Assembly: GCF_019968905.1 (NCBI RefSeq)
Contig: NZ_CP079946.1
Span: 8,839,356-8,903,355 of the forward strand
Direction of reading: 5' to 3'
Source of the DNA: Corallococcus sp. EGB
Lineage (GTDB): Bacteria; Myxococcota; Myxococcia; Myxococcales; Myxococcaceae
Length of the DNA: 64,000 nt
Within the stretch, counting starts at the first letter, position 1. The number at the start of each line of letters is the position of its first letter. The translations under genes were made by a program, and so were the position numbers. The notes under the pieces are model-generated. The model was not told the origin of the DNA, searched no databases, and worked only from the letters and a program-made list of their open reading frames with translations. Shown one piece after another: positions 1 through 64,000 of this stretch.

Positions 1-242
1 GCTCGCCCGCACGGCTGCCCCCGGGCCGTGACACGTCCGCGACAGCCAGGAATGTCAGGCGATGGACAGGGTGCGGCGTGCGGTAGAACGACACGCGCCC
101 TGCCCTCCCCACCCGCCGTGTCCCTGCTTTTTCGCGGAGACCCGAGAGTCCATGCCACGGCCCGCGACAAGACGTGGACGTTGCATTGACGCACCCGCGC
201 TTCCCGCTCAGGCTTGAGCGGTCCTCCCGGATCCGTCACCCG

Positions 243-2027
243 ATGATACAGCCCTCCTCCACCTCGACCCAGGCGCTGCTCTTCAAGCTGCTGTTGCTGC
301 GCACGCTGGTCGTCACGGTGGCGGTGGCGCCGGCCATCTACGTCGACATGCAGCTGTTGGACGTGGACGCGAGCATGGCGGGGTTCGTGCTGGGCGTCGT
401 CACGCCCATCGTGATTGGCGGGCTGGCGCTGGTGGTGCCCATTGGGGCGGTGGGGGCGCTCTTGCGGCACGCGGTGGAGGCGGAGGCGAGTCCGGCGGAG
501 CGGCTGGGGCGGCTGTTGCGGCTGCCGGGCGTGCTCACGTTCGTGGAGGCGCAGGCGGGCTGGTTCCTGGGCGGCATCTTCTTCAACGGCGCCATTGGCC
601 TGGCGCTGGACCGGCCGCCGCGCGTCATCCTGGTGGGCGTGGCGGTGGCGATGAGCGCGGGCCTCTTCAGCGCGCCCATCATGTACATGCTCTACGAGAA
701 GGCGCTGGCGGCGGTGACGCTGGAGGCGTTCCGCCGGGCGCCGCACGAGCGCCCTGTCGGCGAGGGGCTGTTCCTGCCGCGGCAGAGCTGGTTCCTGCCG
801 GCCATCGTGGTGTCCGCGCTGCTGATTACGTGCATCACGAGCATCGCCACGTTGCAGCTGCGGCTGGAGAAGAACCTGTCGGCGCTGGCGGATGACCTGG
901 AGCTGTCGGGCGAGTACCGGGGCGCGGCGCGGGTGCGCTCGCGCATCCACCCGCTGCAGCGCGACCTGACGTTGCCGGTGGCGTTCCTGGGTGGGTTCGC
1001 GGCGCTGGGGGCCATCTTCACGGCGGCGTGGGCGGCGCGCCGGCTGGCGCAGGGGGCGAAGGCGGTGGGGGCGTCGCTGGACGCGCTGGTGGAGGGCCGC
1101 GCGTCGCCGCCGCAGTGGGTGTCCACGGATGAGCTGGGGGACTTGTCCGCGCGCACGTGGTTGCTCTACGAGCAGTTGCAGGAGCTGCCCCGGTCGTTGC
1201 GCTCGTCCGCGGGGCACCTGGCGAAGGCGGGCACGCGGCTGACGGAGGCGAGCGACCAGCAGAACCGCACGCTGTCGCGGCAGGCGTCGGCCATCCACCA
1301 GGCGCGCACGACGGCGCAGGAGATCCAGCAGATGTCCAAGCTGGCGGCCAGCCGCGCGGGGAGCGTCCTGCAGGTGGCGGAGCGCACCGCGGCGATGGGC
1401 AGGCTGGGCGAGGAGTCGCTGGCGGGCACGGAGCAGGGGCTCGACGACATCCGGGGCCTGACGCACGGGTTGAATCAGCAGGTGGCGGACCTGGGCACGC
1501 GGGCCCGCGAGGTGGGCCGGGTGTCGGAGGTGGTGAAGTCGCTGGCGGACCAGTCGCACATGCTGGCCATCAACGCGGCCATCGAGGCGAGCCGCGCGGG
1601 CGAGCAGGGCCGGGGCTTCGCGGTGGTGGCCCGGCAGATGCGGGAGCTGGCGGACCAGTCCATCAAGGCGACAGGGCAGGTGCGCGGGCTGCTGGAGGGC
1701 ATGGAGGCCGCGACGGGTGAGGCGGTCATCACCGCGGACAAGAGCGCGCAGGGCGTGGAGGCGGCGCTGGTGCCGCTGCGCAAGAGCGGCGAGCGGCTGC
1801 GGGAGCTCATCAAGCTGACGCACGAGTCCGCGTCAGCGGTGCGGCAGATCGCCGAGGCCGTGGCGCAGCAGCACGCGGGCGTGGATCAGCTGTTCAGCGC
1901 GGTGAGCGAGATGGACGAGCTGATGGCCGCGACGCTGCGGCAGCTGGGCACGACGCAGGAGGCGGCGACGGCGGTGGCCCAGGCGACGGGGCAGGTGTCG
2001 GAGCTGGCGGAGCGGTACGTGTCGTAG
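243..2027 (+). CDS. Methyl-accepting chemotaxis protein with multi-pass membrane N-terminus
   Basis: Chemoreceptor of 594 aa if started at the ATG at 243; an in-frame start at 174 would add 23 residues that do not look membrane- or receptor-like. The N-terminal ~275 residues hold about five or six hydrophobic segments (roughly 13-37, 45-75, 103-120, 127-150, 183-205, 250-270) and no clear periplasmic ligand domain. The second half is helical with the conserved receptor hairpin around residues 439-474 ([19 protein letters not shown]), which contacts CheA/CheW. There is no che gene beside it, so it is an orphan receptor. It may sense within or at the membrane; the ligand is unknown. Family call is firm. 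Confidence 0.9.
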   Translation: MIQPSSTSTQALLFKLLLLRTLVVTVAVAPAIYVDMQLLDVDASMAGFVLGVVTPIVIGGLALVVPIGAVGALLRHAVEAEASPAERLGRLLRLPGVLTFVEAQAGWFLGGIFFNGAIGLALDRPPRVILVGVAVAMSAGLFSAPIMYMLYEKALAAVTLEAFRRAPHERPVGEGLFLPRQSWFLPAIVVSALLITCITSIATLQLRLEKNLSALADDLELSGEYRGAARVRSRIHPLQRDLTLPVAFLGGFAALGAIFTAAWAARRLAQGAKAVGASLDALVEGRASPPQWVSTDELGDLSARTWLLYEQLQELPRSLRSSAGHLAKAGTRLTEASDQQNRTLSRQASAIHQARTTAQEIQQMSKLAASRAGSVLQVAERTAAMGRLGEESLAGTEQGLDDIRGLTHGLNQQVADLGTRAREVGRVSEVVKSLADQSHMLAINAAIEASRAGEQGRGFAVVARQMRELADQSIKATGQVRGLLEGMEAATGEAVITADKSAQGVEAALVPLRKSGERLRELIKLTHESASAVRQIAEAVAQQHAGVDQLFSAVSEMDELMAATLRQLGTTQEAATAVAQATGQVSELAERYVS

Positions 2028-2160
2028 TCTGGCATTCCGTCTGCCATTGCATTAGTCTGCGCCCCGGTCGGAAAACGGCGGACCGGTTCGGTGAGCCCCG
2101 GTCACTTCCAGGGTGGAAGCACTTGTCCGTCTCCTTCGGGATTCAGGACCCACGGCCCTT

Positions 2161-2182
2161 CGAAGGCACTCGTGTGCCTTCG
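2161..2182. promoter_or_regulatory. Perfect inverted repeat in the leader of the VOC gene
   Basis: CGAAGGCAC, a 4-nt TCGT spacer, then GTGCCTTCG: a perfect 9-bp inverted repeat ending 11 nt before the ATG at 2194. On RNA it would form a stable hairpin over or beside the ribosome-binding region; on DNA it could be an operator for a dimeric repressor. Structure is seen directly; function is inference. Confidence 0.55.
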
Positions 2183-2193
2183 CGAGGTCCACC

Positions 2194-2562
2194 ATGAAGC
2201 TGAACCACCTTGATCTGCAGGTCCCCGACGTCCAGGCCACCGCCCGCTTCTTCATGCGCTACTGCGGCTTCACGTCGCACGCGAAGAACCATGACTCGCC
2301 CGCCATCGCCATCCTCGGCGGGGCGGACGGCTTCGTGCTCGTCCTCCAGCGCCGCAAGCGCGACACCGACGTCTTCCCCGAGGACTTCCACGTCGGCTTC
2401 CTCCACGACGCCGAAGCCCCCGTGCTCGCCTTCCAGGAGCGCGTGAAGGCTGACGGCCTGGAGGTGTCCGACGTCATCCGCAACAACCGGGGCACCCTCG
2501 TCTACTGCCGCGCGCCCGGCGGCATCCTCGTGGAGGTGAGCTGCCGTCCCGGCGCCGCGTGA
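2194..2562 (+). CDS. VOC (glyoxalase/bleomycin-resistance/dioxygenase) family protein
   Basis: A 122-residue single-domain member of the vicinal oxygen chelate superfamily. The start at 2194 gives the classic opening (MKLNHLDLQVPDVQATARFF) with the first metal-ligand His at residue 5; the C-terminus ends with an Ile-Leu-Val-Glu-Val strand carrying the usual Glu ligand position. Members of this size act as dimers and include lyases, dioxygenases and drug-binding proteins, so the substrate cannot be named. The gene stands alone: 166 bp after the receptor gene and convergent with the nucleotidyltransferase. A longer reading frame from 2113 exists but would translate the inverted repeat and add no domain. 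Confidence 0.85.
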   Translation: MKLNHLDLQVPDVQATARFFMRYCGFTSHAKNHDSPAIAILGGADGFVLVLQRRKRDTDVFPEDFHVGFLHDAEAPVLAFQERVKADGLEVSDVIRNNRGTLVYCRAPGGILVEVSCRPGAA

Positions 2563-2591
2563 CGTGCGGCTGTGCGGTCATCGCATGAGCC

Positions 2592-3446
2592 TCAGCCAGC
2601 GCGGGAGTACCAGTCGAGCTGCTGAGGACGCGGCAACGTCCATTCAAGCTGACGCGCCCGGGGCAGCTCGATGGGCCTCGGGCGCGTGGCCGTGGCCCTA
2701 CCACTCACGATTCGGATCAGCCGCATCAACTGGTCCCGGCCGAGATGCACGCGGCCGTAATGGGAGCGCTGAATGGCTTCCAGCTCCGCCCCATCAATGC
2801 GGGAGCCATGGTGGGCAAGGTAGCGCGCCAACCGAGGCCCGAGCGCGTAGTGGAGCTTCCGTGCCGTGAGCAGGGACCGGACCACACAGAGGCCCGCGTA
2901 GGGGTTCTCCTCCAGGTTGATTTCAAGCACCTGCTCGCGCACCGCGCGGAAGAAGGCGTCTCCGTACACCTGGCGCGCACGCCCCTTCCGGGTGTCCATC
3001 TCCGCGGCGACGGCCTCCACGTTGAGGAAGGTCGTCCTCGGCAGTTGGGCGAAGTCTCCTCCAGGGACGAGCTTCTGCTGGAAGGCCCACGTGGACTCCA
3101 GGGTCCAGATGTCGACCGGGAGCTTCTGGACCTGGAGGCGCAGCCCCCCGAATCGGTTGACCCGGACCAGTTGCCGGGCGAAGGCCGCCCGGAGCGCCTC
3201 TCCTGTCGCACCCGCCACGACCAGATCCACGTCTCGCGGCGCCGCCGTCGCGGACACGGCCAGCAGGTCCCGCAGCGTGCCTCCGAAGACAAACACCTCC
3301 CAGTCATGCGCCCGGAAGACGTCCAGGAGCGTCCGCATCGCACCGTGCCAGGGATGCGGCACACGGGTGACGAAGTCGCTCAGACGCCTGCGCAACGCCC
3401 CCACGGGATCGTGGATGACCGCGCTATCCGTGGGTGAGCTGCGCAT
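2592..3446 (-). CDS. Nucleotidyltransferase with poly(A) polymerase/CCA-adding type head domain
   Basis: 284 aa. Residues ~50-85 show the nucleotidyltransferase signature: a GGTLRDLLA loop, then RDVDLVV, supplying the Asp pair that binds catalytic metal in class II CCA-adding enzymes and poly(A) polymerases. The protein is shorter than a full CCA-adding enzyme (about 400 residues) and I see no HD domain, so it is probably not the housekeeping tRNA enzyme. Its ATG lies inside the end of the upstream dGTPase gene (23-bp overlap), so the two are co-translated. Substrate unknown; a role in nucleic-acid tailing or nucleotide-based defence is conceivable but unproven. Confidence 0.75.
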   Translation of the reverse strand: MRSSPTDSAVIHDPVGALRRRLSDFVTRVPHPWHGAMRTLLDVFRAHDWEVFVFGGTLRDLLAVSATAAPRDVDLVVAGATGEALRAAFARQLVRVNRFGGLRLQVQKLPVDIWTLESTWAFQQKLVPGGDFAQLPRTTFLNVEAVAAEMDTRKGRARQVYGDAFFRAVREQVLEINLEENPYAGLCVVRSLLTARKLHYALGPRLARYLAHHGSRIDGAELEAIQRSHYGRVHLGRDQLMRLIRIVSGRATATRPRPIELPRARQLEWTLPRPQQLDWYSRAG

Positions 3447-4863
3447 GGAGGTCGCAAGCGAAGGTGTCTGTCATTCCACAAACGTAGTCGGTCACCAACT
3501 GGTAGCGATGGTACAGCGAAGGAAGGCTCGAGTTCTTGCAGGCGGCTTCGAACGCGGTCCGGTAGTTCCTCGACAGCAGGTTGTAGACCTTGCCCTCAGG
3601 ACTCTTGCAGAACTTCTTCCAGGCCTTGCTCACGGGGTCCATGGGGACCGGGCATGCGCGAGCCCCCTCCCAGAAGATGTCCATCAGGCCATGGATGACA
3701 CGGCGGCCCAGGGTCTCCAAGCGGAGCGTCTCCGGAGCGTTGTAGACGCGCTCTCGCCCGAACCGTTTGCAGACCTCGATGAGGCGCGAGGCTCCACTGG
3801 CGCTGATGAGGTCGCCCTGCTCGAGCGCTTCGCCCTGCATGAGCCGGGCGTAGTGCTTGTGGAAGGCCGCGAGGATTTCCCGCTTGGCCTCGCCGATGAC
3901 CACCGTCCGGAAGTGCTGCGCGAGGGCCTCGTCCCGAGCCCGTCCCTCCAGCGGTGTGTCCGCCTTCTCGATGTAGTCATGGACGCTCTTGAGGACGGTC
4001 TTCGCCATGCCCGAGTCATCGTGCTTCTCCAGGAGGGCTTCGACCTCCGGCCAGCTCACGATGCCCTTCTTGACCCCGGCCTCGATGTCCACGGTCGCGT
4101 AGACCATGTCATCACAGGCTTCCACCAGATACGCGATGGGGTTGCGTGCGGACCCGGTGCCCGTCAGGGTCCGGACCCTGTCGACGATGGCCCGTTCCGA
4201 AGCGAAGTAACCGGGCTTCTTCTTGTCGGCGGGCCCGCTCTCGGAGGTCGCATCCGAAGCAGCCGTGTACTTCATCGCGGCCGACAGCGTGCCCACCGTC
4301 AGATTCAGCCCGTAGGAGTCCGCGAGCAGTTGAAGGCGCGACACGATGCGTAGCGTCTGGGCGTTTCCCTCGAACAGCAAGAAATCATTCCGGAGCTGGC
4401 CGTCACGCCCCTCCGTCCCAGGGAAGAGCCCCTGTCCCGTCTCGCCGAAGTTCTTCTTGAACCAGCTGCTGATGGCCTCCTCGCCCGCATGACCGAACGG
4501 AGGATTGCCCAGGTCGTGGATGAGGCCACAGGTCGCCGCGATGGCTTCGATGTCGAGGGCCTGCTGGACGGATTCCAGGTGATGCGCTCGCAGCATCCAT
4601 CGGGCCGCGCCTCGCGCGAGGCCCCGCGCCAGCGTCGAAACCTCCAGGGAATGCGTCAGGCGCGTCCGGACCGCGTCGTTTGGCTCCAGTGGGAAGACCT
4701 GGGTCTTGTCCTTCAGGCGCCGGACGGGAGTGGAGAAGACGGTCCGGTCATAGTCCCGGTCGAACTGGGACCGGCCATCATCCTCCAGCGGAGAGGAACC
4801 GCGTCCACCCTCCGCCTCACGGATCCGTGTGTCACACAGCAATGTCTTCCAATCCAGCGCCAC
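3424..4863 (-). CDS. dgt: Deoxyguanosinetriphosphate triphosphohydrolase-like protein (dGTPase)
   Basis: 479 aa, GTG start. Hydrolyses dGTP (or other dNTPs) to the nucleoside and triphosphate. The N-terminal half has the family hallmarks: SQFDRDYDRTVFSTPVRRL, then RTRLTHSLEVSTLARG (first His of the HD site) and GLIHDLGNPPFGHAGEEAI (the HD pair and third His). Length agrees with the long dGTPase class. A purine-rich stretch precedes the GTG. It forms a two-gene unit with the nucleotidyltransferase that starts inside its 3' end. dGTPases serve nucleotide-pool control and, in some bacteria, phage defence through dNTP depletion; the pairing here makes either plausible. Confidence 0.9.
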   Translation of the reverse strand: MALDWKTLLCDTRIREAEGGRGSSPLEDDGRSQFDRDYDRTVFSTPVRRLKDKTQVFPLEPNDAVRTRLTHSLEVSTLARGLARGAARWMLRAHHLESVQQALDIEAIAATCGLIHDLGNPPFGHAGEEAISSWFKKNFGETGQGLFPGTEGRDGQLRNDFLLFEGNAQTLRIVSRLQLLADSYGLNLTVGTLSAAMKYTAASDATSESGPADKKKPGYFASERAIVDRVRTLTGTGSARNPIAYLVEACDDMVYATVDIEAGVKKGIVSWPEVEALLEKHDDSGMAKTVLKSVHDYIEKADTPLEGRARDEALAQHFRTVVIGEAKREILAAFHKHYARLMQGEALEQGDLISASGASRLIEVCKRFGRERVYNAPETLRLETLGRRVIHGLMDIFWEGARACPVPMDPVSKAWKKFCKSPEGKVYNLLSRNYRTAFEAACKNSSLPSLYHRYQLVTDYVCGMTDTFACDLHAQLTHG

Positions 4864-4936
4864 GGTGCCCCCCTCGTTTCGACAACGCCGCCGAACCTAG
4901 CGGGGAGGTCTGACATGGGAGGACCCGGCGCGACCT

Positions 4937-6520
4937 TCAGCCGCTCCGCGCCACGCGGAGCGGCGCCTGTTCGCCGTCATCCTCCAGCGGCGGCACGTAC
5001 GGCCAGCCCTTCAGCGGCCCCTTGCCGGCTTCCCGCGTGAGGTAGTCCGCCGCGATGTTCGCGCTCTCCATGATGGTCAAGAGCCCGCTTCCCGGGTGCG
5101 TGCCGCCGCCCACGAAGTACAGCCCCTCCACCTGCGCGTTCTTCACGCGCGGCCGCAGCGGGCCCAGCTGCATCCACGTGTGAGACAGGTTGAACACCGC
5201 GCCCCGAAACACGTTGAAGTCGTCCCTCCACGTCTCCGCCGTGAAGTAGCGCTCCGCCTTCACGTGCTCGCGCAGGTTCTTGATGCCCACCTTCTCCAGC
5301 ATCCTCGGGATGCGCTCGCGCAGCGTCGCCTCCGTCTTCGCCCAGTCCACCGGGCGCGCCGTGTTGGGCGTGGGCACCAGCACGTACAGCGTGGAGTGCC
5401 CCTTCGGCGCCCCCGAGCCGTCCGTCACCCCCGGGTTGCACACGTAGAAGGGCGGGTCGTCCACGTCCACCGTGCGGTCCTCCAGCGCGTCCCGGTCCGT
5501 GCGCCTCGCGCTCTCCGACAGGTAGATGAGGTGGTGCGGCAGGTCCGCGTACGTCGTGTCCAACCCGTAGTACGCCATGAACGTGCTGCACGAATACTTC
5601 GCCCGCTCCAGCGCCCCGTCCGACAACCGCGTGCCCTCGCGCAGCTCCGGCGCCACCAGCTTCCGCGCCGCGTAGGCCAGGTCCGCGTTCACCACCACCG
5701 CGTCCGCGTCCAACACCTCGCCGCTCGTCAACCGGACGCCCACCGCGCGCCCCGCCTCCGTGCGCACGCGCTCCACCGCCGTGCCCATGCGGAACGTCGC
5801 GCCCAGGTCCTGCGCGCACTTCATCATTCCTCGCGCCAGCTCCCGGAAGCCGCCACGCACGTGCCACACGCCGAAGGCCAGCTCGATGAACGGAATCACG
5901 CTGAACACCGACGAACACGTCGTCGGGTGCAGCCCCAGGTACTTCGACGGGTACGCCAGCGCGTACGTCATCCGGTCGTCGTGGAAGAACGAATCCAGCT
6001 GCTTGTAGAGCGTCTGCCACGGCTTGAAACGCAGCGTGGGCGCGAGCCGCCAGGGCGCGTAGTAGTCCAGGCCGCCCGCGTTCGTGCAGATGAACTTCTC
6101 GTACGCGAGCGCGTACTTCCTCCTCCCGTCCTCCATCCACTCCTGGAGCCCCCGCCCCTTCCCCGCCCCGAACGCCTCCAGGTCCCGGCCCATCCGCTCC
6201 AGGTCCCGCCGCGTGTCCAGGTGCGTGCCGTCCCAGAAGTGCACGCGCGTGTTCGGGTCCACCGGCACCAGCGTGACGTAGTCCTCCAGCCGCTTCCCCG
6301 CGCGCTGGAAGATCTGCTTCAGGATGCCCGGCAGCTGGAGGATGGACGGCCCCGTGTCCACCGCGTACTCGCCAGCCTGGCCCAGCGTGAGCCCCTTCAT
6401 CCGGCCACCAGGCACCGCGTCCTTCTCCACCACCGTGACCCGGAAGCCCTGCCCCGCCAGGTTGATGGCGGCCGTCAGGCCTCCCGGTCCCGCGCCCACG
6501 ACGATGACGTGCTGAACCAT
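4937..6520 (-). CDS. crtI: Phytoene desaturase (CrtI-family carotenoid oxidoreductase)
   Basis: 527 aa from the ATG at 6520, chosen because the Rossmann FAD motif begins four residues later (VIVVGAGPGGLTAAINLA); longer in-frame starts add non-homologous residues. The C-terminus carries the second family signature (GLYFVGGGTHPGSGLLTIMES). Enzymes of this family introduce double bonds into phytoene or related carotenes at the membrane. Myxobacteria have several paralogues, and in M. xanthus a phytoene desaturase (carC) stands apart from the main carotenoid cluster, as this one does; orthology with carC is inference. It is divergent from the first che operon across 212 bp that may hold both promoters. 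Confidence 0.85.
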   Translation of the reverse strand: MVQHVIVVGAGPGGLTAAINLAGQGFRVTVVEKDAVPGGRMKGLTLGQAGEYAVDTGPSILQLPGILKQIFQRAGKRLEDYVTLVPVDPNTRVHFWDGTHLDTRRDLERMGRDLEAFGAGKGRGLQEWMEDGRRKYALAYEKFICTNAGGLDYYAPWRLAPTLRFKPWQTLYKQLDSFFHDDRMTYALAYPSKYLGLHPTTCSSVFSVIPFIELAFGVWHVRGGFRELARGMMKCAQDLGATFRMGTAVERVRTEAGRAVGVRLTSGEVLDADAVVVNADLAYAARKLVAPELREGTRLSDGALERAKYSCSTFMAYYGLDTTYADLPHHLIYLSESARRTDRDALEDRTVDVDDPPFYVCNPGVTDGSGAPKGHSTLYVLVPTPNTARPVDWAKTEATLRERIPRMLEKVGIKNLREHVKAERYFTAETWRDDFNVFRGAVFNLSHTWMQLGPLRPRVKNAQVEGLYFVGGGTHPGSGLLTIMESANIAADYLTREAGKGPLKGWPYVPPLEDDGEQAPLRVARSG

Positions 6521-6732
6521 GTGCCTCACGATGCCCGGCCCCTCGCCGGCTGGCGACTGTCCCCTGAGGACGGCCCAGGCGAAAAAGCGTTTCCTCGGGA
6601 CTCCAGACGCTCCGCCGGGCGTTGGCTCCGGGCTGGCCCTGCGTTCGTCCGCTCGGGAGCGTTGTCTGGAGGACGGGCCAACATCCTGAATCCCCAGGGG
6701 GCCCGGCCTCTTGTAGCCTGCCACGCGCATCC

Positions 6733-7218
6733 ATGAATCCCCCCTCGGAGGCCCGCCCACAGGAAGTCCTGTTGTTCACCCTGGAGCGGCAGCGCTACGG
6801 CCTGCCCGTGGAGGACGTGCGAGAGCTGGTGCGCGCCGCGCGCCTCACGCCCCTGCCCCAGGCCCCGGACGTCGTGGAGGGCCTGCTCAACCTGCGCGGC
6901 GACCTGCTGCCCGTGCTGGACCTGCGCCGCCGCTTCCGCCACCCCGCTCGCGCGCTGTCGCCCATGGACCACTTCATCGTCGCTTCCGCCGGAGTGCGGC
7001 GGGTGGCGCTGCGCGTGGACCGGGCCGAAGGACTGCACGCCGTCACCGCCGGGGAGTGGGACCCGTCCCCCCGGGAGCTGCCGGGCGTGGGGTACGTGGC
7101 CGGGGCCGCGAAGCTCCCGGACGGGCTCGTGCTCGTGCACGACCTGCGCGCCTTCCTCTCCGAGGCGGAAGCCCTGCAACTCGACGCCGCGCTCGGAGCC
7201 CTTCCGGAGCCCTCTTGA
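6733..7218 (+). CDS. cheW: CheW-type scaffold protein (cluster 1, first copy)
   Basis: 161 aa from the ATG at 6733. A single CheW domain: it opens with a strand (EVLLFTLERQRYGLPVEDV) and continues to the conserved GLLNLRGDLLPVLDLRRRF. CheW couples receptors to the CheA kinase in the cytoplasmic array. First gene of a tightly packed operon: its TGA overlaps the TTG start of cheR (TTGA). Two CheW copies in one operon recall the Frz and Che4 systems of Myxococcus xanthus. The upstream 212 bp separates it from the divergent crtI-like gene and is the likely promoter region. Confidence 0.92.
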   Translation: MNPPSEARPQEVLLFTLERQRYGLPVEDVRELVRAARLTPLPQAPDVVEGLLNLRGDLLPVLDLRRRFRHPARALSPMDHFIVASAGVRRVALRVDRAEGLHAVTAGEWDPSPRELPGVGYVAGAAKLPDGLVLVHDLRAFLSEAEALQLDAALGALPEPS

Positions 7219-8870
7219 TTGGCGGCGTCCTGCCCCCGGGCTTCAAGGAGGTGCTCGCCCTGGTGGAGGAGCGCGCGGGGCTCGCCGCGCCCAGCTGCCT
7301 GGCCGCCGCGCTGGAGGGCATCCAGCGCGCCATGGCCCGCGCCAGCCAGGAGGACGTGGAGGTCTACCTGCGCGAGCTGTCGTTCGACAACGCGCTCCTG
7401 GACGACCTGCTCACCGAGCTCACCATCGGGGAGACGTACTTCTTCCGCACCCACGAGCACTTCGACCACCTGCGCCGCGTGGTGCTGCCGGAGCTGCGCG
7501 AGCGCCGAGGGCCGGACCACCTGGTGCGCGCGTGGAGCGCGGCGTGCTCCTCCGGCGAGGAGCCCTACTCCATCGCCGCGCTGCTGATGGCCGAGGGCTG
7601 GGAAGAGCACATGTCCGTGCGCGCGACGGACGTGTCACGCACGGCGCTCCACCGCGCCCAGCAGGCCCGCTACACGGACTGGTCCCTGCGCGGCCCCTCC
7701 GCGGACCGCATGCGCCCCCACCTCACGCAGGAGGGCCGCTTCTACCGGCTGTCCCAGGACGTGAAGCGCCACGTGCAGCTGGGCTACCTCAACCTGGCGC
7801 TGGAGACGTGGCCTTCGGCGGAGAGCGGCATCTGGCAGCTGGACGTCATCTTCTGCCGCAACGTCCTCATCTACTTCAACCGCGCCACCATCGAGGGCGT
7901 GGCGCGCCGGCTCCATGCGTCGCTGGATGACGGGGGCTACCTGTTCACGGGGCCGTCGGATCCGCCGCTCGGGGACTACGCGCCGTTCGAGCCCGTCCTC
8001 ACGGAGTGGGGCGTGCTGTACCGCAAGCCCCTGGCCGGCGCGAACGCCGGGCACGTCGTCCCGCTCCAACCCCTGGCCCCGCTGCGCGCGGACGGCACGC
8101 CCTTCACCGCGGCGCCCCCCAGCGCCTCCGCGCCGGGACGGCCCTCGGCCGCCGGAGCAGAGGGCGTGGGCCCCCGTGGCGCGGGCCCCACCGGGGCTCC
8201 CGCGCCGGGCACTGGCGTCTCCAGCGGCGCTCCCGCCCCGGCTCCCGGGCCTCTTGGCGGTGGTGCTCGCGCGCCGGGGACTTCGCCCGCCCGCGGCACT
8301 CCCGCTTCGGGGACGCCCCCGGCGGTCCGCTCCGGCGAGTCCTCCGCGTCCGGGACGCGGACCCGGTTCACGCTCAGCGTGGAGGCGCTGGAGGCCGTGC
8401 GGGTGGCGCTGGCCCGGGGCGATTGGCGCGAGGCCGCACGGCGGGCAGGCGCGCACTCCGCCGACCCGGAGGGCGCTCTCACCGCGGTTCGTGCACTGGC
8501 CAACCTGGATCCCCGCGCGGCGCTGTTCGCGTGCGAGGAGGCCTCGGTTCGTCACCCACTGGTCGCCGGTCTGCGGTATCTGGAGGCGCTGCTGCTCCTG
8601 GGACAGGCGCGGCTGGACGAGGCGGAGAGGTCCGCCCGGCAGGCGCTCTACCTGGAGCCGGGGCTCGCGGTGGGCCACCTGCTCCTGGGCCACGTGCTGC
8701 GCCGGCGGGACCAACCCGCCGCCGCGGCCCGGGCCTACCGCGAGGCGGAGGGGCTGTGCCGGAAGCTGCCGCCAGAGGCGCTGGTGCCGCTGGCGGAGGG
8801 AGAGCGGGCTGGAGCGCTGGCGGACGTGGCCCGCCAGGAGTGGCGGCGCCTGGAGCGGACGGAAGGCTGA
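7215..8870 (+). CDS. cheR: CheR-type receptor methyltransferase with C-terminal TPR domain
   Basis: 551 aa from a TTG at 7215 that overlaps the cheW stop; this start is chosen because the methyltransferase N-domain begins directly after it. CheR uses S-adenosylmethionine to methylate receptor glutamates. Visible motifs: GETYFFRTHEHF (~residue 73), the SAM-binding WSAACSSGEEPYS (~106) and FCRNVLIYF (~212). Residues ~300-395 are a Pro/Ala/Gly-rich linker, followed by a ~150-residue TPR-like region (ALFACEEASVRHPLVAGLRY, LDEAERSARQALYLEPGLA). CheR-TPR fusions occur in M. xanthus FrzF, where the repeats modulate substrate-site choice. Ends 12 nt before the second cheW. Confidence 0.9.
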   Translation: MIGGVLPPGFKEVLALVEERAGLAAPSCLAAALEGIQRAMARASQEDVEVYLRELSFDNALLDDLLTELTIGETYFFRTHEHFDHLRRVVLPELRERRGPDHLVRAWSAACSSGEEPYSIAALLMAEGWEEHMSVRATDVSRTALHRAQQARYTDWSLRGPSADRMRPHLTQEGRFYRLSQDVKRHVQLGYLNLALETWPSAESGIWQLDVIFCRNVLIYFNRATIEGVARRLHASLDDGGYLFTGPSDPPLGDYAPFEPVLTEWGVLYRKPLAGANAGHVVPLQPLAPLRADGTPFTAAPPSASAPGRPSAAGAEGVGPRGAGPTGAPAPGTGVSSGAPAPAPGPLGGGARAPGTSPARGTPASGTPPAVRSGESSASGTRTRFTLSVEALEAVRVALARGDWREAARRAGAHSADPEGALTAVRALANLDPRAALFACEEASVRHPLVAGLRYLEALLLLGQARLDEAERSARQALYLEPGLAVGHLLLGHVLRRRDQPAAAARAYREAEGLCRKLPPEALVPLAEGERAGALADVARQEWRRLERTEG

Positions 8871-8882
8871 CGAGGCGAGCGG

Positions 8883-9497
8883 ATGCCGAAGCGCGAGGGA
8901 AACATCGACTGGGACAAGGCCCGGGCCCGGCTGGAGGAGCTGGAGCGCGCCACCGAGGCGCGCGACAGCTTCACCGACGAGGCCGCCCGCGAGGCGCTCG
9001 ACGCGCGCGCGCGCGCCCTGGCCCTCCCGGCCCAAGTCCCCATGCTGCCCGGCAGCCTGCGGGAGGTGGTGCGCTTCAAGGTCGCGGGCCAGACGTACGC
9101 CCTGGAGTCGCGCTTCATCCTGGAGGTCCTGCGCGCGCCGGAGCTCACCCTGCTGCCGGGCGCGCCGCCGCTGTTGCGCGGCCTGACGCTCCTGCGCGGC
9201 GAGGTGCTGCCCGTGGTGGAGCTGGCCCCCCTGTTCGGCCGGCCCGCGTCGCAGGGCGTGGGCCCCGTGCTGGTGGTGGGCACGGCCCGCGCGGAGCTGG
9301 GCCTGCGCACGGATGAGGTGGCGGAGGTGGCGGAGCTGACGGGCACGGAGCTGGTGCCCGCGCCCCCCTCCCTGGAAGAGGAAGCGGGCGCGCTGGTGTC
9401 CGGCGTCAGCCCCGACGGCGCGCTCGTCCTGGAGGGAGAGGCCCTCCTCGCCGACGACCGCCTCGTGTTCGAGCTGTCCGAAGAAGGAGTCGCATGA
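8883..9497 (+). CDS. cheW: CheW-type protein with helical N-terminal extension (cluster 1, second copy)
   Basis: 204 aa. Residues 1-55 are a charged, probably helical extension ([19 protein letters not shown]) absent from ordinary CheW; residues ~60-200 form the CheW fold with [22 protein letters not shown] as the core motif. It overlaps the receptor gene by ATGA, implying translational coupling and near-equal stoichiometry. A second, divergent CheW in an operon may bias array geometry or dock a different partner, as FrzB does in M. xanthus. The specific partner is unknown. Confidence 0.88.
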
Positions 9498-11137
9498 GCA
9501 TCGGGAATCGCATCGCGCTGGGCTTCGGGCTGTCCCTGCTGGTCCTGCTGATCATCGCCGGCGTGGCCTTCCAGGGCGCCCAGCAGCTCACCACCACCAC
9601 CGAGGGCCTGCTGGAGTCACACAACAACTACAAGCTGCTGCGCGAGGTGCGCGCGCTCGTCGTGGACGCGGAGACCGGCCAGCGCGGCTTCATCCTCACC
9701 GGTGACGAGTCCTACCTGCGCCCGTACCAGAACTCGCTGGCCGAGCTGCGCACGGACCTGGACGCCCTGCGCCCGGCGATGGCGAAGTACCCCGACCAGC
9801 GCTCGCGCTTCGCGAAGCTGGAGCCGATGGTCCTGAGCAAGCTGGACGAGCTCTCCGACACCGTCCGCATCCGCCGTGAGCAGGGCTTCGAGGCGGCCCA
9901 GGCCATCGTGAAGACCAACCGGGGCCAGCGGGACATGGAGGCCATCCGGGAGATCATCACGGACATGCGCGAGACGGAGGAGGACCGCTGGAAGCAGTAC
10001 TCCGACGCCGCCACCCAGGCCGCGCAGCGCAGCGTCTGGGTGCTGGCGCTGGGCACCCTGCTGGGCCTGGCCATCGTGGGCGTGGGCAGCTTCGTCATCA
10101 CCCGCGGCATCACCGACCCCCTGCGCAAGCTCACCTTCGGCGCGGAGCAGCTGGGAAAGGGCGAGCTCACCCACCGCATCGACGTGCGCGGCAAGGACGA
10201 GATGGCCGACCTGGCCGGCGCCTTCAACGCCATGGCGGAGCGCCGCCAGCAGGCGGAAATCCAGCTGGCCAGGCAGTCCGAGCAGCGCGAGCACACGCTC
10301 AAGACCGTGGCCGAGTTCGTCAACCAGCTGGCCAGCGCGTCCTCCGAAATCCTCGCCAGCACCACCGAGCAGGTGGCCGGCGCCCAGGAGCAGGGCACCG
10401 CCGTCACGGAGACGGTGAGCACCATCGAGGAGATCACCAAGACGTCGGAAGAGGCCGCCGGCCGCGCCCGCGCGGTGAGCGAGTCCGCGCGCCACTCCGA
10501 AGAGGTGGGCCGCTCCGGCCGCCGCGCCGTGGAGGAGGCCGTGTCCTCCATGGGCGCCGTGCGCGACCAGGTGGAGTCCATCGCGTCGCGCATCCTCGCC
10601 CTGGCCGAGCAGGCCCAGGCCATTGGCGACATCATCACCACCGTCAATGACATCTCCGAGCAGACGCACATGCTCGCGCTCAACGCCTCCATCGAGGCCA
10701 GCCGCGCGGGCGAGCACGGCCGCGGCTTCGCCGTCGTCGCCTCCGAGGTGAAGGCCCTGGCGGACCAGTCCAAGAAGGCCACCGCGCAGGTGCGGCAGAT
10801 TCTTGGTCAGATCCAGAAGGCCACCCACGGCGCGGTGATGACCACGGAGGAGGGCACCAAGAGCGTGTCCGCCGCCACGCGCGTCGTCACGGAGGCGGGC
10901 GCCACCATCCAGCAGCTGGCGGACCTGCTCACCCAGGCGTCGCTCACGGCCGCGCAGATCGCGGCGTCCGCCAACCAGCAGGCCACCGGCATCGGGCAGA
11001 TCCGCCAGGCGATGCACGACGTGAACCAGGCCACGCAGCAGGGGCTCATCTCGTCGCGGCAGACGGAGCGCGCGATGCAGGACATCAACGCCATGGGCCA
11101 GAAGCTGAAGGGGCTGCTCGGGGAGTTCGGGCGCTAA
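9494..11137 (+). CDS. Methyl-accepting chemotaxis protein with CHASE3-like sensor domain
   Basis: 547 aa. TM1 is at ~7-28; residues ~30-175 form a helical extracytoplasmic domain with the CHASE3-like signature [22 protein letters not shown]2 at ~178-200; HAMP ~200-255 ([20 protein letters not shown]); then the signalling domain with hairpin tip [20 protein letters not shown]. Conserved Glu/Gln-rich stretches flanking the tip are candidate methylation sites for the CheR and CheB encoded beside it. It is the only receptor in this operon, starting by ATGA overlap in cheW and ending 3 nt before cheA. Ligand unknown. Confidence 0.93.
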
Positions 11138-11140
11138 CCC

Positions 11141-13297
11141 ATGGATCGCGACAGGCTGGCGCAGGCACTGCTGGACTCGTTCCTGGAGGAGCTGGAGGGG
11201 CACGTGGTGTCCCTCAACCGGGACCTGCTCGCGCTGGAGCAGGCGCCGGCGCGCGCGAAGGAGCTCATCCCGGGCCTGCTGCGCACGCTGCACAGCGTGA
11301 AGGGCGCGTCGCGCGCGGCCAGCGCCAGCATGGTGGAGAACGCCTGCCACCGCATGGAGGAGGTGCTGGAGCCGCTCATCCATGGGCGCGCGCCCACGCC
11401 GGACCTCTTCGAGCTGTGCTTCGCCACGGTGGACGCGCTGGACGACGCGGGCCGCCGGCTGGCGTCGCGCCAGGAGCTGGCCGGCTCGCCGCTGGAGGCG
11501 CTGCTGCCCCAGCTGGAGCAGGCCGCGCGCGGCGCGCCGTCCCAGGCGCCCCAGGCCGCTCCGAAGCCGGCGCCGGAAGCCCCCGCGTCCGGCGAGGCGC
11601 CGTCCCCGCGGGAGCCCGAGCCGGAGCTGCCCGTCCCCTCGCAGGCCAGCGCGGAGGCGCTGCCCGTGCGCGTGTCCGGGCAGAAGCTGGACGCGCTCCT
11701 GGGCCGCAGCGGCGAATTGCGCGTGGCGATGCTCCGGCTGGAGGGCCACGCCGAGTCCCTGGAGGCGCTGCGCGACGAGGTGACCGGGCTGCGCGAGGCG
11801 GTGCGCGGCACGCAGTCCGAGACGACGCTGCGCCGCGTGGAGCTGGAGCTGGCGCGGGTGGCGCGCATGCTGGCGCAGGACCGCCGCGCGCTGTTCCAGT
11901 CCTCCACCGGCCTGGATGATGAGGTGCGCCGCGCGCGCATGCTCCCCTTCGAGGAGGGCTGCACCGGGCTGGAGCGCGCCGCGCGTGACGTGGCGCATGG
12001 CCTGGGCCGGCGCGTGCGCATGGAGGTCCACGGCGGCGGGCTGGACCTGGACCGCTCACTGCTGCAGTCCCTGCGCGAGCCCCTGCTGCACCTGGTGCGC
12101 AACGCGGTGGCGCACGGCCTGGAGGCGCCGGAGGAGCGCGCGCGCCACGGCAAGCCGGAGGAGGGCCGCGTGGTGCTGTCCGCGCGGCTCCGCGGCAGCC
12201 GGGTGGAGGTGGCGGTGGAGGACGACGGGCGCGGCCTGGACCTGGAGGCCCTGCGCGAGCGCGCGCGGACCCGGGGCCTGGAGGCGCCCGAGGACGACGA
12301 GGAGGCGGCGCGGCTCGTGTTCCTGCCGGGCCTGTCCACCGCGAGGAAGGTGACGGCGGTGTCCGGCCGGGGCGTGGGGCTGGACGTGGTGCGCGCCCAG
12401 GTGGAGGCCCTGCGCGGCAGCGTGGAGGTGGCCTTCAAGGCGGGCCAGGGCACCCGCTTCACGCTGGACGTGCCCCTCACCCTGAGCACCCTGCGCGTGC
12501 TGCTGGTGTCCGTGGGCGGGCAGGTGCTGGCGCTCGCCAGCGAGGGCGTGGACCGGCTGTTGCGCCTGTCTCCCGCCGACGTGCGCGAGGTGGAGGGGCG
12601 CGCGTCCTGGGTGACGCCGGAGGCGCTGGTGCCGCTGGCGTCGCTCGCGAGCGTGCTGGACCTGCCCCCGGGGCCGCCCAGGGCGCGGCCGCCCGCGGTG
12701 GTGCTGTCCGCGGGCACCGCGCAGGCGGCGCTGGTGGTGGACGAGGTCATCGCGGAGCAGGAGGTCCTGGTGCGCTCCCTGGGCAGCCGCGTGAAGCGCG
12801 CGCGGCACGTGGCCGCCGCGGCGGTGCTGCCGGATGGGCGCATGGCGCTGCTGCTCAGCCCCGCGTCGCTGGTGCGGGCCGCGGGGGGGCGCCCCTCCGC
12901 CCAGTTCTTCCCCACGCCCAAGGAGCGGGCGGTGCGCCGGCGCGTGGTGCTGGCGGACGACTCGCCCACGACGCGCATGCTGGAGCAGAGCATCCTGGAG
13001 GGCGCCGGCTACGACGTCACCGCGTGCGCGGACGGCGCGGAGGCCTGGGAGCGGCTCCAGGCCGGCGGCGCGGACGCGCTGGTGCTGGACGTGGAGATGC
13101 CGCGCATGGACGGCTTCCAGGTGACGGAGGCCGTGCGGACCTCTCCCCGTTTTGGACGGCTGCCGGTGGTGCTCGTCACGTCGCGGGAGAAGCCCGAGGA
13201 CAAGGCGCGCGGCCTGCAAGCCGGCGCGAGCGCGTACATCGTGAAGAGCGCGTTTGACCCCACGAGCCTGCTGGAGACGCTGAGGCGATTGCTATGA
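11141..13297 (+). CDS. cheA: CheA-CheY hybrid histidine kinase
   Basis: 718 aa. Order: Hpt/P1 with phospho-His 51 (LLRTLHSVKGAS), a Pro/Ala-rich linker at ~130-190 where a P2 domain would normally lie, dimerisation helices, HATPase with N-box LHLVRNAVAHGLE and G-boxes VEDDGRGLD and GRGVGLDVV, a CheW-like P5 domain, then a C-terminal receiver with DD pair (LADDSPTTR), phospho-Asp in LVLDVEMPRMDG and the conserved Lys near its end. The fused receiver resembles M. xanthus FrzE and the Che4 kinase, where it can act as output or phosphate sink. No stand-alone CheY lies in this operon, which raises the importance of the fused one. Confidence 0.93.
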   Translation: MDRDRLAQALLDSFLEELEGHVVSLNRDLLALEQAPARAKELIPGLLRTLHSVKGASRAASASMVENACHRMEEVLEPLIHGRAPTPDLFELCFATVDALDDAGRRLASRQELAGSPLEALLPQLEQAARGAPSQAPQAAPKPAPEAPASGEAPSPREPEPELPVPSQASAEALPVRVSGQKLDALLGRSGELRVAMLRLEGHAESLEALRDEVTGLREAVRGTQSETTLRRVELELARVARMLAQDRRALFQSSTGLDDEVRRARMLPFEEGCTGLERAARDVAHGLGRRVRMEVHGGGLDLDRSLLQSLREPLLHLVRNAVAHGLEAPEERARHGKPEEGRVVLSARLRGSRVEVAVEDDGRGLDLEALRERARTRGLEAPEDDEEAARLVFLPGLSTARKVTAVSGRGVGLDVVRAQVEALRGSVEVAFKAGQGTRFTLDVPLTLSTLRVLLVSVGGQVLALASEGVDRLLRLSPADVREVEGRASWVTPEALVPLASLASVLDLPPGPPRARPPAVVLSAGTAQAALVVDEVIAEQEVLVRSLGSRVKRARHVAAAAVLPDGRMALLLSPASLVRAAGGRPSAQFFPTPKERAVRRRVVLADDSPTTRMLEQSILEGAGYDVTACADGAEAWERLQAGGADALVLDVEMPRMDGFQVTEAVRTSPRFGRLPVVLVTSREKPEDKARGLQAGASAYIVKSAFDPTSLLETLRRLL

Positions 13298-14358
13298 AGA
13301 CCGAACCGTTGCGCATCCTGGTGGCCGAGGACTCGCCCACGGCCCGGCGACTGCTGGTGGAGATCCTGCGCACCGACCCGGCGCTCACCGTGGTGGGCGA
13401 GGCCAGGGACGGCCTGGAGGCGGTGGAGCTGTGCCAGCGGCTGCGGCCGAATCTGGTGACCATGGACATCCAGATGCCGCGCATGGACGGCCTGGACGCC
13501 ACCCGCCGCATCATGACGGAGGTGCCCACGCCGGTGGTGGTGGTGTCCACGCTGGTGGAGCGCGACATCCAGACGTCCATGGCCGCGCTGAGGGCCGGGG
13601 CGCTCGCGGTGCTCCAGAAGCCGGTGGGCCCGGAGTCGCCGGACTTCGAGGCGGAGAGCCGCCGCCTGCGCGACACGCTCAAGGCCATGGCCCAGGTGAA
13701 GGTGGTGCGCCGCTGGCCGGACCGCGCCGCCGCGCCGCCGCCGCCGGAGTCCACGCCCACGCCCGGCGCCCGCCCGCCGGCCGTGCTCGCGATGGCGGCG
13801 TCCACCGGGGGCCCCGCCGCGCTCTACCGCATCCTGGCCGACCTGGGCGCCCGCGAGACGCCCCCGCCCCCCATCCTGGTGGTGCAGCACATCGCGCTGG
13901 GCTTCGGCTCCGGCCTGGCCACGTGGCTGGGCACGGCCACGAAGCTCCAGGTGAAGGTGGCCGAGGACGGCGAGCCGCTGGTCCCCGGCACCGTGTACCT
14001 GGCCCCGGACGACAAGCACCTGGGCGTCACCCAGGACCACCGCGCGCAGGTGTCCGGCGCCGCCCCCATCCAGGGCTTCCGCCCATCCGCCAACTGGCTG
14101 TTCCGCGCCGTGGCCCGGGCCTACGGGCAGACGTCCCTGGCGGTGGTGCTCACCGGCATGGGCCAGGACGGCCTGGACGGCATCCGCGACCTGCACCAGG
14201 CAGGCGGGCGGGTCATCGCCCAGGACGAGGCCACCTCCGTCGTCTACGGCATGCCCGCCGTGGTGGTGGGCGCCAACCTGGCGCACGAGGTCCTGCCGCT
14301 CGGGCAGATTGCCCGCAGGCTGTCGTCCCTGCTCCAACCCGGGGGGCGGCTCCCCTGA
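13294..14358 (+). CDS. cheB: CheB protein-glutamate methylesterase
   Basis: 354 aa, starting by ATGA overlap with cheA. Residues ~5-125 are a receiver (VAEDSPTARRLL, phospho-Asp in LVTMDIQMPRMDG, Lys in VLQKPVG); a Pro-rich linker follows, then the esterase domain with the catalytic Ser-His-Asp triad visible as AASTGGPAAL, VVQHIALGFG and GMGQDGLDGI. It removes methyl groups from receptors and closes the adaptation loop with the CheR in this operon. The operon may end here: the next gene begins after 112 bp containing a short TGAGT-GAA-ACTCA inverted repeat. Confidence 0.93.
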   Translation: MKTEPLRILVAEDSPTARRLLVEILRTDPALTVVGEARDGLEAVELCQRLRPNLVTMDIQMPRMDGLDATRRIMTEVPTPVVVVSTLVERDIQTSMAALRAGALAVLQKPVGPESPDFEAESRRLRDTLKAMAQVKVVRRWPDRAAAPPPPESTPTPGARPPAVLAMAASTGGPAALYRILADLGARETPPPPILVVQHIALGFGSGLATWLGTATKLQVKVAEDGEPLVPGTVYLAPDDKHLGVTQDHRAQVSGAAPIQGFRPSANWLFRAVARAYGQTSLAVVLTGMGQDGLDGIRDLHQAGGRVIAQDEATSVVYGMPAVVVGANLAHEVLPLGQIARRLSSLLQPGGRLP

Positions 14359-14470
14359 AGTGTTGGTTGAGTGAAACTCATCCGCGGGAGCTTGTGGCCG
14401 GAATGGCGGGCCTGGAGCGGAGTGTCAATATCGGGTCCAATCCGGGCCCTCCCCACGCCTGCGCCTCCCG

Positions 14471-16201
14471 ATGAGTGTTCCCTCGACTGCCGTCACCTAC
14501 GAAGCGGTCTTCGCCGCCATCCCCGACCCGGCCTACCTGTTGGACGGGACGGGGCGGCTGGTGGCGTGCAGCGCGGCGGGCGCCCGGGCGCTCGGCCACG
14601 AGGTGGGGGAGCTGTCGGGCCGGCACTGGAGCGAGCTGGGGCTGCCGCACGAGGCGCTGACGGCGCTGGAGTCCGCGCGCGTGCGCGTGGTGACGCTGCG
14701 CGAGTCCGCCACCGTGGAGGCGCCCTGGCCGGGCGCGCAGGGCCTCCGCCGGCACGCGCTGGTGCTCACGCCGCTGGGCCCGCAGACGGACGCGTCCCCC
14801 ACGGTGCTGGTGACGGCGCGGGCGCTCACGGAGGCCGAGGCCGTCTATTCGCGCGCGCTGGAGCTGGAGCAGGCCGCGCGCGCGGAGGTGGAGACCGCCG
14901 AGCGCCGCCGGTCCTTCCTCTACCAGGCGATGACGACGCTGTTCACCCACCCGCCCGACCCGCAGGGCATGTACACGCTGCTCGCGCACCTGGCGGTGCC
15001 GGACCTGGCGGACTGGTGCCTGGTGGACGCGCTGGAGCAGGGCCCGTGGGTGGGCCGCGCGGCGGTGGCGTGCCTGGACCCGACGCAGCAGGAGCGCGCG
15101 CGGGGCCTGCCCATGCGCACGGAGGTGCGCGACGACGCGCCCGTGGGCCTGCTGCGAGTGCTGCGCACGGGCGAGCCGGAGCTGGTGCCGGCGGTGACGG
15201 ACTCGCTGCTGCGCGCGGCCGCGGCGGAGCCCGCGCACCCGGCGATGCTGGAGGCGCTGCAGGCCCGCTCGTACATGATCATCCCGCTGCGCGCGCGCGG
15301 CCACACGCTGGGCGCGGTGACGTTCGTGAGCTCCGGCTCCGGGCGGCGCTACGGCCCGGACGACCTGGCGCTGGCGGAGGACCTGTGCCTGCGCGCGAGC
15401 CTGGCCATCGACAACGCGCGGCTGGTGGGTGAGTCCCGCAGGGCGGCGCGCGCGCGCGAGGACCTGCTCGCGGTGGTGTCGCACGACCTGAAGAACCCGC
15501 TGGGCGTGGTGCAGCTGGGCGCGGCGCTGCTCTTGCGCGGCACGGCGGGCAAGCCGGGCGGCGAGGCGGTGGCGAAGCAGGCCACGCGCATCAACGACGC
15601 GGCGGAGCGCATGTCGCGCCTCATCTCCGACCTGTTGGACTGGGGCCGGCTGGAGGCGGGGCACCTGCCGCTGGAGCTGGGCGAGCACACCGCCGTGGCG
15701 CTGGCCACGGAGGCGCTGGAGGCCATCCGGCCGCTGGCGGAGGCCAAGGGGCTGCACCTGGAGGCGGACCTGCCCACGGAGGGGCTGCGCGTGAAGTGCG
15801 ACCGCAGCCGCGTGCTCCAGGTGATGGGCAACCTCCTGGGCAACGCGGTGAAGTTCACGCCCCCGGGCGGCACGCTGGCGGTGAAGGCGGTGAGGCGCGG
15901 CGGCGAGGTGTCCTTCGACGTGCGCGACACGGGCAACGGCATCACGCCGGACGCGCTGCCGCACATCTTCGACCGCTACTGGCAGGCGCGCGACGCGGCC
16001 GCCCGCGGCACCGGCCTGGGGCTGGCCATCGCCAAGGGCCTGGTGGAGGCGCACGGCGGCACCATCCGCGCGGAGAGCATCCTGGGCACCGGCAGCGTCT
16101 TCACCTTCACGCTGCCCGTGGCGCCGCACATCGGCCTCCCCGCCGCCGCCCCGCAGGGCACGGCCGACATGACGCGCCCCCGCGACACCTACGAGCACTG
16201 A
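14471..16201 (+). CDS. PAS/GAF sensor histidine kinase
   Basis: 576 aa, no membrane segment. A PAS domain (~8-110, FAAIPDPAYLLDGTGRLVA), a short coiled coil (~128-150), a GAF-like domain (~150-310), HisKA with phospho-His in VVSHDLKNPLGVV (~335) and HATPase (GNAVKFTPPGGT; GTGLGLAIAKGLVEAHGG). It lies 112 bp after cheB on the same strand, so it may be co-transcribed with cluster 1 or have its own promoter. No dedicated receiver follows; candidates are the receiver fused to CheA or an unlinked regulator. It ends 1 nt before the convergent LysR gene. Confidence 0.9.
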   Translation: MSVPSTAVTYEAVFAAIPDPAYLLDGTGRLVACSAAGARALGHEVGELSGRHWSELGLPHEALTALESARVRVVTLRESATVEAPWPGAQGLRRHALVLTPLGPQTDASPTVLVTARALTEAEAVYSRALELEQAARAEVETAERRRSFLYQAMTTLFTHPPDPQGMYTLLAHLAVPDLADWCLVDALEQGPWVGRAAVACLDPTQQERARGLPMRTEVRDDAPVGLLRVLRTGEPELVPAVTDSLLRAAAAEPAHPAMLEALQARSYMIIPLRARGHTLGAVTFVSSGSGRRYGPDDLALAEDLCLRASLAIDNARLVGESRRAARAREDLLAVVSHDLKNPLGVVQLGAALLLRGTAGKPGGEAVAKQATRINDAAERMSRLISDLLDWGRLEAGHLPLELGEHTAVALATEALEAIRPLAEAKGLHLEADLPTEGLRVKCDRSRVLQVMGNLLGNAVKFTPPGGTLAVKAVRRGGEVSFDVRDTGNGITPDALPHIFDRYWQARDAAARGTGLGLAIAKGLVEAHGGTIRAESILGTGSVFTFTLPVAPHIGLPAAAPQGTADMTRPRDTYEH

Positions 16202-16202
16202 T

Positions 16203-17123
16203 TCAGCGCCCCTTCTTGCGCGCGGGCGGGGTGAGCACCTCGCGCGCGTGCTCCAGGAAGGCGCGCAGCGCGGGTGACACCTGCGTGCGGCTGGGGAAGT
16301 AGAGGAAGAGGCCCGGCACGGACGCGGCGTACTCCTCCAGCACCCGGCGCAGCGTGCCCGCCCGCAGCTGCGCCTCCACCTGCGACTCCAGCACGTACGC
16401 CAGGCCCAGGCCGGCCTCCGCCAGGCCCAGCCAGACGCGCTCGTCGTTGGTGGTGACCGTGCCGCGCACCGGCAGCCGCCACGCGCGCGAGCCCTTCTCC
16501 AAGTCCCACGGCAGGAGCGCGCCGGTGTTGGACGAGCGGTAGGTGAAGCAGTCGTGCTGGAGCAGGTCCTTCGGCTTCAGCGGCACGCCGTGGCGCTCCA
16601 GGTACTCCGGCGCGCCCACCACGATGAAGCGAAACGGAGGCGCGATGCGCACCGCCACCATGTCCCGCTCCAGGTGCTCCTCCAGCCGGATGCCCGCGTC
16701 GAAGCCCTCCGCGACGATGTCCGCCTTGCGGCTCTCCACCACCAGGTCCAGCTCCACCTGGGGGTGCCGCTTCCGGAACGAAGCCAGCAGCGGCGCGAGG
16801 AGGAACGGCAGCGCGGTGGACGGCAGCGTCAGCCGCAGCGCCCCCGTCAGCGCCCCGGGCTGGGAGGACGCATCCTTGAGCGCCCCCAGGGCCTGCGCCA
16901 CGCCCGGCCCGGCCTGCTCCACCAACCGCCGTCCCGCCGCCGTCACCGCCACGCTGCGCGTCGTGCGCGACAACAGCGGCACTCCCAGCCGCTCCTCCAG
17001 CTGGCGCACCGTGTGGCTCAGCGCGGAGGCGGACACGCCCAGCTCCGCCGCGGCCGCCGCGAAGCTGCGGTGCCGGGCCACGGCGAGAAACTGGTGCAAG
17101 GCATTGAGCGGGGTCAGGGCCAT
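16203..17123 (-). CDS. LysR-family transcriptional regulator
   Basis: 306 aa, the usual size for the family. The N-terminal winged helix (NALHQFLAVARHRSFAAAAA; SASALSHTVRQLEERLG) is followed by a periplasmic-binding-like effector domain. Start at 17123 places the helix-turn-helix at the standard distance. It is divergent from the SDR gene across 121 bp, the usual arrangement for a LysR regulator and its target, so regulation of that SDR is the natural inference. A 6-bp inverted repeat with T-N11-A spacing lies immediately upstream of its start codon. Confidence 0.9.
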   Translation of the reverse strand: MALTPLNALHQFLAVARHRSFAAAAAELGVSASALSHTVRQLEERLGVPLLSRTTRSVAVTAAGRRLVEQAGPGVAQALGALKDASSQPGALTGALRLTLPSTALPFLLAPLLASFRKRHPQVELDLVVESRKADIVAEGFDAGIRLEEHLERDMVAVRIAPPFRFIVVGAPEYLERHGVPLKPKDLLQHDCFTYRSSNTGALLPWDLEKGSRAWRLPVRGTVTTNDERVWLGLAEAGLGLAYVLESQVEAQLRAGTLRRVLEEYAASVPGLFLYFPSRTQVSPALRAFLEHAREVLTPPARKKGR

Positions 17124-17124
17124 T

Positions 17125-17141
17125 CCTGAGCTTTCCTCAGG
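17125..17141. promoter_or_regulatory. Candidate LysR operator (T-N11-A inverted repeat)
   Basis: CCTGAG-N5-CTCAGG, a perfect 6-bp inverted repeat containing the T-N11-A pattern typical of LysR-type binding sites, one base upstream of the regulator's ATG. A second perfect palindrome, TCTCGCGAGA at 17200-17209, lies closer to the SDR start. Sequence structure is seen; binding is inferred. Confidence 0.5.
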
Positions 17142-17244
17142 AGTCCATCCGGATTCCAGACCTACTCCCGGCAGCCTCTGTTTCCTATCCCTTGGCCTGT
17201 CTCGCGAGAGCCGCACCCTTCCCCAGCGCGAGCAGGAGTCACCC

Positions 17245-18012
17245 ATGGCATCCCCCACGCTCTCCTTGTCCGGCCGCGTCGCCGTCATCACCGGCGCCTC
17301 CAGCGGCATTGGCGCCGCCACCGCCCTGCGCCTTGCCCGGGACGGCGCGAGCGTCGCCCTGCTCGCACGCCGCAAGGAGCGGCTGGACGCGCTCGTCTCC
17401 ACCCTCACGCAAGAGGGGGGACGGGCGCTCGCCCTGGGCGCCGACCTGCTGGACGCGCGGTCCGTGAAGGAGGCCGCGAAGGCCATCGCGGGCGAGCTGG
17501 GCGTCGTGGACCTGGTCCTCAACAACGCCGGCTACATGCGGCCCACGCCCCTGGAGGCCCACCCCACGGCGGACTGGGAGCGGATGATTGATGTGAACGT
17601 GAAGGCCAGCGTCCGCGTCGCGGAGACCTTCGTGGAGCCGCTGCTGGCGGCGGCGAAGGCGGGCGGGCGCTCGGACCTCATCAACGTGTCGTCCGTCATC
17701 GCGCAGACGGTGGCCCCGAACTTCAACGTCTACGCGGCCACCAAGGCCGCCGTCACCCACCTGTCCCGCCACCTGCGCGCGGAGCTGGGCCCCCGCTTCG
17801 TCCGCGTGATGGCCCTGGAGCCCGGCCTGGTGGACACGGAGCTGCACGACGGCAACACCGACCCGGGCGCGCGGGCCTGGCTGGAGGGTGCCCGGAAGTC
17901 GCTCACCTGGATGTCGCCCGAGGAGGTCGCGGGCATCATCGCCTTCGCCACCGCCCAGCCCCGGCACATCAACTTCCAGCAGCTCACCCTCATGCCCACC
18001 CAGCAGCCCTGA
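17245..18012 (+). CDS. Short-chain dehydrogenase/reductase (SDR)
   Basis: 255 aa from the ATG at 17245, preceded by AGGAG at good spacing. Classical SDR: cofactor loop TGASSGIGAA (~15-24), an Arg-rich stretch after the second strand (LLARRKERLDA) suggesting NADP(H), NNAG (~93), catalytic Ser in NVSSVIAQ and the YAATK dyad (~165). The catalytic tetrad is complete. Substrate not deducible; many close relatives are annotated as oxidoreductases of the YdfG/serine-dehydrogenase type. Probably controlled by the divergent LysR protein. Confidence 0.92.
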   Translation: MASPTLSLSGRVAVITGASSGIGAATALRLARDGASVALLARRKERLDALVSTLTQEGGRALALGADLLDARSVKEAAKAIAGELGVVDLVLNNAGYMRPTPLEAHPTADWERMIDVNVKASVRVAETFVEPLLAAAKAGGRSDLINVSSVIAQTVAPNFNVYAATKAAVTHLSRHLRAELGPRFVRVMALEPGLVDTELHDGNTDPGARAWLEGARKSLTWMSPEEVAGIIAFATAQPRHINFQQLTLMPTQQP

Positions 18013-18067
18013 GCCGTACCCCACGCCTGTTGCCGAGGTGGCCTTCAGCGTGCCATGCAGGCGCCTT

Positions 18068-19849
18068 ATGTCCTTTCTGCATCAGGCGCTGGTGTTCCTG
18101 GCCGCCACGGTCATCGCCGTGCCCCTCTTCAAGAAGCTGGGACTGGGGTCCGTGCTGGGCTACCTGGCGGCGGGCGCGGCCATCGGGCCGTATGGCGCGG
18201 GGCTCGTGTCCGACGTGGAGAACATCCTCCACATCGCGGAGCTGGGCGTGGTGCTGCTCTTGTTCGTGATTGGCCTGGAGCTGCAGCCGTCGCGCCTGTG
18301 GAGCCTGCGCCGCAACGTGTTCGGCATGGGCGGCGCGCAGGTGGTGCTGACGGGCGTGCTGCTCGCGGGCGTGGGCAAGGCGCTGGGGCTGTCCTGGGGC
18401 GCGGCCATCATCGCGGGCTTCGGCCTGTCCCTGTCCTCCACCGCGTTCGCGCTCCAGCTGCTCGCGGAGAAGAACCAGCTCACCACCGAGCACGGCCAGC
18501 TGGCCTTCGGCATCCTCCTGTTCCAGGACCTGGCCGTCATCCCGCTGCTGGCCGCGCTGCCGCTTCTGGGCACCTCCGACACGCCGTCCACGGAGGCCGG
18601 GTGGCTGGTGGCCCTGAAGGCCGTGGGCGCGGTGGTGCTGGTGGTGCTGGCGGGCCGCTACCTCCTGCGGCCGGTGTTCCGCGCGGTGGCGTCCGTGCAC
18701 AGCCAGGAGCTGTTCACCGCGACGGCGCTGCTCGTCGTCGTGGGCACCGCGTCGCTGGTCAGCGCGGTGGGGCTGTCCATGGCGCTGGGCGCCTTCCTCG
18801 CGGGCGTGCTGCTGTCGGAGTCCGAGTACCGCCACGAGCTGGAAGCGGACATCGAGCCCTTCAAGGGCCTGCTCCTGGGCCTGTTCTTCATCGCCGTGGG
18901 CATGTCCGTGAACCTGGAGCTGCTCGCGCGCGAGCCCCTGCGCGTGCTGGCGCTGGTGCTGGGCCTCACCTTCCTCAAGGCGCTGGTGCTGTACGGCCTG
19001 GGGCGCGTGGGGCTGAAGAAGCCGGGCTCCGCGGAGAGCCTGGCGGTGGTGATTTCGCAGGGCGGTGAGTTCGCCTTCGTCCTCTTCTCCCTGGCGGTGT
19101 CCTTCCACGTGATGGACCGCGAGCAGGCGGACCTGCTGGTGCTGGTGGTGGGCCTGTCCATGGTGGTGACGCCGTTCCTGTCCGCCATCCACGAGCGCTG
19201 GGTGGCGCCGCGCTTCAAGCAGAAGGGCCCGCAGCGCGAATACAACGTGGCCCCGGAGGAGGACCACCCGGTCATCATCGCGGGCATGGGGCGCGTGGGA
19301 CAGGTCGTGGCCCGCCTGCTGCGCGCCCGGCGCATCGGGTTCACCGCCATTGACGCGAGCGCGGAGCACATCGACTTCATCCAGCGCTTCGGCAACCAGG
19401 TGTTCTACGGCGACGCGTCCCGGCTGGACCTCTTGCGCGCGGCCCGCGCGGAGAAGGCCCGGGTGTTCGTGCTGGCCATCGACGACATGGCCGCGTCCCT
19501 GCGCACCGCGCAGATGGTGAAGGAGCACTTCCCGCACCTGACCATCTACGCGCGGGCGCGCAACCGCGAGCACGCCTACCGCCTGCTGGACATGGGCGTC
19601 ACCCATCTGATCCGCGAGACGTTCGACGCGAGCCTCGTCATGGCCGGCGACGTGCTCCAGGAGATGGGCCTCACCTTCGCGGAGGCCCGCCGCTCCGTGG
19701 AGCGCTTCCGCGAGCACGACGAGTCCCTGATGCGGGAGACCGCCAAGGTCTTCAAGGACGAGAAGAAGATGATGGAGGTCATCGTCCGCGCGCGCCGTGA
19801 GCTGGAGCAGCTGTTCGAAAAGGACGAAGCCGAGCAGAAGTCGGCCTGA
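18068..19849 (+). CDS. CPA2-family cation:proton antiporter with TrkA-N domain (KefB/KefC type)
   Basis: 593 aa from the ATG at 18068. Residues ~1-380 contain about 12 hydrophobic segments with the Na+/H+ exchanger signature region ([37 protein letters not shown]). Residues ~395-520 form a cytoplasmic Rossmann regulatory domain ([19 protein letters not shown]) that binds nucleotide or glutathione in KefC relatives. The C-terminus is a charged helix. Expected role is K+ or Na+ efflux in exchange for protons in the inner membrane. No KefF/KefG-type ancillary protein is adjacent. The dctA-like gene begins 11 nt after its stop, suggesting one transcript. Confidence 0.9.
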
Positions 19850-19860
19850 GGGACACGCCC

Positions 19861-21180
19861 ATGAGCGCCGACGCGTCCGCTGGCTCCTCGAAGTCCTCCT
19901 CGCGCCTCTACCTGTGGGTGCTGGCCGCCATCTTCGCGGGGGGCCTGCTGGGCCACCTGGCGCCGTCCACGGCGGTGAAGCTCAAGCCGCTGGGCGACGG
20001 GTTCATCGCGCTGGTGAAGATGCTCATCTCCCCGGTCATCTTCCTGACCGTGGTGCTGGGCGTGGCCAACGTGGCGGACATGAAGAAGGTGGGCCGGGTG
20101 GGCGGCAAGGCGCTGCTCTACTTCGAGGTCGTCTCCACGTTCGCGCTCTTCATCGGCGTGCTGGTGGTGAGGGTGCTCAAGCCCGGCTCCGGCTTCAACG
20201 TGGACCCTCGCACGCTGGACGCGGGCGCCGTGGCCCGCTTCGCCCAGCAGGCGCATGACCAGTCCACCGCGGGCTTCCTGCTGCACATCATCCCGCGCAC
20301 CTTCGTGGACGCCTTCACCGGCGAGGGCGACCTGCTCCAGGTGCTGCTGCTGGCGCTGCTCTTCGGCTTCTCGCTCACGGCCATTGGCGCCACGGCGAAG
20401 CCCGTGGTCGTCCTCCTGGAGGCGCTCTCCCAGGCCTTCTTCCACATGATCCGCACGGTGATGAAGCTGGCGCCCATTGGCGCGGGCGCGTCCATGGCCT
20501 TCACGCTGGGCGCCTACGGCGTCACCAGCCTGGGGCCGCTCTTGCGCCTCATGGGGTGCTTCTACCTGGCGTGCGTGCTCTTCGTCGTCGGCGTGCTGGG
20601 CCTGGTGGCGCGGCTGAATGGCTTCTCCATCCTCAAGTTCCTGCGCTACATCCGCGCGGAGCTGCTGCTGGTGCTGGGCACGTCGTCGTCGGAGTCCGCG
20701 CTGGTGCCGCTGATGCAGAAGCTGGAGCGGCTGGGGTGCTCGAAGTCCGTGGTGGGGCTGGTGGTGCCCAGCGGCTACTCCTTCAACCTGGACGGCACCA
20801 ACATCTACCTCACCATGGCGGCGCTGTTCGTGGCCCAGGCGCTCAACGTGGAGCTCACCTTCACCCAGACGGCCACGCTGCTGGGCGTGGCGATGCTCAC
20901 GTCCAAGGGCGCCTCCGGCGTGACGGGCGCGGGCTTCATCACCCTGGCCGCCACGCTGGCGGTGGTGCCGTCCGTGCCGGTGGCGGGGCTGGCCCTCATC
21001 CTGGGCATCGACCGGTTCATGAGCGAGGCGCGCGCCATCACCAACTTCATTGGCAACGGCGTGGCCAGCATCGTCGTGTCCCGGTGGGAGAACGAGCTGG
21101 ACCGCGAGCGGCTGCGCGCCGAGCTCGACGGCCGGTCCGTCCCGGAGGTCCCGCCGGCCGACGCGGGGACGCCGGCCTGA
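19861..21180 (+). CDS. dctA: C4-dicarboxylate:cation symporter (DAACS family)
   Basis: 439 aa inner-membrane transporter of the DctA/GltP family. Characteristic motifs: the Ser-rich re-entrant loop [15 protein letters not shown], the substrate/cation site [17 protein letters not shown], and [19 protein letters not shown]. The YSFNLDGT form favours DctA (succinate, fumarate, malate) over glutamate transporters; exact substrate remains inference. It lies 11 nt downstream of the cation antiporter and is convergent with a receiver gene. In many bacteria dctA is driven by a DctB/DctD sensor-activator pair and sigma-54; a kinase/NtrC-type pair lies 1 kb downstream, but a link is speculative. Confidence 0.92.
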
Positions 21181-21196
21181 GCCCCCGGGCCCTGAT

Positions 21197-21619
21197 TCAG
21201 GGGTGCGCCACCGCGTCGCGCACCGCGGCCTTCAGCACGTCCAGGTCCACCGGCTTGTCCAGCAGCTGCCGGGCGCCCAGCCGCAGCGCCTCCGCGTGCG
21301 TCTCCTCGTCCGCGAAGGCGCTGAGCAGCAGCACGGGGCACGTGACGCCCTGCGCGCGCAGCCGCCCGAGCGCCTCCAGCCCGGTGCGCCCCGGCATGCG
21401 CACGTCGCTGACGATGAGGTCCGGCGGAGCGAGCGAGCCGCCGTGGCCCTGCATCATCGCCACGTAGTCCCCCAGCTCGAAGCCGTCCTCCACCTCCACC
21501 ACCGTGTAGCCCGAGCGCGTCAGCGTGCGCACCAGCATCGCCCGCATCGCGTCGTCGTCCTCGGCCACCAGGATGCGCACGGCGGGCGCCGCTTCTTCGT
21601 GTGGAGGTGCGTTCGACAT
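21197..21619 (-). CDS. Single-domain response regulator
   Basis: 140 aa from the ATG at 21619. One receiver domain: acidic triplet (LVAEDDDAMRA), phospho-Asp in LIVSDVRMPGRTG, Ser/Thr position in LLLSAFAD and the Lys in LLDKPVD. No output domain, so it acts by phosphotransfer or protein contact. Convergent with dctA (16 bp apart) and divergent from the small exported protein. Its kinase is not evident from position; the kinase/NtrC pair to the right is one candidate. Confidence 0.9.
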   Translation of the reverse strand: MSNAPPHEEAAPAVRILVAEDDDAMRAMLVRTLTRSGYTVVEVEDGFELGDYVAMMQGHGGSLAPPDLIVSDVRMPGRTGLEALGRLRAQGVTCPVLLLSAFADEETHAEALRLGARQLLDKPVDLDVLKAAVRDAVAHP

Positions 21620-21795
21620 CTGGGTGCGGAAGGAGCACGGCGCATGCCACGCCCCTGCGTTCCATGGCTTGAAGGGACGTGGATCCGTCGTGCCGCATGC
21701 GGTCCCGGGGCATCCTGCCCCCACCGGGGCAATGTGCCCCAGGCATGCATGGCCATTCCGCCTCGCGTTGGCAGCGCCCTACTCGGGGACGGGGG

Positions 21796-21812
21796 TTGGC
21801 ACGGCGGATGCT
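21796..21812 (+). promoter_or_regulatory. Sigma-54 (-24/-12) promoter
   Basis: TTGGCACGGCGGATGCT matches the sigma-54 consensus YTGGCACGRNNNTTGCW at every defined position except one (ATGC for TTGC). GG and GC are separated by exactly 10 nt. Predicted transcription start is about 21823, giving a ~45-nt leader to the ATG at 21868. A sigma-54 activator of the NtrC class is encoded at 23625-25022. Confidence 0.75.
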
Positions 21813-21867
21813 CTAGCCCTTGTCAGCCCCGCACCTCACTTCTCGCGGGCCCATACGGAGTCTCTCC

Positions 21868-22065
21868 ATGAAGCGCACGTCCGCCCTGGTCCTCGGTCTC
21901 TCCCTGTCCCTCGCCTCCATGGGCGCGTTCGCCGCCGCCCCCAAGTCCACCAAGAGCGCGCCCGCCCAGACCCAGCCGAAGGCCGGCGCCAAGGCGAAGA
22001 AGGCGAAGCAGCCGGCCGGCCAGAAGGCCTCCGCCGCCCCGGCCGAGGGCTCGGGCAGCAACTAG
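21868..22065 (+). CDS. Small exported Ala/Lys-rich protein
   Basis: 65 aa, no recognised family. Residues 1-23 are a convincing Sec signal peptide (MKRTSALVLGLSLSLASMGAF, cleavage after AFA). The ~42-residue mature part is low-complexity and strongly basic: Ala, Lys, Pro, Gln and Ser with AKAKKAKQPAGQKA, like a histone-H1-type tail, and no Cys. It could bind polyanions such as extracellular DNA, LPS or peptidoglycan, but this is inference. It sits behind a strong sigma-54 promoter and 99 bp before a membrane kinase gene. Composition in a GC-rich genome inflates Ala, yet signal peptide and promoter support a real gene. Confidence 0.75.
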   Translation: MKRTSALVLGLSLSLASMGAFAAAPKSTKSAPAQTQPKAGAKAKKAKQPAGQKASAAPAEGSGSN

Positions 22066-22164
22066 CCAAACCCCGTCGTGACGCAGCACCCGCGGTACCC
22101 GTAGCGTACCTCCCCGGTCCGTGTGTTCCTTCCCCCTCACGCACGAACCGGGGGTTGCCTTTTC

Positions 22165-23624
22165 GTGAAGCTCGCTCGCAAGTTCACCCTGGCCCTGGTG
22201 CTGCTCGCCGTCGCGGTGATGGCCGGCCTCCAGGCGTTCCAGGTCAACCGGGAGCTCGCGCGGTCGGAGATCGACTCGCAGCACGACCACCGCCTGCTCG
22301 GCCACACGCTGGCCGGCTCCATTGGCAAGGCGTGGCAGCTGGCGGGCGAAGCCGAAGCGCTCACGCTCCTCAACCAGGCCAACCGCTTCCAGGAGCAGGT
22401 GCGGCTGCGCTGGGTGTGGCTGGATGGCGGGCCGGGCTCCGGCTTCGCGCCGGCGCTGCCCCCGGCCCTGCTGGCCAGCCTGCGCGAGGGGCACGATGGC
22501 TGGTTGATGGACACGTCCAACAGCCCGGGCGTGCTGCGCTCGTACACGCCGGTGTTCCTGGGCCGGCGCATGGGCGCCATCGAAATCACCGAGTCCCTGT
22601 CCGAACAGGAGCAGCACGTGCGCACCACCGTGCTGGGCACCTTCATCGCCACGGCGGCGCTGTCCGTGTTCTTCCTCCTGGCCGCCATGGCCATGGGCCG
22701 CAGGCTGGTGGGCCGGCCCGTGGAGCAGCTGGTGCACCTTGCGGGGCGCATTGGCGAGGGCGACCTCACCGCGCGCGTCCCCCTGCGGCGCGAGCAGGGC
22801 GACGAGCTGACGACCCTGGCGGTGGCCATGAACCGGATGGGTGAGCAGCTGGAGGAGACGCGGGCGCGGCTGGCGTCGGAGACGCAGGCGCGCCTGGCCA
22901 CGGTGGAGCACCTGCGCCACGCGGACCGGCTCACCACCGTGGGCAAGCTCGCCTCCGGCGTGGCGCATGAGCTGGGCACGCCGCTCAACGTCGTCATGGG
23001 CCGCGCGAAGATGGTCTCCTCCGGCGAGGCGGAGGGCGACGAGGTGAACGAGTGCGCCCGCATCATCTTCCAGCAGGCGCAGCACATGACCGGCATCATC
23101 CGGCAGCTCCTGGACTTCGCACGGCGCCGCGCGCCGTCCCGGGCGCCGGAGGACCTGTCGCTCCTGGCGGAGCGCACCCTGCAGCTGCTCAAGCCCATGG
23201 CCACCAAGCGCAGCGTGACGCTGTCCCAGGAGGTGCCCCCGGGCTTCATCGTGGAGGTGGACGCGGGGCAGTTCCAGCAGGTGCTCACCAACCTGGTGAT
23301 GAACGGCCTCCAGGCGACGAACCGGCCCGGCACCCTGCGGGTGCGCTCGCAGGTGCTGCGCGCCACGCCGCCCGCGGACGTGGGCGGCCCGGAGCAGGAC
23401 TGGGTGCGGCTGGACGTGGAGGACGAGGGCTCGGGCATCCCGCCGGACGTGCTGCCCCACGTCTTCGAGCCCTTCTTCACCACCAAGGACGTGGGCGAGG
23501 GAACGGGGCTCGGATTGTCCGTCTCCTATGGGATGGTGCGGGACCACGGCGGCTGGATTGACGTGAAAAGTGAACCAGGCCGTGGGAGTTGTTTCTCCAT
23601 CTACCTGCCGCCAGGGACGCACGC

Positions 23625-23643
<19 letters not shown>
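22165..23643 (+). CDS. Membrane sensor histidine kinase (partner of NtrC-type regulator)
   Basis: 492 aa from a GTG at 22165, which begins just before TM1. TM1 ~5-25, a periplasmic sensor region ~26-170, TM2 ~172-195, HAMP ~195-250, HisKA with phospho-His in KLASGVAHELGTPLNVVMG (~280) and HATPase (MNGLQATNRPGTL, VEDEGSGIPPDVL, GTGLGLSVSYGMV). The His-box form AHELGTPLN is common in kinases paired with NtrC-type activators. The stop overlaps the start of that regulator gene by 19 bp, so the two are a coupled pair. Signal unknown. Confidence 0.92.
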
Positions 23644-25022
<1,379 letters not shown>

Positions 25023-25476
25023 GGCGGGGTGGCGTCCACCCCCTTCCTTCCCAGCTCTTGAGAGCGGCGCCATCCGCTCCGGTCACAACCCTCCACCGGG
25101 GCCACCCGCCAGGGAGGGCCGGACGGGGGTGTGCCGCAGGGAACGCGGCTCATCCCTCCGGGCGGGCCCCCGCTTCGCGTTTCGCGCGCTATGGTTCCGG
25201 GAGGATGCGCCCCGTCCCCCTCCAGAGCCGTGTCTTCTGTCGCATGGCGGACCTCTCCCAGGGCCTGGGCGACAAGAACGTCACAGACCCGTTCCCTCCT
25301 GGAGGTTCCTCCCTACCCTCGGAAATCCACGAGTTCTTGAATCGAGTCACGGGCGGTCAGGACGCCCTGCGCTGTCCTGGTTCCGTGTTCCGGCGATGAA
25401 GCCGGGCACGCTCCATGGCAGTGCTGTGTTCTCCACCTGAAGGAACCAACCGCTCCCGCACCCCGACAATCCGCCG
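25023..25476. other. Intergenic region with no recognised gene
   Basis: 454 bp between the NtrC-type gene and a PAS kinase. Short open frames exist (for example about 64 codons from 25205) but none has a recognisable motif, signal peptide or convincing ribosome-binding site. One partial sigma-54-like stretch near 25404 lacks the essential -12 GC. The promoter of the downstream kinase is presumably here. Confidence 0.5.
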
Positions 25477-26994
25477 ATGGCCCAAGCCCCTGCCCGCCCG
25501 CGCTCCCGTCCCACCGCCCCGTCACCGACGGAGTCCTCCGGCCCGGGTCTGCTCGCGCTGTTGGAGGGGCTGCCGGAGGCCTTCCTCGGCGTGGACGCGG
25601 GCTGGCGCATCACCTGGCTGAGCCGGCGCATGCGCGAGCTGCTGGGCCCGCGCATCCAGCCGGGGGACGACCTTCGAAAGAAGGCGGCGGACGTGCTGGG
25701 CCTGGCCGGGCACCTGCGCCTGGACGCCCCCGCGACCGAGCAGGCCGCCGCCGCGCCCTATGAGCACCGCTGGCACGAGGGCGGCTTCTGCTTCGAGGTG
25801 AGCCCCCAGCCCGTGGACGGCGGCCTGCTGGTGCACTGCCGCGACATCACCCGCGAGTTCCAGGCCCGCCATGAGCTGCAGCGCGCGGGCGAGCTCTTCC
25901 AGTCCGTGATGGAGGGCACCACCGACGCCATCTACATCAAGGACATGGAGGGCCGTTACCAGGTCATCAACTCCGCGGGCGCGCGGGCCCTGGGCCGCAC
26001 CGTGTCCGAGGTGCGCGGGCGCACCGACGCGGAGCTCTTCCCGCCGGACGAGACGCAGGTCAACCTGAGGCACGACCGGGACGTGCTCAAGGCGGGCCAT
26101 CCCCTCACCTACGAGGACTCGCAGAAGGACCCCCACGGGGACACGCGCGTGTGGCTGTCCACCAAGGGCCCGCTGCGCGACCCGGAAGGCAACGTGTTCG
26201 GCCTGTTCGGCATCAGCCGCGACATCACCCAGCGCAAGTGGGCGGAAGAGGAGGTGCGCCGGCACGCCGAGTTCCAGGAACACCTGATGGGCATCATCAG
26301 CCACGACATCCGCAGCCCGCTCGGCGCCATCATGAACTGGTCGCGCGTGCTCGCGGCCGGCGGCCCCGCGGAGGAGACGGCGCGCACCAGCCGGCGCATC
26401 GCCACCGCGGCGGTGCGCATCGAGCGGCTGACGCGCCTCTTGCTGGACTTCACCCGCGCCCGGCTGGTGGGCGGCGTGGTGATAGAGCCGCGCGGCACGG
26501 ACACGAAGGAGCTGCTCACCAAGGTGGCGCACGAGTTCCGCGTGGCCTTCCCGCAGCGCGACATCGTGGTGGAGCACAAGGGCAACACGCAGGGGCACTG
26601 GGACCCGGACCGCCTGGCGCAGGTGGTGTCCAACCTGGTGGAGAACGCCCTCAAGTACAGCCCGGCGGACGCGCCCGTGCGCCTGTCCACGCACGGCCTG
26701 CGCAACAAGGTGATGATGACGGTCCACAACCAGGGCCGCCCCATCCCGGAAGCCACCCTGCCCCACCTCTTCGAACCCTTCCGCCAGGGCCCGCAGCAGA
26801 CGCGCACGCTGAAGATGAGCTACGGCCTGGGGCTCTACATCGTGCGGGAGATCGTCCACGCGCACGGCGGCACCATCGACGTCACCTCCACCGAGGACGC
26901 CGGCACCACCTTCACCGTCACGCTGCCGCGCCGCGCGCCGCCCCGGAAGGGCCCGCCGCCCGAGCCGCCCCCGCCGCCTCCGCACCGCACCTGA
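25477..26994 (+). CDS. PAS-domain sensor histidine kinase
   Basis: 505 aa, cytoplasmic. Two PAS-type domains: a degenerate one at ~20-130 (LLEGLPEAFLGVDAGWRITWL) and a clear one at ~140-265 (ELFQSVMEGTTDAIYIKDMEG, ending in the PAC-like FGISRDITQRK). HisKA with phospho-His in MGIISHDIRSPLGAIM (~280) and HATPase (VENALKYSPADAPV; SYGLGLYIVREIVHAHGG). The C-terminus is a Pro-rich tail. It closely resembles the kinases at 36836 and 39423 in its MGI-SHD-R-PL His box, suggesting paralogues. Convergent with the cheB of cluster 2, 1 nt apart. No adjacent receiver of its own. Confidence 0.9.
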   Translation: MAQAPARPRSRPTAPSPTESSGPGLLALLEGLPEAFLGVDAGWRITWLSRRMRELLGPRIQPGDDLRKKAADVLGLAGHLRLDAPATEQAAAAPYEHRWHEGGFCFEVSPQPVDGGLLVHCRDITREFQARHELQRAGELFQSVMEGTTDAIYIKDMEGRYQVINSAGARALGRTVSEVRGRTDAELFPPDETQVNLRHDRDVLKAGHPLTYEDSQKDPHGDTRVWLSTKGPLRDPEGNVFGLFGISRDITQRKWAEEEVRRHAEFQEHLMGIISHDIRSPLGAIMNWSRVLAAGGPAEETARTSRRIATAAVRIERLTRLLLDFTRARLVGGVVIEPRGTDTKELLTKVAHEFRVAFPQRDIVVEHKGNTQGHWDPDRLAQVVSNLVENALKYSPADAPVRLSTHGLRNKVMMTVHNQGRPIPEATLPHLFEPFRQGPQQTRTLKMSYGLGLYIVREIVHAHGGTIDVTSTEDAGTTFTVTLPRRAPPRKGPPPEPPPPPPHRT

Positions 26995-26995
26995 C

Positions 26996-28027
26996 TCAGA
27001 CGAAGCGGGAGATGAGGGGCACCAGCTCGGCCAGCGGCGCGCTGCCGTTGGACAGGCCCGCCTCCGCCACCGCGCGCGGCATGCCGTACACCACGCAGGA
27101 GGACTCCGCCTCCGTGAGCACCACGCCGCCCGCGGCGCGCACGGCGCGCGCGCCCTGGAGGCCGTCCTCGCCCATGCCGGTGAGGACCAGGCCCAGGGCG
27201 TCCTTCCCCCAGACGTCCGCCACGCTCTGGAAGAGCACGTCCACGGAGGGGTGGTGCGGGGTGCCCAGCGGGTTGCGGTCCAGGCGCACCAGGTTGAGCG
27301 CCCCGTGCCGCGCCACCTTCAGGTGGTGGCCCGCGCGCGCCAGCACCGCGCGGCCCGGCACCAGCTCCAGGCCGTCGCTGGCCTCCACCACCTCCAGCGC
27401 GCTCTGCGAGTCCAGCCGCTTCGCCACGGCCTCCGTGTAGCCAGCGGGGATGTGCAGCGCGAGCACCACCGGCGCCGGGAAGTCCCGGGGCAGCGCGCCC
27501 AACAGCCGCGTCAGCGCCTGCGGCCCCCCCGTGGACGTGCCCACGGCCAGCAGCTTCGTCGACGCCAGGGGCAGGGACCGCGGGGACGGGGCGCTCACGG
27601 CGGCCGCGAGCGCCGTCGCGTAGCGCGGCACCGCGCGCCCCGCGACGCGCACCTTCTCCACCAGCTCCGCGCCCAGCTCGTAGAGCCGGTCCGTGGCGAG
27701 CGCCGTGGGCTTGTGCACCAGGTCCACCGCCCCCGCCTCGAGCGCGGCCACCGCCAGCTCGCTGTCCGTGCCCGCGCTGCTCACCACCACCACGCGAGGC
27801 GCGTCCGGCATGCCGCCCAGCGCGCGCAGGAAGCCCGCGCCGTCCAGCGACGGCATCACCAGGTCCAGGGTGATGACGTCCGGCTTGAGCTCCGTCACGC
27901 GCTCCAGCGCGTCCAGCCCGTCGCGCGCGGTGCCCACCACCTCCAGCCCCTCCGCCTCCGACAGCACCTTGCGCAGCACCTTGCGCGCGAACGCGGAGTC
28001 GTCCACCACCAGCACGCGCAACGTCAT
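26996..28027 (-). CDS. cheB: CheB protein-glutamate methylesterase (cluster 2)
   Basis: 343 aa from the ATG at 28027, overlapping the cheR stop by 4 nt. Receiver ~1-120 (VVDDSAFARKVLRKVL, phospho-Asp in VITLDLVMPSLDG, Lys in LVHKPTA); linker; methylesterase ~155-340 with Ser in GTSTGGPQAL, His in LALHIPAGYTEAVA and Asp in GMGEDGLQGA. Last gene of the minus-strand operon. It would demethylate or deamidate the soluble receptor encoded four genes upstream. Confidence 0.93.
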   Translation of the reverse strand: MTLRVLVVDDSAFARKVLRKVLSEAEGLEVVGTARDGLDALERVTELKPDVITLDLVMPSLDGAGFLRALGGMPDAPRVVVVSSAGTDSELAVAALEAGAVDLVHKPTALATDRLYELGAELVEKVRVAGRAVPRYATALAAAVSAPSPRSLPLASTKLLAVGTSTGGPQALTRLLGALPRDFPAPVVLALHIPAGYTEAVAKRLDSQSALEVVEASDGLELVPGRAVLARAGHHLKVARHGALNLVRLDRNPLGTPHHPSVDVLFQSVADVWGKDALGLVLTGMGEDGLQGARAVRAAGGVVLTEAESSCVVYGMPRAVAEAGLSNGSAPLAELVPLISRFV

Positions 28028-28845
28028 GGGTCCGCCTTGCTGTAGAAGAACGAGCCGCGGCGCTCCTCGCAGCGCAACGCCGTGCCGAAGCGCATCAGCG
28101 ACTCGGACGTGCCCACCACCAGGTGGCCGCCGGGCCGCAGCGCCCCGGTGAGGCCGTCCACCACGCGGCGCGCGGTGTCGTCCTGGAAGTAGATGAGCAC
28201 GTTGCGGCAGAGGACGGCGTCGCAGCTGCCCGGCTCCGGGTAGCGCTCCATGTCCACCAGGTTGAGCTGGCGCCACTCCACGCGGGCCATCAGCTCCGGC
28301 CGCACGCGGGGACGGCCGTCCACCAGGTCCACCCAGCGCCCCATCACGCCCGGAGGCAGCGCGCGCAGGCAGCGCAGGTTGTGCTCCCCCGCCTTCGCGC
28401 GCTCCAGCGCCCGGGCGCTCAGGTCCGTGGCGAGGATGGACACGTCGTTCAGCACGCCGCGCGCGTCCAGCACCATGGCCAGCGTGAGGGGCTCCTCGCC
28501 GGTGGAGGACGCCGCGCACCACACCCGGGGCTTGCGGCCGGCGCGGACCTCCGGAACGAGCAGCTCGTCCACCAGCACCTCCAGCGCCTGGGGCTCCCGG
28601 AAGAAGTACGTCTCGTGGACGAGCAGCGCCTCCACCAGTGAGTCCAGCGCCTCCAGCCCCTTCGGGTCGTAGCGGAGGAAGTAGTAGTAGTCGAGCAGCG
28701 AGTCGAACCCGGCGTCCAGCGCGCGGGTGGACAGCTTCTCCGCCAGCAGGTCCCGGTCCTCGGGCCCGTAGTGCAGCCCCGAGCGTTGCTCGATGAGCAT
28801 GGAGAGGATGGCCAGGACCTGCGGGGACAGCGGCAGCGCGTTCAT
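28024..28845 (-). CDS. cheR: CheR-type receptor methyltransferase (cluster 2)
   Basis: 273 aa, the standard two-domain CheR without TPR repeats, unlike the cluster 1 enzyme. N-domain ~1-75, then VHETYFFREPQALE (~95), SAM motif WCAASSTGEEPLTLA (~128) and LCRNVLIYFQDD (~213). Begins 16 nt after the HEAT-repeat gene and overlaps cheB by ATGA. No pentapeptide-tether binding region is obvious, in keeping with a soluble receptor substrate. Confidence 0.93.
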   Translation of the reverse strand: MNALPLSPQVLAILSMLIEQRSGLHYGPEDRDLLAEKLSTRALDAGFDSLLDYYYFLRYDPKGLEALDSLVEALLVHETYFFREPQALEVLVDELLVPEVRAGRKPRVWCAASSTGEEPLTLAMVLDARGVLNDVSILATDLSARALERAKAGEHNLRCLRALPPGVMGRWVDLVDGRPRVRPELMARVEWRQLNLVDMERYPEPGSCDAVLCRNVLIYFQDDTARRVVDGLTGALRPGGHLVVGTSESLMRFGTALRCEERRGSFFYSKADP

Positions 28846-28861
28846 GGGCCGTGGCTTCTCT

Positions 28862-31228
28862 TCAACGGCCCAGGGCCAGCAGGCAGGCGCGGCGCACTTC
28901 CGGGTCCTCGTCGCGGTGGGCGGCCCGGTCCAGCGCCTCGCGCGCCTCCACGGTGCCCAGCGCCGCCACGGCGGGCGCGGTGGCCCGGCGGCCCGCGGGG
29001 CTCGCGCTGACCAGCGCCTGCATCAGCGCCGCCCGCGCGTCCGCCCGGCGCATGCGCGCCAGCGCCGCCACCAGCAGGGGCGCCGTGGCGTCGTCCGCCA
29101 CCTCCAGCGCCGCCATCAGCCCGGGCAGGCGCCCCTCCACCGGCAGGGCCAGCGCGGACACCACCTGCTCGCGCAGCATCATGTCGCCCAACAGCGACAC
29201 CAGCTGCTGCGTCGCATGCGGGCCCGTGCGCGTGGCGAGGAAGCCCACCGCCGCGCTGCGCACGCTGTCGTCCCGGTCTCCGGCGGCGCGCAGGAGCGCG
29301 GGGAGCGTCTCCGGCGCGTCGTACTCCGCGACGGCGGACAGGGCCACCAGCCGCGTGGCCGGGTCCTCCGAGTGCACCGCCTCCAGGAGCACCGGCAGCG
29401 CGTCCGGCCGCCGGGCCACGCCCAGGCCCAGGAGGGCCGCGCGGCGCACGTCCGCGTCCGCGGAGGAAGCCGCCCGGCGCAGCGCCGCCATGGCGCTCTC
29501 CGTGTGCATGTGCGCGAGCGCGTCCACCACCGCCACGCGCACCTGGCCCGCGTCGTCGTTGGCCAGCGCGACGATGGCGTCCGCGGCGGCCTCCTCGTTG
29601 AGCTTCCCGAGCGACTGGCACGCGTAGTAGCGCACCCACGGGTCGCGGTCGTTGAGGCCCCCCAGCAGCGTGGAGGTGATGCGCGCCTGCTTGTCCGTCT
29701 GTCCCAGCGCGCGCATGGCGGTGGCGCGCGTGCGCTCCGACTCATGGCTCGCGGCGGCCAGCAGCGCGTCCACCGCGCGCGGGTCGTCGATGAAGGGCAG
29801 GCCGTAGATGGCCGCGTCGCGCAGCCGCTCGTCCGGGTCCCGCATGGCGGCGAGCAGCGCGTCCAGGCCGCGCGGGTAGCCGAAGTACGCCACGATGCGC
29901 AGCGCCGCCCGCCGCTGGCGCGCGTCCGTGGAGCGCGCCGCCTCCAGCGCCAGGGCCTCCGTCGCCTCGCTGCCCAGCGACTGGATGGCGCCCACCACCG
30001 CCTGCGACACGCGCGGGTCCTCGTCCGACAGCCGCGCGAACAGGGCCGGCACCGCGGACGTGTCGCCAATGCGCGACAGCGTCTCCGCCGCCAGCGCGCG
30101 CACCGTCGCGTCCCGGTCCTCCAGGCACAGCAGCACGTCCGGCACCGCCGCGGAGCGCTTGCCCACGAGCGGCAACAGCACCCGCCTGCGCGAGCTGTCC
30201 CCTTCCCGCAGCGCCTGTAGAATCTGCGCGTCCGCCTCCGCGCCCAGCTCGCCCAGCGCCGCCGCGGCCGCGCGCGACACGCCCAGGTCCTGCGAGTCGA
30301 GCAGCTTCAAGAGCCCCACGGCCGCGTCCGCGCCGCCCACCCAGCCCAGGAGGCGCGCCACCGCGGTCTTCTCTCCCGCGTCCGCGCCCGCGATGACCTG
30401 GGCCAGCCGGCGGCCCGTGGGGTGCGGATCCGCCGAGCTGGAGCGCAGCACCGACGGCACCGTGCGCGCGCCGCCGAAGCGCTGCACCTGCGCGTCGTGG
30501 ATCTCGACGAGCGCCACCGCCGCCACGCGCACCACCGCGTCATTGCCGCGCTGGAGCTGGCTCACGAGCGCGGGCACCGCGGCCTCCTGGCCGGTGCGCC
30601 CCAGGGCGCGCGCCGCCTCCAGGACGTAGAAGGGGTCCGACAAGAGCGCCATCAGCGCCGGCACGACGGTGGGGTCCCCCGAGCGGCCCAGCACGTCGAT
30701 GGCGGGGAAGATGCGGAAGAAGTTGCCGCTGCCCAGCGAGGCCAGCAGCGCGTCCACCGCCGCGCCGCCGCCCACGCGGCCCAGCGCCTCGATGGCGGCC
30801 ACCGCCACGTTGTCGTCCGGGTGGACGATGAGCCGCGACAACAGCGGCACGGACCGCCGGCTGCGACGCCGCCCCAGCACCTGCGCGGCGTCACAGACGA
30901 TGGCCGGATTGGGGTCGTCCCCCAGCGCCTCCACCCGGGCCTCCACCTCGCCCGTGGCGGCCACCAGCGCGTCCACCGCCGCGGCGATGCGCGCCTCGTT
31001 GTCCCGGCGGTGGCGCAGCACCTCACACAGGGGCCCCACGGCGGGAGTGCCCAGGCGCGCCAGCGCGGACACCACGGCGCGGCGCACCGCCCACGACGGC
31101 GCGTCCAGCCCCTGGACCAGGACCGGCAGGCTCACCGGGCCCCGGCGCGCCAGCTGCTCCACCTCTTCCACCCGCGCGCGGTCGTCCGCGGACAGGGACA
31201 GCGGGTGCTGCTTCGCGGGGGTGCTCAC
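28862..31228 (-). CDS. HEAT-repeat protein within chemosensory cluster 2
   Basis: 788 aa composed almost entirely of HEAT/PBS-lyase-type helical repeats of about 30 residues, for example [40 protein letters not shown] and [20 protein letters not shown]. Some 20 or more units give a long solenoid, a protein-binding scaffold. No signal peptide, membrane segment or catalytic motif. Its start overlaps the receptor stop by ATGA and cheR follows after 16 nt, so it is an integral member of the operon. HEAT-like proteins are not part of the core chemotaxis set; I recall a PBS-lyase-type HEAT protein (Cpc7) described with the M. xanthus Che7 system. Possible role: output or localisation scaffold for CheY or the receptor. 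Confidence 0.85.
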
Positions 31229-33759
31229 GTGGCCTGCTCCCGCGTGCTCCGCGGCGTCGTCCCACCCAGGAGGCCACTCAGGTGGCTCAAGCCCTCCACC
31301 TGCTCTCCATGCAGCCGCGACAGCTGCCCCATCCGGCCCGCCACCTCCTTCACCTCCTGGGCGGTGACGGCCATGGCGCGCGCCTGCTCCGCGGTGGTGC
31401 CGGCGATCTCCCTGGCACGGGTGCGCATGTCCTCCACCGACCGGCCCAGCTGTTCGGTCAGCACGGCCTGGTCCTGGGTGGCCTTCGCCACCGAGGCCAC
31501 GCCCGTGGCCTGCTTCGCGGCGGACGCGGTGAGCAGCGCCAGGGCGTCCGTCTGCTCATCCAGCGCGCGCGCGGTGGACTTCGCCACCCGGCGCACCTCC
31601 TCCGCGCCGCGCACCAGCGACGTGAGCGCCTGGGCCTGCTCCTCCGTGGCGCGCGTCACCTCCTTGGCCAGGCTGGCCACCTGGCGGCTGGCGAGCTCTC
31701 CCTGCTTGAGCGCGCGGGCCTGCTCCGCCATGGCGCGCGTGGACTGGGCCACCTCCTTGCGCGTGGCCTCCATGGCCTTCGTCACCTCCTGCGCGGCCTT
31801 GGCCTGCTCCGCGACGCCGGTGAGCGTGCGCTGCGTGGAGGTCGCCACCTCCTGCGCCGCCGTGCCCAGCACCGCCACCTGCTGGCCCTGGGCCATCACC
31901 GCGCTGTTCACGCCCTGCACCAGCTGGCGCATCTGCGTGGCCCCCCGGGCCAGGTCCGTGGCGGCCTGCGCCTGCTCCTGCATCGCGCGCGACACCTTCT
32001 CCGCCACCTCCGTCAGCTGGTTGTTGGAGCGGACCGCGTCGCGCAGCGCCTTGGCCTGGTCCTGGGTGGCCTGGGTGGTCTGCCGCGCCATGCGCCGCAT
32101 CTCCGTGCCGCCCTGGGCCAGCGCCTGCGCGGCCTGCGCCTGCTCCACCGCGGACGCGGCGATGAGCCGCCCCTGCTCGCTCACCTTCGCCGTGGCCTGC
32201 ACCAGCGCCTGCACCGCCTGCACCTGCTCCGCCGACGCGCGCGACGCCTCGCGCACGTTCAGGCCCAGGTCGTCCACCCCCTTGAGGATGGTGCCCAGCG
32301 CGCGCTCCGCGTCCCCCGCCAGCGCCGCGCCCTCGTCCGCCGCGCGCACGCCCTCGCCGGTGGCCACGGCCGCCTCGCGCGCCGTCGCCTGGAGGCCCCG
32401 GACAATCTTCGCCACGTCGCTGCTGGCCGCCGCCGCGCGGTCCGCCAGGGCGCGGATCTCCTCCGCCACCACCGCGAAGCCGCGGCCGTGCTCACCCGCG
32501 CGCGCCGCCTCGATGCTGGCGTTGAGCGACAGCAGGTTGGTGCGGTCCGCGATGAGGTTGATGGTCTGGACGATGTCGCCAATCTCCTCGGCGCGCCGGC
32601 CCATCTCCTTCATCACCCCGGACGACTCCACGATGGACTGACGGATGCGGCCGAAGCCCGCGATGGAGCGCGCCACCGTGGCGCCGCCCTCGCGCGCGCT
32701 CGCGCCCACGCGCTCGGCGGCCTGCCGCGCCTCCTCCGTCAGCTGCGACGCGCGGCGCGTGGAGGACTCCAGCTGCGAGGACGCGGTGGCGCTGGTGGAC
32801 GCCAGGTTGTTGATGCTCTCCGCCGCGCGGGCCACCGCCTGGGCGGAGCGCGACAGCTCTTCGATGGTGGCCGCGTTGGTGTCCACCACGGCGGCGTTCT
32901 TCTCCGCGGTGGCGGCGACCTCCTCCACGCTGGCGGCCACCTCCTGCACGGTGGACGCGGTGGTGACCGCGCTGGCCTCCAGGGTGCGCGTGTGCTCGGC
33001 CACGCCGCGCACGCTGCGCGCCACCTGCTCCGCGGTGGAGGCCGTCTCCTCCACGCTGGCGGCCATGGCGGCCGCGTCGCGCACCACGTCCTGGAGCGTC
33101 CTGCCCAGGGACATCACGGCGCCGGACACCTGGCCCATGCGCTCACCCACGCCCTGCGCGTCCGTGGCCAGGCGGGTGATGCCCTTGGACATCTCTTCAA
33201 TGGTGGCGGCGACCTCCTCCGTGGTGGCGGCGCTGGTCTGGTTGCGCGACACCAGGTCCTCCACCGTGGCGGTCATCTCCTGCATGCTCGCCAGCAGCTG
33301 CTCGCTGGAGGCGGCCAGGTCCTCCGCGTTGGCGCTCACGCCCTTCACCGAGCGCGCCACCTCCTCCAGCGTGGAGGCCGTCACGTCGGCGCTGGACGAC
33401 AGCACGCCCGCGTCCTTGCGCACGCTGGACACGGACGCGGTCACCTCCTGCATGGCGCCCGCGGTGGTCTCGGCCTCCTGCTGCACGGCCTTCGCCGCGT
33501 CGCTCGTGGCCGTCTGGCTGCGCACCAGCGCCTGCACGGCGGCGCTCGTCTGCTCCACCTGCGCGGCCACGGACTCGATGGCGATGCGCACCTGCTCGCC
33601 CGCCGCCGCCTGGTCGTTGCCCGCGGACGCGAGCCGCGCCGTCAGCTGCTCGGTGGACTTCACCAGCCCCACGCCTTCCGCCACCTGGAGCGAGGCGCGC
33701 TCCGCCAGCGCGCGCGCGTCCTCCAGCTTGCGCACGCTGTTACCGTTGTCCGTCGACAT
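31225..33759 (-). CDS. Large soluble all-helical methyl-accepting chemotaxis protein
   Basis: 844 aa from the ATG at 33759. No membrane segment, HAMP or recognisable ligand domain. Residues ~20-400 are Ala/Val/Thr/Glu-rich heptad helix with quasi-repeats ([31 protein letters not shown]). The receptor hairpin ([21 protein letters not shown]) lies near the middle at ~405-440, followed by another ~400 residues of helical repeats with recurring Glu-Gln-Ala-x-Ala units ([43 protein letters not shown]). Typical receptors have the hairpin nearer the C-terminus. The gene overlaps cheW by 20 bp and the HEAT gene by 4. It is probably a cytoplasmic receptor sensing an internal cue or a partner protein. 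Confidence 0.88.
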
Positions 33760-34186
33760 CCGCCGCCTCCTCCCCCACCACCCGGGGGAAATCAATGAGC
33801 ATCACCAGCCGCGGGCCCACCTGCGTCACGGCCTTCACGAACCCCTTCGCGCCCTCCACCACCATGGGGGGAGGCGGCTGGATGGTGCGCGGATCCAGCT
33901 TCAACACCTCGCGGGCGCTGTCCACGAGCAGCCCCACTGTGCGCTCGCCCAGCTGCCCCACCACCACCCGCGAATCCAGCGACGGCGTCCCCGCCGGCAG
34001 CCCGAAGCGCGCCCTCGCGTCCACCACGGGGATGACCCGGCCCCGCACCTGCACCAGGCCCGCGACGTGCGCGGGCGCCCCGGGCACCGGCGTCGCGCCG
34101 GTGAAGGACTCCATCTGCACGACGTCCGCCGCGGGAATCGCGTACTCCGTCCCGTCCACCTTGAACAGCACGTGCAGCACGTTCAT
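33740..34186 (-). CDS. cheW: CheW-type scaffold protein (cluster 2)
   Basis: 148 aa from the ATG at 34186, which overlaps the cheA stop as ATGA; an in-frame ATG nine bases upstream is also possible. Single CheW domain: [42 protein letters not shown] and a C-terminal strand ([19 protein letters not shown]). Couples the soluble receptor to CheA. Overlaps the receptor gene start by 20 bp. Confidence 0.93.
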
Positions 34187-36246
34187 GTCACCCACTCCCC
34201 AACCCGCGGCGCGCGCTTGCGGCGGCCCGAGCGCGCCGCGCCCAGCGCGCCCAGGTCCAGCACCAGCGTGGGCTGGCCGTCACCCAGGTCCGTGGCGCCG
34301 GCCACGCCCGGCACGCGCACCAGCGGATCCTCCAGCGGCCTCAGGACGATCTCCTGCTGCCCCACGAGCCGGTCCACCGCGAAGGCCACCGGCTCCCCGC
34401 GCTGGCGCACGATGAGCGCCTTGGCGCCCTGGCCCGCTTCGCTGGCGCTCCCGGGCCCCCCCGCGTCCAGCAGCCGCGCCAGCGACACCAGCGGCACGGC
34501 CGCGCCCCGGCGCTCCACCAGCCCCACGCCGTCCGCGCCCGCCGGCCGCACCACGCCCGTGACGTCGATGAGCTCCTCCACCGTGGCCACCGAGACCGCG
34601 TACCGGCGGCCCGCGCACTCGAAGATGATGGCGTCCATCAGCGTGACCGTGAGGGGGACGCACACGGTGAAGGTGGTGCCCACGCCCTTGCGCGTGTCCA
34701 TGCGCAGCTCCCCGCCCAATTGCTCCACGACGATGCGCCGCACGATGTCCATGCCCATGCCCCGGCCGCTGGTGCGCGTGGCCTCCTGGCGCGTGGACAG
34801 GCCGGGGCGGCACAGGAGGTCCAGGAGCGCGTCCGCGGAGTCCGGCACGGCGCTGTTCGCCGCCTTCGCCACCGCCTGCGCGTCCACGCCGCGGCCGTCG
34901 TCGCGCAGGGTGAGCTCCAACTGGCCGTTGGCGCGCGCGTGGCATGACAGGCGCACCAGCCCCTCCGGGGGCTTGGCCGCGGCCTGGCGCTCCTCGGGGG
35001 ACTCCAGCGCGTGGTCCACCGCGTTGCGCACCAGGTGCACCAGCGCGGGCAGGAGCCGGTCCGCCACCGCCTTGTCCAGCTCCGCGTCGCCCACGTCCAG
35101 CTCCAGCCGCACCGCCTTGCCCGTGGCGCGGCGCAGGCCCCGCACCAGCAGGGGCAGCCGCTCCAGCACGTCGCCCACGCGCACCATGCGCAGCCGCAGG
35201 ATGGCCGAGCGCAAGTCGCGCAGCTGCCGGCCGTTCTCCTGGAGGATGGCGGTGAGCTCCCGCGTGGGCGCCCCGGCCTGGGTGAGCGCCGCCACGGCGC
35301 GCGTCAGCCGGGAGCGGTTGACCACGAGCGCCGCCAGCCACTCCATGGCCTCGTCCAGCCGCGACACCTCCACGCGAAGGAGTCCTCCGCCGCGGCGCAC
35401 CTCCGGCTCCTCCAGCTCCTCGTCGAGGACGGCGGGACCGGGAAGGCTCGCGGCGTCCCCGGACGGGGCCTCCGCGGGCGCGGGAGCCTCCAGGGAGCGG
35501 ACCGTGGCGGGCGGGCCGCCCACGGCGTCCAACAGGTCGGCGTCCTCCGCGCGGGTGTTCAACAGGAGCGCGAACGCGAGCGACGCGCCCCCCGCGGCCG
35601 CGCCGGACAGGGGCAGCACCTTCACGATGTCCGCGAGCTTCGCCACGCGCTCGCGCACGGTGTTGATGTTGAGGCCCTTCGCGGCGCGCTCCGACGACGG
35701 CACGAAGTCCAGCCGCAGCGCGCGCTGGCCTCCGGCGAGTCCGCCCTCCAGCTGCTCGCGCTCGGACGCGGCCAGCCGCGAGGCGAACGCGGCGTCCGCG
35801 TCCAGCACCACCCGCCGGGCCCGCCTGGGGGCCGCGTCGCGCATCTGCGGCCCCAGCGCCTCCAGCCGCTCCAGCAGGCCCGCGGGCGCGGGCGAGGCGG
35901 CCTTGCCAGCGCCCAGCTGCCGCACGCGCAGCTCGATGGCGCGCAGGCCCTCCACCAGCGGCTCCACGCTGGACTCGGGCAGCCGGCCGCCGGCCTGGTC
36001 CGCCAGCCTCAGCGAAGCCTCCATCCAGTGCGCCAGGGAGACCACGGGCTCCACGTCCACCATGGCGGACAGGCCCTTGAGCGTGTGCAGCGCGCGGAAC
36101 AGCTCGCGCACCGCGCGGGGCTGGGCCTGCCCCTTGCGCACCGCCTCCTCCACCGCGAGCAGCTCCTTCTGCGAGGCGGCGAGCAGCTCATCGACCTCCG
36201 CCAGGTACGCGGGGAGGAACTCCGCGAACTCCCCTTTTCCCGTCAC
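34183..36246 (-). CDS. cheA: CheA chemotaxis histidine kinase (cluster 2)
   Basis: 687 aa. Hpt/P1 with phospho-His 54 (ALHTLKGLSAMVDVE); a region at ~130-250 that may be a divergent P2; dimerisation helices (SRLDEAMEWLAALVVNRSRL); HATPase with LVHLVRNAVDHALESPEE, LRDDGRGVDAQAV and TSGRGMGMDIVRRIV; then a CheW-like P5 domain to the C-terminus. Unlike the cluster 1 kinase it has no fused receiver; instead a separate CheY gene lies immediately upstream and overlaps it by ATGA. Confidence 0.94.
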   Translation of the reverse strand: MTGKGEFAEFLPAYLAEVDELLAASQKELLAVEEAVRKGQAQPRAVRELFRALHTLKGLSAMVDVEPVVSLAHWMEASLRLADQAGGRLPESSVEPLVEGLRAIELRVRQLGAGKAASPAPAGLLERLEALGPQMRDAAPRRARRVVLDADAAFASRLAASEREQLEGGLAGGQRALRLDFVPSSERAAKGLNINTVRERVAKLADIVKVLPLSGAAAGGASLAFALLLNTRAEDADLLDAVGGPPATVRSLEAPAPAEAPSGDAASLPGPAVLDEELEEPEVRRGGGLLRVEVSRLDEAMEWLAALVVNRSRLTRAVAALTQAGAPTRELTAILQENGRQLRDLRSAILRLRMVRVGDVLERLPLLVRGLRRATGKAVRLELDVGDAELDKAVADRLLPALVHLVRNAVDHALESPEERQAAAKPPEGLVRLSCHARANGQLELTLRDDGRGVDAQAVAKAANSAVPDSADALLDLLCRPGLSTRQEATRTSGRGMGMDIVRRIVVEQLGGELRMDTRKGVGTTFTVCVPLTVTLMDAIIFECAGRRYAVSVATVEELIDVTGVVRPAGADGVGLVERRGAAVPLVSLARLLDAGGPGSASEAGQGAKALIVRQRGEPVAFAVDRLVGQQEIVLRPLEDPLVRVPGVAGATDLGDGQPTLVLDLGALGAARSGRRKRAPRVGEWVT

Positions 36247-36632
36247 CCGCGCGGCGCCTCGGCCGAGGTCTCCAGGAGGGCCCGGGCGGCGCCCTGGATG
36301 GAGTCCGGCGTGAAGGGCTTGGTCATGAAGCGGTTCGCGCCGGCCTGCAGCGCGCGCTCGCGGGACGCTTCATCGCCCCGGGTGGTGACGATGATGATGG
36401 GCAGGTTGCGCAGGTGGTCCTGTCCGCGCACGAACTCCACGACCTCGATGCCCCCGATGTCGGGCATGTTGAGGTCCAGGACGAGCAGGTCATACGGCTT
36501 GAGCGACAGCTGCTCGATGGCCTCCAACCCGCTGGACGCCTGGGTGAAGTGGCTGTCCGGGTAGGGCCTCAGGCAGGCGACCACCATGTCGCGCATCACC
36601 TTGCTGTCATCGACGACGAGTACCTCGGGCAT
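36243..36632 (-). CDS. cheY: CheY-type single-domain response regulator (cluster 2)
   Basis: 129 aa receiver: acidic pair VVDDSKVMRD, phospho-Asp in LLVLDLNMPDIGG, Thr in IIVTTRGDEA and Lys in FMTKPFTPD. First gene of the minus-strand chemosensory operon and so near its promoter, with the divergent hybrid kinase gene starting 203 bp away. Receives phosphate from the CheA encoded next and carries the output, probably to a motility or scaffold partner. Confidence 0.93.
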   Translation of the reverse strand: MPEVLVVDDSKVMRDMVVACLRPYPDSHFTQASSGLEAIEQLSLKPYDLLVLDLNMPDIGGIEVVEFVRGQDHLRNLPIIIVTTRGDEASRERALQAGANRFMTKPFTPDSIQGAARALLETSAEAPRG

Positions 36633-36835
36633 GGCGTCCTCTAGAAACGACCGGCCAAGCTAGACCGATTCCGACCCGCTGAAAGAAATGAGTCATCCGG
36701 CGCGCGCTGAACGTTGGTTTGTCCACGCCTGCCCTGGACGGTGTGCCACGCCGGGAGACAGAGCGCCACGGACATCCATGACATCCGGCACCCTGCGCCC
36801 TGCTGACCTTCCGCTCCGGGGACCGAACTCCATCC

Positions 36836-38380
36836 ATGCGCCCGCCTCCTCCGCCCGACGCCGCCTTCCCCCGCCCGCCGGGACTCCCCTTGGTCCCGCC
36901 GGAGCCCGCACCTTGTGTCTGGGTGGTGGACGACAGCGCCAGTGAGGCGCGCTTCATCAAGACCGCGCTGGGAACGGGCTTCCGGGTGGAGACGTTCCCG
37001 GACGGCGCCGCGATGCTCGAAAGCCTGCACGCCGGGCGGGCGCCGGATGTGGTGGTGCTGGACTGGGAGATGCCGGGAATGTCCGGTCCGGAGGTCTGCC
37101 AGTTCTTGCGCGGCCAGCGGGAGACGGAGGCGCTGCCCGTGCTGCTGCTCACCTCGCACAGCCGGCCGGAGGACCTGGTGCAGGGCCTGCGCGCGGGCGC
37201 CAACGACTACGTGTCCAAGCCCTTCCGCACGGAGGAGGTGCGCGCGCGGGTGGACGCGCTCGCGCGCGCCAAGCGGCTGGTGGACGACGTGCGGCGCGCG
37301 AGCGTGGAGAAGGCGGAGGTGTTCGCGCAGCTGGACGCGCTCCTCACGTCCTCGCCCGTGGGGCTGTCCCTGCTGGACCGCGACCTGCGCTTCGTGCGCG
37401 TCAACGCGCGCATGGCGAAGCTGGACGGGCTGCCCGTGGAGGCCTACTCGGGAAGGACGCTGGCGGAGGTGCTGCCCCGGTACGCGCCCCGGCTGGAGCC
37501 GGTGCTTCGCCGCGTGATGGAGACGGGCGAGCCCGTGGAGGAGCTGGGCTTCACGCTGGAGCCCCCGGACGCCCCCGGAAGCGGGGTGCACGTGATGGCC
37601 AGCTACCACCCGGTGCGCACCGCGCGGGGAGAGGTCGTGGGCGTGGGCACCGTGATGGTGGACGTCACCCGGCACAAGCAGGCGGAAGAGGAGCTGCGCG
37701 CGACCGCGGAGTTCCGCGAGCGCTTCCTGGGCATCGTCGGCCACGACCTGCGCAACCCGCTCAACTCCATCCGCATGGGCGCCAGCTACCTCGTCGCCAG
37801 CGAACAACTGCCCGCGCCGCTGGAGCGCACCGCCAGCCGCATCATCCACAGCACGGACCGGATGACGCGGATGATCACCGAGCTGCTGGACTTCACCCGC
37901 AGCCGGCTGGGCAGCGGCATCCCGCTGACCCCGGGCGCCACGGACCTGGGCCAGGTGGCGCGCCAGGTGGTGGAGGAGCTGGAGCTGGGGCACCCGAACC
38001 GCACCGTGGAGGTGACGGCCACCGGTCCCCTCACCGGCAACTGGGACGCGGACCGGCTGGCGCAGGTGCTGAGCAACCTGGTGGGCAACGCCCTCCAGTA
38101 CAGCCCGCCGGACGCCACCGTGGAGCTGGCGCTTGCGGGCGAGCCGGAGCAGGTCATCGCGCGGGTGACCAACCCCGGCGAGGCCATTGACCCGGAGGCG
38201 CTGAAGACGCTGTTCCATCCGTTCCAGCGCGCGCACACCGGCGCCCACGTGCCCTCCGGGCTGGGCCTGGGGCTCTTCATCTCCGACCAGATCGCGCGCG
38301 GCCACCGGGGCTCTCTCACCGTGACGTCGGACGCGGAGCGGACCGTGTTCACCCTGACACTGCCCCGAAGCGGCGCATGA
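36836..38380 (+). CDS. Hybrid kinase: receiver-PAS-HisKA-HATPase
   Basis: 514 aa, soluble. After a Pro-rich N-terminus the receiver spans ~26-140 (VVDDSASEARFIKTAL, phospho-Asp in VVVLDWEMPGMSG, Lys in YVSKPFR). A PAS domain (~160-275, LTSSPVGLSLLDRDLRFVRV) follows, then HisKA with phospho-His in LGIVGHDLRNPLNSIRMG (~300) and HATPase (VGNALQYSPPDATV, GLGLGLFISDQIARGHRG). An N-terminal receiver on a kinase usually means it is itself controlled by another kinase. A small receiver gene lies about 100 bp downstream on the same strand. Divergent from the cluster 2 cheY, which makes a functional link to that array possible. Confidence 0.92.
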   Translation: MRPPPPPDAAFPRPPGLPLVPPEPAPCVWVVDDSASEARFIKTALGTGFRVETFPDGAAMLESLHAGRAPDVVVLDWEMPGMSGPEVCQFLRGQRETEALPVLLLTSHSRPEDLVQGLRAGANDYVSKPFRTEEVRARVDALARAKRLVDDVRRASVEKAEVFAQLDALLTSSPVGLSLLDRDLRFVRVNARMAKLDGLPVEAYSGRTLAEVLPRYAPRLEPVLRRVMETGEPVEELGFTLEPPDAPGSGVHVMASYHPVRTARGEVVGVGTVMVDVTRHKQAEEELRATAEFRERFLGIVGHDLRNPLNSIRMGASYLVASEQLPAPLERTASRIIHSTDRMTRMITELLDFTRSRLGSGIPLTPGATDLGQVARQVVEELELGHPNRTVEVTATGPLTGNWDADRLAQVLSNLVGNALQYSPPDATVELALAGEPEQVIARVTNPGEAIDPEALKTLFHPFQRAHTGAHVPSGLGLGLFISDQIARGHRGSLTVTSDAERTVFTLTLPRSGA

Positions 38381-38478
38381 GCCCGGGTGGGCGCGCGTCA
38401 ATCCGTTCGCATGCTTGCCGGCCGGCCAGTCCCACGCGCCGCCTGGAAACGCCGGGGCCCGTGCCCTACGGTGCGCGT

Positions 38479-38856
38479 GTGTCCACTCCGCAACACCGCG
38501 CCACCCTGCTCCTCGTGGAGAACAACGAGGACGTGCGCGAGGCGCTGCGCGAAATCCTCCAGTCGGAGGGCTACCAGGTCCACACCGCGGTGAACGGCCA
38601 GGACGCGCTGGGCGTCCTGTCGCGGCAGGAGCGGATGCCCGCCCTCATCCTGCTGGACCTGGTGATGCCGGTGATGGACGGCCATGCCTTCATCGAACGC
38701 CTGCGCGACACGGGCGTGCTGGCGCTGACACGGGTGCTGGTGCTGACGGCGCACCCCACGCTGCCGCTGCCGCAGGGCGTGTCTGGACGGCTGGGCAAGC
38801 CGGTGAAGCTGGAGGCGTTGCTGGACGCCATCGCCGTGCACGCCGTGCAGGCGTGA
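38479..38856 (+). CDS. Single-domain response regulator
   Basis: 125 aa from the GTG at 38479, chosen because the receiver fold begins a few residues later. The first acidic pocket reads LLVENNEDVREAL, where the usual Asp/Glu-Asp pair is replaced by Glu-Asn, then phospho-Asp in LILLDLVMPVMDG, Thr in VLTAHPTL and Lys in RLGKPVK. The altered metal-binding pocket may slow phosphorylation. Same strand as the hybrid kinase upstream (98-bp gap), its probable partner; convergent with another receiver 12 bp away. Confidence 0.87.
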   Translation: MSTPQHRATLLLVENNEDVREALREILQSEGYQVHTAVNGQDALGVLSRQERMPALILLDLVMPVMDGHAFIERLRDTGVLALTRVLVLTAHPTLPLPQGVSGRLGKPVKLEALLDAIAVHAVQA

Positions 38857-38868
38857 CGCCCCCCGCGC

Positions 38869-39249
38869 TCAGGAGGCGGGGCAGTGACGGGCCACCGTGG
38901 CCAGCAGCTCCGCGATGTCCACGGGCTTGCGCAGCAGGCCCACCGTGCCCGGCGGCGCCTTGGCGGAGAAGTGGGCGGTGAGCATCAACACGGGCAGCTC
39001 GCGGTAGCGCACGTCCTGTTGGATGCGGTGGAGGAACTCGTGGCCGTCCATCACCGGCATCATCAGGTCCAGCAGCACCAGGCAGGGCGGGTCATCGTCG
39101 TGGGAGGCCAGGAGGTCCAGGGCGGCCTGTCCGTTGGCGGCCTGGAGCACCGTGTAGTCCTCCATCTCCAGCAGCTCCGCCACGACCTCACGCAGGTCCG
39201 GTTCATCGTCGACGATGAGGATGGTGGAACGCGGGGGGGTGCTGCTCAC
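38869..39249 (-). CDS. Single-domain response regulator
   Basis: 126 aa receiver: IVDDEPDLREVV, phospho-Asp in LVLLDLMMPVMDG, Thr in LMLTAHFSA and Lys in LLRKPVD. It is close in sequence to the convergent receiver at 38479 (both share LDL-MPVMDGH and LTAH), suggesting tandem duplication and inversion. Divergent from the large multi-PAS kinase gene at 39423, with a GC-rich hairpin in the space between. Confidence 0.9.
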   Translation of the reverse strand: MSSTPPRSTILIVDDEPDLREVVAELLEMEDYTVLQAANGQAALDLLASHDDDPPCLVLLDLMMPVMDGHEFLHRIQQDVRYRELPVLMLTAHFSAKAPPGTVGLLRKPVDIAELLATVARHCPAS

Positions 39250-39302
39250 GGGCCGCAGCCTATGCAGGTCGCGCCGCTGACGCCAGGGATGCCATGAGTC
39301 CT

Positions 39303-39337
39303 CGCCCCGCGCGTGCGCGTGAACGACACGCGGGGCG
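39303..39337. repeat. GC-rich hairpin between divergent receiver and kinase genes
   Basis: CGCCCCGCG and CGCGGGGCG form a 9-bp perfect inverted repeat around a 17-nt spacer. No T-run follows on either strand, so this is not a typical intrinsic terminator; an operator or RNA structure is possible. Confidence 0.35.
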
Positions 39338-39422
39338 GGCCCCTGGCGGTCCGCCTGTTCGGAATCGCGAGTGAAACCGGGTGGGTCCGTTGCACCTGGG
39401 GGCCCGAGCCCCTACCCCCTTC

Positions 39423-42332
39423 ATGAACGAACCCATGAACCTCGTCGCTGACCTCATCGAAGCGAACCTGGACGCACTGGTGCGGCGCTTCGCGGAGGCG
39501 GCGCGCGGGCGGGAGAGCGCGCAGGGGCTGAAGCCGTCGGAGCTCATCTCCACGCTGCCGGAGTACCTGCACGCGGTGGCGGCCATCTGCCGCCAGGGGC
39601 CCACGCCGGAGCGGCTGGAGACGCGGGCGCGCCTGGAGGAGGCCCACATCAACCTGCGGCTGCGCGTGGGCGCCACGCAGGAGGACGCGACGGACGAATA
39701 CACGCTCCTCGGCAGGCTCATCCCCCAGCTCTGGGAGGACGCCCGGCCGGAGCACAAGCCCGAGGCCGCGGACCTCCGGTGTCTCTTCCAGCAGTTGGAG
39801 GAGGCCATGGACCACGTGGTGGTCCTCTTCTCCGGCTACTCCCTGGAGGACCGCCAGCGTGAGAAGCGCCTCCTGCGCCAGATGGACGCGCTGGCGCCCC
39901 GGGTGCTGCCGCCGCGCGCGGCCCCCCAGCGCGGGCTGGAGCCGCTGGTGGAGCTCATCGTCCGGGCGCTGGAGGCGGACGGGGCGGAGCTGTTCCTCGT
40001 GGACGCGGGAGGGCGGAGGATGATCCCCGTCGCGCACACCGCGCACGCCGTGCCGCCTCCAGGCCGGTGGGTGGACGCGCAGGGGCCGTCCTTCCTGGGC
40101 CGCGTGGCGCGCTCGGAGGAGCCGCTGGTGCTCGCGCAGGCGCGGGGCCTGGAGGACTTCGAGCGCGAGGGGCTGCACGCCAGCGGGTGGAGCACGCTGC
40201 TGGGCCTGCGGCTGTGGCCCCACGGCGACCTGATGGGCGTGCTGTGCGTGGGCTTCGCGGAGGCGCGGCCGGTGCCCCCACAGACCAGGCGCTTCCTGGA
40301 GACGCTGGTGGAGTACCTCTCCGGCATCCTCGACCGCGCGCTCTTGATGGGCCGGCTGGAGGAGGCGCACGCGCGGCTGGAGGCGTCTGAGACGCGCTAC
40401 CGGCTTGCCAGCCAGGCGGCCGCGGACACCGTCTGGGATTGGAACCTCCTGACCCAGGAGGTCACCTGGAGCGGGGAGACCCGCAGGCTCCTGGGCTGGG
40501 CACCCGAGCAGATGGGCCCCCGGGCGGACTGGTGGGTGGCGCAAATCCACCCGGAGGACCGCGAGCGGGTGACGCGCGGCATCCACGCGGCCATCCAGGG
40601 CACGCAGGCGCGCTGGCAGGACGAGTACCGCGTCCTCACCCCCCCGGGCGACGTCGTGCGGGTGCTCGACACGGGCGTCATCCTGCGCGACGCGGCGGGC
40701 CGGGGCGTGCGCATGGTGGGCGCCATGCAGGACGTCACCTCCCGCTGGGAGGCGGAGAACGGACACGAGGAGTTGCTCCTCGAGGCCCGGAGCGCGCGTG
40801 CGCGGGCGGACACGGAGCTGAGCCAGTTGCGCACGATGCTGCGGCAGGCGCCCGTCGCGCTCGCCATCCTCCAGGGGCCCGCGCACGTCGTGGCGCTGGC
40901 CAATGACCGCCTCTGCCAGCTGTTGGGCCGCTCCAGCGCCCAGGTGCTGCACCGGCCGCTGCTCGAGGCGCTGCCGGAGGTGGAGGGCCAGGGCGTCCGG
41001 GAGCTGCTGGACAGCGTGCTCGCCGCGGGGACGCCGTACCTGGGCCAGGAGCGGCACGCCCGGCTGGCGAGGGCCGAGGGCGGGGCCCTGGAGGACGCCT
41101 ACTTCAACTTCGTCTACCAGCCGCTGCGCCAGGAGGAGGTCGGCATCGAGGGCATCCTCGTCGTCGCCAGCGAGGTGACGGACGCCGTGCGCGCCCGCCA
41201 GCGGGCGGAGGACCTGGCGGGGACGCTGCGGGCCAGCGAGGAGCGCCTGCGGCTGGCGCTGGACGCGGCGGACATGGGCAGCTGGGACGTCGAGCTGACC
41301 ACGGGCAGGGCCACCTGGGACGCGCGCTTCCGCGCCCTGCTGGGCATGCCCGCGGAGGGCGAGCTGCGGCTCGACGAGGCCATGCGGTTCGTCCTGGACG
41401 AGGACCGGCGCCGGGTGGAGGAGGCGATGGAGGAGGCCGCCCGGCCGGGTGGCTCCGGCGAGTACGCGTGCGAGTTCCGCGTGCGGCCGCCCCAGGGGGG
41501 CCCGCCGGTGCGTTGGATTTTGGGGCGGGGCCACGTCCACTTCGGGCCGGACGGCCGGGCCATGCGCTTCGTGGGCGCGGGGCTGGACGTGACGCAGCGC
41601 AAGCTCGCGGACGAGGCGGCGCGCCAGCGCGCGGAGTTCGAGCAGTACCTGATGGGCATCGTGTCGCACGACCTGCGCAACCCGCTGAACGCCATCACCC
41701 TGGGCACGTCGTCCCTGCTGAAGCGCGAGGAGCTGAACGGTCGCGCGACGAAGGCCGTCCTGCGCATCCAGGCCTCCGCGGAGCGGGCGGTGCGGATGAT
41801 CCGCGACCTGTTGGACTTCACGCAGGCGCGCGTGGGCGGCGGGCTCCCGGTGAATTGCGAGGACCTGGAGCTGGGGGCGCTGGTGCGCCAGGTGGTGGAG
41901 GAGGTGCGGATGACCGCCCCGGAGCGGGACCTCCAGCTGTCGCTGCCGCAATCGGGCCTCCGCGGCTGCTGGGATCCGGACCGCGTCACGCAGCTGCTCA
42001 TCAACCTGTTGGGCAACGCGTTGAAGTACTCGCCGGAGGATACGCCGGTGGCGGTGCGCCTGTGGAAGGCGCCCGGCAGCGTGCTGCTGGAGGTGCACAA
42101 CGGCGGAGCGCCCATCGCGCCGGACGTGCTGCCGCGCATCTTCCAGCCCATGCAGCGCGGGGCGCCGGGCATGGACGCGGCGACGCGCAGCGTGGGCCTG
42201 GGGCTCTACATCGTGCGGACCATCGTGCAGGCGCACGGCGGCACCGTCGACGTGACGTCCACGCGGGAGGCGGGCACGACGTTCACGGTGCGGCTGCCGC
42301 ACCTGGACGCGAAGCAGGGGTCCGGAGCGTAG
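39423..42332 (+). CDS. Multi-PAS/GAF sensor histidine kinase with RsbRD-like N-terminus
   Basis: 969 aa, soluble; ATG at 39423 (or 39435). Residues ~1-130 resemble the RsbRD N-terminal four-helix sensor domain (LIEANLDALVRRFAEAARG, TDEYTLLGRLIPQLWEDA). A GAF-like domain follows (~165-300), then three PAS domains (~315-440 with VWDWNLLTQEVTWSGE; ~455-590; ~600-730 with MGSWDVELTTGRATWD), HisKA with phospho-His in MGIVSHDLRNPLNAITLG (~750) and HATPase (GNALKYSPEDTPVAV, SVGLGLYIVRTIVQAHGG). No membrane segments, so it integrates cytosolic cues. Orphan by position, but divergent from a stand-alone receiver. Confidence 0.9.
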   Translation: MNEPMNLVADLIEANLDALVRRFAEAARGRESAQGLKPSELISTLPEYLHAVAAICRQGPTPERLETRARLEEAHINLRLRVGATQEDATDEYTLLGRLIPQLWEDARPEHKPEAADLRCLFQQLEEAMDHVVVLFSGYSLEDRQREKRLLRQMDALAPRVLPPRAAPQRGLEPLVELIVRALEADGAELFLVDAGGRRMIPVAHTAHAVPPPGRWVDAQGPSFLGRVARSEEPLVLAQARGLEDFEREGLHASGWSTLLGLRLWPHGDLMGVLCVGFAEARPVPPQTRRFLETLVEYLSGILDRALLMGRLEEAHARLEASETRYRLASQAAADTVWDWNLLTQEVTWSGETRRLLGWAPEQMGPRADWWVAQIHPEDRERVTRGIHAAIQGTQARWQDEYRVLTPPGDVVRVLDTGVILRDAAGRGVRMVGAMQDVTSRWEAENGHEELLLEARSARARADTELSQLRTMLRQAPVALAILQGPAHVVALANDRLCQLLGRSSAQVLHRPLLEALPEVEGQGVRELLDSVLAAGTPYLGQERHARLARAEGGALEDAYFNFVYQPLRQEEVGIEGILVVASEVTDAVRARQRAEDLAGTLRASEERLRLALDAADMGSWDVELTTGRATWDARFRALLGMPAEGELRLDEAMRFVLDEDRRRVEEAMEEAARPGGSGEYACEFRVRPPQGGPPVRWILGRGHVHFGPDGRAMRFVGAGLDVTQRKLADEAARQRAEFEQYLMGIVSHDLRNPLNAITLGTSSLLKREELNGRATKAVLRIQASAERAVRMIRDLLDFTQARVGGGLPVNCEDLELGALVRQVVEEVRMTAPERDLQLSLPQSGLRGCWDPDRVTQLLINLLGNALKYSPEDTPVAVRLWKAPGSVLLEVHNGGAPIAPDVLPRIFQPMQRGAPGMDAATRSVGLGLYIVRTIVQAHGGTVDVTSTREAGTTFTVRLPHLDAKQGSGA

Positions 42333-42425
42333 GGGCGCGCGTTGCCCTGGAGTCCAGGGCGGCCGGTGGAGCACGCCGTCTCCCGCCGCGTCCTGTCGCG
42401 GACACCGCGTGCCTACGCTTCGCGC

Positions 42426-43109
42426 ATGCCCACGCATTCGACGTTGGAGACAAAGGCGGGCGGCGCGCCCTGGGTGGACGTGACGGTGCCGGTCCGCGAC
42501 GGGATGGTGCACTGGCCGGACAACCCGCCCATCGAGGTGCGGCCCTACCTGGCGATGGCGAAGGGGGACGCGGCCAACGTGTCGCACCTGTCGCTGGGGG
42601 TGCACTCCGGAACGCACGTGGACGCGCCCGTGCACTTCATCGCGGGAGGGATGGGGGTGGACGCGCTCCCCATCGACCGGCTGCTGGGGGACGTGCGGGT
42701 GCTGGAGCTCTCCAGCGGGCCGGCCATCACGGCGGACGCGCTGCGGGTCCACGCGCCGCGCCAGGGTGAACGGCTGCTGTTGAAGACGCGCAACTCCTCT
42801 CACCGCTGGGACACGTCCGCCTTCCAGCCGGGCTTCACCTACCTGTCGAGCGGCGGGGCGCGCTACCTGGTGGACGTGGGGGTGCGCACCGTGGGCATCG
42901 ACTACCTGTCCATCGCGGGCATGGACGAGGGCGTGGAGACGCACCGGCTGCTGTTGGACGCGGGGGTCTGCATCATCGAGGGCCTGGACCTGACGCGGGT
43001 GGAGCCCGGCGACTGGGAGATGGTGTGTCTGCCCTTGCGCTTGAAGGACGGAGACGGGGCGCCGGCGAGGGTGTTGTTGCGCTCGCGGGAGGAGGTGGGA
43101 CGGCCATGA
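42426..43109 (+). CDS. Cyclase-family metal-dependent hydrolase (kynurenine-formamidase-like)
   Basis: 227 aa from the ATG at 42426. Carries the cyclase-family metal site HSGTHVDAPVHFIAGG (~60) and the downstream IDYLSIAG and GVCIIEGLDL segments. Relatives include arylformamidase KynB, isatin hydrolase and uncharacterised polyketide-associated enzymes; all hydrolyse amide or ring bonds using divalent metal. No tryptophan-degradation genes are adjacent, so kynurenine formamidase activity is only one option. The gene is isolated among signalling genes and is convergent with a receiver gene (16 bp apart). Confidence 0.88.
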   Translation: MPTHSTLETKAGGAPWVDVTVPVRDGMVHWPDNPPIEVRPYLAMAKGDAANVSHLSLGVHSGTHVDAPVHFIAGGMGVDALPIDRLLGDVRVLELSSGPAITADALRVHAPRQGERLLLKTRNSSHRWDTSAFQPGFTYLSSGGARYLVDVGVRTVGIDYLSIAGMDEGVETHRLLLDAGVCIIEGLDLTRVEPGDWEMVCLPLRLKDGDGAPARVLLRSREEVGRP

Positions 43110-43125
43110 GCAAGCCAGCTCCCCT

Positions 43126-43536
43126 TCACCGTCCCCTGGCCTCGGTGCTCCCGCGCCTCACCGCCTGGTTCACGGCCTGGGTGAACTGGTCGATGTCATA
43201 GGGCTTCAGGAGCAGCTCAATGACATCCGGGCCGGTGTACTCCTGCGCGCCCTCGCGGTTGGTGGTGGTGAGCACGAAGGGGATGCCCGCGACGACCGGG
43301 CTCGCCGCGAGCTTCTGGAACGCGTGCCAGCTCAAATCGAACGGCACGCTGATGTCGTAGACGATGACCGCCGGCGCCACCTCCCGCACCAGCGTCGGGA
43401 AGTCCAAGGGCCCGCGCATGACGTCCTGCACGCGCACGCCCTTCGTCTGGAAGCCGGCCCCGTCCAGCACCTCTTCCAGTGCCTCGATGAGGTCCTCGCT
43501 CCCGTTGAGCACCAGCACGGTGGGTCGCTTTCCCAT
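43126..43536 (-). CDS. Divergent single-domain receiver protein
   Basis: 136 aa from the ATG at 43536. Receiver-like fold with degenerate motifs: the acidic pocket reads VLNGSEDLIEAL (one acidic cluster shifted), phospho-Asp candidate in VIVYDISVPFD, a Thr-rich strand FVLTTTNRE and Lys in LLLKPYD. An insertion after the Asp (FDLSWHAFQKLA) replaces the usual MPxMDG loop. It follows the large kinase gene on the same strand after 93 bp and is its probable partner. Phosphorylation competence is uncertain. Confidence 0.8.
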   Translation of the reverse strand: MGKRPTVLVLNGSEDLIEALEEVLDGAGFQTKGVRVQDVMRGPLDFPTLVREVAPAVIVYDISVPFDLSWHAFQKLAASPVVAGIPFVLTTTNREGAQEYTGPDVIELLLKPYDIDQFTQAVNQAVRRGSTEARGR

Positions 43537-43629
43537 GCGGAGAACTTGCGCCCTCCCGCTTCGGAGGAAAGCGGCTTCCCGCCAGCAGGTGTGGAGCACG
43601 CGACAGAGCGCCGGGCGTCCAGGCAGCCG

Positions 43630-45603
43630 TCAGGCGTTGCCCGACTGGGGCCCCGCACGGGGCAGCCGGACCCGGAAGGTCGCCCCCTGCCCGGGGGTGC
43701 TCGACACGGCCACCTCGCCGCCGTGCGCCTCCACGATGCGATACAGGCGGTACAACCCCAACCCCAACCCTCCGTAGTTGCGCGCGGGCACCGCGCGCTC
43801 GAAGCGGCGGAAGAGCCCGTCCACCCGGTCCGGCGCGATGCCGATGCCGTGGTCGCGCACCACCAGCGAGGCCGTGTCCGCGTCCGCCTGGACCTCCAGC
43901 TCCACGGGCTTGCCCGGACCGAACTTCACCGCGTTCACCAACAGGTGCGTCACCACCTGCCCCAGCCGCAGCGCGTCCCAGTGGCCCACCGCGGACGCCA
44001 CGTCGCGCACCACCAGCATGCACCCCGCGCGCGCCGCCATCTCCTCCGTGCGCATCACCACGTCCCGCACCACCTGCCCCAGGTCCACGTCCTCCAGGTT
44101 CAGCCGGGGCGCGTGGCTCTGCATCTGCGACACGTCCAGCAGCCCCTCCACCAGGTCCGCCAGCCGCTGCACCTGCCGGTCCGCCGCCACCAGCGCGCGC
44201 TCCAGCCGCTCCGGCGCCACCTGGCGCTCGTGCTTGAGCGCCGCCGCCGTCCCCTGCACGCGCAGCCGCAGCGCGGCCAGCGGCGTGCGCAGCTCGTGCG
44301 CGGCCACCGCCAGGAACTCATCCCGCACGCGCACCGCCTCGCGCGCCTCGCGGTACAGCCGCAGCTGCTCCGTCACGTCGCCGATGATGCCCGCCATGCG
44401 CACGGGCCGCCCCTGCGCGTCGCGGATGGCCCGGCCCCGGCTCACGCACGAGCGGTAGCCCCCGGCCTCGTGCTTCAACCGGAACGACACGTCGTAGGGC
44501 GTCCCCTGCTCCAGGTGCCGGGCCAGCGCGGACGCCACCTCGTCCCGGTCCTCCGGATGCACCCGCGCGAGGAACGCCTCGGAGGTGCCGGGGAAGTCCT
44601 CCGGCTTGAGCCCCAGCATCTCCAGCAGCCGCGGGCTCCAATACATGCGCTGGTTGCGCACGTCCCAATCCCACACACCGTCGTAGGAACCGGACACCAC
44701 CAGCCGGTAGCGCTCCTCGCTCTCGCGCGCGGTGCGCTCGGCCTGCTCCAGCAGCCCCACCCGCCGCTCCAGCTGGCGCACCATCGCGTAGAGGTGCTTC
44801 TCCGTGGACAGCTCGCCGGGCACCGGCGCGGGCAGGGGTCCCTCCGCGCGAGACTCGCGCAGCAGCGTGGCCACCAGCTCGTCATCCCCCTGCGTGCGCC
44901 GCACGAAGCCGTTGGCCCCCACGTTCGCGGCCATGCGCAGGTCCAGCTCGTCCGGCGCGGTGGCGTGCGTGAGGATGACCGGCACGCGGGCGAGCTTCGG
45001 GTCCTGGCGCAGGGCCAGGCACAGCCGGAAGCCATCCAGCCGGGGCATCAACACATCCGTCAGCACGATGTCCGGCGGATGCCGCCGCGCCAGCTCCAGC
45101 GCGGACAGGCCGTCCTCCGCCTCCATCAGCTCGAAGTGGAAGGGGGTCAGCGCCAGCCGCAGGAGCTTGCGGTAGACGGGGTCGTCCTCCACCAGCAGCA
45201 CCCGCAGCACGGCCCGGCCGCCCTCCGCCGCGCGCGCCTCCCTCGGCAGCGCCCGCCGCACCGCCTCCACCCGCGCGCCCAGGGACAGCCCCGGAGCAAG
45301 GAAGCCCGTCACCGGCATGCCCAGCCGCCGGAGCGCCTCCTGCTCGGCCGGCGGAGCCTCCGCCCAGAGAGACGCGCCGGACGCGGCCAGCGCCACACGC
45401 AGCGCGTCCAGGTGCTCCGCCGCCAGGGTCAGCAGCTCCCCCGCCACCAGCACCAGGTGTACCGGCGGAGACTCGCGCAGCGCACGCAGCAGCGGCTCCA
45501 CCCCCGCCGCCAGCAACACCCGCCAACCCTGGCCTTGGAACGCCAGGGACAGCAGCTCCCGGTGGGGGCCCGGGGCTTCGACGAGCAGCAGGGTGGGCTT
45601 CAT
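43630..45603 (-). CDS. Hybrid histidine kinase: pseudo-receiver, receiver, PAS, HisKA, HATPase
   Basis: 657 aa from the ATG at 45603. Residues ~1-120 look like a receiver fold without the phospho-Asp (LLLVEAPGPHRELLSLAFQ, LVLVAGELLTL); residues ~133-255 are a true receiver (LLVEDDPVYRKLL, Asp in IVLTDVLMPRLDG) although the conserved Lys position reads GFVRRT. A coiled coil and PAS domain (~290-415, VVSGSYDGVWDWDVRN) lead to HisKA with phospho-His in LAVAAHELRTPLAAL (~435) and HATPase (VNAVKFGPGKPVELE, GLGLGLYRLYRIVEAHGG). Upstream of, and co-oriented with, the divergent receiver at 43126. Divergent from the Fur gene. Confidence 0.9.
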   Translation of the reverse strand: MKPTLLLVEAPGPHRELLSLAFQGQGWRVLLAAGVEPLLRALRESPPVHLVLVAGELLTLAAEHLDALRVALAASGASLWAEAPPAEQEALRRLGMPVTGFLAPGLSLGARVEAVRRALPREARAAEGGRAVLRVLLVEDDPVYRKLLRLALTPFHFELMEAEDGLSALELARRHPPDIVLTDVLMPRLDGFRLCLALRQDPKLARVPVILTHATAPDELDLRMAANVGANGFVRRTQGDDELVATLLRESRAEGPLPAPVPGELSTEKHLYAMVRQLERRVGLLEQAERTARESEERYRLVVSGSYDGVWDWDVRNQRMYWSPRLLEMLGLKPEDFPGTSEAFLARVHPEDRDEVASALARHLEQGTPYDVSFRLKHEAGGYRSCVSRGRAIRDAQGRPVRMAGIIGDVTEQLRLYREAREAVRVRDEFLAVAAHELRTPLAALRLRVQGTAAALKHERQVAPERLERALVAADRQVQRLADLVEGLLDVSQMQSHAPRLNLEDVDLGQVVRDVVMRTEEMAARAGCMLVVRDVASAVGHWDALRLGQVVTHLLVNAVKFGPGKPVELEVQADADTASLVVRDHGIGIAPDRVDGLFRRFERAVPARNYGGLGLGLYRLYRIVEAHGGEVAVSSTPGQGATFRVRLPRAGPQSGNA

Positions 45604-45878
45604 CGGGGGGGACTTGAGGACGAAGGACGGGCGCGGGCGACAGGTCGTTCCCGGAAGGTGGGACCCCAACGGCCCGCCCCCAGGTGTGGAAAGGGCGCAG
45701 TCTCGTGACGGGGGCTCCTGAGTCAAGGCAACCCTTTGGAAGTGTTGGAAGTTGGAAGGCCACGGAGCCGGGAAACCAGCGGCTGGCCTGCCGCGTCACT
45801 GGTACAACCGGGCTACAGGTACACTTCGTTTGCAAGCGCGTGGGGACGTGGCGCGGCGGGTGTGTTATTCGACCGCCC

Positions 45879-46331
45879 ATGGGTGCCAAGAAAGTCACGG
45901 CGCAGGAGAAGCTGACCGGGTTCCAGGACCGGATTCGCGCCGCGGGGCTGCGCAGCACCGCCCCCCGCGTGGCCGTGCTGCGCAAGCTGGAGACCGCCAC
46001 CGCTCCCATGAGCCACGCGGACCTGGTGGAGGAGCTGGGGGGCGAGGGCTACGACCGCGTCACCATCTACCGCAACCTCACCGACCTCACCGAGGCCGGC
46101 CTCGTCGTGCGCGCCGACCTGGGCGACCACGTCTGGCGCTTCGAGCTCAAGCGCGCCGGCGCCACCGAGCACGCCAACAACCACCCCCACTTCACCTGCA
46201 CCGACTGCGGCACCGTCTCCTGCCTCCCCGAGGAGTCCGTGCGCCTCACCGCCGCTCGGGGTGTCCCCCGCGCCGTGTCGCAGCGGGCCGTGGAGGTGCA
46301 GCTGCGCGGCCTCTGCGACCGCTGCGAGTAG
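45879..46331 (+). CDS. Fur-family metal/peroxide-responsive repressor
   Basis: 150 aa from the ATG at 45879. N-terminal winged helix (LRSTAPRVAVLRKLETA, YDRVTIYRNLTDLTEAGLV) and C-terminal dimer/metal domain with HPHFTCTDCGTVSC and a terminal CDRCE, i.e. two CxxC pairs for a structural zinc. The family includes Fur, Zur, PerR and Nur; the two CxxC motifs do not decide among them. The gene is monocistronic, with 275 bp of divergent intergenic DNA to the kinase gene. I found no clear Fur-box palindrome upstream by eye. Confidence 0.92.
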   Translation: MGAKKVTAQEKLTGFQDRIRAAGLRSTAPRVAVLRKLETATAPMSHADLVEELGGEGYDRVTIYRNLTDLTEAGLVVRADLGDHVWRFELKRAGATEHANNHPHFTCTDCGTVSCLPEESVRLTAARGVPRAVSQRAVEVQLRGLCDRCE

Positions 46332-46533
46332 CCCCCACCCCTCGGCGCCCACCCGCTGACCGGCCGGCCAGGCGAGCCCCTGGCGATACATGTGCTCACT
46401 GGTAGGCGCGCGCCTACATGCGAGCTTCCACTCTCCTGACCCCGGGCACAGATTCGTGCTGGCGAAGGCGGGGCCCCGCCGTTCCGGCTCAAGGGAGCGC
46501 GCGGGCGCTCCGAAGGCTCGCAGGGGGATTGGG

Positions 46534-46911
46534 ATGGAAGCCCATCACACGTTGCTGGTCGTCGATGACGACATGGACATCCGGGATGCGCTCCAGGACG
46601 CGCTGGAGCTGGAGGGCTACGCCGTGCAGCTGGCGGCGGATGGGCTGGAGGCGCTGGAGCGGCTGCGCTCGTCGGAGCCCCGGCCACAGCTCATCCTCCT
46701 GGACCTGATGATGCCTCGCATGGATGGCATTGCGTTCCGCGAGGCGCTGCGCCACGAGCGCGCGTGCTCGGACATCCCGGTGGTGGTGGCCAGCGCGGAC
46801 CTGGACGTGCGCGACACGGTGGATGGCATGGGCGTGGCGGGCTACCTGCGAAAGCCGCTGGATTTGTCCGCGCTGCTCACCACCGTGAAGCAACTGTGTC
46901 TGCCGGTCTGA
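46534..46911 (+). CDS. Single-domain response regulator
   Basis: 125 aa from the ATG at 46534, with GGGGGATTGGG just upstream. Receiver motifs: VVDDDMDIRDAL, phospho-Asp in LILLDLMMPRMDG, Ser in VVVASADLD and Lys in YLRKPLD. It resembles the receivers at 38479 and 38869. No kinase is adjacent; the Fur gene lies 202 bp upstream on the same strand. Output by protein-protein contact is expected. Confidence 0.9.
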   Translation: MEAHHTLLVVDDDMDIRDALQDALELEGYAVQLAADGLEALERLRSSEPRPQLILLDLMMPRMDGIAFREALRHERACSDIPVVVASADLDVRDTVDGMGVAGYLRKPLDLSALLTTVKQLCLPV

Positions 46912-47033
46912 GAGCCCGCCTGCTCCACCTGCGGCGGGACGGGACGGATGCGAGCAGGGAGGTTGGCGGCGGAGCCCGGCCACCCCACCCTTGAGTACGG
47001 ACACGCAACGCATCCACGAAAGGGAGCGGGACC

Positions 47034-47522
47034 ATGAAGAAGCTCATCGTCGCGGCAGTGATGTGCCTGGGAACGGCTGCCTTCGCGCAGGACACCACCG
47101 GCACGCCGCAACACCCGGCGCCCAGCGCGCCCAGCGCGCAACAGCACAATGGCCCGTCCACGGGCTGGCAGGCCCAGGACGTGGGCCCCGCCATCGGCAA
47201 CACCGCGAAGAAGGTCGTTGGCACGGACACGTCCAAGGAGCAGGCGGACGCCGCGAACAAGACCGGCGTGTGGAAGGAGAAGGACGCCTACAGCCTGACC
47301 GGCACCGTGTCGTCCAAGCACAACGACAACGTCACCCTGGCGCGCACGGACACGCTGCCGGAGGCGAAGCTGAAGGTGCGCGACCAGACGAAGGTGACCC
47401 TGGACGGCAAGACCGTGAAGGCGAGCGCCCTGCCCGAGGGCGCCACCGTCCGCGCGAAGTTCCAGTTGGAGGGGAGCGACTCCGTCGCGCTGGAGCTGAG
47501 GGCGACCTCGCCCAAGCAGTAG
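47034..47522 (+). CDS. Exported hypothetical protein
   Basis: 162 aa, no family recognised. Signal peptide MKKLIVAAVMCLGTAAFA with cleavage before QDTTG. Residues ~20-85 are low-complexity, rich in Pro, Ser, Gln and Thr; residues ~95-160 look like a small beta domain (YSLTGTVSSKHNDNVTLART, KVRDQTKVTLDGKTVKASAL, VRAKFQLEGSDSVALEL), reminiscent of OB-fold-like or DUF5666-type periplasmic modules. AAAGGGAGCGGG precedes the ATG as ribosome-binding site. A strong intrinsic terminator follows 33 bp after the stop, so the gene is monocistronic. Confidence 0.85.
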   Translation: MKKLIVAAVMCLGTAAFAQDTTGTPQHPAPSAPSAQQHNGPSTGWQAQDVGPAIGNTAKKVVGTDTSKEQADAANKTGVWKEKDAYSLTGTVSSKHNDNVTLARTDTLPEAKLKVRDQTKVTLDGKTVKASALPEGATVRAKFQLEGSDSVALELRATSPKQ

Positions 47523-47554
47523 GACGGCCGGACAGGTTCGTCGCGGAGCCTTTC

Positions 47555-47596
47555 GCCGGGCCCGCTCCCCACCAGGGGAGCGGGCCCGGCTTTTTT
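47555..47596 (+). terminator. Rho-independent terminator
   Basis: A perfect 16-bp GC-rich stem (47555-47570 pairing with 47575-47590; arm begins GCCGGGCCCGCTCCCC), ACCA tetraloop, then six T residues. It lies 33 bp after the stop of the exported protein gene. The best intrinsic terminator in the window. Confidence 0.93.
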
Positions 47597-47729
47597 ACTG
47601 CTCCTTCAGGGGCGGCCGGTGCCCTGGCTGGGAAGGGAATTGCCCTCGCCCCAGGGAATGCATCACGGAAGCCTGCTCTCCAGGGCGGGTACGCCGCTTG
47701 CTTGGGTGGTGTGTACGCGTAGGGAGACC

Positions 47730-49286
47730 ATGGTGAAACGACGACTGCTGGGCGTGTGTGTAGGGGCGATGGTGCTGTCGGCGTGGGGTTGCGGCGGGTC
47801 TGACAACCCCACGACCCCCGTGGACAATCCAGACGACATCCATCCGCGACCGGAGGTGGATGCGGGGACGGGCGGTGACACCGATGCCGGGACGGACGCG
47901 GGCACGGACGCCGGCACCGACGGGGGCGTGGATGCCGGGGCGGATGCGGGCACGGATGCGGGCACGGACGCCGGCACCGACGGGGGCACGGACGCGGGCA
48001 CGGTGGATCCGTGGCCGGCGGATCCGGTGACGAACTACTCGGACCGCTACGGCATTGGGAGGGTGAAGTCGGTCGGCATCGATCTGGGCAAGAACATCTG
48101 GGTGCTGGACGGCAACCGCATTGGCGTGGTGCGCGCGGACACGCAGAAGCTGGTCTGGGTGTCGAGCCCCGTGGGCCAGGCGGCGGATGGGCAGCCCTCC
48201 ACCGTCATCTGCGGCGGCGAGGCGGGCCGCGCGTACGTGGGCTACGGCGCGCCCGACCTCCAGCCGGATCCAGAGTTCGACAAACTGCACCCCAACTTCA
48301 TCGTCACCGCGAAGCCGTGTGAAGTCCCGGTGAACGAGCAGACCTGCTACCCCTTCAGCGCGCGCCGGTTGCAGCTCTACAAGCAGGGTGACGTGGACGC
48401 GGTGAGGCTGAATGCCAGCGGTCAGGTCGTCCTCGAAAGCCATATCAATCAGTCCCGCCGCGCCAACCTCGACGCGAACGGCAACGTCTTCATCCAGACG
48501 GGCCCGACCATGGTGGACGGTGTCAGCCTGGGCATCCGCAACAGCAACGACCACCACTTCGACGAAGACCGGTCCATGCTCAGCTGCACGTCCGTGCTGC
48601 GCGGCCCGAACAAGGGCGACGTCTTCTTCGGCACCAACCACGGCGTCGTGCGCATCCGCGAACTGACCTACAACTCCCACCGGCACCCCATCTGGTACAA
48701 GAAGGATCCCGAAAAGCCCAGCGCCCAGGGCTCGCAGCAGGCCGGCTACACCTACGGCCTGGGCATCTCGCCGTCGGGGGACGTGCTCATCGCGAACGAG
48801 TGGAACTTCGGCACCGTCACGCCCGACACGAGGATGGAGACCTGGGACGACACCACCACGGAGAGCATCAACCAGCAGAAGGTGAAGTCCTCGTTCCTGC
48901 TGGACCTCAACTCGCAAGAGGAGTTCGACTACTGGCGTGGCTTCCAGCAGACGACGGACGATAAGTACTATCTGGGCAGCAGCATCTATGGCCTGTGGAA
49001 CATGACCATTGGCTCCGCTGGCAATCCCTTCCAGAGGGGAACGCGCATCGGCGCGGATATCCCGGCGCTCACCAACATCAACTCGCTCGCCTCCACGAAC
49101 GACGGCTCGCTCTTCATCGGCACCAACTCGGGCGGCCTCTACCGGCTGACCCCGGGCAAGACGCTGGAGAAGGTGGCGAACGTGCGCGGCAACAAGGTGC
49201 TCCAGCTGGTCTACGACGGCTCCTCGGCGAACGGCATGCTGCTGGTGCTCACCTCCGAGGGCCTGACGGTGCTGCGCGGCTACTAG
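47730..49286 (+). CDS. Probable lipoprotein with Asp-Ala-Gly-Thr repeat linker and beta-propeller-like domain
   Basis: 518 aa from the ATG at 47730. The hydrophobic leader ends in LSAWGCGGSD; Cys 21 is a likely lipidation site, though the lipobox is not canonical. Residues ~45-92 are an acidic low-complexity linker built of TDAG/TDGG units. The rest (~100-518) has recurring strands of the type LGKNIWVLDGNRIGVV, KGDVFFGTNHGVVRIREL and DGSLFIGTNSGGLYRL, as in two-component-regulator propellers or NHL-like folds. Predicted to be surface- or periplasm-exposed; function unknown. Long hairpin after the stop at 49292-49344. Such Thr/Asp/Gly linkers are common in myxobacterial lipoproteins. Confidence 0.83.
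   Translation: MVKRRLLGVCVGAMVLSAWGCGGSDNPTTPVDNPDDIHPRPEVDAGTGGDTDAGTDAGTDAGTDGGVDAGADAGTDAGTDAGTDGGTDAGTVDPWPADPVTNYSDRYGIGRVKSVGIDLGKNIWVLDGNRIGVVRADTQKLVWVSSPVGQAADGQPSTVICGGEAGRAYVGYGAPDLQPDPEFDKLHPNFIVTAKPCEVPVNEQTCYPFSARRLQLYKQGDVDAVRLNASGQVVLESHINQSRRANLDANGNVFIQTGPTMVDGVSLGIRNSNDHHFDEDRSMLSCTSVLRGPNKGDVFFGTNHGVVRIRELTYNSHRHPIWYKKDPEKPSAQGSQQAGYTYGLGISPSGDVLIANEWNFGTVTPDTRMETWDDTTTESINQQKVKSSFLLDLNSQEEFDYWRGFQQTTDDKYYLGSSIYGLWNMTIGSAGNPFQRGTRIGADIPALTNINSLASTNDGSLFIGTNSGGLYRLTPGKTLEKVANVRGNKVLQLVYDGSSANGMLLVLTSEGLTVLRGY
47874..48003 (+). repeat. Imperfect tandem repeat with 60-bp period inside the lipoprotein gene
   Basis: The stretch encodes (G/A)TDAG/TDGG units. At DNA level a segment of about 28 bp beginning GCGGGCACGGACGCCGGCAC recurs exactly 60 bp later (around 47899 and 47959), over a shorter 12-bp codon-level periodicity. 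Slippage-prone, so the length may vary between strains. Confidence 0.75.
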
Positions 49287-49291
49287 CAGGT

Positions 49292-49344
49292 CCCACCCTG
49301 ACGCCGGGGCGCTGCGCATGTCGCACCCGGCGTCACGGGGTGGG
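49292..49344 (+). terminator. Long hairpin after the lipoprotein gene, without T-run
   Basis: Left arm CCCACCCTGACGCCGGG pairs with CCCGGCGTCA and GGGTGGG, interrupted only by a 2-nt bulge, around a 17-nt loop. It begins 6 bp after the stop codon. No U-tract follows, so it may act with Rho or protect the mRNA 3' end. Confidence 0.55.
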
Positions 49345-49487
49345 GTCGCCCTGGGGGGCGCGGAAATGTTCTGGAAGAAGGCCCGGTTCTGCTTCCGCCC
49401 CCCGCCTTCACGCAAGCAGGCAGGCAGACCGGCCCCAGGGCTTCACGGCCCCGAGGACCGCTCTCTACAATCGCCCCTCGCCCCGCC

Positions 49488-49492
49488 GGAGG
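49488..49492 (+). promoter_or_regulatory. Ribosome-binding site deciding the metallophosphoesterase start
   Basis: GGAGG 11 nt upstream of the ATG at 49504. It supports this start over the longer in-frame start at 49318, whose extra 62 residues look non-coding and cross the hairpin. Confidence 0.6.
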
Positions 49493-49503
49493 AATCCGAA
49501 CGC

Positions 49504-50412
49504 ATGCGCCTGAGACTCGCCCGCCGCCGTCACGCCGCTGGTGCCACCTCCTCGCTCGCCATCTCCGAGGCAGTGGAGCCCCACGGCCGCAACGAGCTCC
49601 AGGCGCGAGGCCCCGACCCCTTCCGGCCAGACCGGCGCCTGCGCTGGCGGGACCACTTCGTGCTCACCGAGCACCTGCTCCAGCTGGACAGCATCCACCC
49701 GGAGCATGACGGCCTGCGCATCGCGCAGCTGTCGGACGTGCACGTGGGCCAGGCGACCTCCGACGTGCGCATCCGCCGCGCGGTGGCCGCGGTGAACGAG
49801 GCCGCGCCGGACCTCGTCTTCCTCACGGGCGACTACGTCACGCACAGCCCCAAGCCGCTGCCGCGCGTGCGCCAGCTGCTCCAGGGGCTCAACGGCCCCG
49901 TCTTCGTGGTGATGGGCAACCATGACCACTGGGTGGACGCGCCCTACCTGCGCATGAGCTTCGAGGCGCTGGGCTACACGGTGCTCCAGAACGAGCACCG
50001 CGTGGTGCACGTGAAGGGCGCGCCGGTGACGGTGCTGGGCATCGACGACGGGCTCACCGGCATGGCGAACGTGGAGGCCACCTTCCGGGGCGCGCCCACG
50101 ACCGGGACGCGGCTGGTGCTGGCCCACACGCCGCCCACCGCGGAGCAGCTGCCCGCGCACGCGGGGCTGGTGCAGTTCTCCGGGCACACCCACGGCGGTC
50201 AGTTCATCGTGCGAGGCCTCACGGAGGCCATCTTCCGCCGCGCAGGCCAGCCGTACATCCGCGGCCACTACCGGGTGAATGGCAACCACCTGTACGTGAA
50301 CCAGGGGCTGGGCTTCGGCTTCGGCGGGCCGTACCTGCGCCGGGGCAGCACGCCGGAGGTCGCCTTCTTCACGCTGCGCACCTCGCAGGCCGCCCACGTC
50401 GGGGCGACCTGA
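49504..50412 (+). CDS. Calcineurin-like metallophosphoesterase (YkuE type)
   Basis: 302 aa. All five metallophosphoesterase blocks are present: LRIAQLSDVHVGQ, LVFLTGDYVTHS, VFVVMGNHDHWVD, LVLAHTPP and VQFSGHTHGGQF, supplying the di-metal ligands. The GHTHGGQ form and size match the YkuE/UDP-2,3-diacylglucosamine-pyrophosphatase-like group, often membrane-associated. No clear signal peptide or transmembrane segment; the N-terminal ~50 residues are basic. Substrate (phospholipid, UDP-sugar lipid or protein phosphate) unknown. Monocistronic; convergent with doxX. Confidence 0.92.
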   Translation: MRLRLARRRHAAGATSSLAISEAVEPHGRNELQARGPDPFRPDRRLRWRDHFVLTEHLLQLDSIHPEHDGLRIAQLSDVHVGQATSDVRIRRAVAAVNEAAPDLVFLTGDYVTHSPKPLPRVRQLLQGLNGPVFVVMGNHDHWVDAPYLRMSFEALGYTVLQNEHRVVHVKGAPVTVLGIDDGLTGMANVEATFRGAPTTGTRLVLAHTPPTAEQLPAHAGLVQFSGHTHGGQFIVRGLTEAIFRRAGQPYIRGHYRVNGNHLYVNQGLGFGFGGPYLRRGSTPEVAFFTLRTSQAAHVGAT

Positions 50413-50438
50413 CCCACGCGGGCGGGACGGCGCGCCTT

Positions 50439-50876
50439 TCAGCGCAGGGGCGCCCCCAGCTTCATGCCGCCCAGGGAGCTGTCGCGCTTCTTGCGCGACA
50501 GGCTGAAGGGGCCGGGCCCGAAGTAGACGATGAGCAAGGCGCCTCCCGCCATGGAGAGGTTCTTCATGAAGTGGATGAGGTTGTTCTGCGCCTGCACCGG
50601 GTCATCCATCTTCCAGAAGTGATGGACCATGAAGGCGGACGCCACCAGGAACACGGCGAGCATGGCCGCGCCCAGCCGGGCGAAGGCCCCCAGGAGGACG
50701 CACAGGCCTCCCACCACCAGCACCCCGCCGGACACCAGCACGGCCATCCGAGGGTCGGGCACACCCGACGCCTGGGCGTAGGCCGTGAGGGCCTGGAGCT
50801 GGATGAAGTGATTGAGCCCGCTGGTGATGAAGATGACCGAGAACAGCAGCCGTCCCAGCGGTGCGAGCAGCCCCAT
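50439..50876 (-). CDS. DoxX-family inner-membrane protein
   Basis: 145 aa from the ATG at 50876, giving four hydrophobic helices (~5-25, ~45-68, ~70-92, ~110-128). Family signature near the N-terminus: GRLLFSVIFITSGLNHFIQL. DoxX proteins are small quinol- or redox-associated membrane proteins, some linked to thiosulfate:quinone oxidoreductase or oxidative-stress complexes; many have no known role. Located 218 bp from the divergent RegBA operon, so both could answer to redox state, but that is inference. Confidence 0.87.
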   Translation of the reverse strand: MGLLAPLGRLLFSVIFITSGLNHFIQLQALTAYAQASGVPDPRMAVLVSGGVLVVGGLCVLLGAFARLGAAMLAVFLVASAFMVHHFWKMDDPVQAQNNLIHFMKNLSMAGGALLIVYFGPGPFSLSRKKRDSSLGGMKLGAPLR

Positions 50877-51094
50877 GAATGACCTCCATGCCTCCGGCGT
50901 GTCCCCCCTCAACGCGGACGGGTGGGTGTCATTCTCCAGATACGCACGCATGGGCGGGCGGACAGCCAGCCCTCGCGCCCCTACCTGCTCTCCGGCCGGG
51001 TGGACAGCCGGTCCGTTTCCAGGGTGACGCACCGGAGGGCTGCGACAACACGCCACAGCGCGCGGGGACGGGGGAGCGCTAGGGTGGCCACGCC

Positions 51095-51985
51095 TTGAGA
51101 ACCCCCACCCTGGCCTTCCTGAGCGCCGCGCTCCTCCTCGCCCCCGCGTCCGCGGCATGGGCCTGCGCGAGCTGCGCGTGCGGGGACCCCACCCTCACCT
51201 CCATGGGGGGCGAGCAGCCCTTCGAGGGGCGCCTGCGGCTGTCCACGATGCTGCGCGCGTGGGGCCACACGGAGGGCGTGACGGGCGTGGATGCGCAGCG
51301 GCTGCGCGAGCTGCGCATGGACGTCGCGGTGGCGTACGCGCCCAGGCCCTGGCTGGTGCTGGCGGTGAACCTGCCGCTCCAGGCGCGCGAGGTCCAGGAC
51401 GTGAGCCTGGGGTTGGAGCGCGGCTGGGGGCTGGGCGACATCGACGTGAGCGCGAAGGCGTTCGTGTGGAAGGACAAGGAGTTCTCGCCGGACCAGCTGA
51501 TCAGCGTGGTGGGCGGGGTGAAGCTGCCCACGGGTCCCCGGTTGCACGCGCGGGACGGGACGACGCTGGGCATCGACGCGCAGCCCGGAAGCGGCTCGGT
51601 GGATCCGATGGCGGGGCTGGCGTGGCAGGGGTTCAAGGGCAAGTGGTCGTTCCTCGCGAGCGCCCTGGGCTACCTGCCCTCGCGCGGGCGCGACGACTAC
51701 CGGCTGGGAGCGTCCGTGCGCGCGCAGGTGGCGGCGCAGTACCAGCCGTCGACCACCTGGGCGGTGCGCCTGGGTGTGGACACGCGGGCGGAGAAGGCGC
51801 CGGACACGAACGGCGCGCCGGAGGAGTCCGGCGGGGGTTTCATCGGCTACGTGTCGCCGGACGTCCTGTTCAGCCCGGGCATGGACGTGGTGGTGCAGGC
51901 CGGGGTGCGCATTCCTGTCGTCAACCAACTGCGCCGGGTGTCGTCCACGCCCATCGCGGTGCTCTCGCTCGCGTACGACCTGTGA
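51095..51985 (+). CDS. Exported Cys-rich outer-membrane-type barrel protein
   Basis: 296 aa from a TTG at 51095 with AGGGTGG upstream. Signal peptide ends ...ASAAWA; the mature protein then begins with a Cys cluster, CASCACGDPTLTSMGG, followed by ~260 residues of alternating amphipathic strands (LRLSTMLRAWGHT, MDVAVAYAPRPWLVLAVNL, VSAKAFVWKDKE) ending in LAVLSLAYDL-like aromatic/hydrophobic strands typical of outer-membrane barrels. The Cys cluster could bind a metal (Cu, Zn, Fe-S) or act as redox thiols. No named family recognised. Its stop overlaps the start of the lipoprotein gene (TGATG), and the four-gene operon continues with RegB/RegA. Start codon is the least certain part. Confidence 0.75.
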   Translation: MRTPTLAFLSAALLLAPASAAWACASCACGDPTLTSMGGEQPFEGRLRLSTMLRAWGHTEGVTGVDAQRLRELRMDVAVAYAPRPWLVLAVNLPLQAREVQDVSLGLERGWGLGDIDVSAKAFVWKDKEFSPDQLISVVGGVKLPTGPRLHARDGTTLGIDAQPGSGSVDPMAGLAWQGFKGKWSFLASALGYLPSRGRDDYRLGASVRAQVAAQYQPSTTWAVRLGVDTRAEKAPDTNGAPEESGGGFIGYVSPDVLFSPGMDVVVQAGVRIPVVNQLRRVSSTPIAVLSLAYDL

Positions 51986-52728
51986 TGATCCGCGCCTCGA
52001 GTCTGGGATGGATGGGATTGCTGTGCATGCTGAGCGCGTGTGGTGAGCGCGTGGACGGCATGACCGTCACGCTGGGCCTGGAGCACCGGGCCACCGCGCA
52101 GGGCGTGCAGGCGGCGGGCGGCGAGCGCTCCTTCACGCGCGCGGACGGACAGGTGCTCACGCTGACGCGCGGCTACGTGGCGCTGGGCAGTGTGGAGTTG
52201 AGGCCGTGCGAGGAGGCCCTGGGCTGGCGGCTGTTGAAGGCGCTGTCGCCCATTGGCACGGCGCACGCGCACTCGGTGGGGTCGCCGTTGAAGCTGGGCG
52301 TGCCGCACGTGAGCGGGCTGGAGCGGCCGGACGGGACGGTGCTGAAGCTCGGCACGCTACGGCCGCCGCCGGGGCGCTACTGCCGGGCGAGGCTCACCTT
52401 CGAGCCCGCGGACGCGGACGCGCAGGGCCTGCCGGGCGCGGGCACCGGCGTGGACATGGTGGAGCACACGCTGTGGCTGGAGGGGACGCGGGTGCCCGCG
52501 AACGGCGGTGAGCCCCAGCCCTTCCGGCTGGTGACGTCCAACATCGCCACGGTGGACGTGGTGCTGGACGGGCTGACGCTGTCCGAGGACGAGCCGACGG
52601 CCGAGCGCACCTTCGCGCTCGCCTGGGACACGTGGCTGGCCACGGTGGACCTGGAGTCCCCGGGTGCGGCGGCCACGGCGCTGGACACGGTGGCCCGCTC
52701 CGTGGCGATGTCCTCCGCCACGCCATGA
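51985..52728 (+). CDS. Lipoprotein coupled to RegB/RegA operon
   Basis: 247 aa. Signal with canonical lipobox LSAC (Cys 20). The mature part is beta-rich with a motif GYVALGSVELRPCEEALGW, a His-x-His segment (GTAHAHSVGSPLKLG), GRYCRARLTFEPAD and WLATVDLESPG near the end. Length and strand pattern recall MbnP-like copper-associated periplasmic proteins, but similarity is too weak to assert. The two further Cys residues and His-x-His are candidate metal ligands. Overlaps the gene before by one base and the regB gene after by ATGA, so it is translated with both; probably a periplasmic part of the sensing or responding machinery. Confidence 0.75.
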   Translation: MIRASSLGWMGLLCMLSACGERVDGMTVTLGLEHRATAQGVQAAGGERSFTRADGQVLTLTRGYVALGSVELRPCEEALGWRLLKALSPIGTAHAHSVGSPLKLGVPHVSGLERPDGTVLKLGTLRPPPGRYCRARLTFEPADADAQGLPGAGTGVDMVEHTLWLEGTRVPANGGEPQPFRLVTSNIATVDVVLDGLTLSEDEPTAERTFALAWDTWLATVDLESPGAAATALDTVARSVAMSSATP

Positions 52729-54029
52729 CGCCTTCACCGCCGCCCTCCGAACCCCCGCTCCGAGCCCGCATCAACCTGGTGTGGCTGCTGCGGCTGCGCT
52801 GGGGCGTGCTGATGGGGCAGGCGGTGCTGGTGGCGGTGGCGGCGTGGGGCCTGAAGCTGGCGCTGCCGGTGCCCGCGCTGGTGGCGCTGCTGTGCATCGA
52901 GGCGGTGACGAACGCGGCGGTGCGCGCGGGGCTCGCGAAGGCGAGGCCCGTGGCGGAGGCGGCCATCTTCGGGCTGATGCTCTGGGACACGCTGGTGCTC
53001 ACGGGGCTGCTCGCGATGAGTGGAGGGACGCACAACCCCTTCACCACGCTGTACCTGGTGAACGTGGCGCTGGGCACGGTGCTGCTGCCGCCGCGCCGCA
53101 CGTGGGCGATGCTGGGCTTCACGCTGGTGGCGTTCGGTTCGCTGTTCGTGTTGCAGGATGTGACGTTGCCGGGACTGGAGCGGCCGGACCACGCGGAGCT
53201 GATGCGGCTGCACCTGAGCGGCATGTGGGTGGCGTTCGCGGTGGCGGCGGGCTTCATCGTGTATTTCATCCAGCGAGTGACAAGGGCGCTGGCGCGGCGT
53301 GAGCAGGAATTGGAGCAGGCCAGGGCAAGGCACGCGAGACAGGAGAAGGTGGCCTCGCTGGCGACGCTGGCGGCGGGTGCGGCGCATGAGTTGTCCACGC
53401 CGCTGTCGACCATCGCGGTGGTGGCGAAGGAATTGGAGCGGGCGCTCACGGCATCACAGACATCCGACTCCGTGAGAGAGGATTTGAGACTCATCCGCCA
53501 GCAGGTGGACCGCTGCCGGGACGTGCTGGTGCAGATGTCCGCGGACGCGGGCCAGACGACGGGAGAGCCCTTCCAGCCCATCCCGCTGGAGCGGCTGGTG
53601 CAGGAGACGCTGTCGGAGCTGACGGGCCGCGAGCGGGTGCGGGTGGACATGCCGGAAGCACTGAGGACGCATCTTGTCCACGGACCGCCAAGGGCGCTCG
53701 CGAGGGTGCTGCGAGGGCTGGTGAAGAACGCGCTCCAGGCAACGCCCATGGGTCGGGGCGTGGAGCTGCGAGTGCATCCGGAGGGCGCGGGAGCGCGGCT
53801 GGAGGTGCGCGACGAAGGACAGGGCATGCCGGAGGCGGTGCTCCAGCGTGCGGGCGAGCCGTTCTTCACCACGAAGGCGCCGGGCGAGGGCATGGGGCTG
53901 GGGCTGTTCCTGGCGCGTTCGCTGGCGGAGCAATTGGGCGGGTCCCTGGAGCTACGCTCGAAGGCAGGAGAAGGCACGACGGCGAGCCTGAGCCTGCCGG
54001 GTGCGGACCCGAAGGAGGCAGCAGCATGA
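52725..54029 (+). CDS. regB: RegB/PrrB-type redox sensor histidine kinase
   Basis: 434 aa. About six transmembrane helices in residues ~15-190, with the RegB-family heptapeptide GGTHNPF between helices (MSGGTHNPFTTLYLVN), the quinone-binding signature of this family. HisKA with phospho-His in ATLAAGAAHELSTPLSTIAV (~225) and, in the following helix, Cys in QQVDRCRDVLVQMS at the place of the redox-active Cys of RegB. HATPase: VKNALQATPMGRGV, VRDEGQGMPEAVL and GMGLGLFLARSLAEQLGG. Phosphorylates RegA, encoded next with ATGA overlap. In proteobacteria this pair controls photosynthesis, respiration and redox genes; here its operon partners suggest an envelope redox or metal function. Confidence 0.92.
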   Translation: MTPSPPPSEPPLRARINLVWLLRLRWGVLMGQAVLVAVAAWGLKLALPVPALVALLCIEAVTNAAVRAGLAKARPVAEAAIFGLMLWDTLVLTGLLAMSGGTHNPFTTLYLVNVALGTVLLPPRRTWAMLGFTLVAFGSLFVLQDVTLPGLERPDHAELMRLHLSGMWVAFAVAAGFIVYFIQRVTRALARREQELEQARARHARQEKVASLATLAAGAAHELSTPLSTIAVVAKELERALTASQTSDSVREDLRLIRQQVDRCRDVLVQMSADAGQTTGEPFQPIPLERLVQETLSELTGRERVRVDMPEALRTHLVHGPPRALARVLRGLVKNALQATPMGRGVELRVHPEGAGARLEVRDEGQGMPEAVLQRAGEPFFTTKAPGEGMGLGLFLARSLAEQLGGSLELRSKAGEGTTASLSLPGADPKEAAA

Positions 54030-54583
54030 GCACGGTCCCGGTGGATCAGCGTCCCAGCCTGTTGCTGGTGGACGACGACAGCACGCTGCGCGAGCGCCTG
54101 GCGCGGGCCTTCCGCGAGCGCGGCTGGGACGTGACGACAGCGGGAAACCACGACGAAGCCATGGCAGTGGCACGGCGCGAATCACCGGAGTACGCGGTGG
54201 TGGACCTGCGCATGCCGGGCCACAGCGGGCTGGAGCTGGTGCGAGACCTGCTGGCGGTGGATGCATCCACGCGAGTCATCGTGCTGACGGGCTACGGCAG
54301 CATCTCCACGACGGTGGATGCCATCCGGCTGGGAGCGGTGAACTACCTGCCGAAGCCCGCGGACGCGGACGACATCCTGGCGGCGTTCGCGAGGGCGGAG
54401 GAAGCGCCCAACGTCGCGGCGCCAGAGACACTCCAGGCACCGTCACTGGCGCGAGCGGAGTGGGAGCACATCCACCGAGTGCTCGCCGACAGCGCCGGCA
54501 ACATCTCCGAAGCCGCGCGCAAGCTGGGCATCCACCGGCGCTCGCTCCAGCGGAAGCTCCAGAAGTACCCGCCGTCGCGCTGA
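54026..54583 (+). CDS. regA: RegA/PrrA/ActR-type response regulator
   Basis: 185 aa, the usual RegA size. Receiver ~10-125 with DD pair in LLVDDDSTLRERL, phospho-Asp in AVVDLRMPGHSG, Thr in VLTGYGSIST and Lys in YLPKPAD; a Pro-containing linker; then the highly conserved C-terminal Fis-like HTH (NISEAARKLGIHRRSLQRK). This HTH form is diagnostic for the RegA/PrrA/ActR group. Binds DNA as a dimer after phosphorylation by RegB. Last gene of the four-gene operon; a perfect 14-bp palindrome lies 14 bp downstream. Confidence 0.93.
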   Translation: MSTVPVDQRPSLLLVDDDSTLRERLARAFRERGWDVTTAGNHDEAMAVARRESPEYAVVDLRMPGHSGLELVRDLLAVDASTRVIVLTGYGSISTTVDAIRLGAVNYLPKPADADDILAAFARAEEAPNVAAPETLQAPSLARAEWEHIHRVLADSAGNISEAARKLGIHRRSLQRKLQKYPPSR

Positions 54584-54597
54584 TACGAAGTCTGCAC

Positions 54598-54611
54598 TTC
54601 CGGTACCGGAA
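54598..54611. repeat. 14-bp perfect palindrome after regA
   Basis: TTCCGGTACCGGAA, self-complementary over all 14 bp; a second GGTACC core follows about 10 bp later. It could be a weak transcription end, a protein-binding site or a remnant of insertion. No T-run. Confidence 0.4.
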
Positions 54612-54616
54612 CCTAG

Positions 54617-54709
54617 TGGCGGTACCGAGGCGAGTTCGGTGCGGAGAAGCTCACGGAGGTGAGCTGGGCCGGGAAGCATCAGGCGTTCAAGCGTAGGCGC
54701 AGACCGTAA
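54617..54709 (+). pseudogene. Possible truncated reading-frame tail abutting IS66
   Basis: About 30 codons after a TAG read GEFGAEKLTEVSWAGKHQAF then basic residues, with strongly coding-like codon choice, and end in a TAA formed by the IS66 terminus (CCGTAA). It may be the 3' remnant of a gene cut by the insertion. No family recognised; low confidence. Confidence 0.25.
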
Positions 54710-54775
54710 CCGTCCGGCCAACGACGTGCCGTGAGGGATTGCCGGGGTAGCGGGGCGCGGCGGACGCTGCTGGGC

Positions 54776-55087
54776 ATGGCGAAGCAGGTGGAGAAGCCGG
54801 AGTGGGCGCGTATCGCGGAGGCCTTTGAGGCGAGCGGGCAGACGCAGCGGGAGTTCGCGTTGGCGCACGGCATGCGGCTGAGCACGTTGCAGTCGTGGGT
54901 GTACCGGCATCGGCGGTCCGCTCCATCGCGAGCGGAAGCCGTGCGGCTGTTGCCGGTGCGAGTGGCGAGCGCCCCTGCGGCGCCGGAGTCCCTGGTGGTG
55001 GTGGCCACGAGCGGAGCACGGGTGCGATTCGCCGTCGGTACCGACGTGGCGTACGTGGCCCGGCTCGTCGCCGCGTTGGGGCGCTGA
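54776..55087 (+). CDS. tnpA: IS66-type accessory protein TnpA
   Basis: 103 aa from the ATG at 54776. N-terminal helix-turn-helix of the IS66 orf1 class (MAKQVEKPEWARIAEAFEAS then SGQTQREFALAHGMRLSTLQ, SWVYRHRR) and a short C-terminal beta region. In IS66 elements this protein is required with TnpB and TnpC for transposition. Begins 70 bp inside the left terminus. Appears intact. Confidence 0.85.
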   Translation: MAKQVEKPEWARIAEAFEASGQTQREFALAHGMRLSTLQSWVYRHRRSAPSRAEAVRLLPVRVASAPAAPESLVVVATSGARVRFAVGTDVAYVARLVAALGR

Positions 55088-55091
55088 AGCG

Positions 55092-55457
55092 ATGTTCGCC
55101 CTGCCTGCGTCGGTGCGCGTGGTGCTGGCGGTGGAGCCGGTGGACATGCGCAAGTCGATTGACGGCCTCATGGCGCTGGTGCGCACGGCGTGGGGCGAGG
55201 ACGTCTACTCGGGGCACCTCTTCGCCTTCGTCTCCAGGCGAGGCGACCGCATCAAGGTGCTGACGTGGAGCCGGGGCGGCTTCGTGCTTCTCTACAAGCG
55301 GCTGGAGACGGGCCGCTTCCGGCTGCCGCCGGTGGACGCGGGCGCGCAGGCAGTGACGCTGGACGCCACGCAGTTGGCGATGCTGCTGGACGGCATCGAC
55401 GTGGCCCAGGTGAGGCGCCAGCCCGCCTGGGCACCTCCCGGGCGTACGGGCAGCTGA
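55092..55457 (+). CDS. tnpB: IS66-type accessory protein TnpB
   Basis: 121 aa, 4 nt after tnpA. Typical IS66 Orf2: VEPVDMRKSIDGLMALV near residue 20, FAFVSRRGDRIKVLTW, then GGFVLLYKRLETGRFRLP. Present in nearly all IS66 elements; biochemical role unclear. Appears intact (family proteins are about 115-120 residues). Confidence 0.9.
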   Translation: MFALPASVRVVLAVEPVDMRKSIDGLMALVRTAWGEDVYSGHLFAFVSRRGDRIKVLTWSRGGFVLLYKRLETGRFRLPPVDAGAQAVTLDATQLAMLLDGIDVAQVRRQPAWAPPGRTGS

Positions 55458-55503
55458 CGTGCCCGGCTCGGGACGCGGCGTGGCGCAGGCGTGTTGAGGT
55501 TGG

Positions 55504-56917
55504 GTGCCGCGCGAACTCCCTCAGGACCACTTCTGCCCCTGGCGCGAGGAAGCCGAGGAGCTCAAGGCCGAGGTGAGCCGCATTGGCGGGGAGGTGGACG
55601 CCCTCAAGGGGCAGCTTGCGGCCCTGCAGCGCCACGTCTTCGGCAGGAGGACGGAGAAGCTGCCGACGGTGGCCGCCGAGTTGCGCGGGGACGCGGATTC
55701 GACAGCGGCCCGGGCCGAGGCCGCGAAGCAGAAGCGGCAAGAGAGGGCCGCGCGCAAGGCCGAGGGGGCTCCGGCGCGGGAGATTCACCACGCGGTGCCG
55801 GCCGAGGAGCGCCACTGCCCCGCGTGCGGCGGCGAGGACTTGAGGCCCCTGGGCCAGGGCCGCACCTCGGTGGTGTACGAGTACGTGCCCGCCCGCTTCG
55901 AGAAGCAGGTGCACGTGCAGGAGGTGCTGGCGTGCGCGTGCGGCCGGGGCGTCGTCACCGCCCCGCCTCCGGCCCGGGTGGTGGACAGGGGCGAGTACGG
56001 CCCGGGCTTCCTCTCCCACGTGGCGACGTCGAAGTGCGCGGACCCCATGCCCCTACACCGACTCGCCCAGCGGGTGGAGAGAAGCGGCGTGCCCATGAGT
56101 CGCAGCACGCTGACGGACCTCTTCCACCAGGCCGCTTCGGTGCTGCTGCCTCTGTCCCAGCACCTCTTGCAATGCATTGCGTCTGCGGACGTGGTGTGGG
56201 CCGACGAGACGCCGCTTCGCGTGCTGGACGTGAAGAAGACGAAGCGGGGCTACCTCTGGACTTTCCTCACCCAGAATGAGGCGGGGCAGTGGCTCATCGG
56301 CTACCGCTTCAGTCTGGGCCGGGCCAGCAAGACGCCGAAGGAAGTCCTGGGCGGCACCACGGGGGCCCTCGTGGTGGACGCGTACACCGGCTACAACGCG
56401 GTGACGCTGCCCGAGGGCCGTGTGCGCGTCGGGTGCTGGGCCCACGTGCGTCGCCGCTTCTTCGACGCGCTGCCCACCACCCCCGAGGCGCGTGAGGCGC
56501 TGGACTTCATCCTTGCCCTCTACCGCGTGGAATCCCAGGCACGAGGCGCGGACGTGGTGCGCACCGCGGCCCACCGCGAGCTGCGCCAGCAGCACAGCGT
56601 CAGCTCCCCAAGAGTCCGCTGGGCCAGGCCATTTCCTACGCGCTGAAGCAGTGGGACGCCCTGACGCGTTTCGTCTCCGACGCGCGCCTGCCCTTGGACA
56701 ACAACCGCTCCGAGGCCGCGCTGCGGAAAGCAGCCTTGGGCCGCAAAAACATTCTCTTCGTCGGCCATGAGGCCGCGGGCGAAAACCTCGCGGGCCTCTA
56801 CGCGCGGGTCGCCACCTGCGCGGCCAGTGGCGTCAACCCCGAGGAGTACCGGCGCTCGCCGAACACGCTCCACGTCCGCCTGCAACTGCGCGCGTCACGT
56901 CATTGGCCGGACGGGTA
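55504..56917 (+). pseudogene. tnpC: IS66 transposase TnpC, frameshifted and internally deleted
   Basis: GTG start at 55504. Coiled-coil N-terminus (REEAEELKAEVSRIGGEVDA), zinc-binding CPACGGEDL...CACG, and DDE-type core with VVWADETPLRVLD (first Asp), GALVVDAYTGYNAV (second Asp). The frame ends at a stop at 56646. The true C-terminus continues in another frame from about 56604 (PKSPLGQAISYALKQWDALT, LPLDNNRSEAALRKAALGRK, with the catalytic Glu). Between RQQHS and the QLPKSPLGQ resumption the usual ~20-residue family segment is missing, so a small deletion caused the frameshift. The extreme C-terminus is also lost at the right end. Confidence 0.85.
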
Positions 56918-56918
56918 C

Positions 56919-57051
56919 TGCCGTCGATGCTGGCGCAGAGGGCAGGCGTCATCGTGCACGTCACGTCCATCCAACGCGAGTTGCCCCTGCCAGAATCAAC
57001 GACGGCGTACGCTGCAGCGAAGGCGGCGCTGTCGACCAACAGCAAGTCGCT
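56919..57051 (+). pseudogene. SDR gene fragment next to IS66 right end
   Basis: Begins exactly where IS66 ends: [18 protein letters not shown], then [21 protein letters not shown] and STNSKSLSK, an internal SDR segment with the catalytic Ser and the YAAAK motif. Both the Rossmann N-terminus and the C-terminus are absent. The original gene was broken by insertion and deletion. Confidence 0.65.
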
Positions 57052-57320
57052 GTCAAAAAGCGCGTCGCGCAGTTCCTCGCCAAGGCAGTGAAGGACTTCG
57101 CCCGAGTCCAGGACGCACGGCCGCTCCAGCGACTGGAGCTCCAGTACTCCACCGACAACGGGACGCTGAACGTGAGCTTCGACCTCGACCCGGCGGCCGA
57201 GCCGGGACGTGGCGACGCGATGACCCATTTCGGCTTCGCGGAGTTCCTCGTTCCGCGCTGGGCAGATGTGAAGGAGCCCAGGCCGTCCCTGGTGGGCCTT
57301 GATGGCGCGAAACTCGCGGC
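57046..57320 (+). pseudogene. Fragment of an unknown gene
   Basis: In another frame directly after the SDR fragment, codons read [31 protein letters not shown]-like strands and DAMTHFGFAEFLVPRWADV, a coding-looking stretch with balanced residues and no start or proper end. It resembles the middle of a small globular protein; no family recognised. It ends where IS630-like sequence begins. Confidence 0.35.
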
Positions 57321-57335
57321 CCGCGAGGATGGGAC

Positions 57336-57455
57336 CCGATTCATCGTGGCCCGGCCCACGCGGAACTGCTCTGCCAACTCCTCGTACGTCTTGCCGCTCT
57401 CCTCACGCACCTTGAGAATGCGTCGACGTAAGTCCTCGGAAATCGGTCGGGTCAT
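57336..57455 (-). pseudogene. IS630-type transposase N-terminal fragment
   Basis: Minus-strand start followed by about 40 residues (MTRPISEDLRRRILKVREES, then GKTYEELAEQFRVGRATMNR) matching the N-terminal helix-turn-helix of IS630-family transposases. Homology stops abruptly and the DDE domain is absent. A scar of a second mobile element inside the same rearranged patch. Confidence 0.65.
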
Positions 57456-57776
57456 CCCCCGAGCAGCTCATGCCCACCGGATCGGCTCAGCCGAACCCCG
57501 CGGTCAGGCCCGGCGGGAGCTGATGCTGAAGCAAGATGCCTGATTACGGCCAACGTGGTGTCTCAACAATCCGGTGCGGTACTCAGGGTTGCCATGGACT
57601 CCCTTCACGCGTGTGTCAGCCGAAGGAAGCAGGTGCTCGCGGGCCGACGATGGCTCGCTGAGCCCGAGTCCGGACGTGGGACGTCGATTCCCAGTTCCGG
57701 AGCGCCGGCCGAGCCCCTCACCGGGAGCGAAGTCCAGCGGGCATGAGGCATGGGTGATGCAGAAGAGAGGACGACC
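57456..57776. other. Intergenic region with no recognised gene
   Basis: 321 bp between the IS630 scar and the M13 peptidase start. Short frames on both strands have no motif or ribosome-binding site that I trust. The promoter of the peptidase gene is presumably in the right half. Confidence 0.45.
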
Positions 57777-59867
57777 ATGCAACGTCCCCTCTTTGGCGCG
57801 GGCCTTTGTGGCCTGCTGGCGCTGTGCCCTGGAACCCGTGCGGACGCGGGTGACTCCGTCGAACTCAGCCGGTTCATGTCGACCCTCGCGGACCCGACGC
57901 TCGACCCATGCACGGACTTCTATCAATACGCGTGCGCGCGCTGGCTCGGCCAGAACCCAATTCCCACGGACCAGGGCTTCTGGACCACCACCTCCAATCT
58001 CAAGCTCTGGAACCAGACGGTGCTTCGCGAGACCCTGGAACGTGCGTCCAGGCTCGAGCCATCGCCCTCCCCCGCCATGCGACAGATCGGGGACTACTGG
58101 ACGGCTTGCATGGACGAAGCCGGTGTGGAACGGGCGGGTCTGGGCGCGCTCGCCGCGGACCTACGCCGCATTGATGGCCTGCGGAGCAAGGCGGCGCTCG
58201 CGGCCGAGGTCGCCCGGCTTCACCTGTCGGCACCGAACTCAACGGGCGGCTTCAACAAGAACGACACGGGCACTCCGGCAGCGCTCTTTGGGTTCGGTCC
58301 CACGCAGGACTTCGCGGACTCCACCCTCCTTGTCGCGGCGATCGACCAGGGAGGCCTGGGGCTCCCCGGTCGTGACTACTACGTGTCGGAAGACCCCAGG
58401 CTCCAGGAGCAGCGCGCGCGGTATCGGGAACACGTCCGCGAGATGTTCACCCTGGCCGGTGCGTCGCCTGAGGGTGCGGCGCGGGATGCCGACGCGGTGC
58501 TCGGAATCGAGACGGCGCTCGCCCGGGCCTCCATGGATGCCGTCGCGCGACGAGACCCGAAGAAGCTCGACAACGTGCGCACGCTCGTGCAGGTGAGGGC
58601 GGCGACGCCGTCCTTCAACTGGGCGGCGTACCTCAAGGCCGTGGGCGCGCCCGCCGCCCGTCACTATATCGTGGCGACCCCTGGCTTCCTCGACGCGGTC
58701 GAGCGGCTGATTCAGCGTGAGTCGCTCAGCCACTGGAAGGCCTATCTGCGGTGGTGGACCCTCCACGGCAGGGCGGAGGCCCTTCCCAAGGCGTTCGTCG
58801 ACGAGAACTTCAGCTTCTATGGGCGCGTGCTCTCCGGTGCTCGGGAGCTGCGCCCACGCTGGCGCCGCTGCGTCGCGTACGCGGACAGGGACCTGGGAGA
58901 GGCCCTGGGACAGGCCTATGTGAGCCGCGCGCTCCCGCGCTCCAGCAAGGAGCAGGTGGAGGCGATGGTCGAGACGATCGAGCAGACGCTCGACGCCCAG
59001 CTCGAGCGGCTCGACTGGATGACCCCGGAGACGCGCGCGGCGGCGCGAGCCAAGCTCCGGACCATCGAGAACAAGGTCGGCTACCCGGCGCGCTTCCGCG
59101 ACTCCTCCCAGATCAAGGTGAGCCGAACGGACTTTCTCGGCAACGTCGCCCGGGCGACCGGGTTCGAGGTCCGCCGGCAGCTCGCGAAGATTGGAAGGCC
59201 TGTCGACCGCGCGGAGTGGTCGCAGACTCCGCCGACCATCAACGCCTACTGCGACGCGCAGCTCAACTCCGTCAACTTCTCCGCGGGCATCCTCCAGCCG
59301 CCCTTGTTCGACCCCTCGCTCGACCTCTCCGTCAACTACGGCGCCATTGGCGTGGTGATTGGCCACGAGGTCATCCACGGGTTCGATGACCAGGGCCGCA
59401 AGTTCGACGGCCTGGGAAACCTCCGCGACTGGTGGACCGCGGAGGATGCGAGGCAATACGACGAGCGGGTGGACTGCATCGCGCGGCAGTACACCCGGGA
59501 GCTGCCCTGGCTGGGCATCAAGACGAACGGGCGGTTCACCCTGGGAGAGGACACCGCCGATAACGGCGGGGTTCACATCGCGTTCCTGGCGCTCCAATCC
59601 GCGCTCCGCAAAGAGGGAAGATCCCTGGATGACGTTGGCGCCGACGGACTCACCGCCCGTCAGCGATTCTTCCTCTCCTTCGCCTTCTCCTGGTGCTCTG
59701 CGGAGCGCCCGGAGGCTGCCCGCCGCCACGTGCTCACCAACCCCCACTCACTCCCCAGGTTCCGCGTGAACAACTCCCTGGCGAACTTCCCCGCCTTCCA
59801 GGAGTCCTTCGCTTGCAAGGCGGGGAGCCCCATGTCGCGAGGCGCCGACGCCTGCCAGGTGTGGTGA
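57777..59867 (+). CDS. M13-family zinc metallopeptidase (neprilysin/PepO type), exported
   Basis: 696 aa from the ATG at 57777, which starts a Sec-type leader (MQRPLFGAGLCGLLALCPG, cleavage near RADA). Full M13 architecture: N-terminal domain opening with DPCTDFYQYACARWL, and C-terminal catalytic domain with substrate-binding INAYCDAQLNSVNF, zinc site VIGHEVIHGFDDQG, third ligand in GEDTADNGGVHIA, and the family C-terminus ending Cys-x-Val-Trp (DACQVW). All catalytic residues present. Degrades small peptides in the periplasm or outside. Lies between two IS66-related elements; its wobble positions look less extreme in GC than those of the che clusters. Confidence 0.94.
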   Translation: MQRPLFGAGLCGLLALCPGTRADAGDSVELSRFMSTLADPTLDPCTDFYQYACARWLGQNPIPTDQGFWTTTSNLKLWNQTVLRETLERASRLEPSPSPAMRQIGDYWTACMDEAGVERAGLGALAADLRRIDGLRSKAALAAEVARLHLSAPNSTGGFNKNDTGTPAALFGFGPTQDFADSTLLVAAIDQGGLGLPGRDYYVSEDPRLQEQRARYREHVREMFTLAGASPEGAARDADAVLGIETALARASMDAVARRDPKKLDNVRTLVQVRAATPSFNWAAYLKAVGAPAARHYIVATPGFLDAVERLIQRESLSHWKAYLRWWTLHGRAEALPKAFVDENFSFYGRVLSGARELRPRWRRCVAYADRDLGEALGQAYVSRALPRSSKEQVEAMVETIEQTLDAQLERLDWMTPETRAAARAKLRTIENKVGYPARFRDSSQIKVSRTDFLGNVARATGFEVRRQLAKIGRPVDRAEWSQTPPTINAYCDAQLNSVNFSAGILQPPLFDPSLDLSVNYGAIGVVIGHEVIHGFDDQGRKFDGLGNLRDWWTAEDARQYDERVDCIARQYTRELPWLGIKTNGRFTLGEDTADNGGVHIAFLALQSALRKEGRSLDDVGADGLTARQRFFLSFAFSWCSAERPEAARRHVLTNPHSLPRFRVNNSLANFPAFQESFACKAGSPMSRGADACQVW

Positions 59868-59997
59868 GGACGCGGCCGGCATCGCGGCGCTCGGGGTGTC
59901 CGGCTCCGGGACATGAAGTTCCCACTTCCGGCACACCTTCCGTGTGAGACTCGGCCCTGCTCGTCGGCAGGGCGTCGGCACGACGACTGCAGGTTTC

Positions 59998-62454
59998 ATG
60001 GGTATGGGGTTCTCACGATTCTTGGATGGGCTGCGGCAGGACTTCACCAGCGTGAGGCGTCTGCTGACGCGCAGCCCTGGTCTGTCGTTGGTGGTGGTGG
60101 CCTCGCTGGGGCTCGGCCTCGGGGCTACCATCGCGGTCTTCGGGTTGATTGATGCCGTGATGCTCCGCCCGCTGCCCGTGACCCGGCCCGAGCAGCTCTA
60201 CGCTGTCGGCCGCAACCTCCCGGAGCGGGGCTACCAGAGTGGCTTCGCTCCGGAGCTGGTGGAGGGCCTGCGCAGTGAGCGGCGCACGGGCGCGAGCGCG
60301 ATCGCGGGGCTCTTTGCGGAGGATGGCTCCCGCCTCGTCGTGGGCACCAGCAGCGAAGCCGAGATGGTGTCGAGCCAGTTCCTCGCGGGCAACGGGTATC
60401 AGGTGCTGGGCGTCCGGGCACAGGTGGGCCGGCTGCTTCGCGAGGAGGATGACCGCCCGGGAGCCGAGCCCGTAGTCGTCCTGAGCGACGCGTGGTGGGC
60501 CCTGCGTTTCGGACGGTCGCCTTCCGTCATCGGCACGACGCTGGTGGTCGGAGGTGTTGCTTCAACCATCATCGGCGTCACCCCGCGTGAGTACTTCGGC
60601 CTGGCCCGCGGGGACAGGCCGCCCCAGGTGACGCTACCGCTCTGGCTCCAGGCCCGTCTGGGGTTGAAGGACCATCAGGCCAGGGTGGTGGTGCGCCTCG
60701 CGGAAGGCGCCACAGCGGAGGCAGCGCTCGCGGAGCTGTCCAGCACCCATGACGCGTTGCTCCAGCGCTTTCCCAGCGCGGCCCCGGGCCTGCAGGCCGC
60801 GAGGCTCGAGCTGCGAAGCATCGCCCATGGAGAGAGCTTCGCGCATGAGGCGCTGCGCGTCCCCCTCCTGCTTCTGCTGGGGATGGTCCTGTTGATGTTG
60901 CTCGTGGCGTGCGGCAACGTCGCGAACCTCCTCCTGGCGCAAGCGATCGCGCGGCGGCGCGAGCTGGCGGTGCGACAGGCCCTGGGGGCACGCTCCGGCC
61001 ACATCGTGAGGCAGCTCCTGGTGGAGAGCGGGGCCCTCTCGGGGCTCGCGGCGGGCCTGGGGCTCCTCACCGCCTGGTGGATGGGTGATGGGCTCCTGCT
61101 CCTGCTTAGCCAGGACATGAACTCCGAATCCCTGTCGTTCCATCCCTCCGGGAGGGTGATGCTGTTCTCCACCCTGTCCGCCGTCGGCACGACGCTCCTG
61201 TGTGGGTTGTTTCCCGCCCTGCGCGCCACGCGCTTCGACATGGGCCAGGGCATCCACCGAGGCCAAGCTGTCGGGGCGCCGCGCTCGCGCTTCGCGCGAG
61301 CCCTGGTGGTGCTCCAGGTCGCGCTGTCCATGGTGCTCGTGTCCGGCGCGGGACTGCTGCTGCGCAGCGTGAGGAACGTGGAAGGAGTGCAGCTGGGATT
61401 TGAGCGGGAGCAGGTGCTGCTCGCGAGCCTCTACCCGTCGCTGCTCGGCTACGAGCGAACGCGCGAGCTCGCTTTGTACACCCGGCTCGCGGAGAGGCTG
61501 GGAGCCCTGCCCGGCGTGAGGGCGGCCTCCGTGTCGAGAGCCCCCTACTTCGGCGGCTACTTCGAGCGACAACTCGAGGAGGGCGGGGAGAGAGGGAGCC
61601 CCGCCCGGGTGTCCATCAACGCGGTGACGCCTCGGTTCTTCGATACCATGGGGGTGGCGCTGGTCGCGGGCCGCGACGTCGCCCCCTCCGACTCTGCCGG
61701 CGCGGCACGCGTCGCGGTGATCAGCGAGAGCCTTGCCCGTTATCTCTCCCCCGGGATGGGCGCGCTGGGGCACGTGGTCCGGCTCACTGGCGGCGGCGAG
61801 CCGTTGACGGTGGTGGGCATCGCCAAGGACATCCGCCCCTCCATCCGGGACGACGCAAGCCGCACGCGCTGGGCGGTCTATGTGCCACTGGCCCAGGCGT
61901 CCGAGGAGTTGCTGGGGCAGGCAACCATCGAGGTCCGGACCCATGGCGCCCCGCTGTCGGTCGTTCTCGCGCTCCGCAAGGAGCTCGAAGCGCTGGCTCC
62001 CGGCGTCCCGCTGACCTACGTCAGGACCCAGGACGACGTCGTTCGCGCGGACTCCTCGACGGAGCGTTCACTCGCCCTGCTAGCGAGCACCTTGGGGGCA
62101 TGCGCCTTGGTGCTTGCGGTAGTGGGGCTCAGCGGCGTGTTGCTCTACTCGGTCCGGCAGCGCACGCGCGAGCTGGCTGTGCGGAGAGCGCTGGGCGCGT
62201 CCGCGTGGTCGGTGGCGAGTCTGGTGCTGCGTGACGCGGTCCAACTGGCGGGCATCGGCCTGGTGCTCGGCGTTCCCGCAGCGCTCGTCGCGGCGCACCT
62301 TGGCCGCAGCTTCCTCTTCGGCGTCGCTCCGGATGACGTCGTGACGCTGAGCGCGGCAACGGCGCTGCTCTTCGTCATCTGCGTCGTCGCGAGCCTCCTC
62401 CCGGTCCTCCGCGCCGCGCGCCTCCCCGTGTCGGAGGCACTGCGAGGCGACTGA
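59998..62454 (+). CDS. FtsX/MacB-type ABC transporter permease (ADOP-like)
   Basis: 818 aa from the ATG at 59998. Two tandem halves, each a MacB-type periplasmic core followed by an FtsX domain: TM ~28-50, core ~55-280, three TMs ~290-410 (LLLLLGMVLLMLLVACGNVA), then TM ~430, core ~455-680 and three TMs ~695-810 (LALLASTLGACALVLAVVGL). Both halves carry the RRRELAVRQALGA / RTRELAVRRALGA motif after the FtsX helix. Permeases of this size act in efflux or signal relay with a separate ATPase, which is not adjacent here, so it is an orphan or uses a distant partner. 130 bp after the M13 peptidase. Confidence 0.9.
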   Translation: MGMGFSRFLDGLRQDFTSVRRLLTRSPGLSLVVVASLGLGLGATIAVFGLIDAVMLRPLPVTRPEQLYAVGRNLPERGYQSGFAPELVEGLRSERRTGASAIAGLFAEDGSRLVVGTSSEAEMVSSQFLAGNGYQVLGVRAQVGRLLREEDDRPGAEPVVVLSDAWWALRFGRSPSVIGTTLVVGGVASTIIGVTPREYFGLARGDRPPQVTLPLWLQARLGLKDHQARVVVRLAEGATAEAALAELSSTHDALLQRFPSAAPGLQAARLELRSIAHGESFAHEALRVPLLLLLGMVLLMLLVACGNVANLLLAQAIARRRELAVRQALGARSGHIVRQLLVESGALSGLAAGLGLLTAWWMGDGLLLLLSQDMNSESLSFHPSGRVMLFSTLSAVGTTLLCGLFPALRATRFDMGQGIHRGQAVGAPRSRFARALVVLQVALSMVLVSGAGLLLRSVRNVEGVQLGFEREQVLLASLYPSLLGYERTRELALYTRLAERLGALPGVRAASVSRAPYFGGYFERQLEEGGERGSPARVSINAVTPRFFDTMGVALVAGRDVAPSDSAGAARVAVISESLARYLSPGMGALGHVVRLTGGGEPLTVVGIAKDIRPSIRDDASRTRWAVYVPLAQASEELLGQATIEVRTHGAPLSVVLALRKELEALAPGVPLTYVRTQDDVVRADSSTERSLALLASTLGACALVLAVVGLSGVLLYSVRQRTRELAVRRALGASAWSVASLVLRDAVQLAGIGLVLGVPAALVAAHLGRSFLFGVAPDDVVTLSAATALLFVICVVASLLPVLRAARLPVSEALRGD

Positions 62455-62891
62455 CCGCGGGGGGGGCGAACCACCTCGCCCCTCCCCGGCGGCCCGAAGG
62501 CGCACCCCTTCAGGCCCACTGACACCGTCAGGTCTCGAGGTCTGGCGTCACCCGCGCACTGGGCGCCGGGTTCGAGAAGACACTCACCCCGCGCGTGTCC
62601 TGCCGGCCCGACGGATGTCAGACTGCGGCCGAGAATGGGATTTCGGTGCGCGCCCCTGCCCGTGGCGTCCTCCTGGATGCGCTTGACCCCAGGCCTCTTC
62701 CTCCTGTGGCCCTCGTGGGCTGTTCAAGTCCCGCCGCATCGAACGACGACGGTGACGCGGAGCAGGGTTCCTGAGAGACCGTGCCCACGCGCTCCGTCCG
62801 CCGCTCCAGATGACCGCGGTCTCCAACGGCCAGGGGTTGCTGCTCTGGGGCGGTGCGGGTGGCTGCAGCGCGAGCGGACTGTGTGGTGAGG
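62455..62891. other. Intergenic region with a kelch-like remnant and a hairpin
   Basis: 437 bp between the permease and the small IS66 derivative. It starts with a GGGGCGA/TCGCCCC hairpin (62463-62482) that may end transcription, without a T-run. Near 62811-62890 a frame reads TAVSNGQGLLLWGGAGG, like one kelch-repeat blade, but no surrounding gene is intact. The middle shows nothing recognisable. Confidence 0.4.
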
Positions 62892-63212
62892 GATAACCGT
62901 CCGGCCAACGACGTGCCGTGAGGGATTGCCGTGGTAGCGGCGCGCGGCGGACGCTCTCGGGCATGGCGAAGACGGTGGAGAAGCCGGAGTGGAGGCGGAT
63001 GGCAGAAGCGTTTGATGCGAGCGGGCAGACGCACCCAAACTCGCGCATCGGTGAGCTGCTCCCCCACGAGTGGATGCGGCGACGCGCCGCCGACCCGCCC
63101 GCTTCGCCCCTCCAGCCCAGTCCCTGAACAGCTCACGCTCCTCGCGGCGCCCGCCGTGCACGGTCGTGGTCCGTCTTCAATCCTTCCGGCACGTCACTGG
63201 CCGGACGGTTAC
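62892..63212 (+). mobile_element. Non-autonomous, internally deleted IS66 derivative (321 bp)
   Basis: Left end TAACCGTCCGGCCAACGACG (first base mutated) and right end, inverted, GTAACCGTCCGGCCAGTGAC match the termini of the IS66 element at 54706. The 5' part is ~90% like the left end of that element through the tnpA start; then the sequence jumps to the 3' end of a tnpC gene. The result is a short element with both ends and no transposase, i.e. MITE-like, potentially mobilised in trans by an IS66 transposase. Confidence 0.8.
62963..63127 (+). pseudogene. TnpA-TnpC deletion fusion
   Basis: 54 codons: residues 1-23 equal the TnpA start (MAKTVEKPEWRRMAEAFDAS), then at a GCAGACGCA sequence the frame continues as a TnpC C-terminus (QTHPNSRIGELLPHEWMRRR) to a normal stop. 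The deletion probably occurred between short direct repeats of that sequence. Non-functional as a transposase. Confidence 0.75.
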
Positions 63213-63301
63213 AGAAGGCGGGCAAGATGCTCCGGCGGGTCTGCCTGACCGCGGCGCGGCTCGGCCTGGTGTTGGATCTGCTCCGCCCTCCGAACCTCCC
63301 C

Positions 63302-63330
63302 GCCCCCTGCCGTGTGAACGAGGCAGGGGG
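63302..63330. terminator. Hairpin between the IS66 derivative and the MYXO-CTERM gene
   Basis: GCCCCCTGCC and GGCAGGGGG with a 10-nt spacer. It lies just beyond the stop of the minus-strand gene at 63351 and could end its transcription; no T-run on the minus strand, so it is a weak candidate. Confidence 0.35.
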
Positions 63331-63350
63331 GCTTTGGCGCCTTCCCTGCT

Positions 63351-64000
63351 TCAGCGGCGGCGGCGGGACCACCGCACCCACACCCCGAGCGCCGCCAGGA
63401 AGAGGGGCGCCGTGGGAGTCGAACCGGCGACAGGGTTGCAACCGCAGCCCGACGCAGGCTCGGGCGTCTCATCCACAGGAGCGCCGGCATCCGGAACGCC
63501 CGCGTCCTCGGTGCCTGCGGTGGACCCACCGTCGGGCTCGCCGCCATCCGTGCCGCTGCCGCCATCCTGAGGGGCTTCGTCGACGACAGAGAAGCCACGC
63601 TCGGGGGACGGAGCGCTGGAGGCGCCTTGGGCATCCACGGCGCTCACGCGCCAGGAGTAGCTCCCCACGGCGAGCGCCTCGTTCGCGGCCAGGGTCCGGG
63701 CCGTCTCCGCCGTCCTGTACAGGCGAAGACGGGTGCCCCCCTGGAGGATCTCCAGGTCGTAGGCGAGGGCATCACCCTCCGCATCCGTGGAAGCGTCCCA
63801 CCGGAACGTGACGAGCCCTCCTGTCAGGTGGGCGTCCGCCTCCGGCGCGATGAGCACGGGCGCGGACGGCGGATGATGGATGTTCGTCACCTGGATGGAG
63901 ACCGTGGCGGCGGCGGAGAAGAACTCTCCATCCGACACACGGAAGGAGAAGCTGTCCGGGCCGGAGTAGCGGGCCGCGGGCTGATAGGTCGGGTTGGCTC
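63351..64000 (-). CDS. Surface protein with Ig/FnIII-like repeats and MYXO-CTERM tail (partial)
   Basis: The frame is open to the right edge of the window, so only the C-terminal ~216 residues are seen. From the edge: the end of a cadherin/Ig-like module (SGPDSFSFRVSDGEFFSAA), an FnIII/Ig-like domain (PVLIAPEADAHLTGGLVTFR, SYSWRVSAVDAQG), an acidic Gly/Ser/Asp linker, and the tail: a Gly-Cys-Gly-Cys cluster, a hydrophobic helix (PTAPLFLAALGVWV) and Arg-rich end (RWSRRRR). That is the MYXO-CTERM pattern, a sorting signal for myxobacterial surface proteins, where the Cys is processed and lipidated. Likely a secreted or surface-anchored adhesin or enzyme; its main domain lies outside the window. 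Confidence 0.82.
   Translation of the reverse strand, partial: ANPTYQPAARYSGPDSFSFRVSDGEFFSAAATVSIQVTNIHHPPSAPVLIAPEADAHLTGGLVTFRWDASTDAEGDALAYDLEILQGGTRLRLYRTAETARTLAANEALAVGSYSWRVSAVDAQGASSAPSPERGFSVVDEAPQDGGSGTDGGEPDGGSTAGTEDAGVPDAGAPVDETPEPASGCGCNPVAGSTPTAPLFLAALGVWVRWSRRRR

Follow-up and report, generated by a model that had tools for sequence, protein, structure and literature searches.

An operon of Corallococcus that joins RegB/RegA-like proteins to envelope proteins and probably belongs to a copper-handling regulon

The regBA genes normally lie near cytochrome or photosynthesis genes. The question raised by the present locus is why a RegB/RegA-like pair in Corallococcus, a genus of soil predator bacteria, is preceded by the genes of two envelope proteins, and whether these proteins feed the kinase or are controlled through it. 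Our answer is that the RegB/RegA-like proteins probably control a copper-handling regulon, most plausibly copper supply for respiration, and that the operon comprises the regulator and part of its output.

The window, i.e., the whole 64,000-nucleotide stretch analyzed, carries the operon at positions 51095–54583 as four plus-strand genes, as follows. Gene 1 (51095–51985, TTG start, 296 aa) encodes a predicted outer-membrane channel; gene 2 (51985–52728, 247 aa), a lipoprotein; gene 3 (52725–54029, 434 aa), a RegB-like, quinone-type sensor histidine kinase; and gene 4 (54026–54583, 185 aa), a RegA-like response regulator with a Fis-type HTH. The successive overlaps are 1, 4 and 4 nt, which bears out the 1–4 nt given in the first-pass annotation. 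The gene 1–gene 2–RegB-type kinase cluster is retained in 49 of the 96 genomes of the same family. For other genomes, gene starts are approximate, since the fetched loci were annotated with a home-made caller based on codon usage; the caller returned no genes in the lower-GC loci L157 and L158, and the L157 genes are open reading frames. We take the composition of the operon to be undescribed within the openly licensed literature on MbnP, RegA and Myxococcus xanthus copper.

Gene 3 scores 261 bits against NF033792 (ActS/PrrB/RegB), the best of the list but below the NCBI cut-off of 350, which none of the 96 own-family genomes passes. Similarly, gene 4 matches NF033791 (ActR/PrrA/RegA) best of the list, with 180 bits against a cut-off of 250. 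The kinase carries GGTHNPF (codons at 53022–53042, plus strand), the motif assigned to quinone binding in RegB. GGxxNPF is present in 71 of the 72 unique RegB homologues collected, some of which are cut by locus ends, and all 48 full-length homologues have the RC cysteine after the H-box. RC[RK] also occurs in 2 of 51 other H-box kinases in the fetched loci; because of these, the cysteine alone is not diagnostic and was rejected as a RegB marker. Gene 4 has a receiver domain (PF00072, E 1.6e-24) and a Fis-type HTH (PF02954, E 8e-13), and HR[RK]SLQRKL is found in 41 of 43 unique RegA homologues. The features on which the first-pass annotation based its RegB/RegA identity, namely GGTHNPF, the cysteine after the H-box and the Fis-type HTH, are confirmed.

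Passages of PMC9147068 describe Rhodobacter capsulatus RegA as binding copper, which acts through Cys156, and group-1 regBA as cotranscribed with senC. The window RegA has Ser at the position of Cys156, a residue that precedes the HTH and is invariant in group 1, and the equivalent residue across 50 loci (a redundant set) is Cys in 29, Ser in 20 and Ala in one. No SCO/SenC gene is present in the window operon; PF02630 matches five places elsewhere in the window genome.

The product of gene 1 matches PF13557 in a profile search (E 4.5e-9). Its AlphaFold model (pLDDT 85.3) finds 5O67 (E 1.6e-13) and 4RL8 (E 1.7e-11) with Foldseek, and gene 1 is therefore predicted to encode an exported outer-membrane β-barrel channel of COG4313/FapF-like fold. 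Like the COG4313/FapF channels (4RL8, 5O65), the predicted barrel has about 12 strands and an N-terminal segment; it differs from them in carrying an N-terminal C-x2-C-x-C, in having only 13–16% identity, and in being without an amyloid or amphiphile link. The cysteine cluster, C24-A-S-C27-A-C29 (codons at 51164–51181, plus strand) followed by G, lies just after the predicted signal peptide, and C24, C27 and C29 are unvarying in all 21 aligned homologues. The initial description of a Cys-rich exported protein of outer-membrane type is thereby confirmed. The cluster is a putative Cu(I) thiolate site. Outside the family, gene-1-like barrels are widespread without mbnP. Remote relatives in families f2 and f3 lie mostly among unrelated genes and were left out as system members.

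Gene 2 gave no match to the Pfam and TIGR04052 profiles searched, and its sole PDB match by sequence was a chance one (E 0.73). The lipoprotein Cys19, Cys75, Cys133 and His96 are invariant in 20 of 20 homologues. The extra cysteines of the first-pass annotation are thus upheld together with one histidine of its His-x-His, the other, His94, not being conserved. The best match to its predicted fold is the copper protein MbnP. That is, with the AlphaFold model of gene 2 (pLDDT 85.6) as query, the six chains of MbnP 7L6G take the first six places among the Foldseek matches (E 5e-3, probability 0.90–0.98, TM 0.34–0.41), and VIA-align gives Z 8.3 with 7L6G (rmsd 4.1 over 181), the next entry reaching Z 5.6. 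Gene 2 is predicted to encode a lipoprotein with an MbnP-like fold. In hhalign with MbnP profiles, only the N-terminal part matches, over 69 columns (probability 72.8, E 3.2e-5); the likeness to MbnP is stronger by fold comparison than by hhalign.

In characterized MbnP, a Trp is converted to kynurenine by MbnH. The corresponding WxW motif is absent from the window gene 2 protein, and any WxW string is found in only 3 of 20 gene 2 homologues, against 16 of 16 aligned MbnPs.

The link to copper comes from relatives in which mbnP and mbnH, which encode a known copper-binding protein pair, join the operon. In six relatives from four families, genes 1–4 are clustered with mbnP and mbnH, and four different gene orders occur. 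The order is gene1-gene2-mbnP-mbnH-regB-regA in G095, G012 and G094 (L047, L048, L049), mbnP-mbnH-gene2-gene1-regB-regA in G161 (L155), mbnP-mbnH-gene1-gene2-regB-regA in G110 (L157), and regB-regA-gene1-mbnP-mbnH-gene2 in G182 (L192). Gene 2 is weakly recognizable by profile in G110 (E 5.8e-5) and G182 (E 4.8e-7; both Z=10000), and weak matches with E > 1e-5 in G013, G043, G046 and G173 were taken as noise. In G087 (L084), MbnH-MbnP is divergent from RegBA. The window genome has its mbnPH outside the operon, from G000:C1:6806287 onward, with MbnP at 277.6 bits (TIGR04052, cut-off 140) and MbnH at 500.6 bits (TIGR04039, cut-off 362.85). Within the family, mbnP is found in 68 of the 69 genomes with gene 2 and in none of the 27 without it, and in genera g4 and g26 the two genes are present or absent together. 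Outside the family, 5 of 12 mbnP-positive genomes lack a gene 1 match (G111, G141, G180, G181, G187). Since mbnPH share a unit with regBA in these relatives, control of copper handling by the state of respiration is suggested.

A palindromic box, TGCGAC-N5-GCCACA, lies upstream of gene 1 at 51041–51057, in the intergenic region that gene 1 shares with a divergent DoxX gene, and is a predicted RegA-type operator. Its symmetry and half-sites resemble the RegA/PrrA consensus YSCGGS-N(0-10)-GWCRM, which PMC5435760 quotes from Mao et al. 2005. Every one of the 16 Corallococcus genomes keeps the box core, as do 20 of the 21 other upstream regions shown; the truncated locus L001 was left out of this alignment. 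The strict core is found in 100 of 135 gene-1-type loci, a redundant set that includes remote homologues, and several first-gene copies are without it, e.g., L047 and L061.

Most mbnP promoters resemble the gene 1 sites. When 929 other genes serve as controls and the matrix is built from 13 distinct gene 1 sites alone, 18 of 24 non-internal mbnP promoters exceed the 99th percentile of the control scores (AUC 0.968), and four of the 24 score at or below 11.4. Genes overlapping gene-1 or mbnP promoters were excluded from the control set, as the divergent DoxX genes share the gene 1 box; the percentile is conservative, because the controls still include likely regulon members (SCO/YtkA, DUF1775, regA). 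A search of the 9.43 Mb window genome with the strict pattern TGYGRCAANNNGYCRC, which had been refined with both the gene-1 and the mbnP sites already in view, gave six matches, three of them lying in promoter regions, namely those of gene 1, mbnP and SCO1-SenC/YtkA. Eight further genomes gave 12 matches, including those before gene 1 (5), SCO/YtkA (2) and DUF1775 (1) and between gene 2 and mbnP (1); the search of G033 and G161 gave none. The reversed-pattern control yields more matches (19 vs. 6 in the window genome, 22 vs. 12 in the eight), so it is the positions of the matches that speak, not their number.

How should these observations be read? The first-pass annotation had the envelope proteins feeding the kinase, as a metal- or redox-sensing branch. 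The tie to a RegB-type kinase is sustained, and specified as copper through MbnP/MbnH, but the direction is not. That is, because the box precedes gene 1 and mbnP genes distant from regBA, the envelope proteins appear to be outputs and the arrow would be reversed. A sensory input that modulates RegB would suit overlapping, cotranscribed genes and conserved cysteines, yet gene 2 is distant from regBA in 19 of the 69 own-family genomes that have it, the fetched loci of those genera still have a RegA-type box before gene 1 and/or mbnP, and the sharing of one box by envelope genes and mbnP is what is expected of outputs; we consider such an input quite improbable. About as improbable is that another regulator, e.g., a different Fis-type response regulator, binds the boxes while regBA is a respiratory regulator with no copper role. 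RegA is the proposed rather than the observed binder, and the window genome has 130 matches to the kinase query, mostly other kinases, but the box follows the RegA/PrrA consensus, boxes also precede regB or regA itself (L062, L084, L115, L164), and regBA repeatedly rejoins mbnPH in differing gene orders. Least credible is chance or inherited synteny with no functional link. Most genomes examined are related members of one family, so that the counts are not independent, and the envelope genes do occur away from regBA. However, all 69 gene-2-positive genomes encode a RegB homologue, and the genes come together again with regBA in several different arrangements, which makes coincidence unlikely; four gene orders across four families, the joint presence and absence of gene 2 and mbnP in g4 and g26, and a box common to copies that are not linked also speak against it.

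Copper defense is a more serious rival, though still an unlikely one: after surplus Cu(I) had disturbed the quinone pool, RegBA would induce envelope proteins to bind this copper or export it. The evidence of linkage and boxes does not distinguish import from export, and a Cys-rich cluster on the export side with periplasmic binders would also suit sequestration. However, the box precedes SCO1/SenC genes, and such genes serve oxidase assembly. Inspection by eye found no copper ATPase or CusABC-type pump beside the clusters. A response of RegA to copper, as described in part of PMC9147068, would suit defense, whereas portions of PMC3621798, PMC3912023 and PMC3423442 tie mbnPH and CorA/MopE-type partners to copper shortage in methanotrophs. 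The data themselves give the anatomy of the genes, their conservation, linkage and co-occurrence, folds as predictions, and the promoter box in common; we infer that RegA binds the boxes, the sign of its regulation, that the metal handled by genes 1 and 2 is copper, and that the copper is imported and not exported.

A copper-supply regulon might work as follows. RegB would monitor how reduced or oxidized the quinone pool is and phosphorylate RegA, which would bind TGYGRC-N5-GYCRCA boxes before gene 1 and mbnPH and probably before the SCO1/SenC-YtkA and DUF1775 genes. In the outer membrane, the channel encoded by gene 1 would handle Cu(I) through its N-terminal Cys cluster; the gene 2 lipoprotein and MbnP would take the copper in the periplasm and hand it on, and SCO-type proteins would load the terminal oxidases. 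Were working copper oxidase to run short, the quinone pool would become reduced, RegB would sense it, and the supply loop would be closed. A bolder version, which we put forward tentatively as the less probable case, makes RegB/RegA an indirect sensor of copper sufficiency: copper starvation would disable the copper oxidases and leave the quinone pool reduced, whereupon RegA would activate a dedicated line of import and delivery. The line would consist of a thiolate-gated outer-membrane channel, a previously undescribed lipoprotein that has the MbnP fold but no kynurenine, a kynurenine-containing MbnP and SCO-type chaperones. If so, mbnPH genes outside methanobactin clusters would gain a defined pathway and regulator.

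The closest known kinds are RegBA and MbnPH. With the alphaproteobacterial RegB/RegA systems (PrrBA, ActSR, RoxSR) and senC, it shares GGxxNPF, the RC cysteine, the Fis-type HTH, the box symmetry and an operon tie to a copper protein. It differs in its scores below the NCBI cut-offs, in the Ser in place of RegA Cys156, in having its box-bearing SCO1/SenC-YtkA locus elsewhere than in the operon, and in its partners, which are the barrel channel and the MbnP-fold lipoprotein, joined in relatives by mbnPH. With MbnP/MbnH (PF20243/TIGR04052, TIGR04039; 7L6G, 6E1C), the common ground is a true MbnP and MbnH that co-occur with it, in the same operon in relatives, and the predicted MbnP-like fold of gene 2; gene 2 differs in its want of WxW and of an MbnP sequence match, neither a methanobactin gene nor a TonB transporter was seen in the operon, and a RegBA-type pair is proposed to be in control. 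By description, methanotroph CorA/CorB and MopE/SACCP are also alike, pairing a copper-binding surface protein that has a kynurenine site with a di-heme peroxidase; according to a passage of PMC3621798 they are repressed by copper, and their regulator differs from a RegBA-type pair.

The same source, in part, places MbnP/MbnH pairs far beyond methanobactin producers and calls them mysterious partners of unclear role. Here they gain a candidate regulator and promoter box, together with an outer-membrane channel and a further protein of predicted MbnP fold, so that experiments in laboratory myxobacteria can address their role directly. Through such an arrangement, copper supply could come under the control of a global sensor of respiration, and copper control by regBA may explain the company that regBA keeps with copper proteins in distant bacteria. 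Zinc, the metal that would fit the neighborhood of L115, was ranked low because the evidence is that single locus; there, in one Deltaproteobacteria MAG, gene 1 and regBA lie beside Fur and, as identified by eye, COG0523-like and Znu-like genes.

The operon at 51095–54583, on the forward strand of a single-contig genome of 9.43 Mb (genus g1, Corallococcus), consists of four genes that overlap by 1, 4, and 4 nt, as the first-pass annotation had observed. That annotation further proposed that an envelope redox- or metal-sensing branch, formed by an outer-membrane-type protein (gene 1, here a predicted channel) and a lipoprotein (gene 2), feeds the kinase of a RegB/RegA-like pair (genes 3 and 4). 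This interpretation is borne out by half: the linkage is real and, in all likelihood, functional, but the proposed feeding of the kinase is not supported, as the envelope proteins look like outputs. The metal handled is most likely copper. What is new is the joining of two known systems, along with an apparently undescribed family of lipoproteins of likely MbnP fold and a family of channels tipped with cysteines.

The gene 1 product has a predicted signal peptide followed directly by CASCACGDP. C24, C27, and C29 are invariant in all 21 aligned homologues, at identities down to ~32%. AlphaFold predicts a barrel with ~12 strands (pLDDT 85.3), the closest structures being the FapF channel 5O67 (E 1.6e-13) and the COG4313 channel 4RL8 (E 1.7e-11). 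The lipoprotein has no Pfam match. The six best Foldseek matches to its model (pLDDT 85.6) are all MbnP 7L6G (E 5e-3 to 5e-2, probability 0.90–0.98, TM 0.34–0.41), and VIA-align superposes 181 residues on it with a Z of 8.3, against 5.6 for the second-ranked entry. MbnP is a Cu(I) protein whose kynurenine is made by MbnH. The structural matches of gene 2 suggest an MbnP fold but do not prove one, and the window protein has no WxW motif.

Genes 3 and 4 have the NCBI RegB and RegA models as best matches, yet both fall under the curated cut-offs. The GGTHNPF motif, the RC cysteine, and the Fis-type HTH are all present. The window RegA has Ser at the Cys156 position, where many relatives retain Cys. 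Because of this Ser, the Cys156 copper switch cannot work in the window protein.

Of 96 genomes from the family Myxococcaceae, 69 have gene 2, 73 have gene 1, and 79 have a RegB homologue. Comparison of positions in the match lists of the 69 gene 2 genomes places gene 2 and regB in a cluster in 49, i.e., all 16 Corallococcus, all 27 of genus g19, both of g5, and G051, G012, G094, and G095. They lie apart in 19 (G001, six g3, four g6, seven g7, and one g8); for G087 the contig stops too early to tell. MbnP is present in 68 of the 69, the exception being G001, and was not found in any of the 27 family genomes without gene 2; all 68 genomes with gene 2 and MbnP have a RegB homologue, though these genomes are related, so that the counts are not independent events. 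In two genera, g4 and g26, the presence or absence of mbnP matches that of gene 2. The operon of a public record labelled Comamonas sp. KCTC 72670 (L105) is of the Myxococcus type, with gene 1 62–63% identical, and the record is probably misnamed or contaminated.

In fetched relatives, mbnP and mbnH lie within the same cluster as genes 1–4. This six-gene cluster occurs in four orders across four families (f1, f9, f17, f24): gene1-gene2-mbnP-mbnH-regB-regA (G095, G012, G094), mbnP-mbnH-gene2-gene1-regB-regA (G161), mbnP-mbnH-gene1-gene2-regB-regA (G110), and regB-regA-gene1-mbnP-mbnH-gene2 (G182), where gene 2 of G110 and G182 is a weak profile match assigned by position and motif. Partial arrangements are gene1-gene2-mbnP-mbnH without regBA (G039, G040, G041), mbnHP divergent from regBA (G087), gene1-gene2-regB-regA with mbnH convergent (G051), and gene 1 beside regBA with the remaining module genes not nearby (loci L115, L173). 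Outside the family, 5 of the 12 genomes that carry mbnP have no gene 1, and barrels resembling gene 1 also occur without mbnP; thus, the module is a common partnership but not an obligatory one. At four loci (L072, L076, L078, L079), second, diverged pairs of MbnP-like and MauG-like genes adjoin the true mbnPH.

Upstream of gene 1, all 16 Corallococcus genomes and 20 of the 21 further regions displayed share a palindrome, TGYGRC-N5-GYCRCA. In the window it lies at 51041–51057, separated from the start codon by 37 bases, and it is similar to the RegA/PrrA consensus that PMC5435760 quotes. A matrix built from 13 distinct gene 1 sites was applied to mbnP promoters and to 929 other genes. Of the 24 mbnP promoters not internal to an operon, 18 exceed the 99th percentile of the others (AUC 0.968), and four score ≤11.4. 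One of three operon-internal mbnP genes has a box. Among the other genes, regA itself and genes for SCO/YtkA, cytochrome c-like, and DUF1775 proteins score highest.

In the window's genome, TGYGRCAANNNGYCRC has 6 matches vs. 19 for a reversed-pattern control, and a stricter pattern has 12 vs. 22 in eight more genomes, two of which have no match; the evidence is therefore the places of the matches, not their number. The six lie upstream of gene 1, upstream of mbnP (6806189, at least 1.8 Mb from gene 1 on the contig map), between SCO1/SenC and YtkA genes, and at three other places. Of the twelve, five precede gene 1, two are at SCO/YtkA, one lies between gene 2 and mbnP, one precedes a DUF1775 gene that has a SCO1/SenC gene close by on its downstream side, and three are elsewhere. 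Since the pattern was set after the gene 1 and mbnP sites were known, it is tested more independently by the SCO and DUF1775 sites.

Proteins of the SCO1/SenC type serve the copper sites of oxidases. The simplest picture is a supply loop in which RegB would read the quinone pool, RegA would act at the boxes, and the products of box-bearing genes would handle copper at the envelope, so that oxidase failure would lead to copper uptake. In R. capsulatus, RegA binds copper and its operon includes senC, as stated in PMC9147068.

Some neighboring genes were noted, in part by eye. In g3, g6, and g7 (L051, L054, L056, L060), regBA instead follows genes for a site-2-protease-like and a Cys-rich protein, with a DinG-like helicase gene nearby, as judged by eye. 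All 27 g19 genomes encode a further RegB homologue away from the operon (L044, L045, L057). Inspection of L057 by eye shows a variant HTH in the regA that goes with it and molybdenum-hydroxylase-like genes close by. In the window, IS66-like transposase genes or remnants, judged by eye from translations, lie immediately 3′ of regA (54776–57300). A DoxX-family gene (PF07681, 50439–50876) is divergent from gene 1, with the box in their common intergenic region, and many loci from Corallococcus and Myxococcus keep this layout. Upstream of the operon, at a distance of ~5 kb, is a gene for a Fur-family regulator (PF01475, 45879–46331), and in the remote locus L115 a Fur-family gene is likewise close to gene 1 and regBA.
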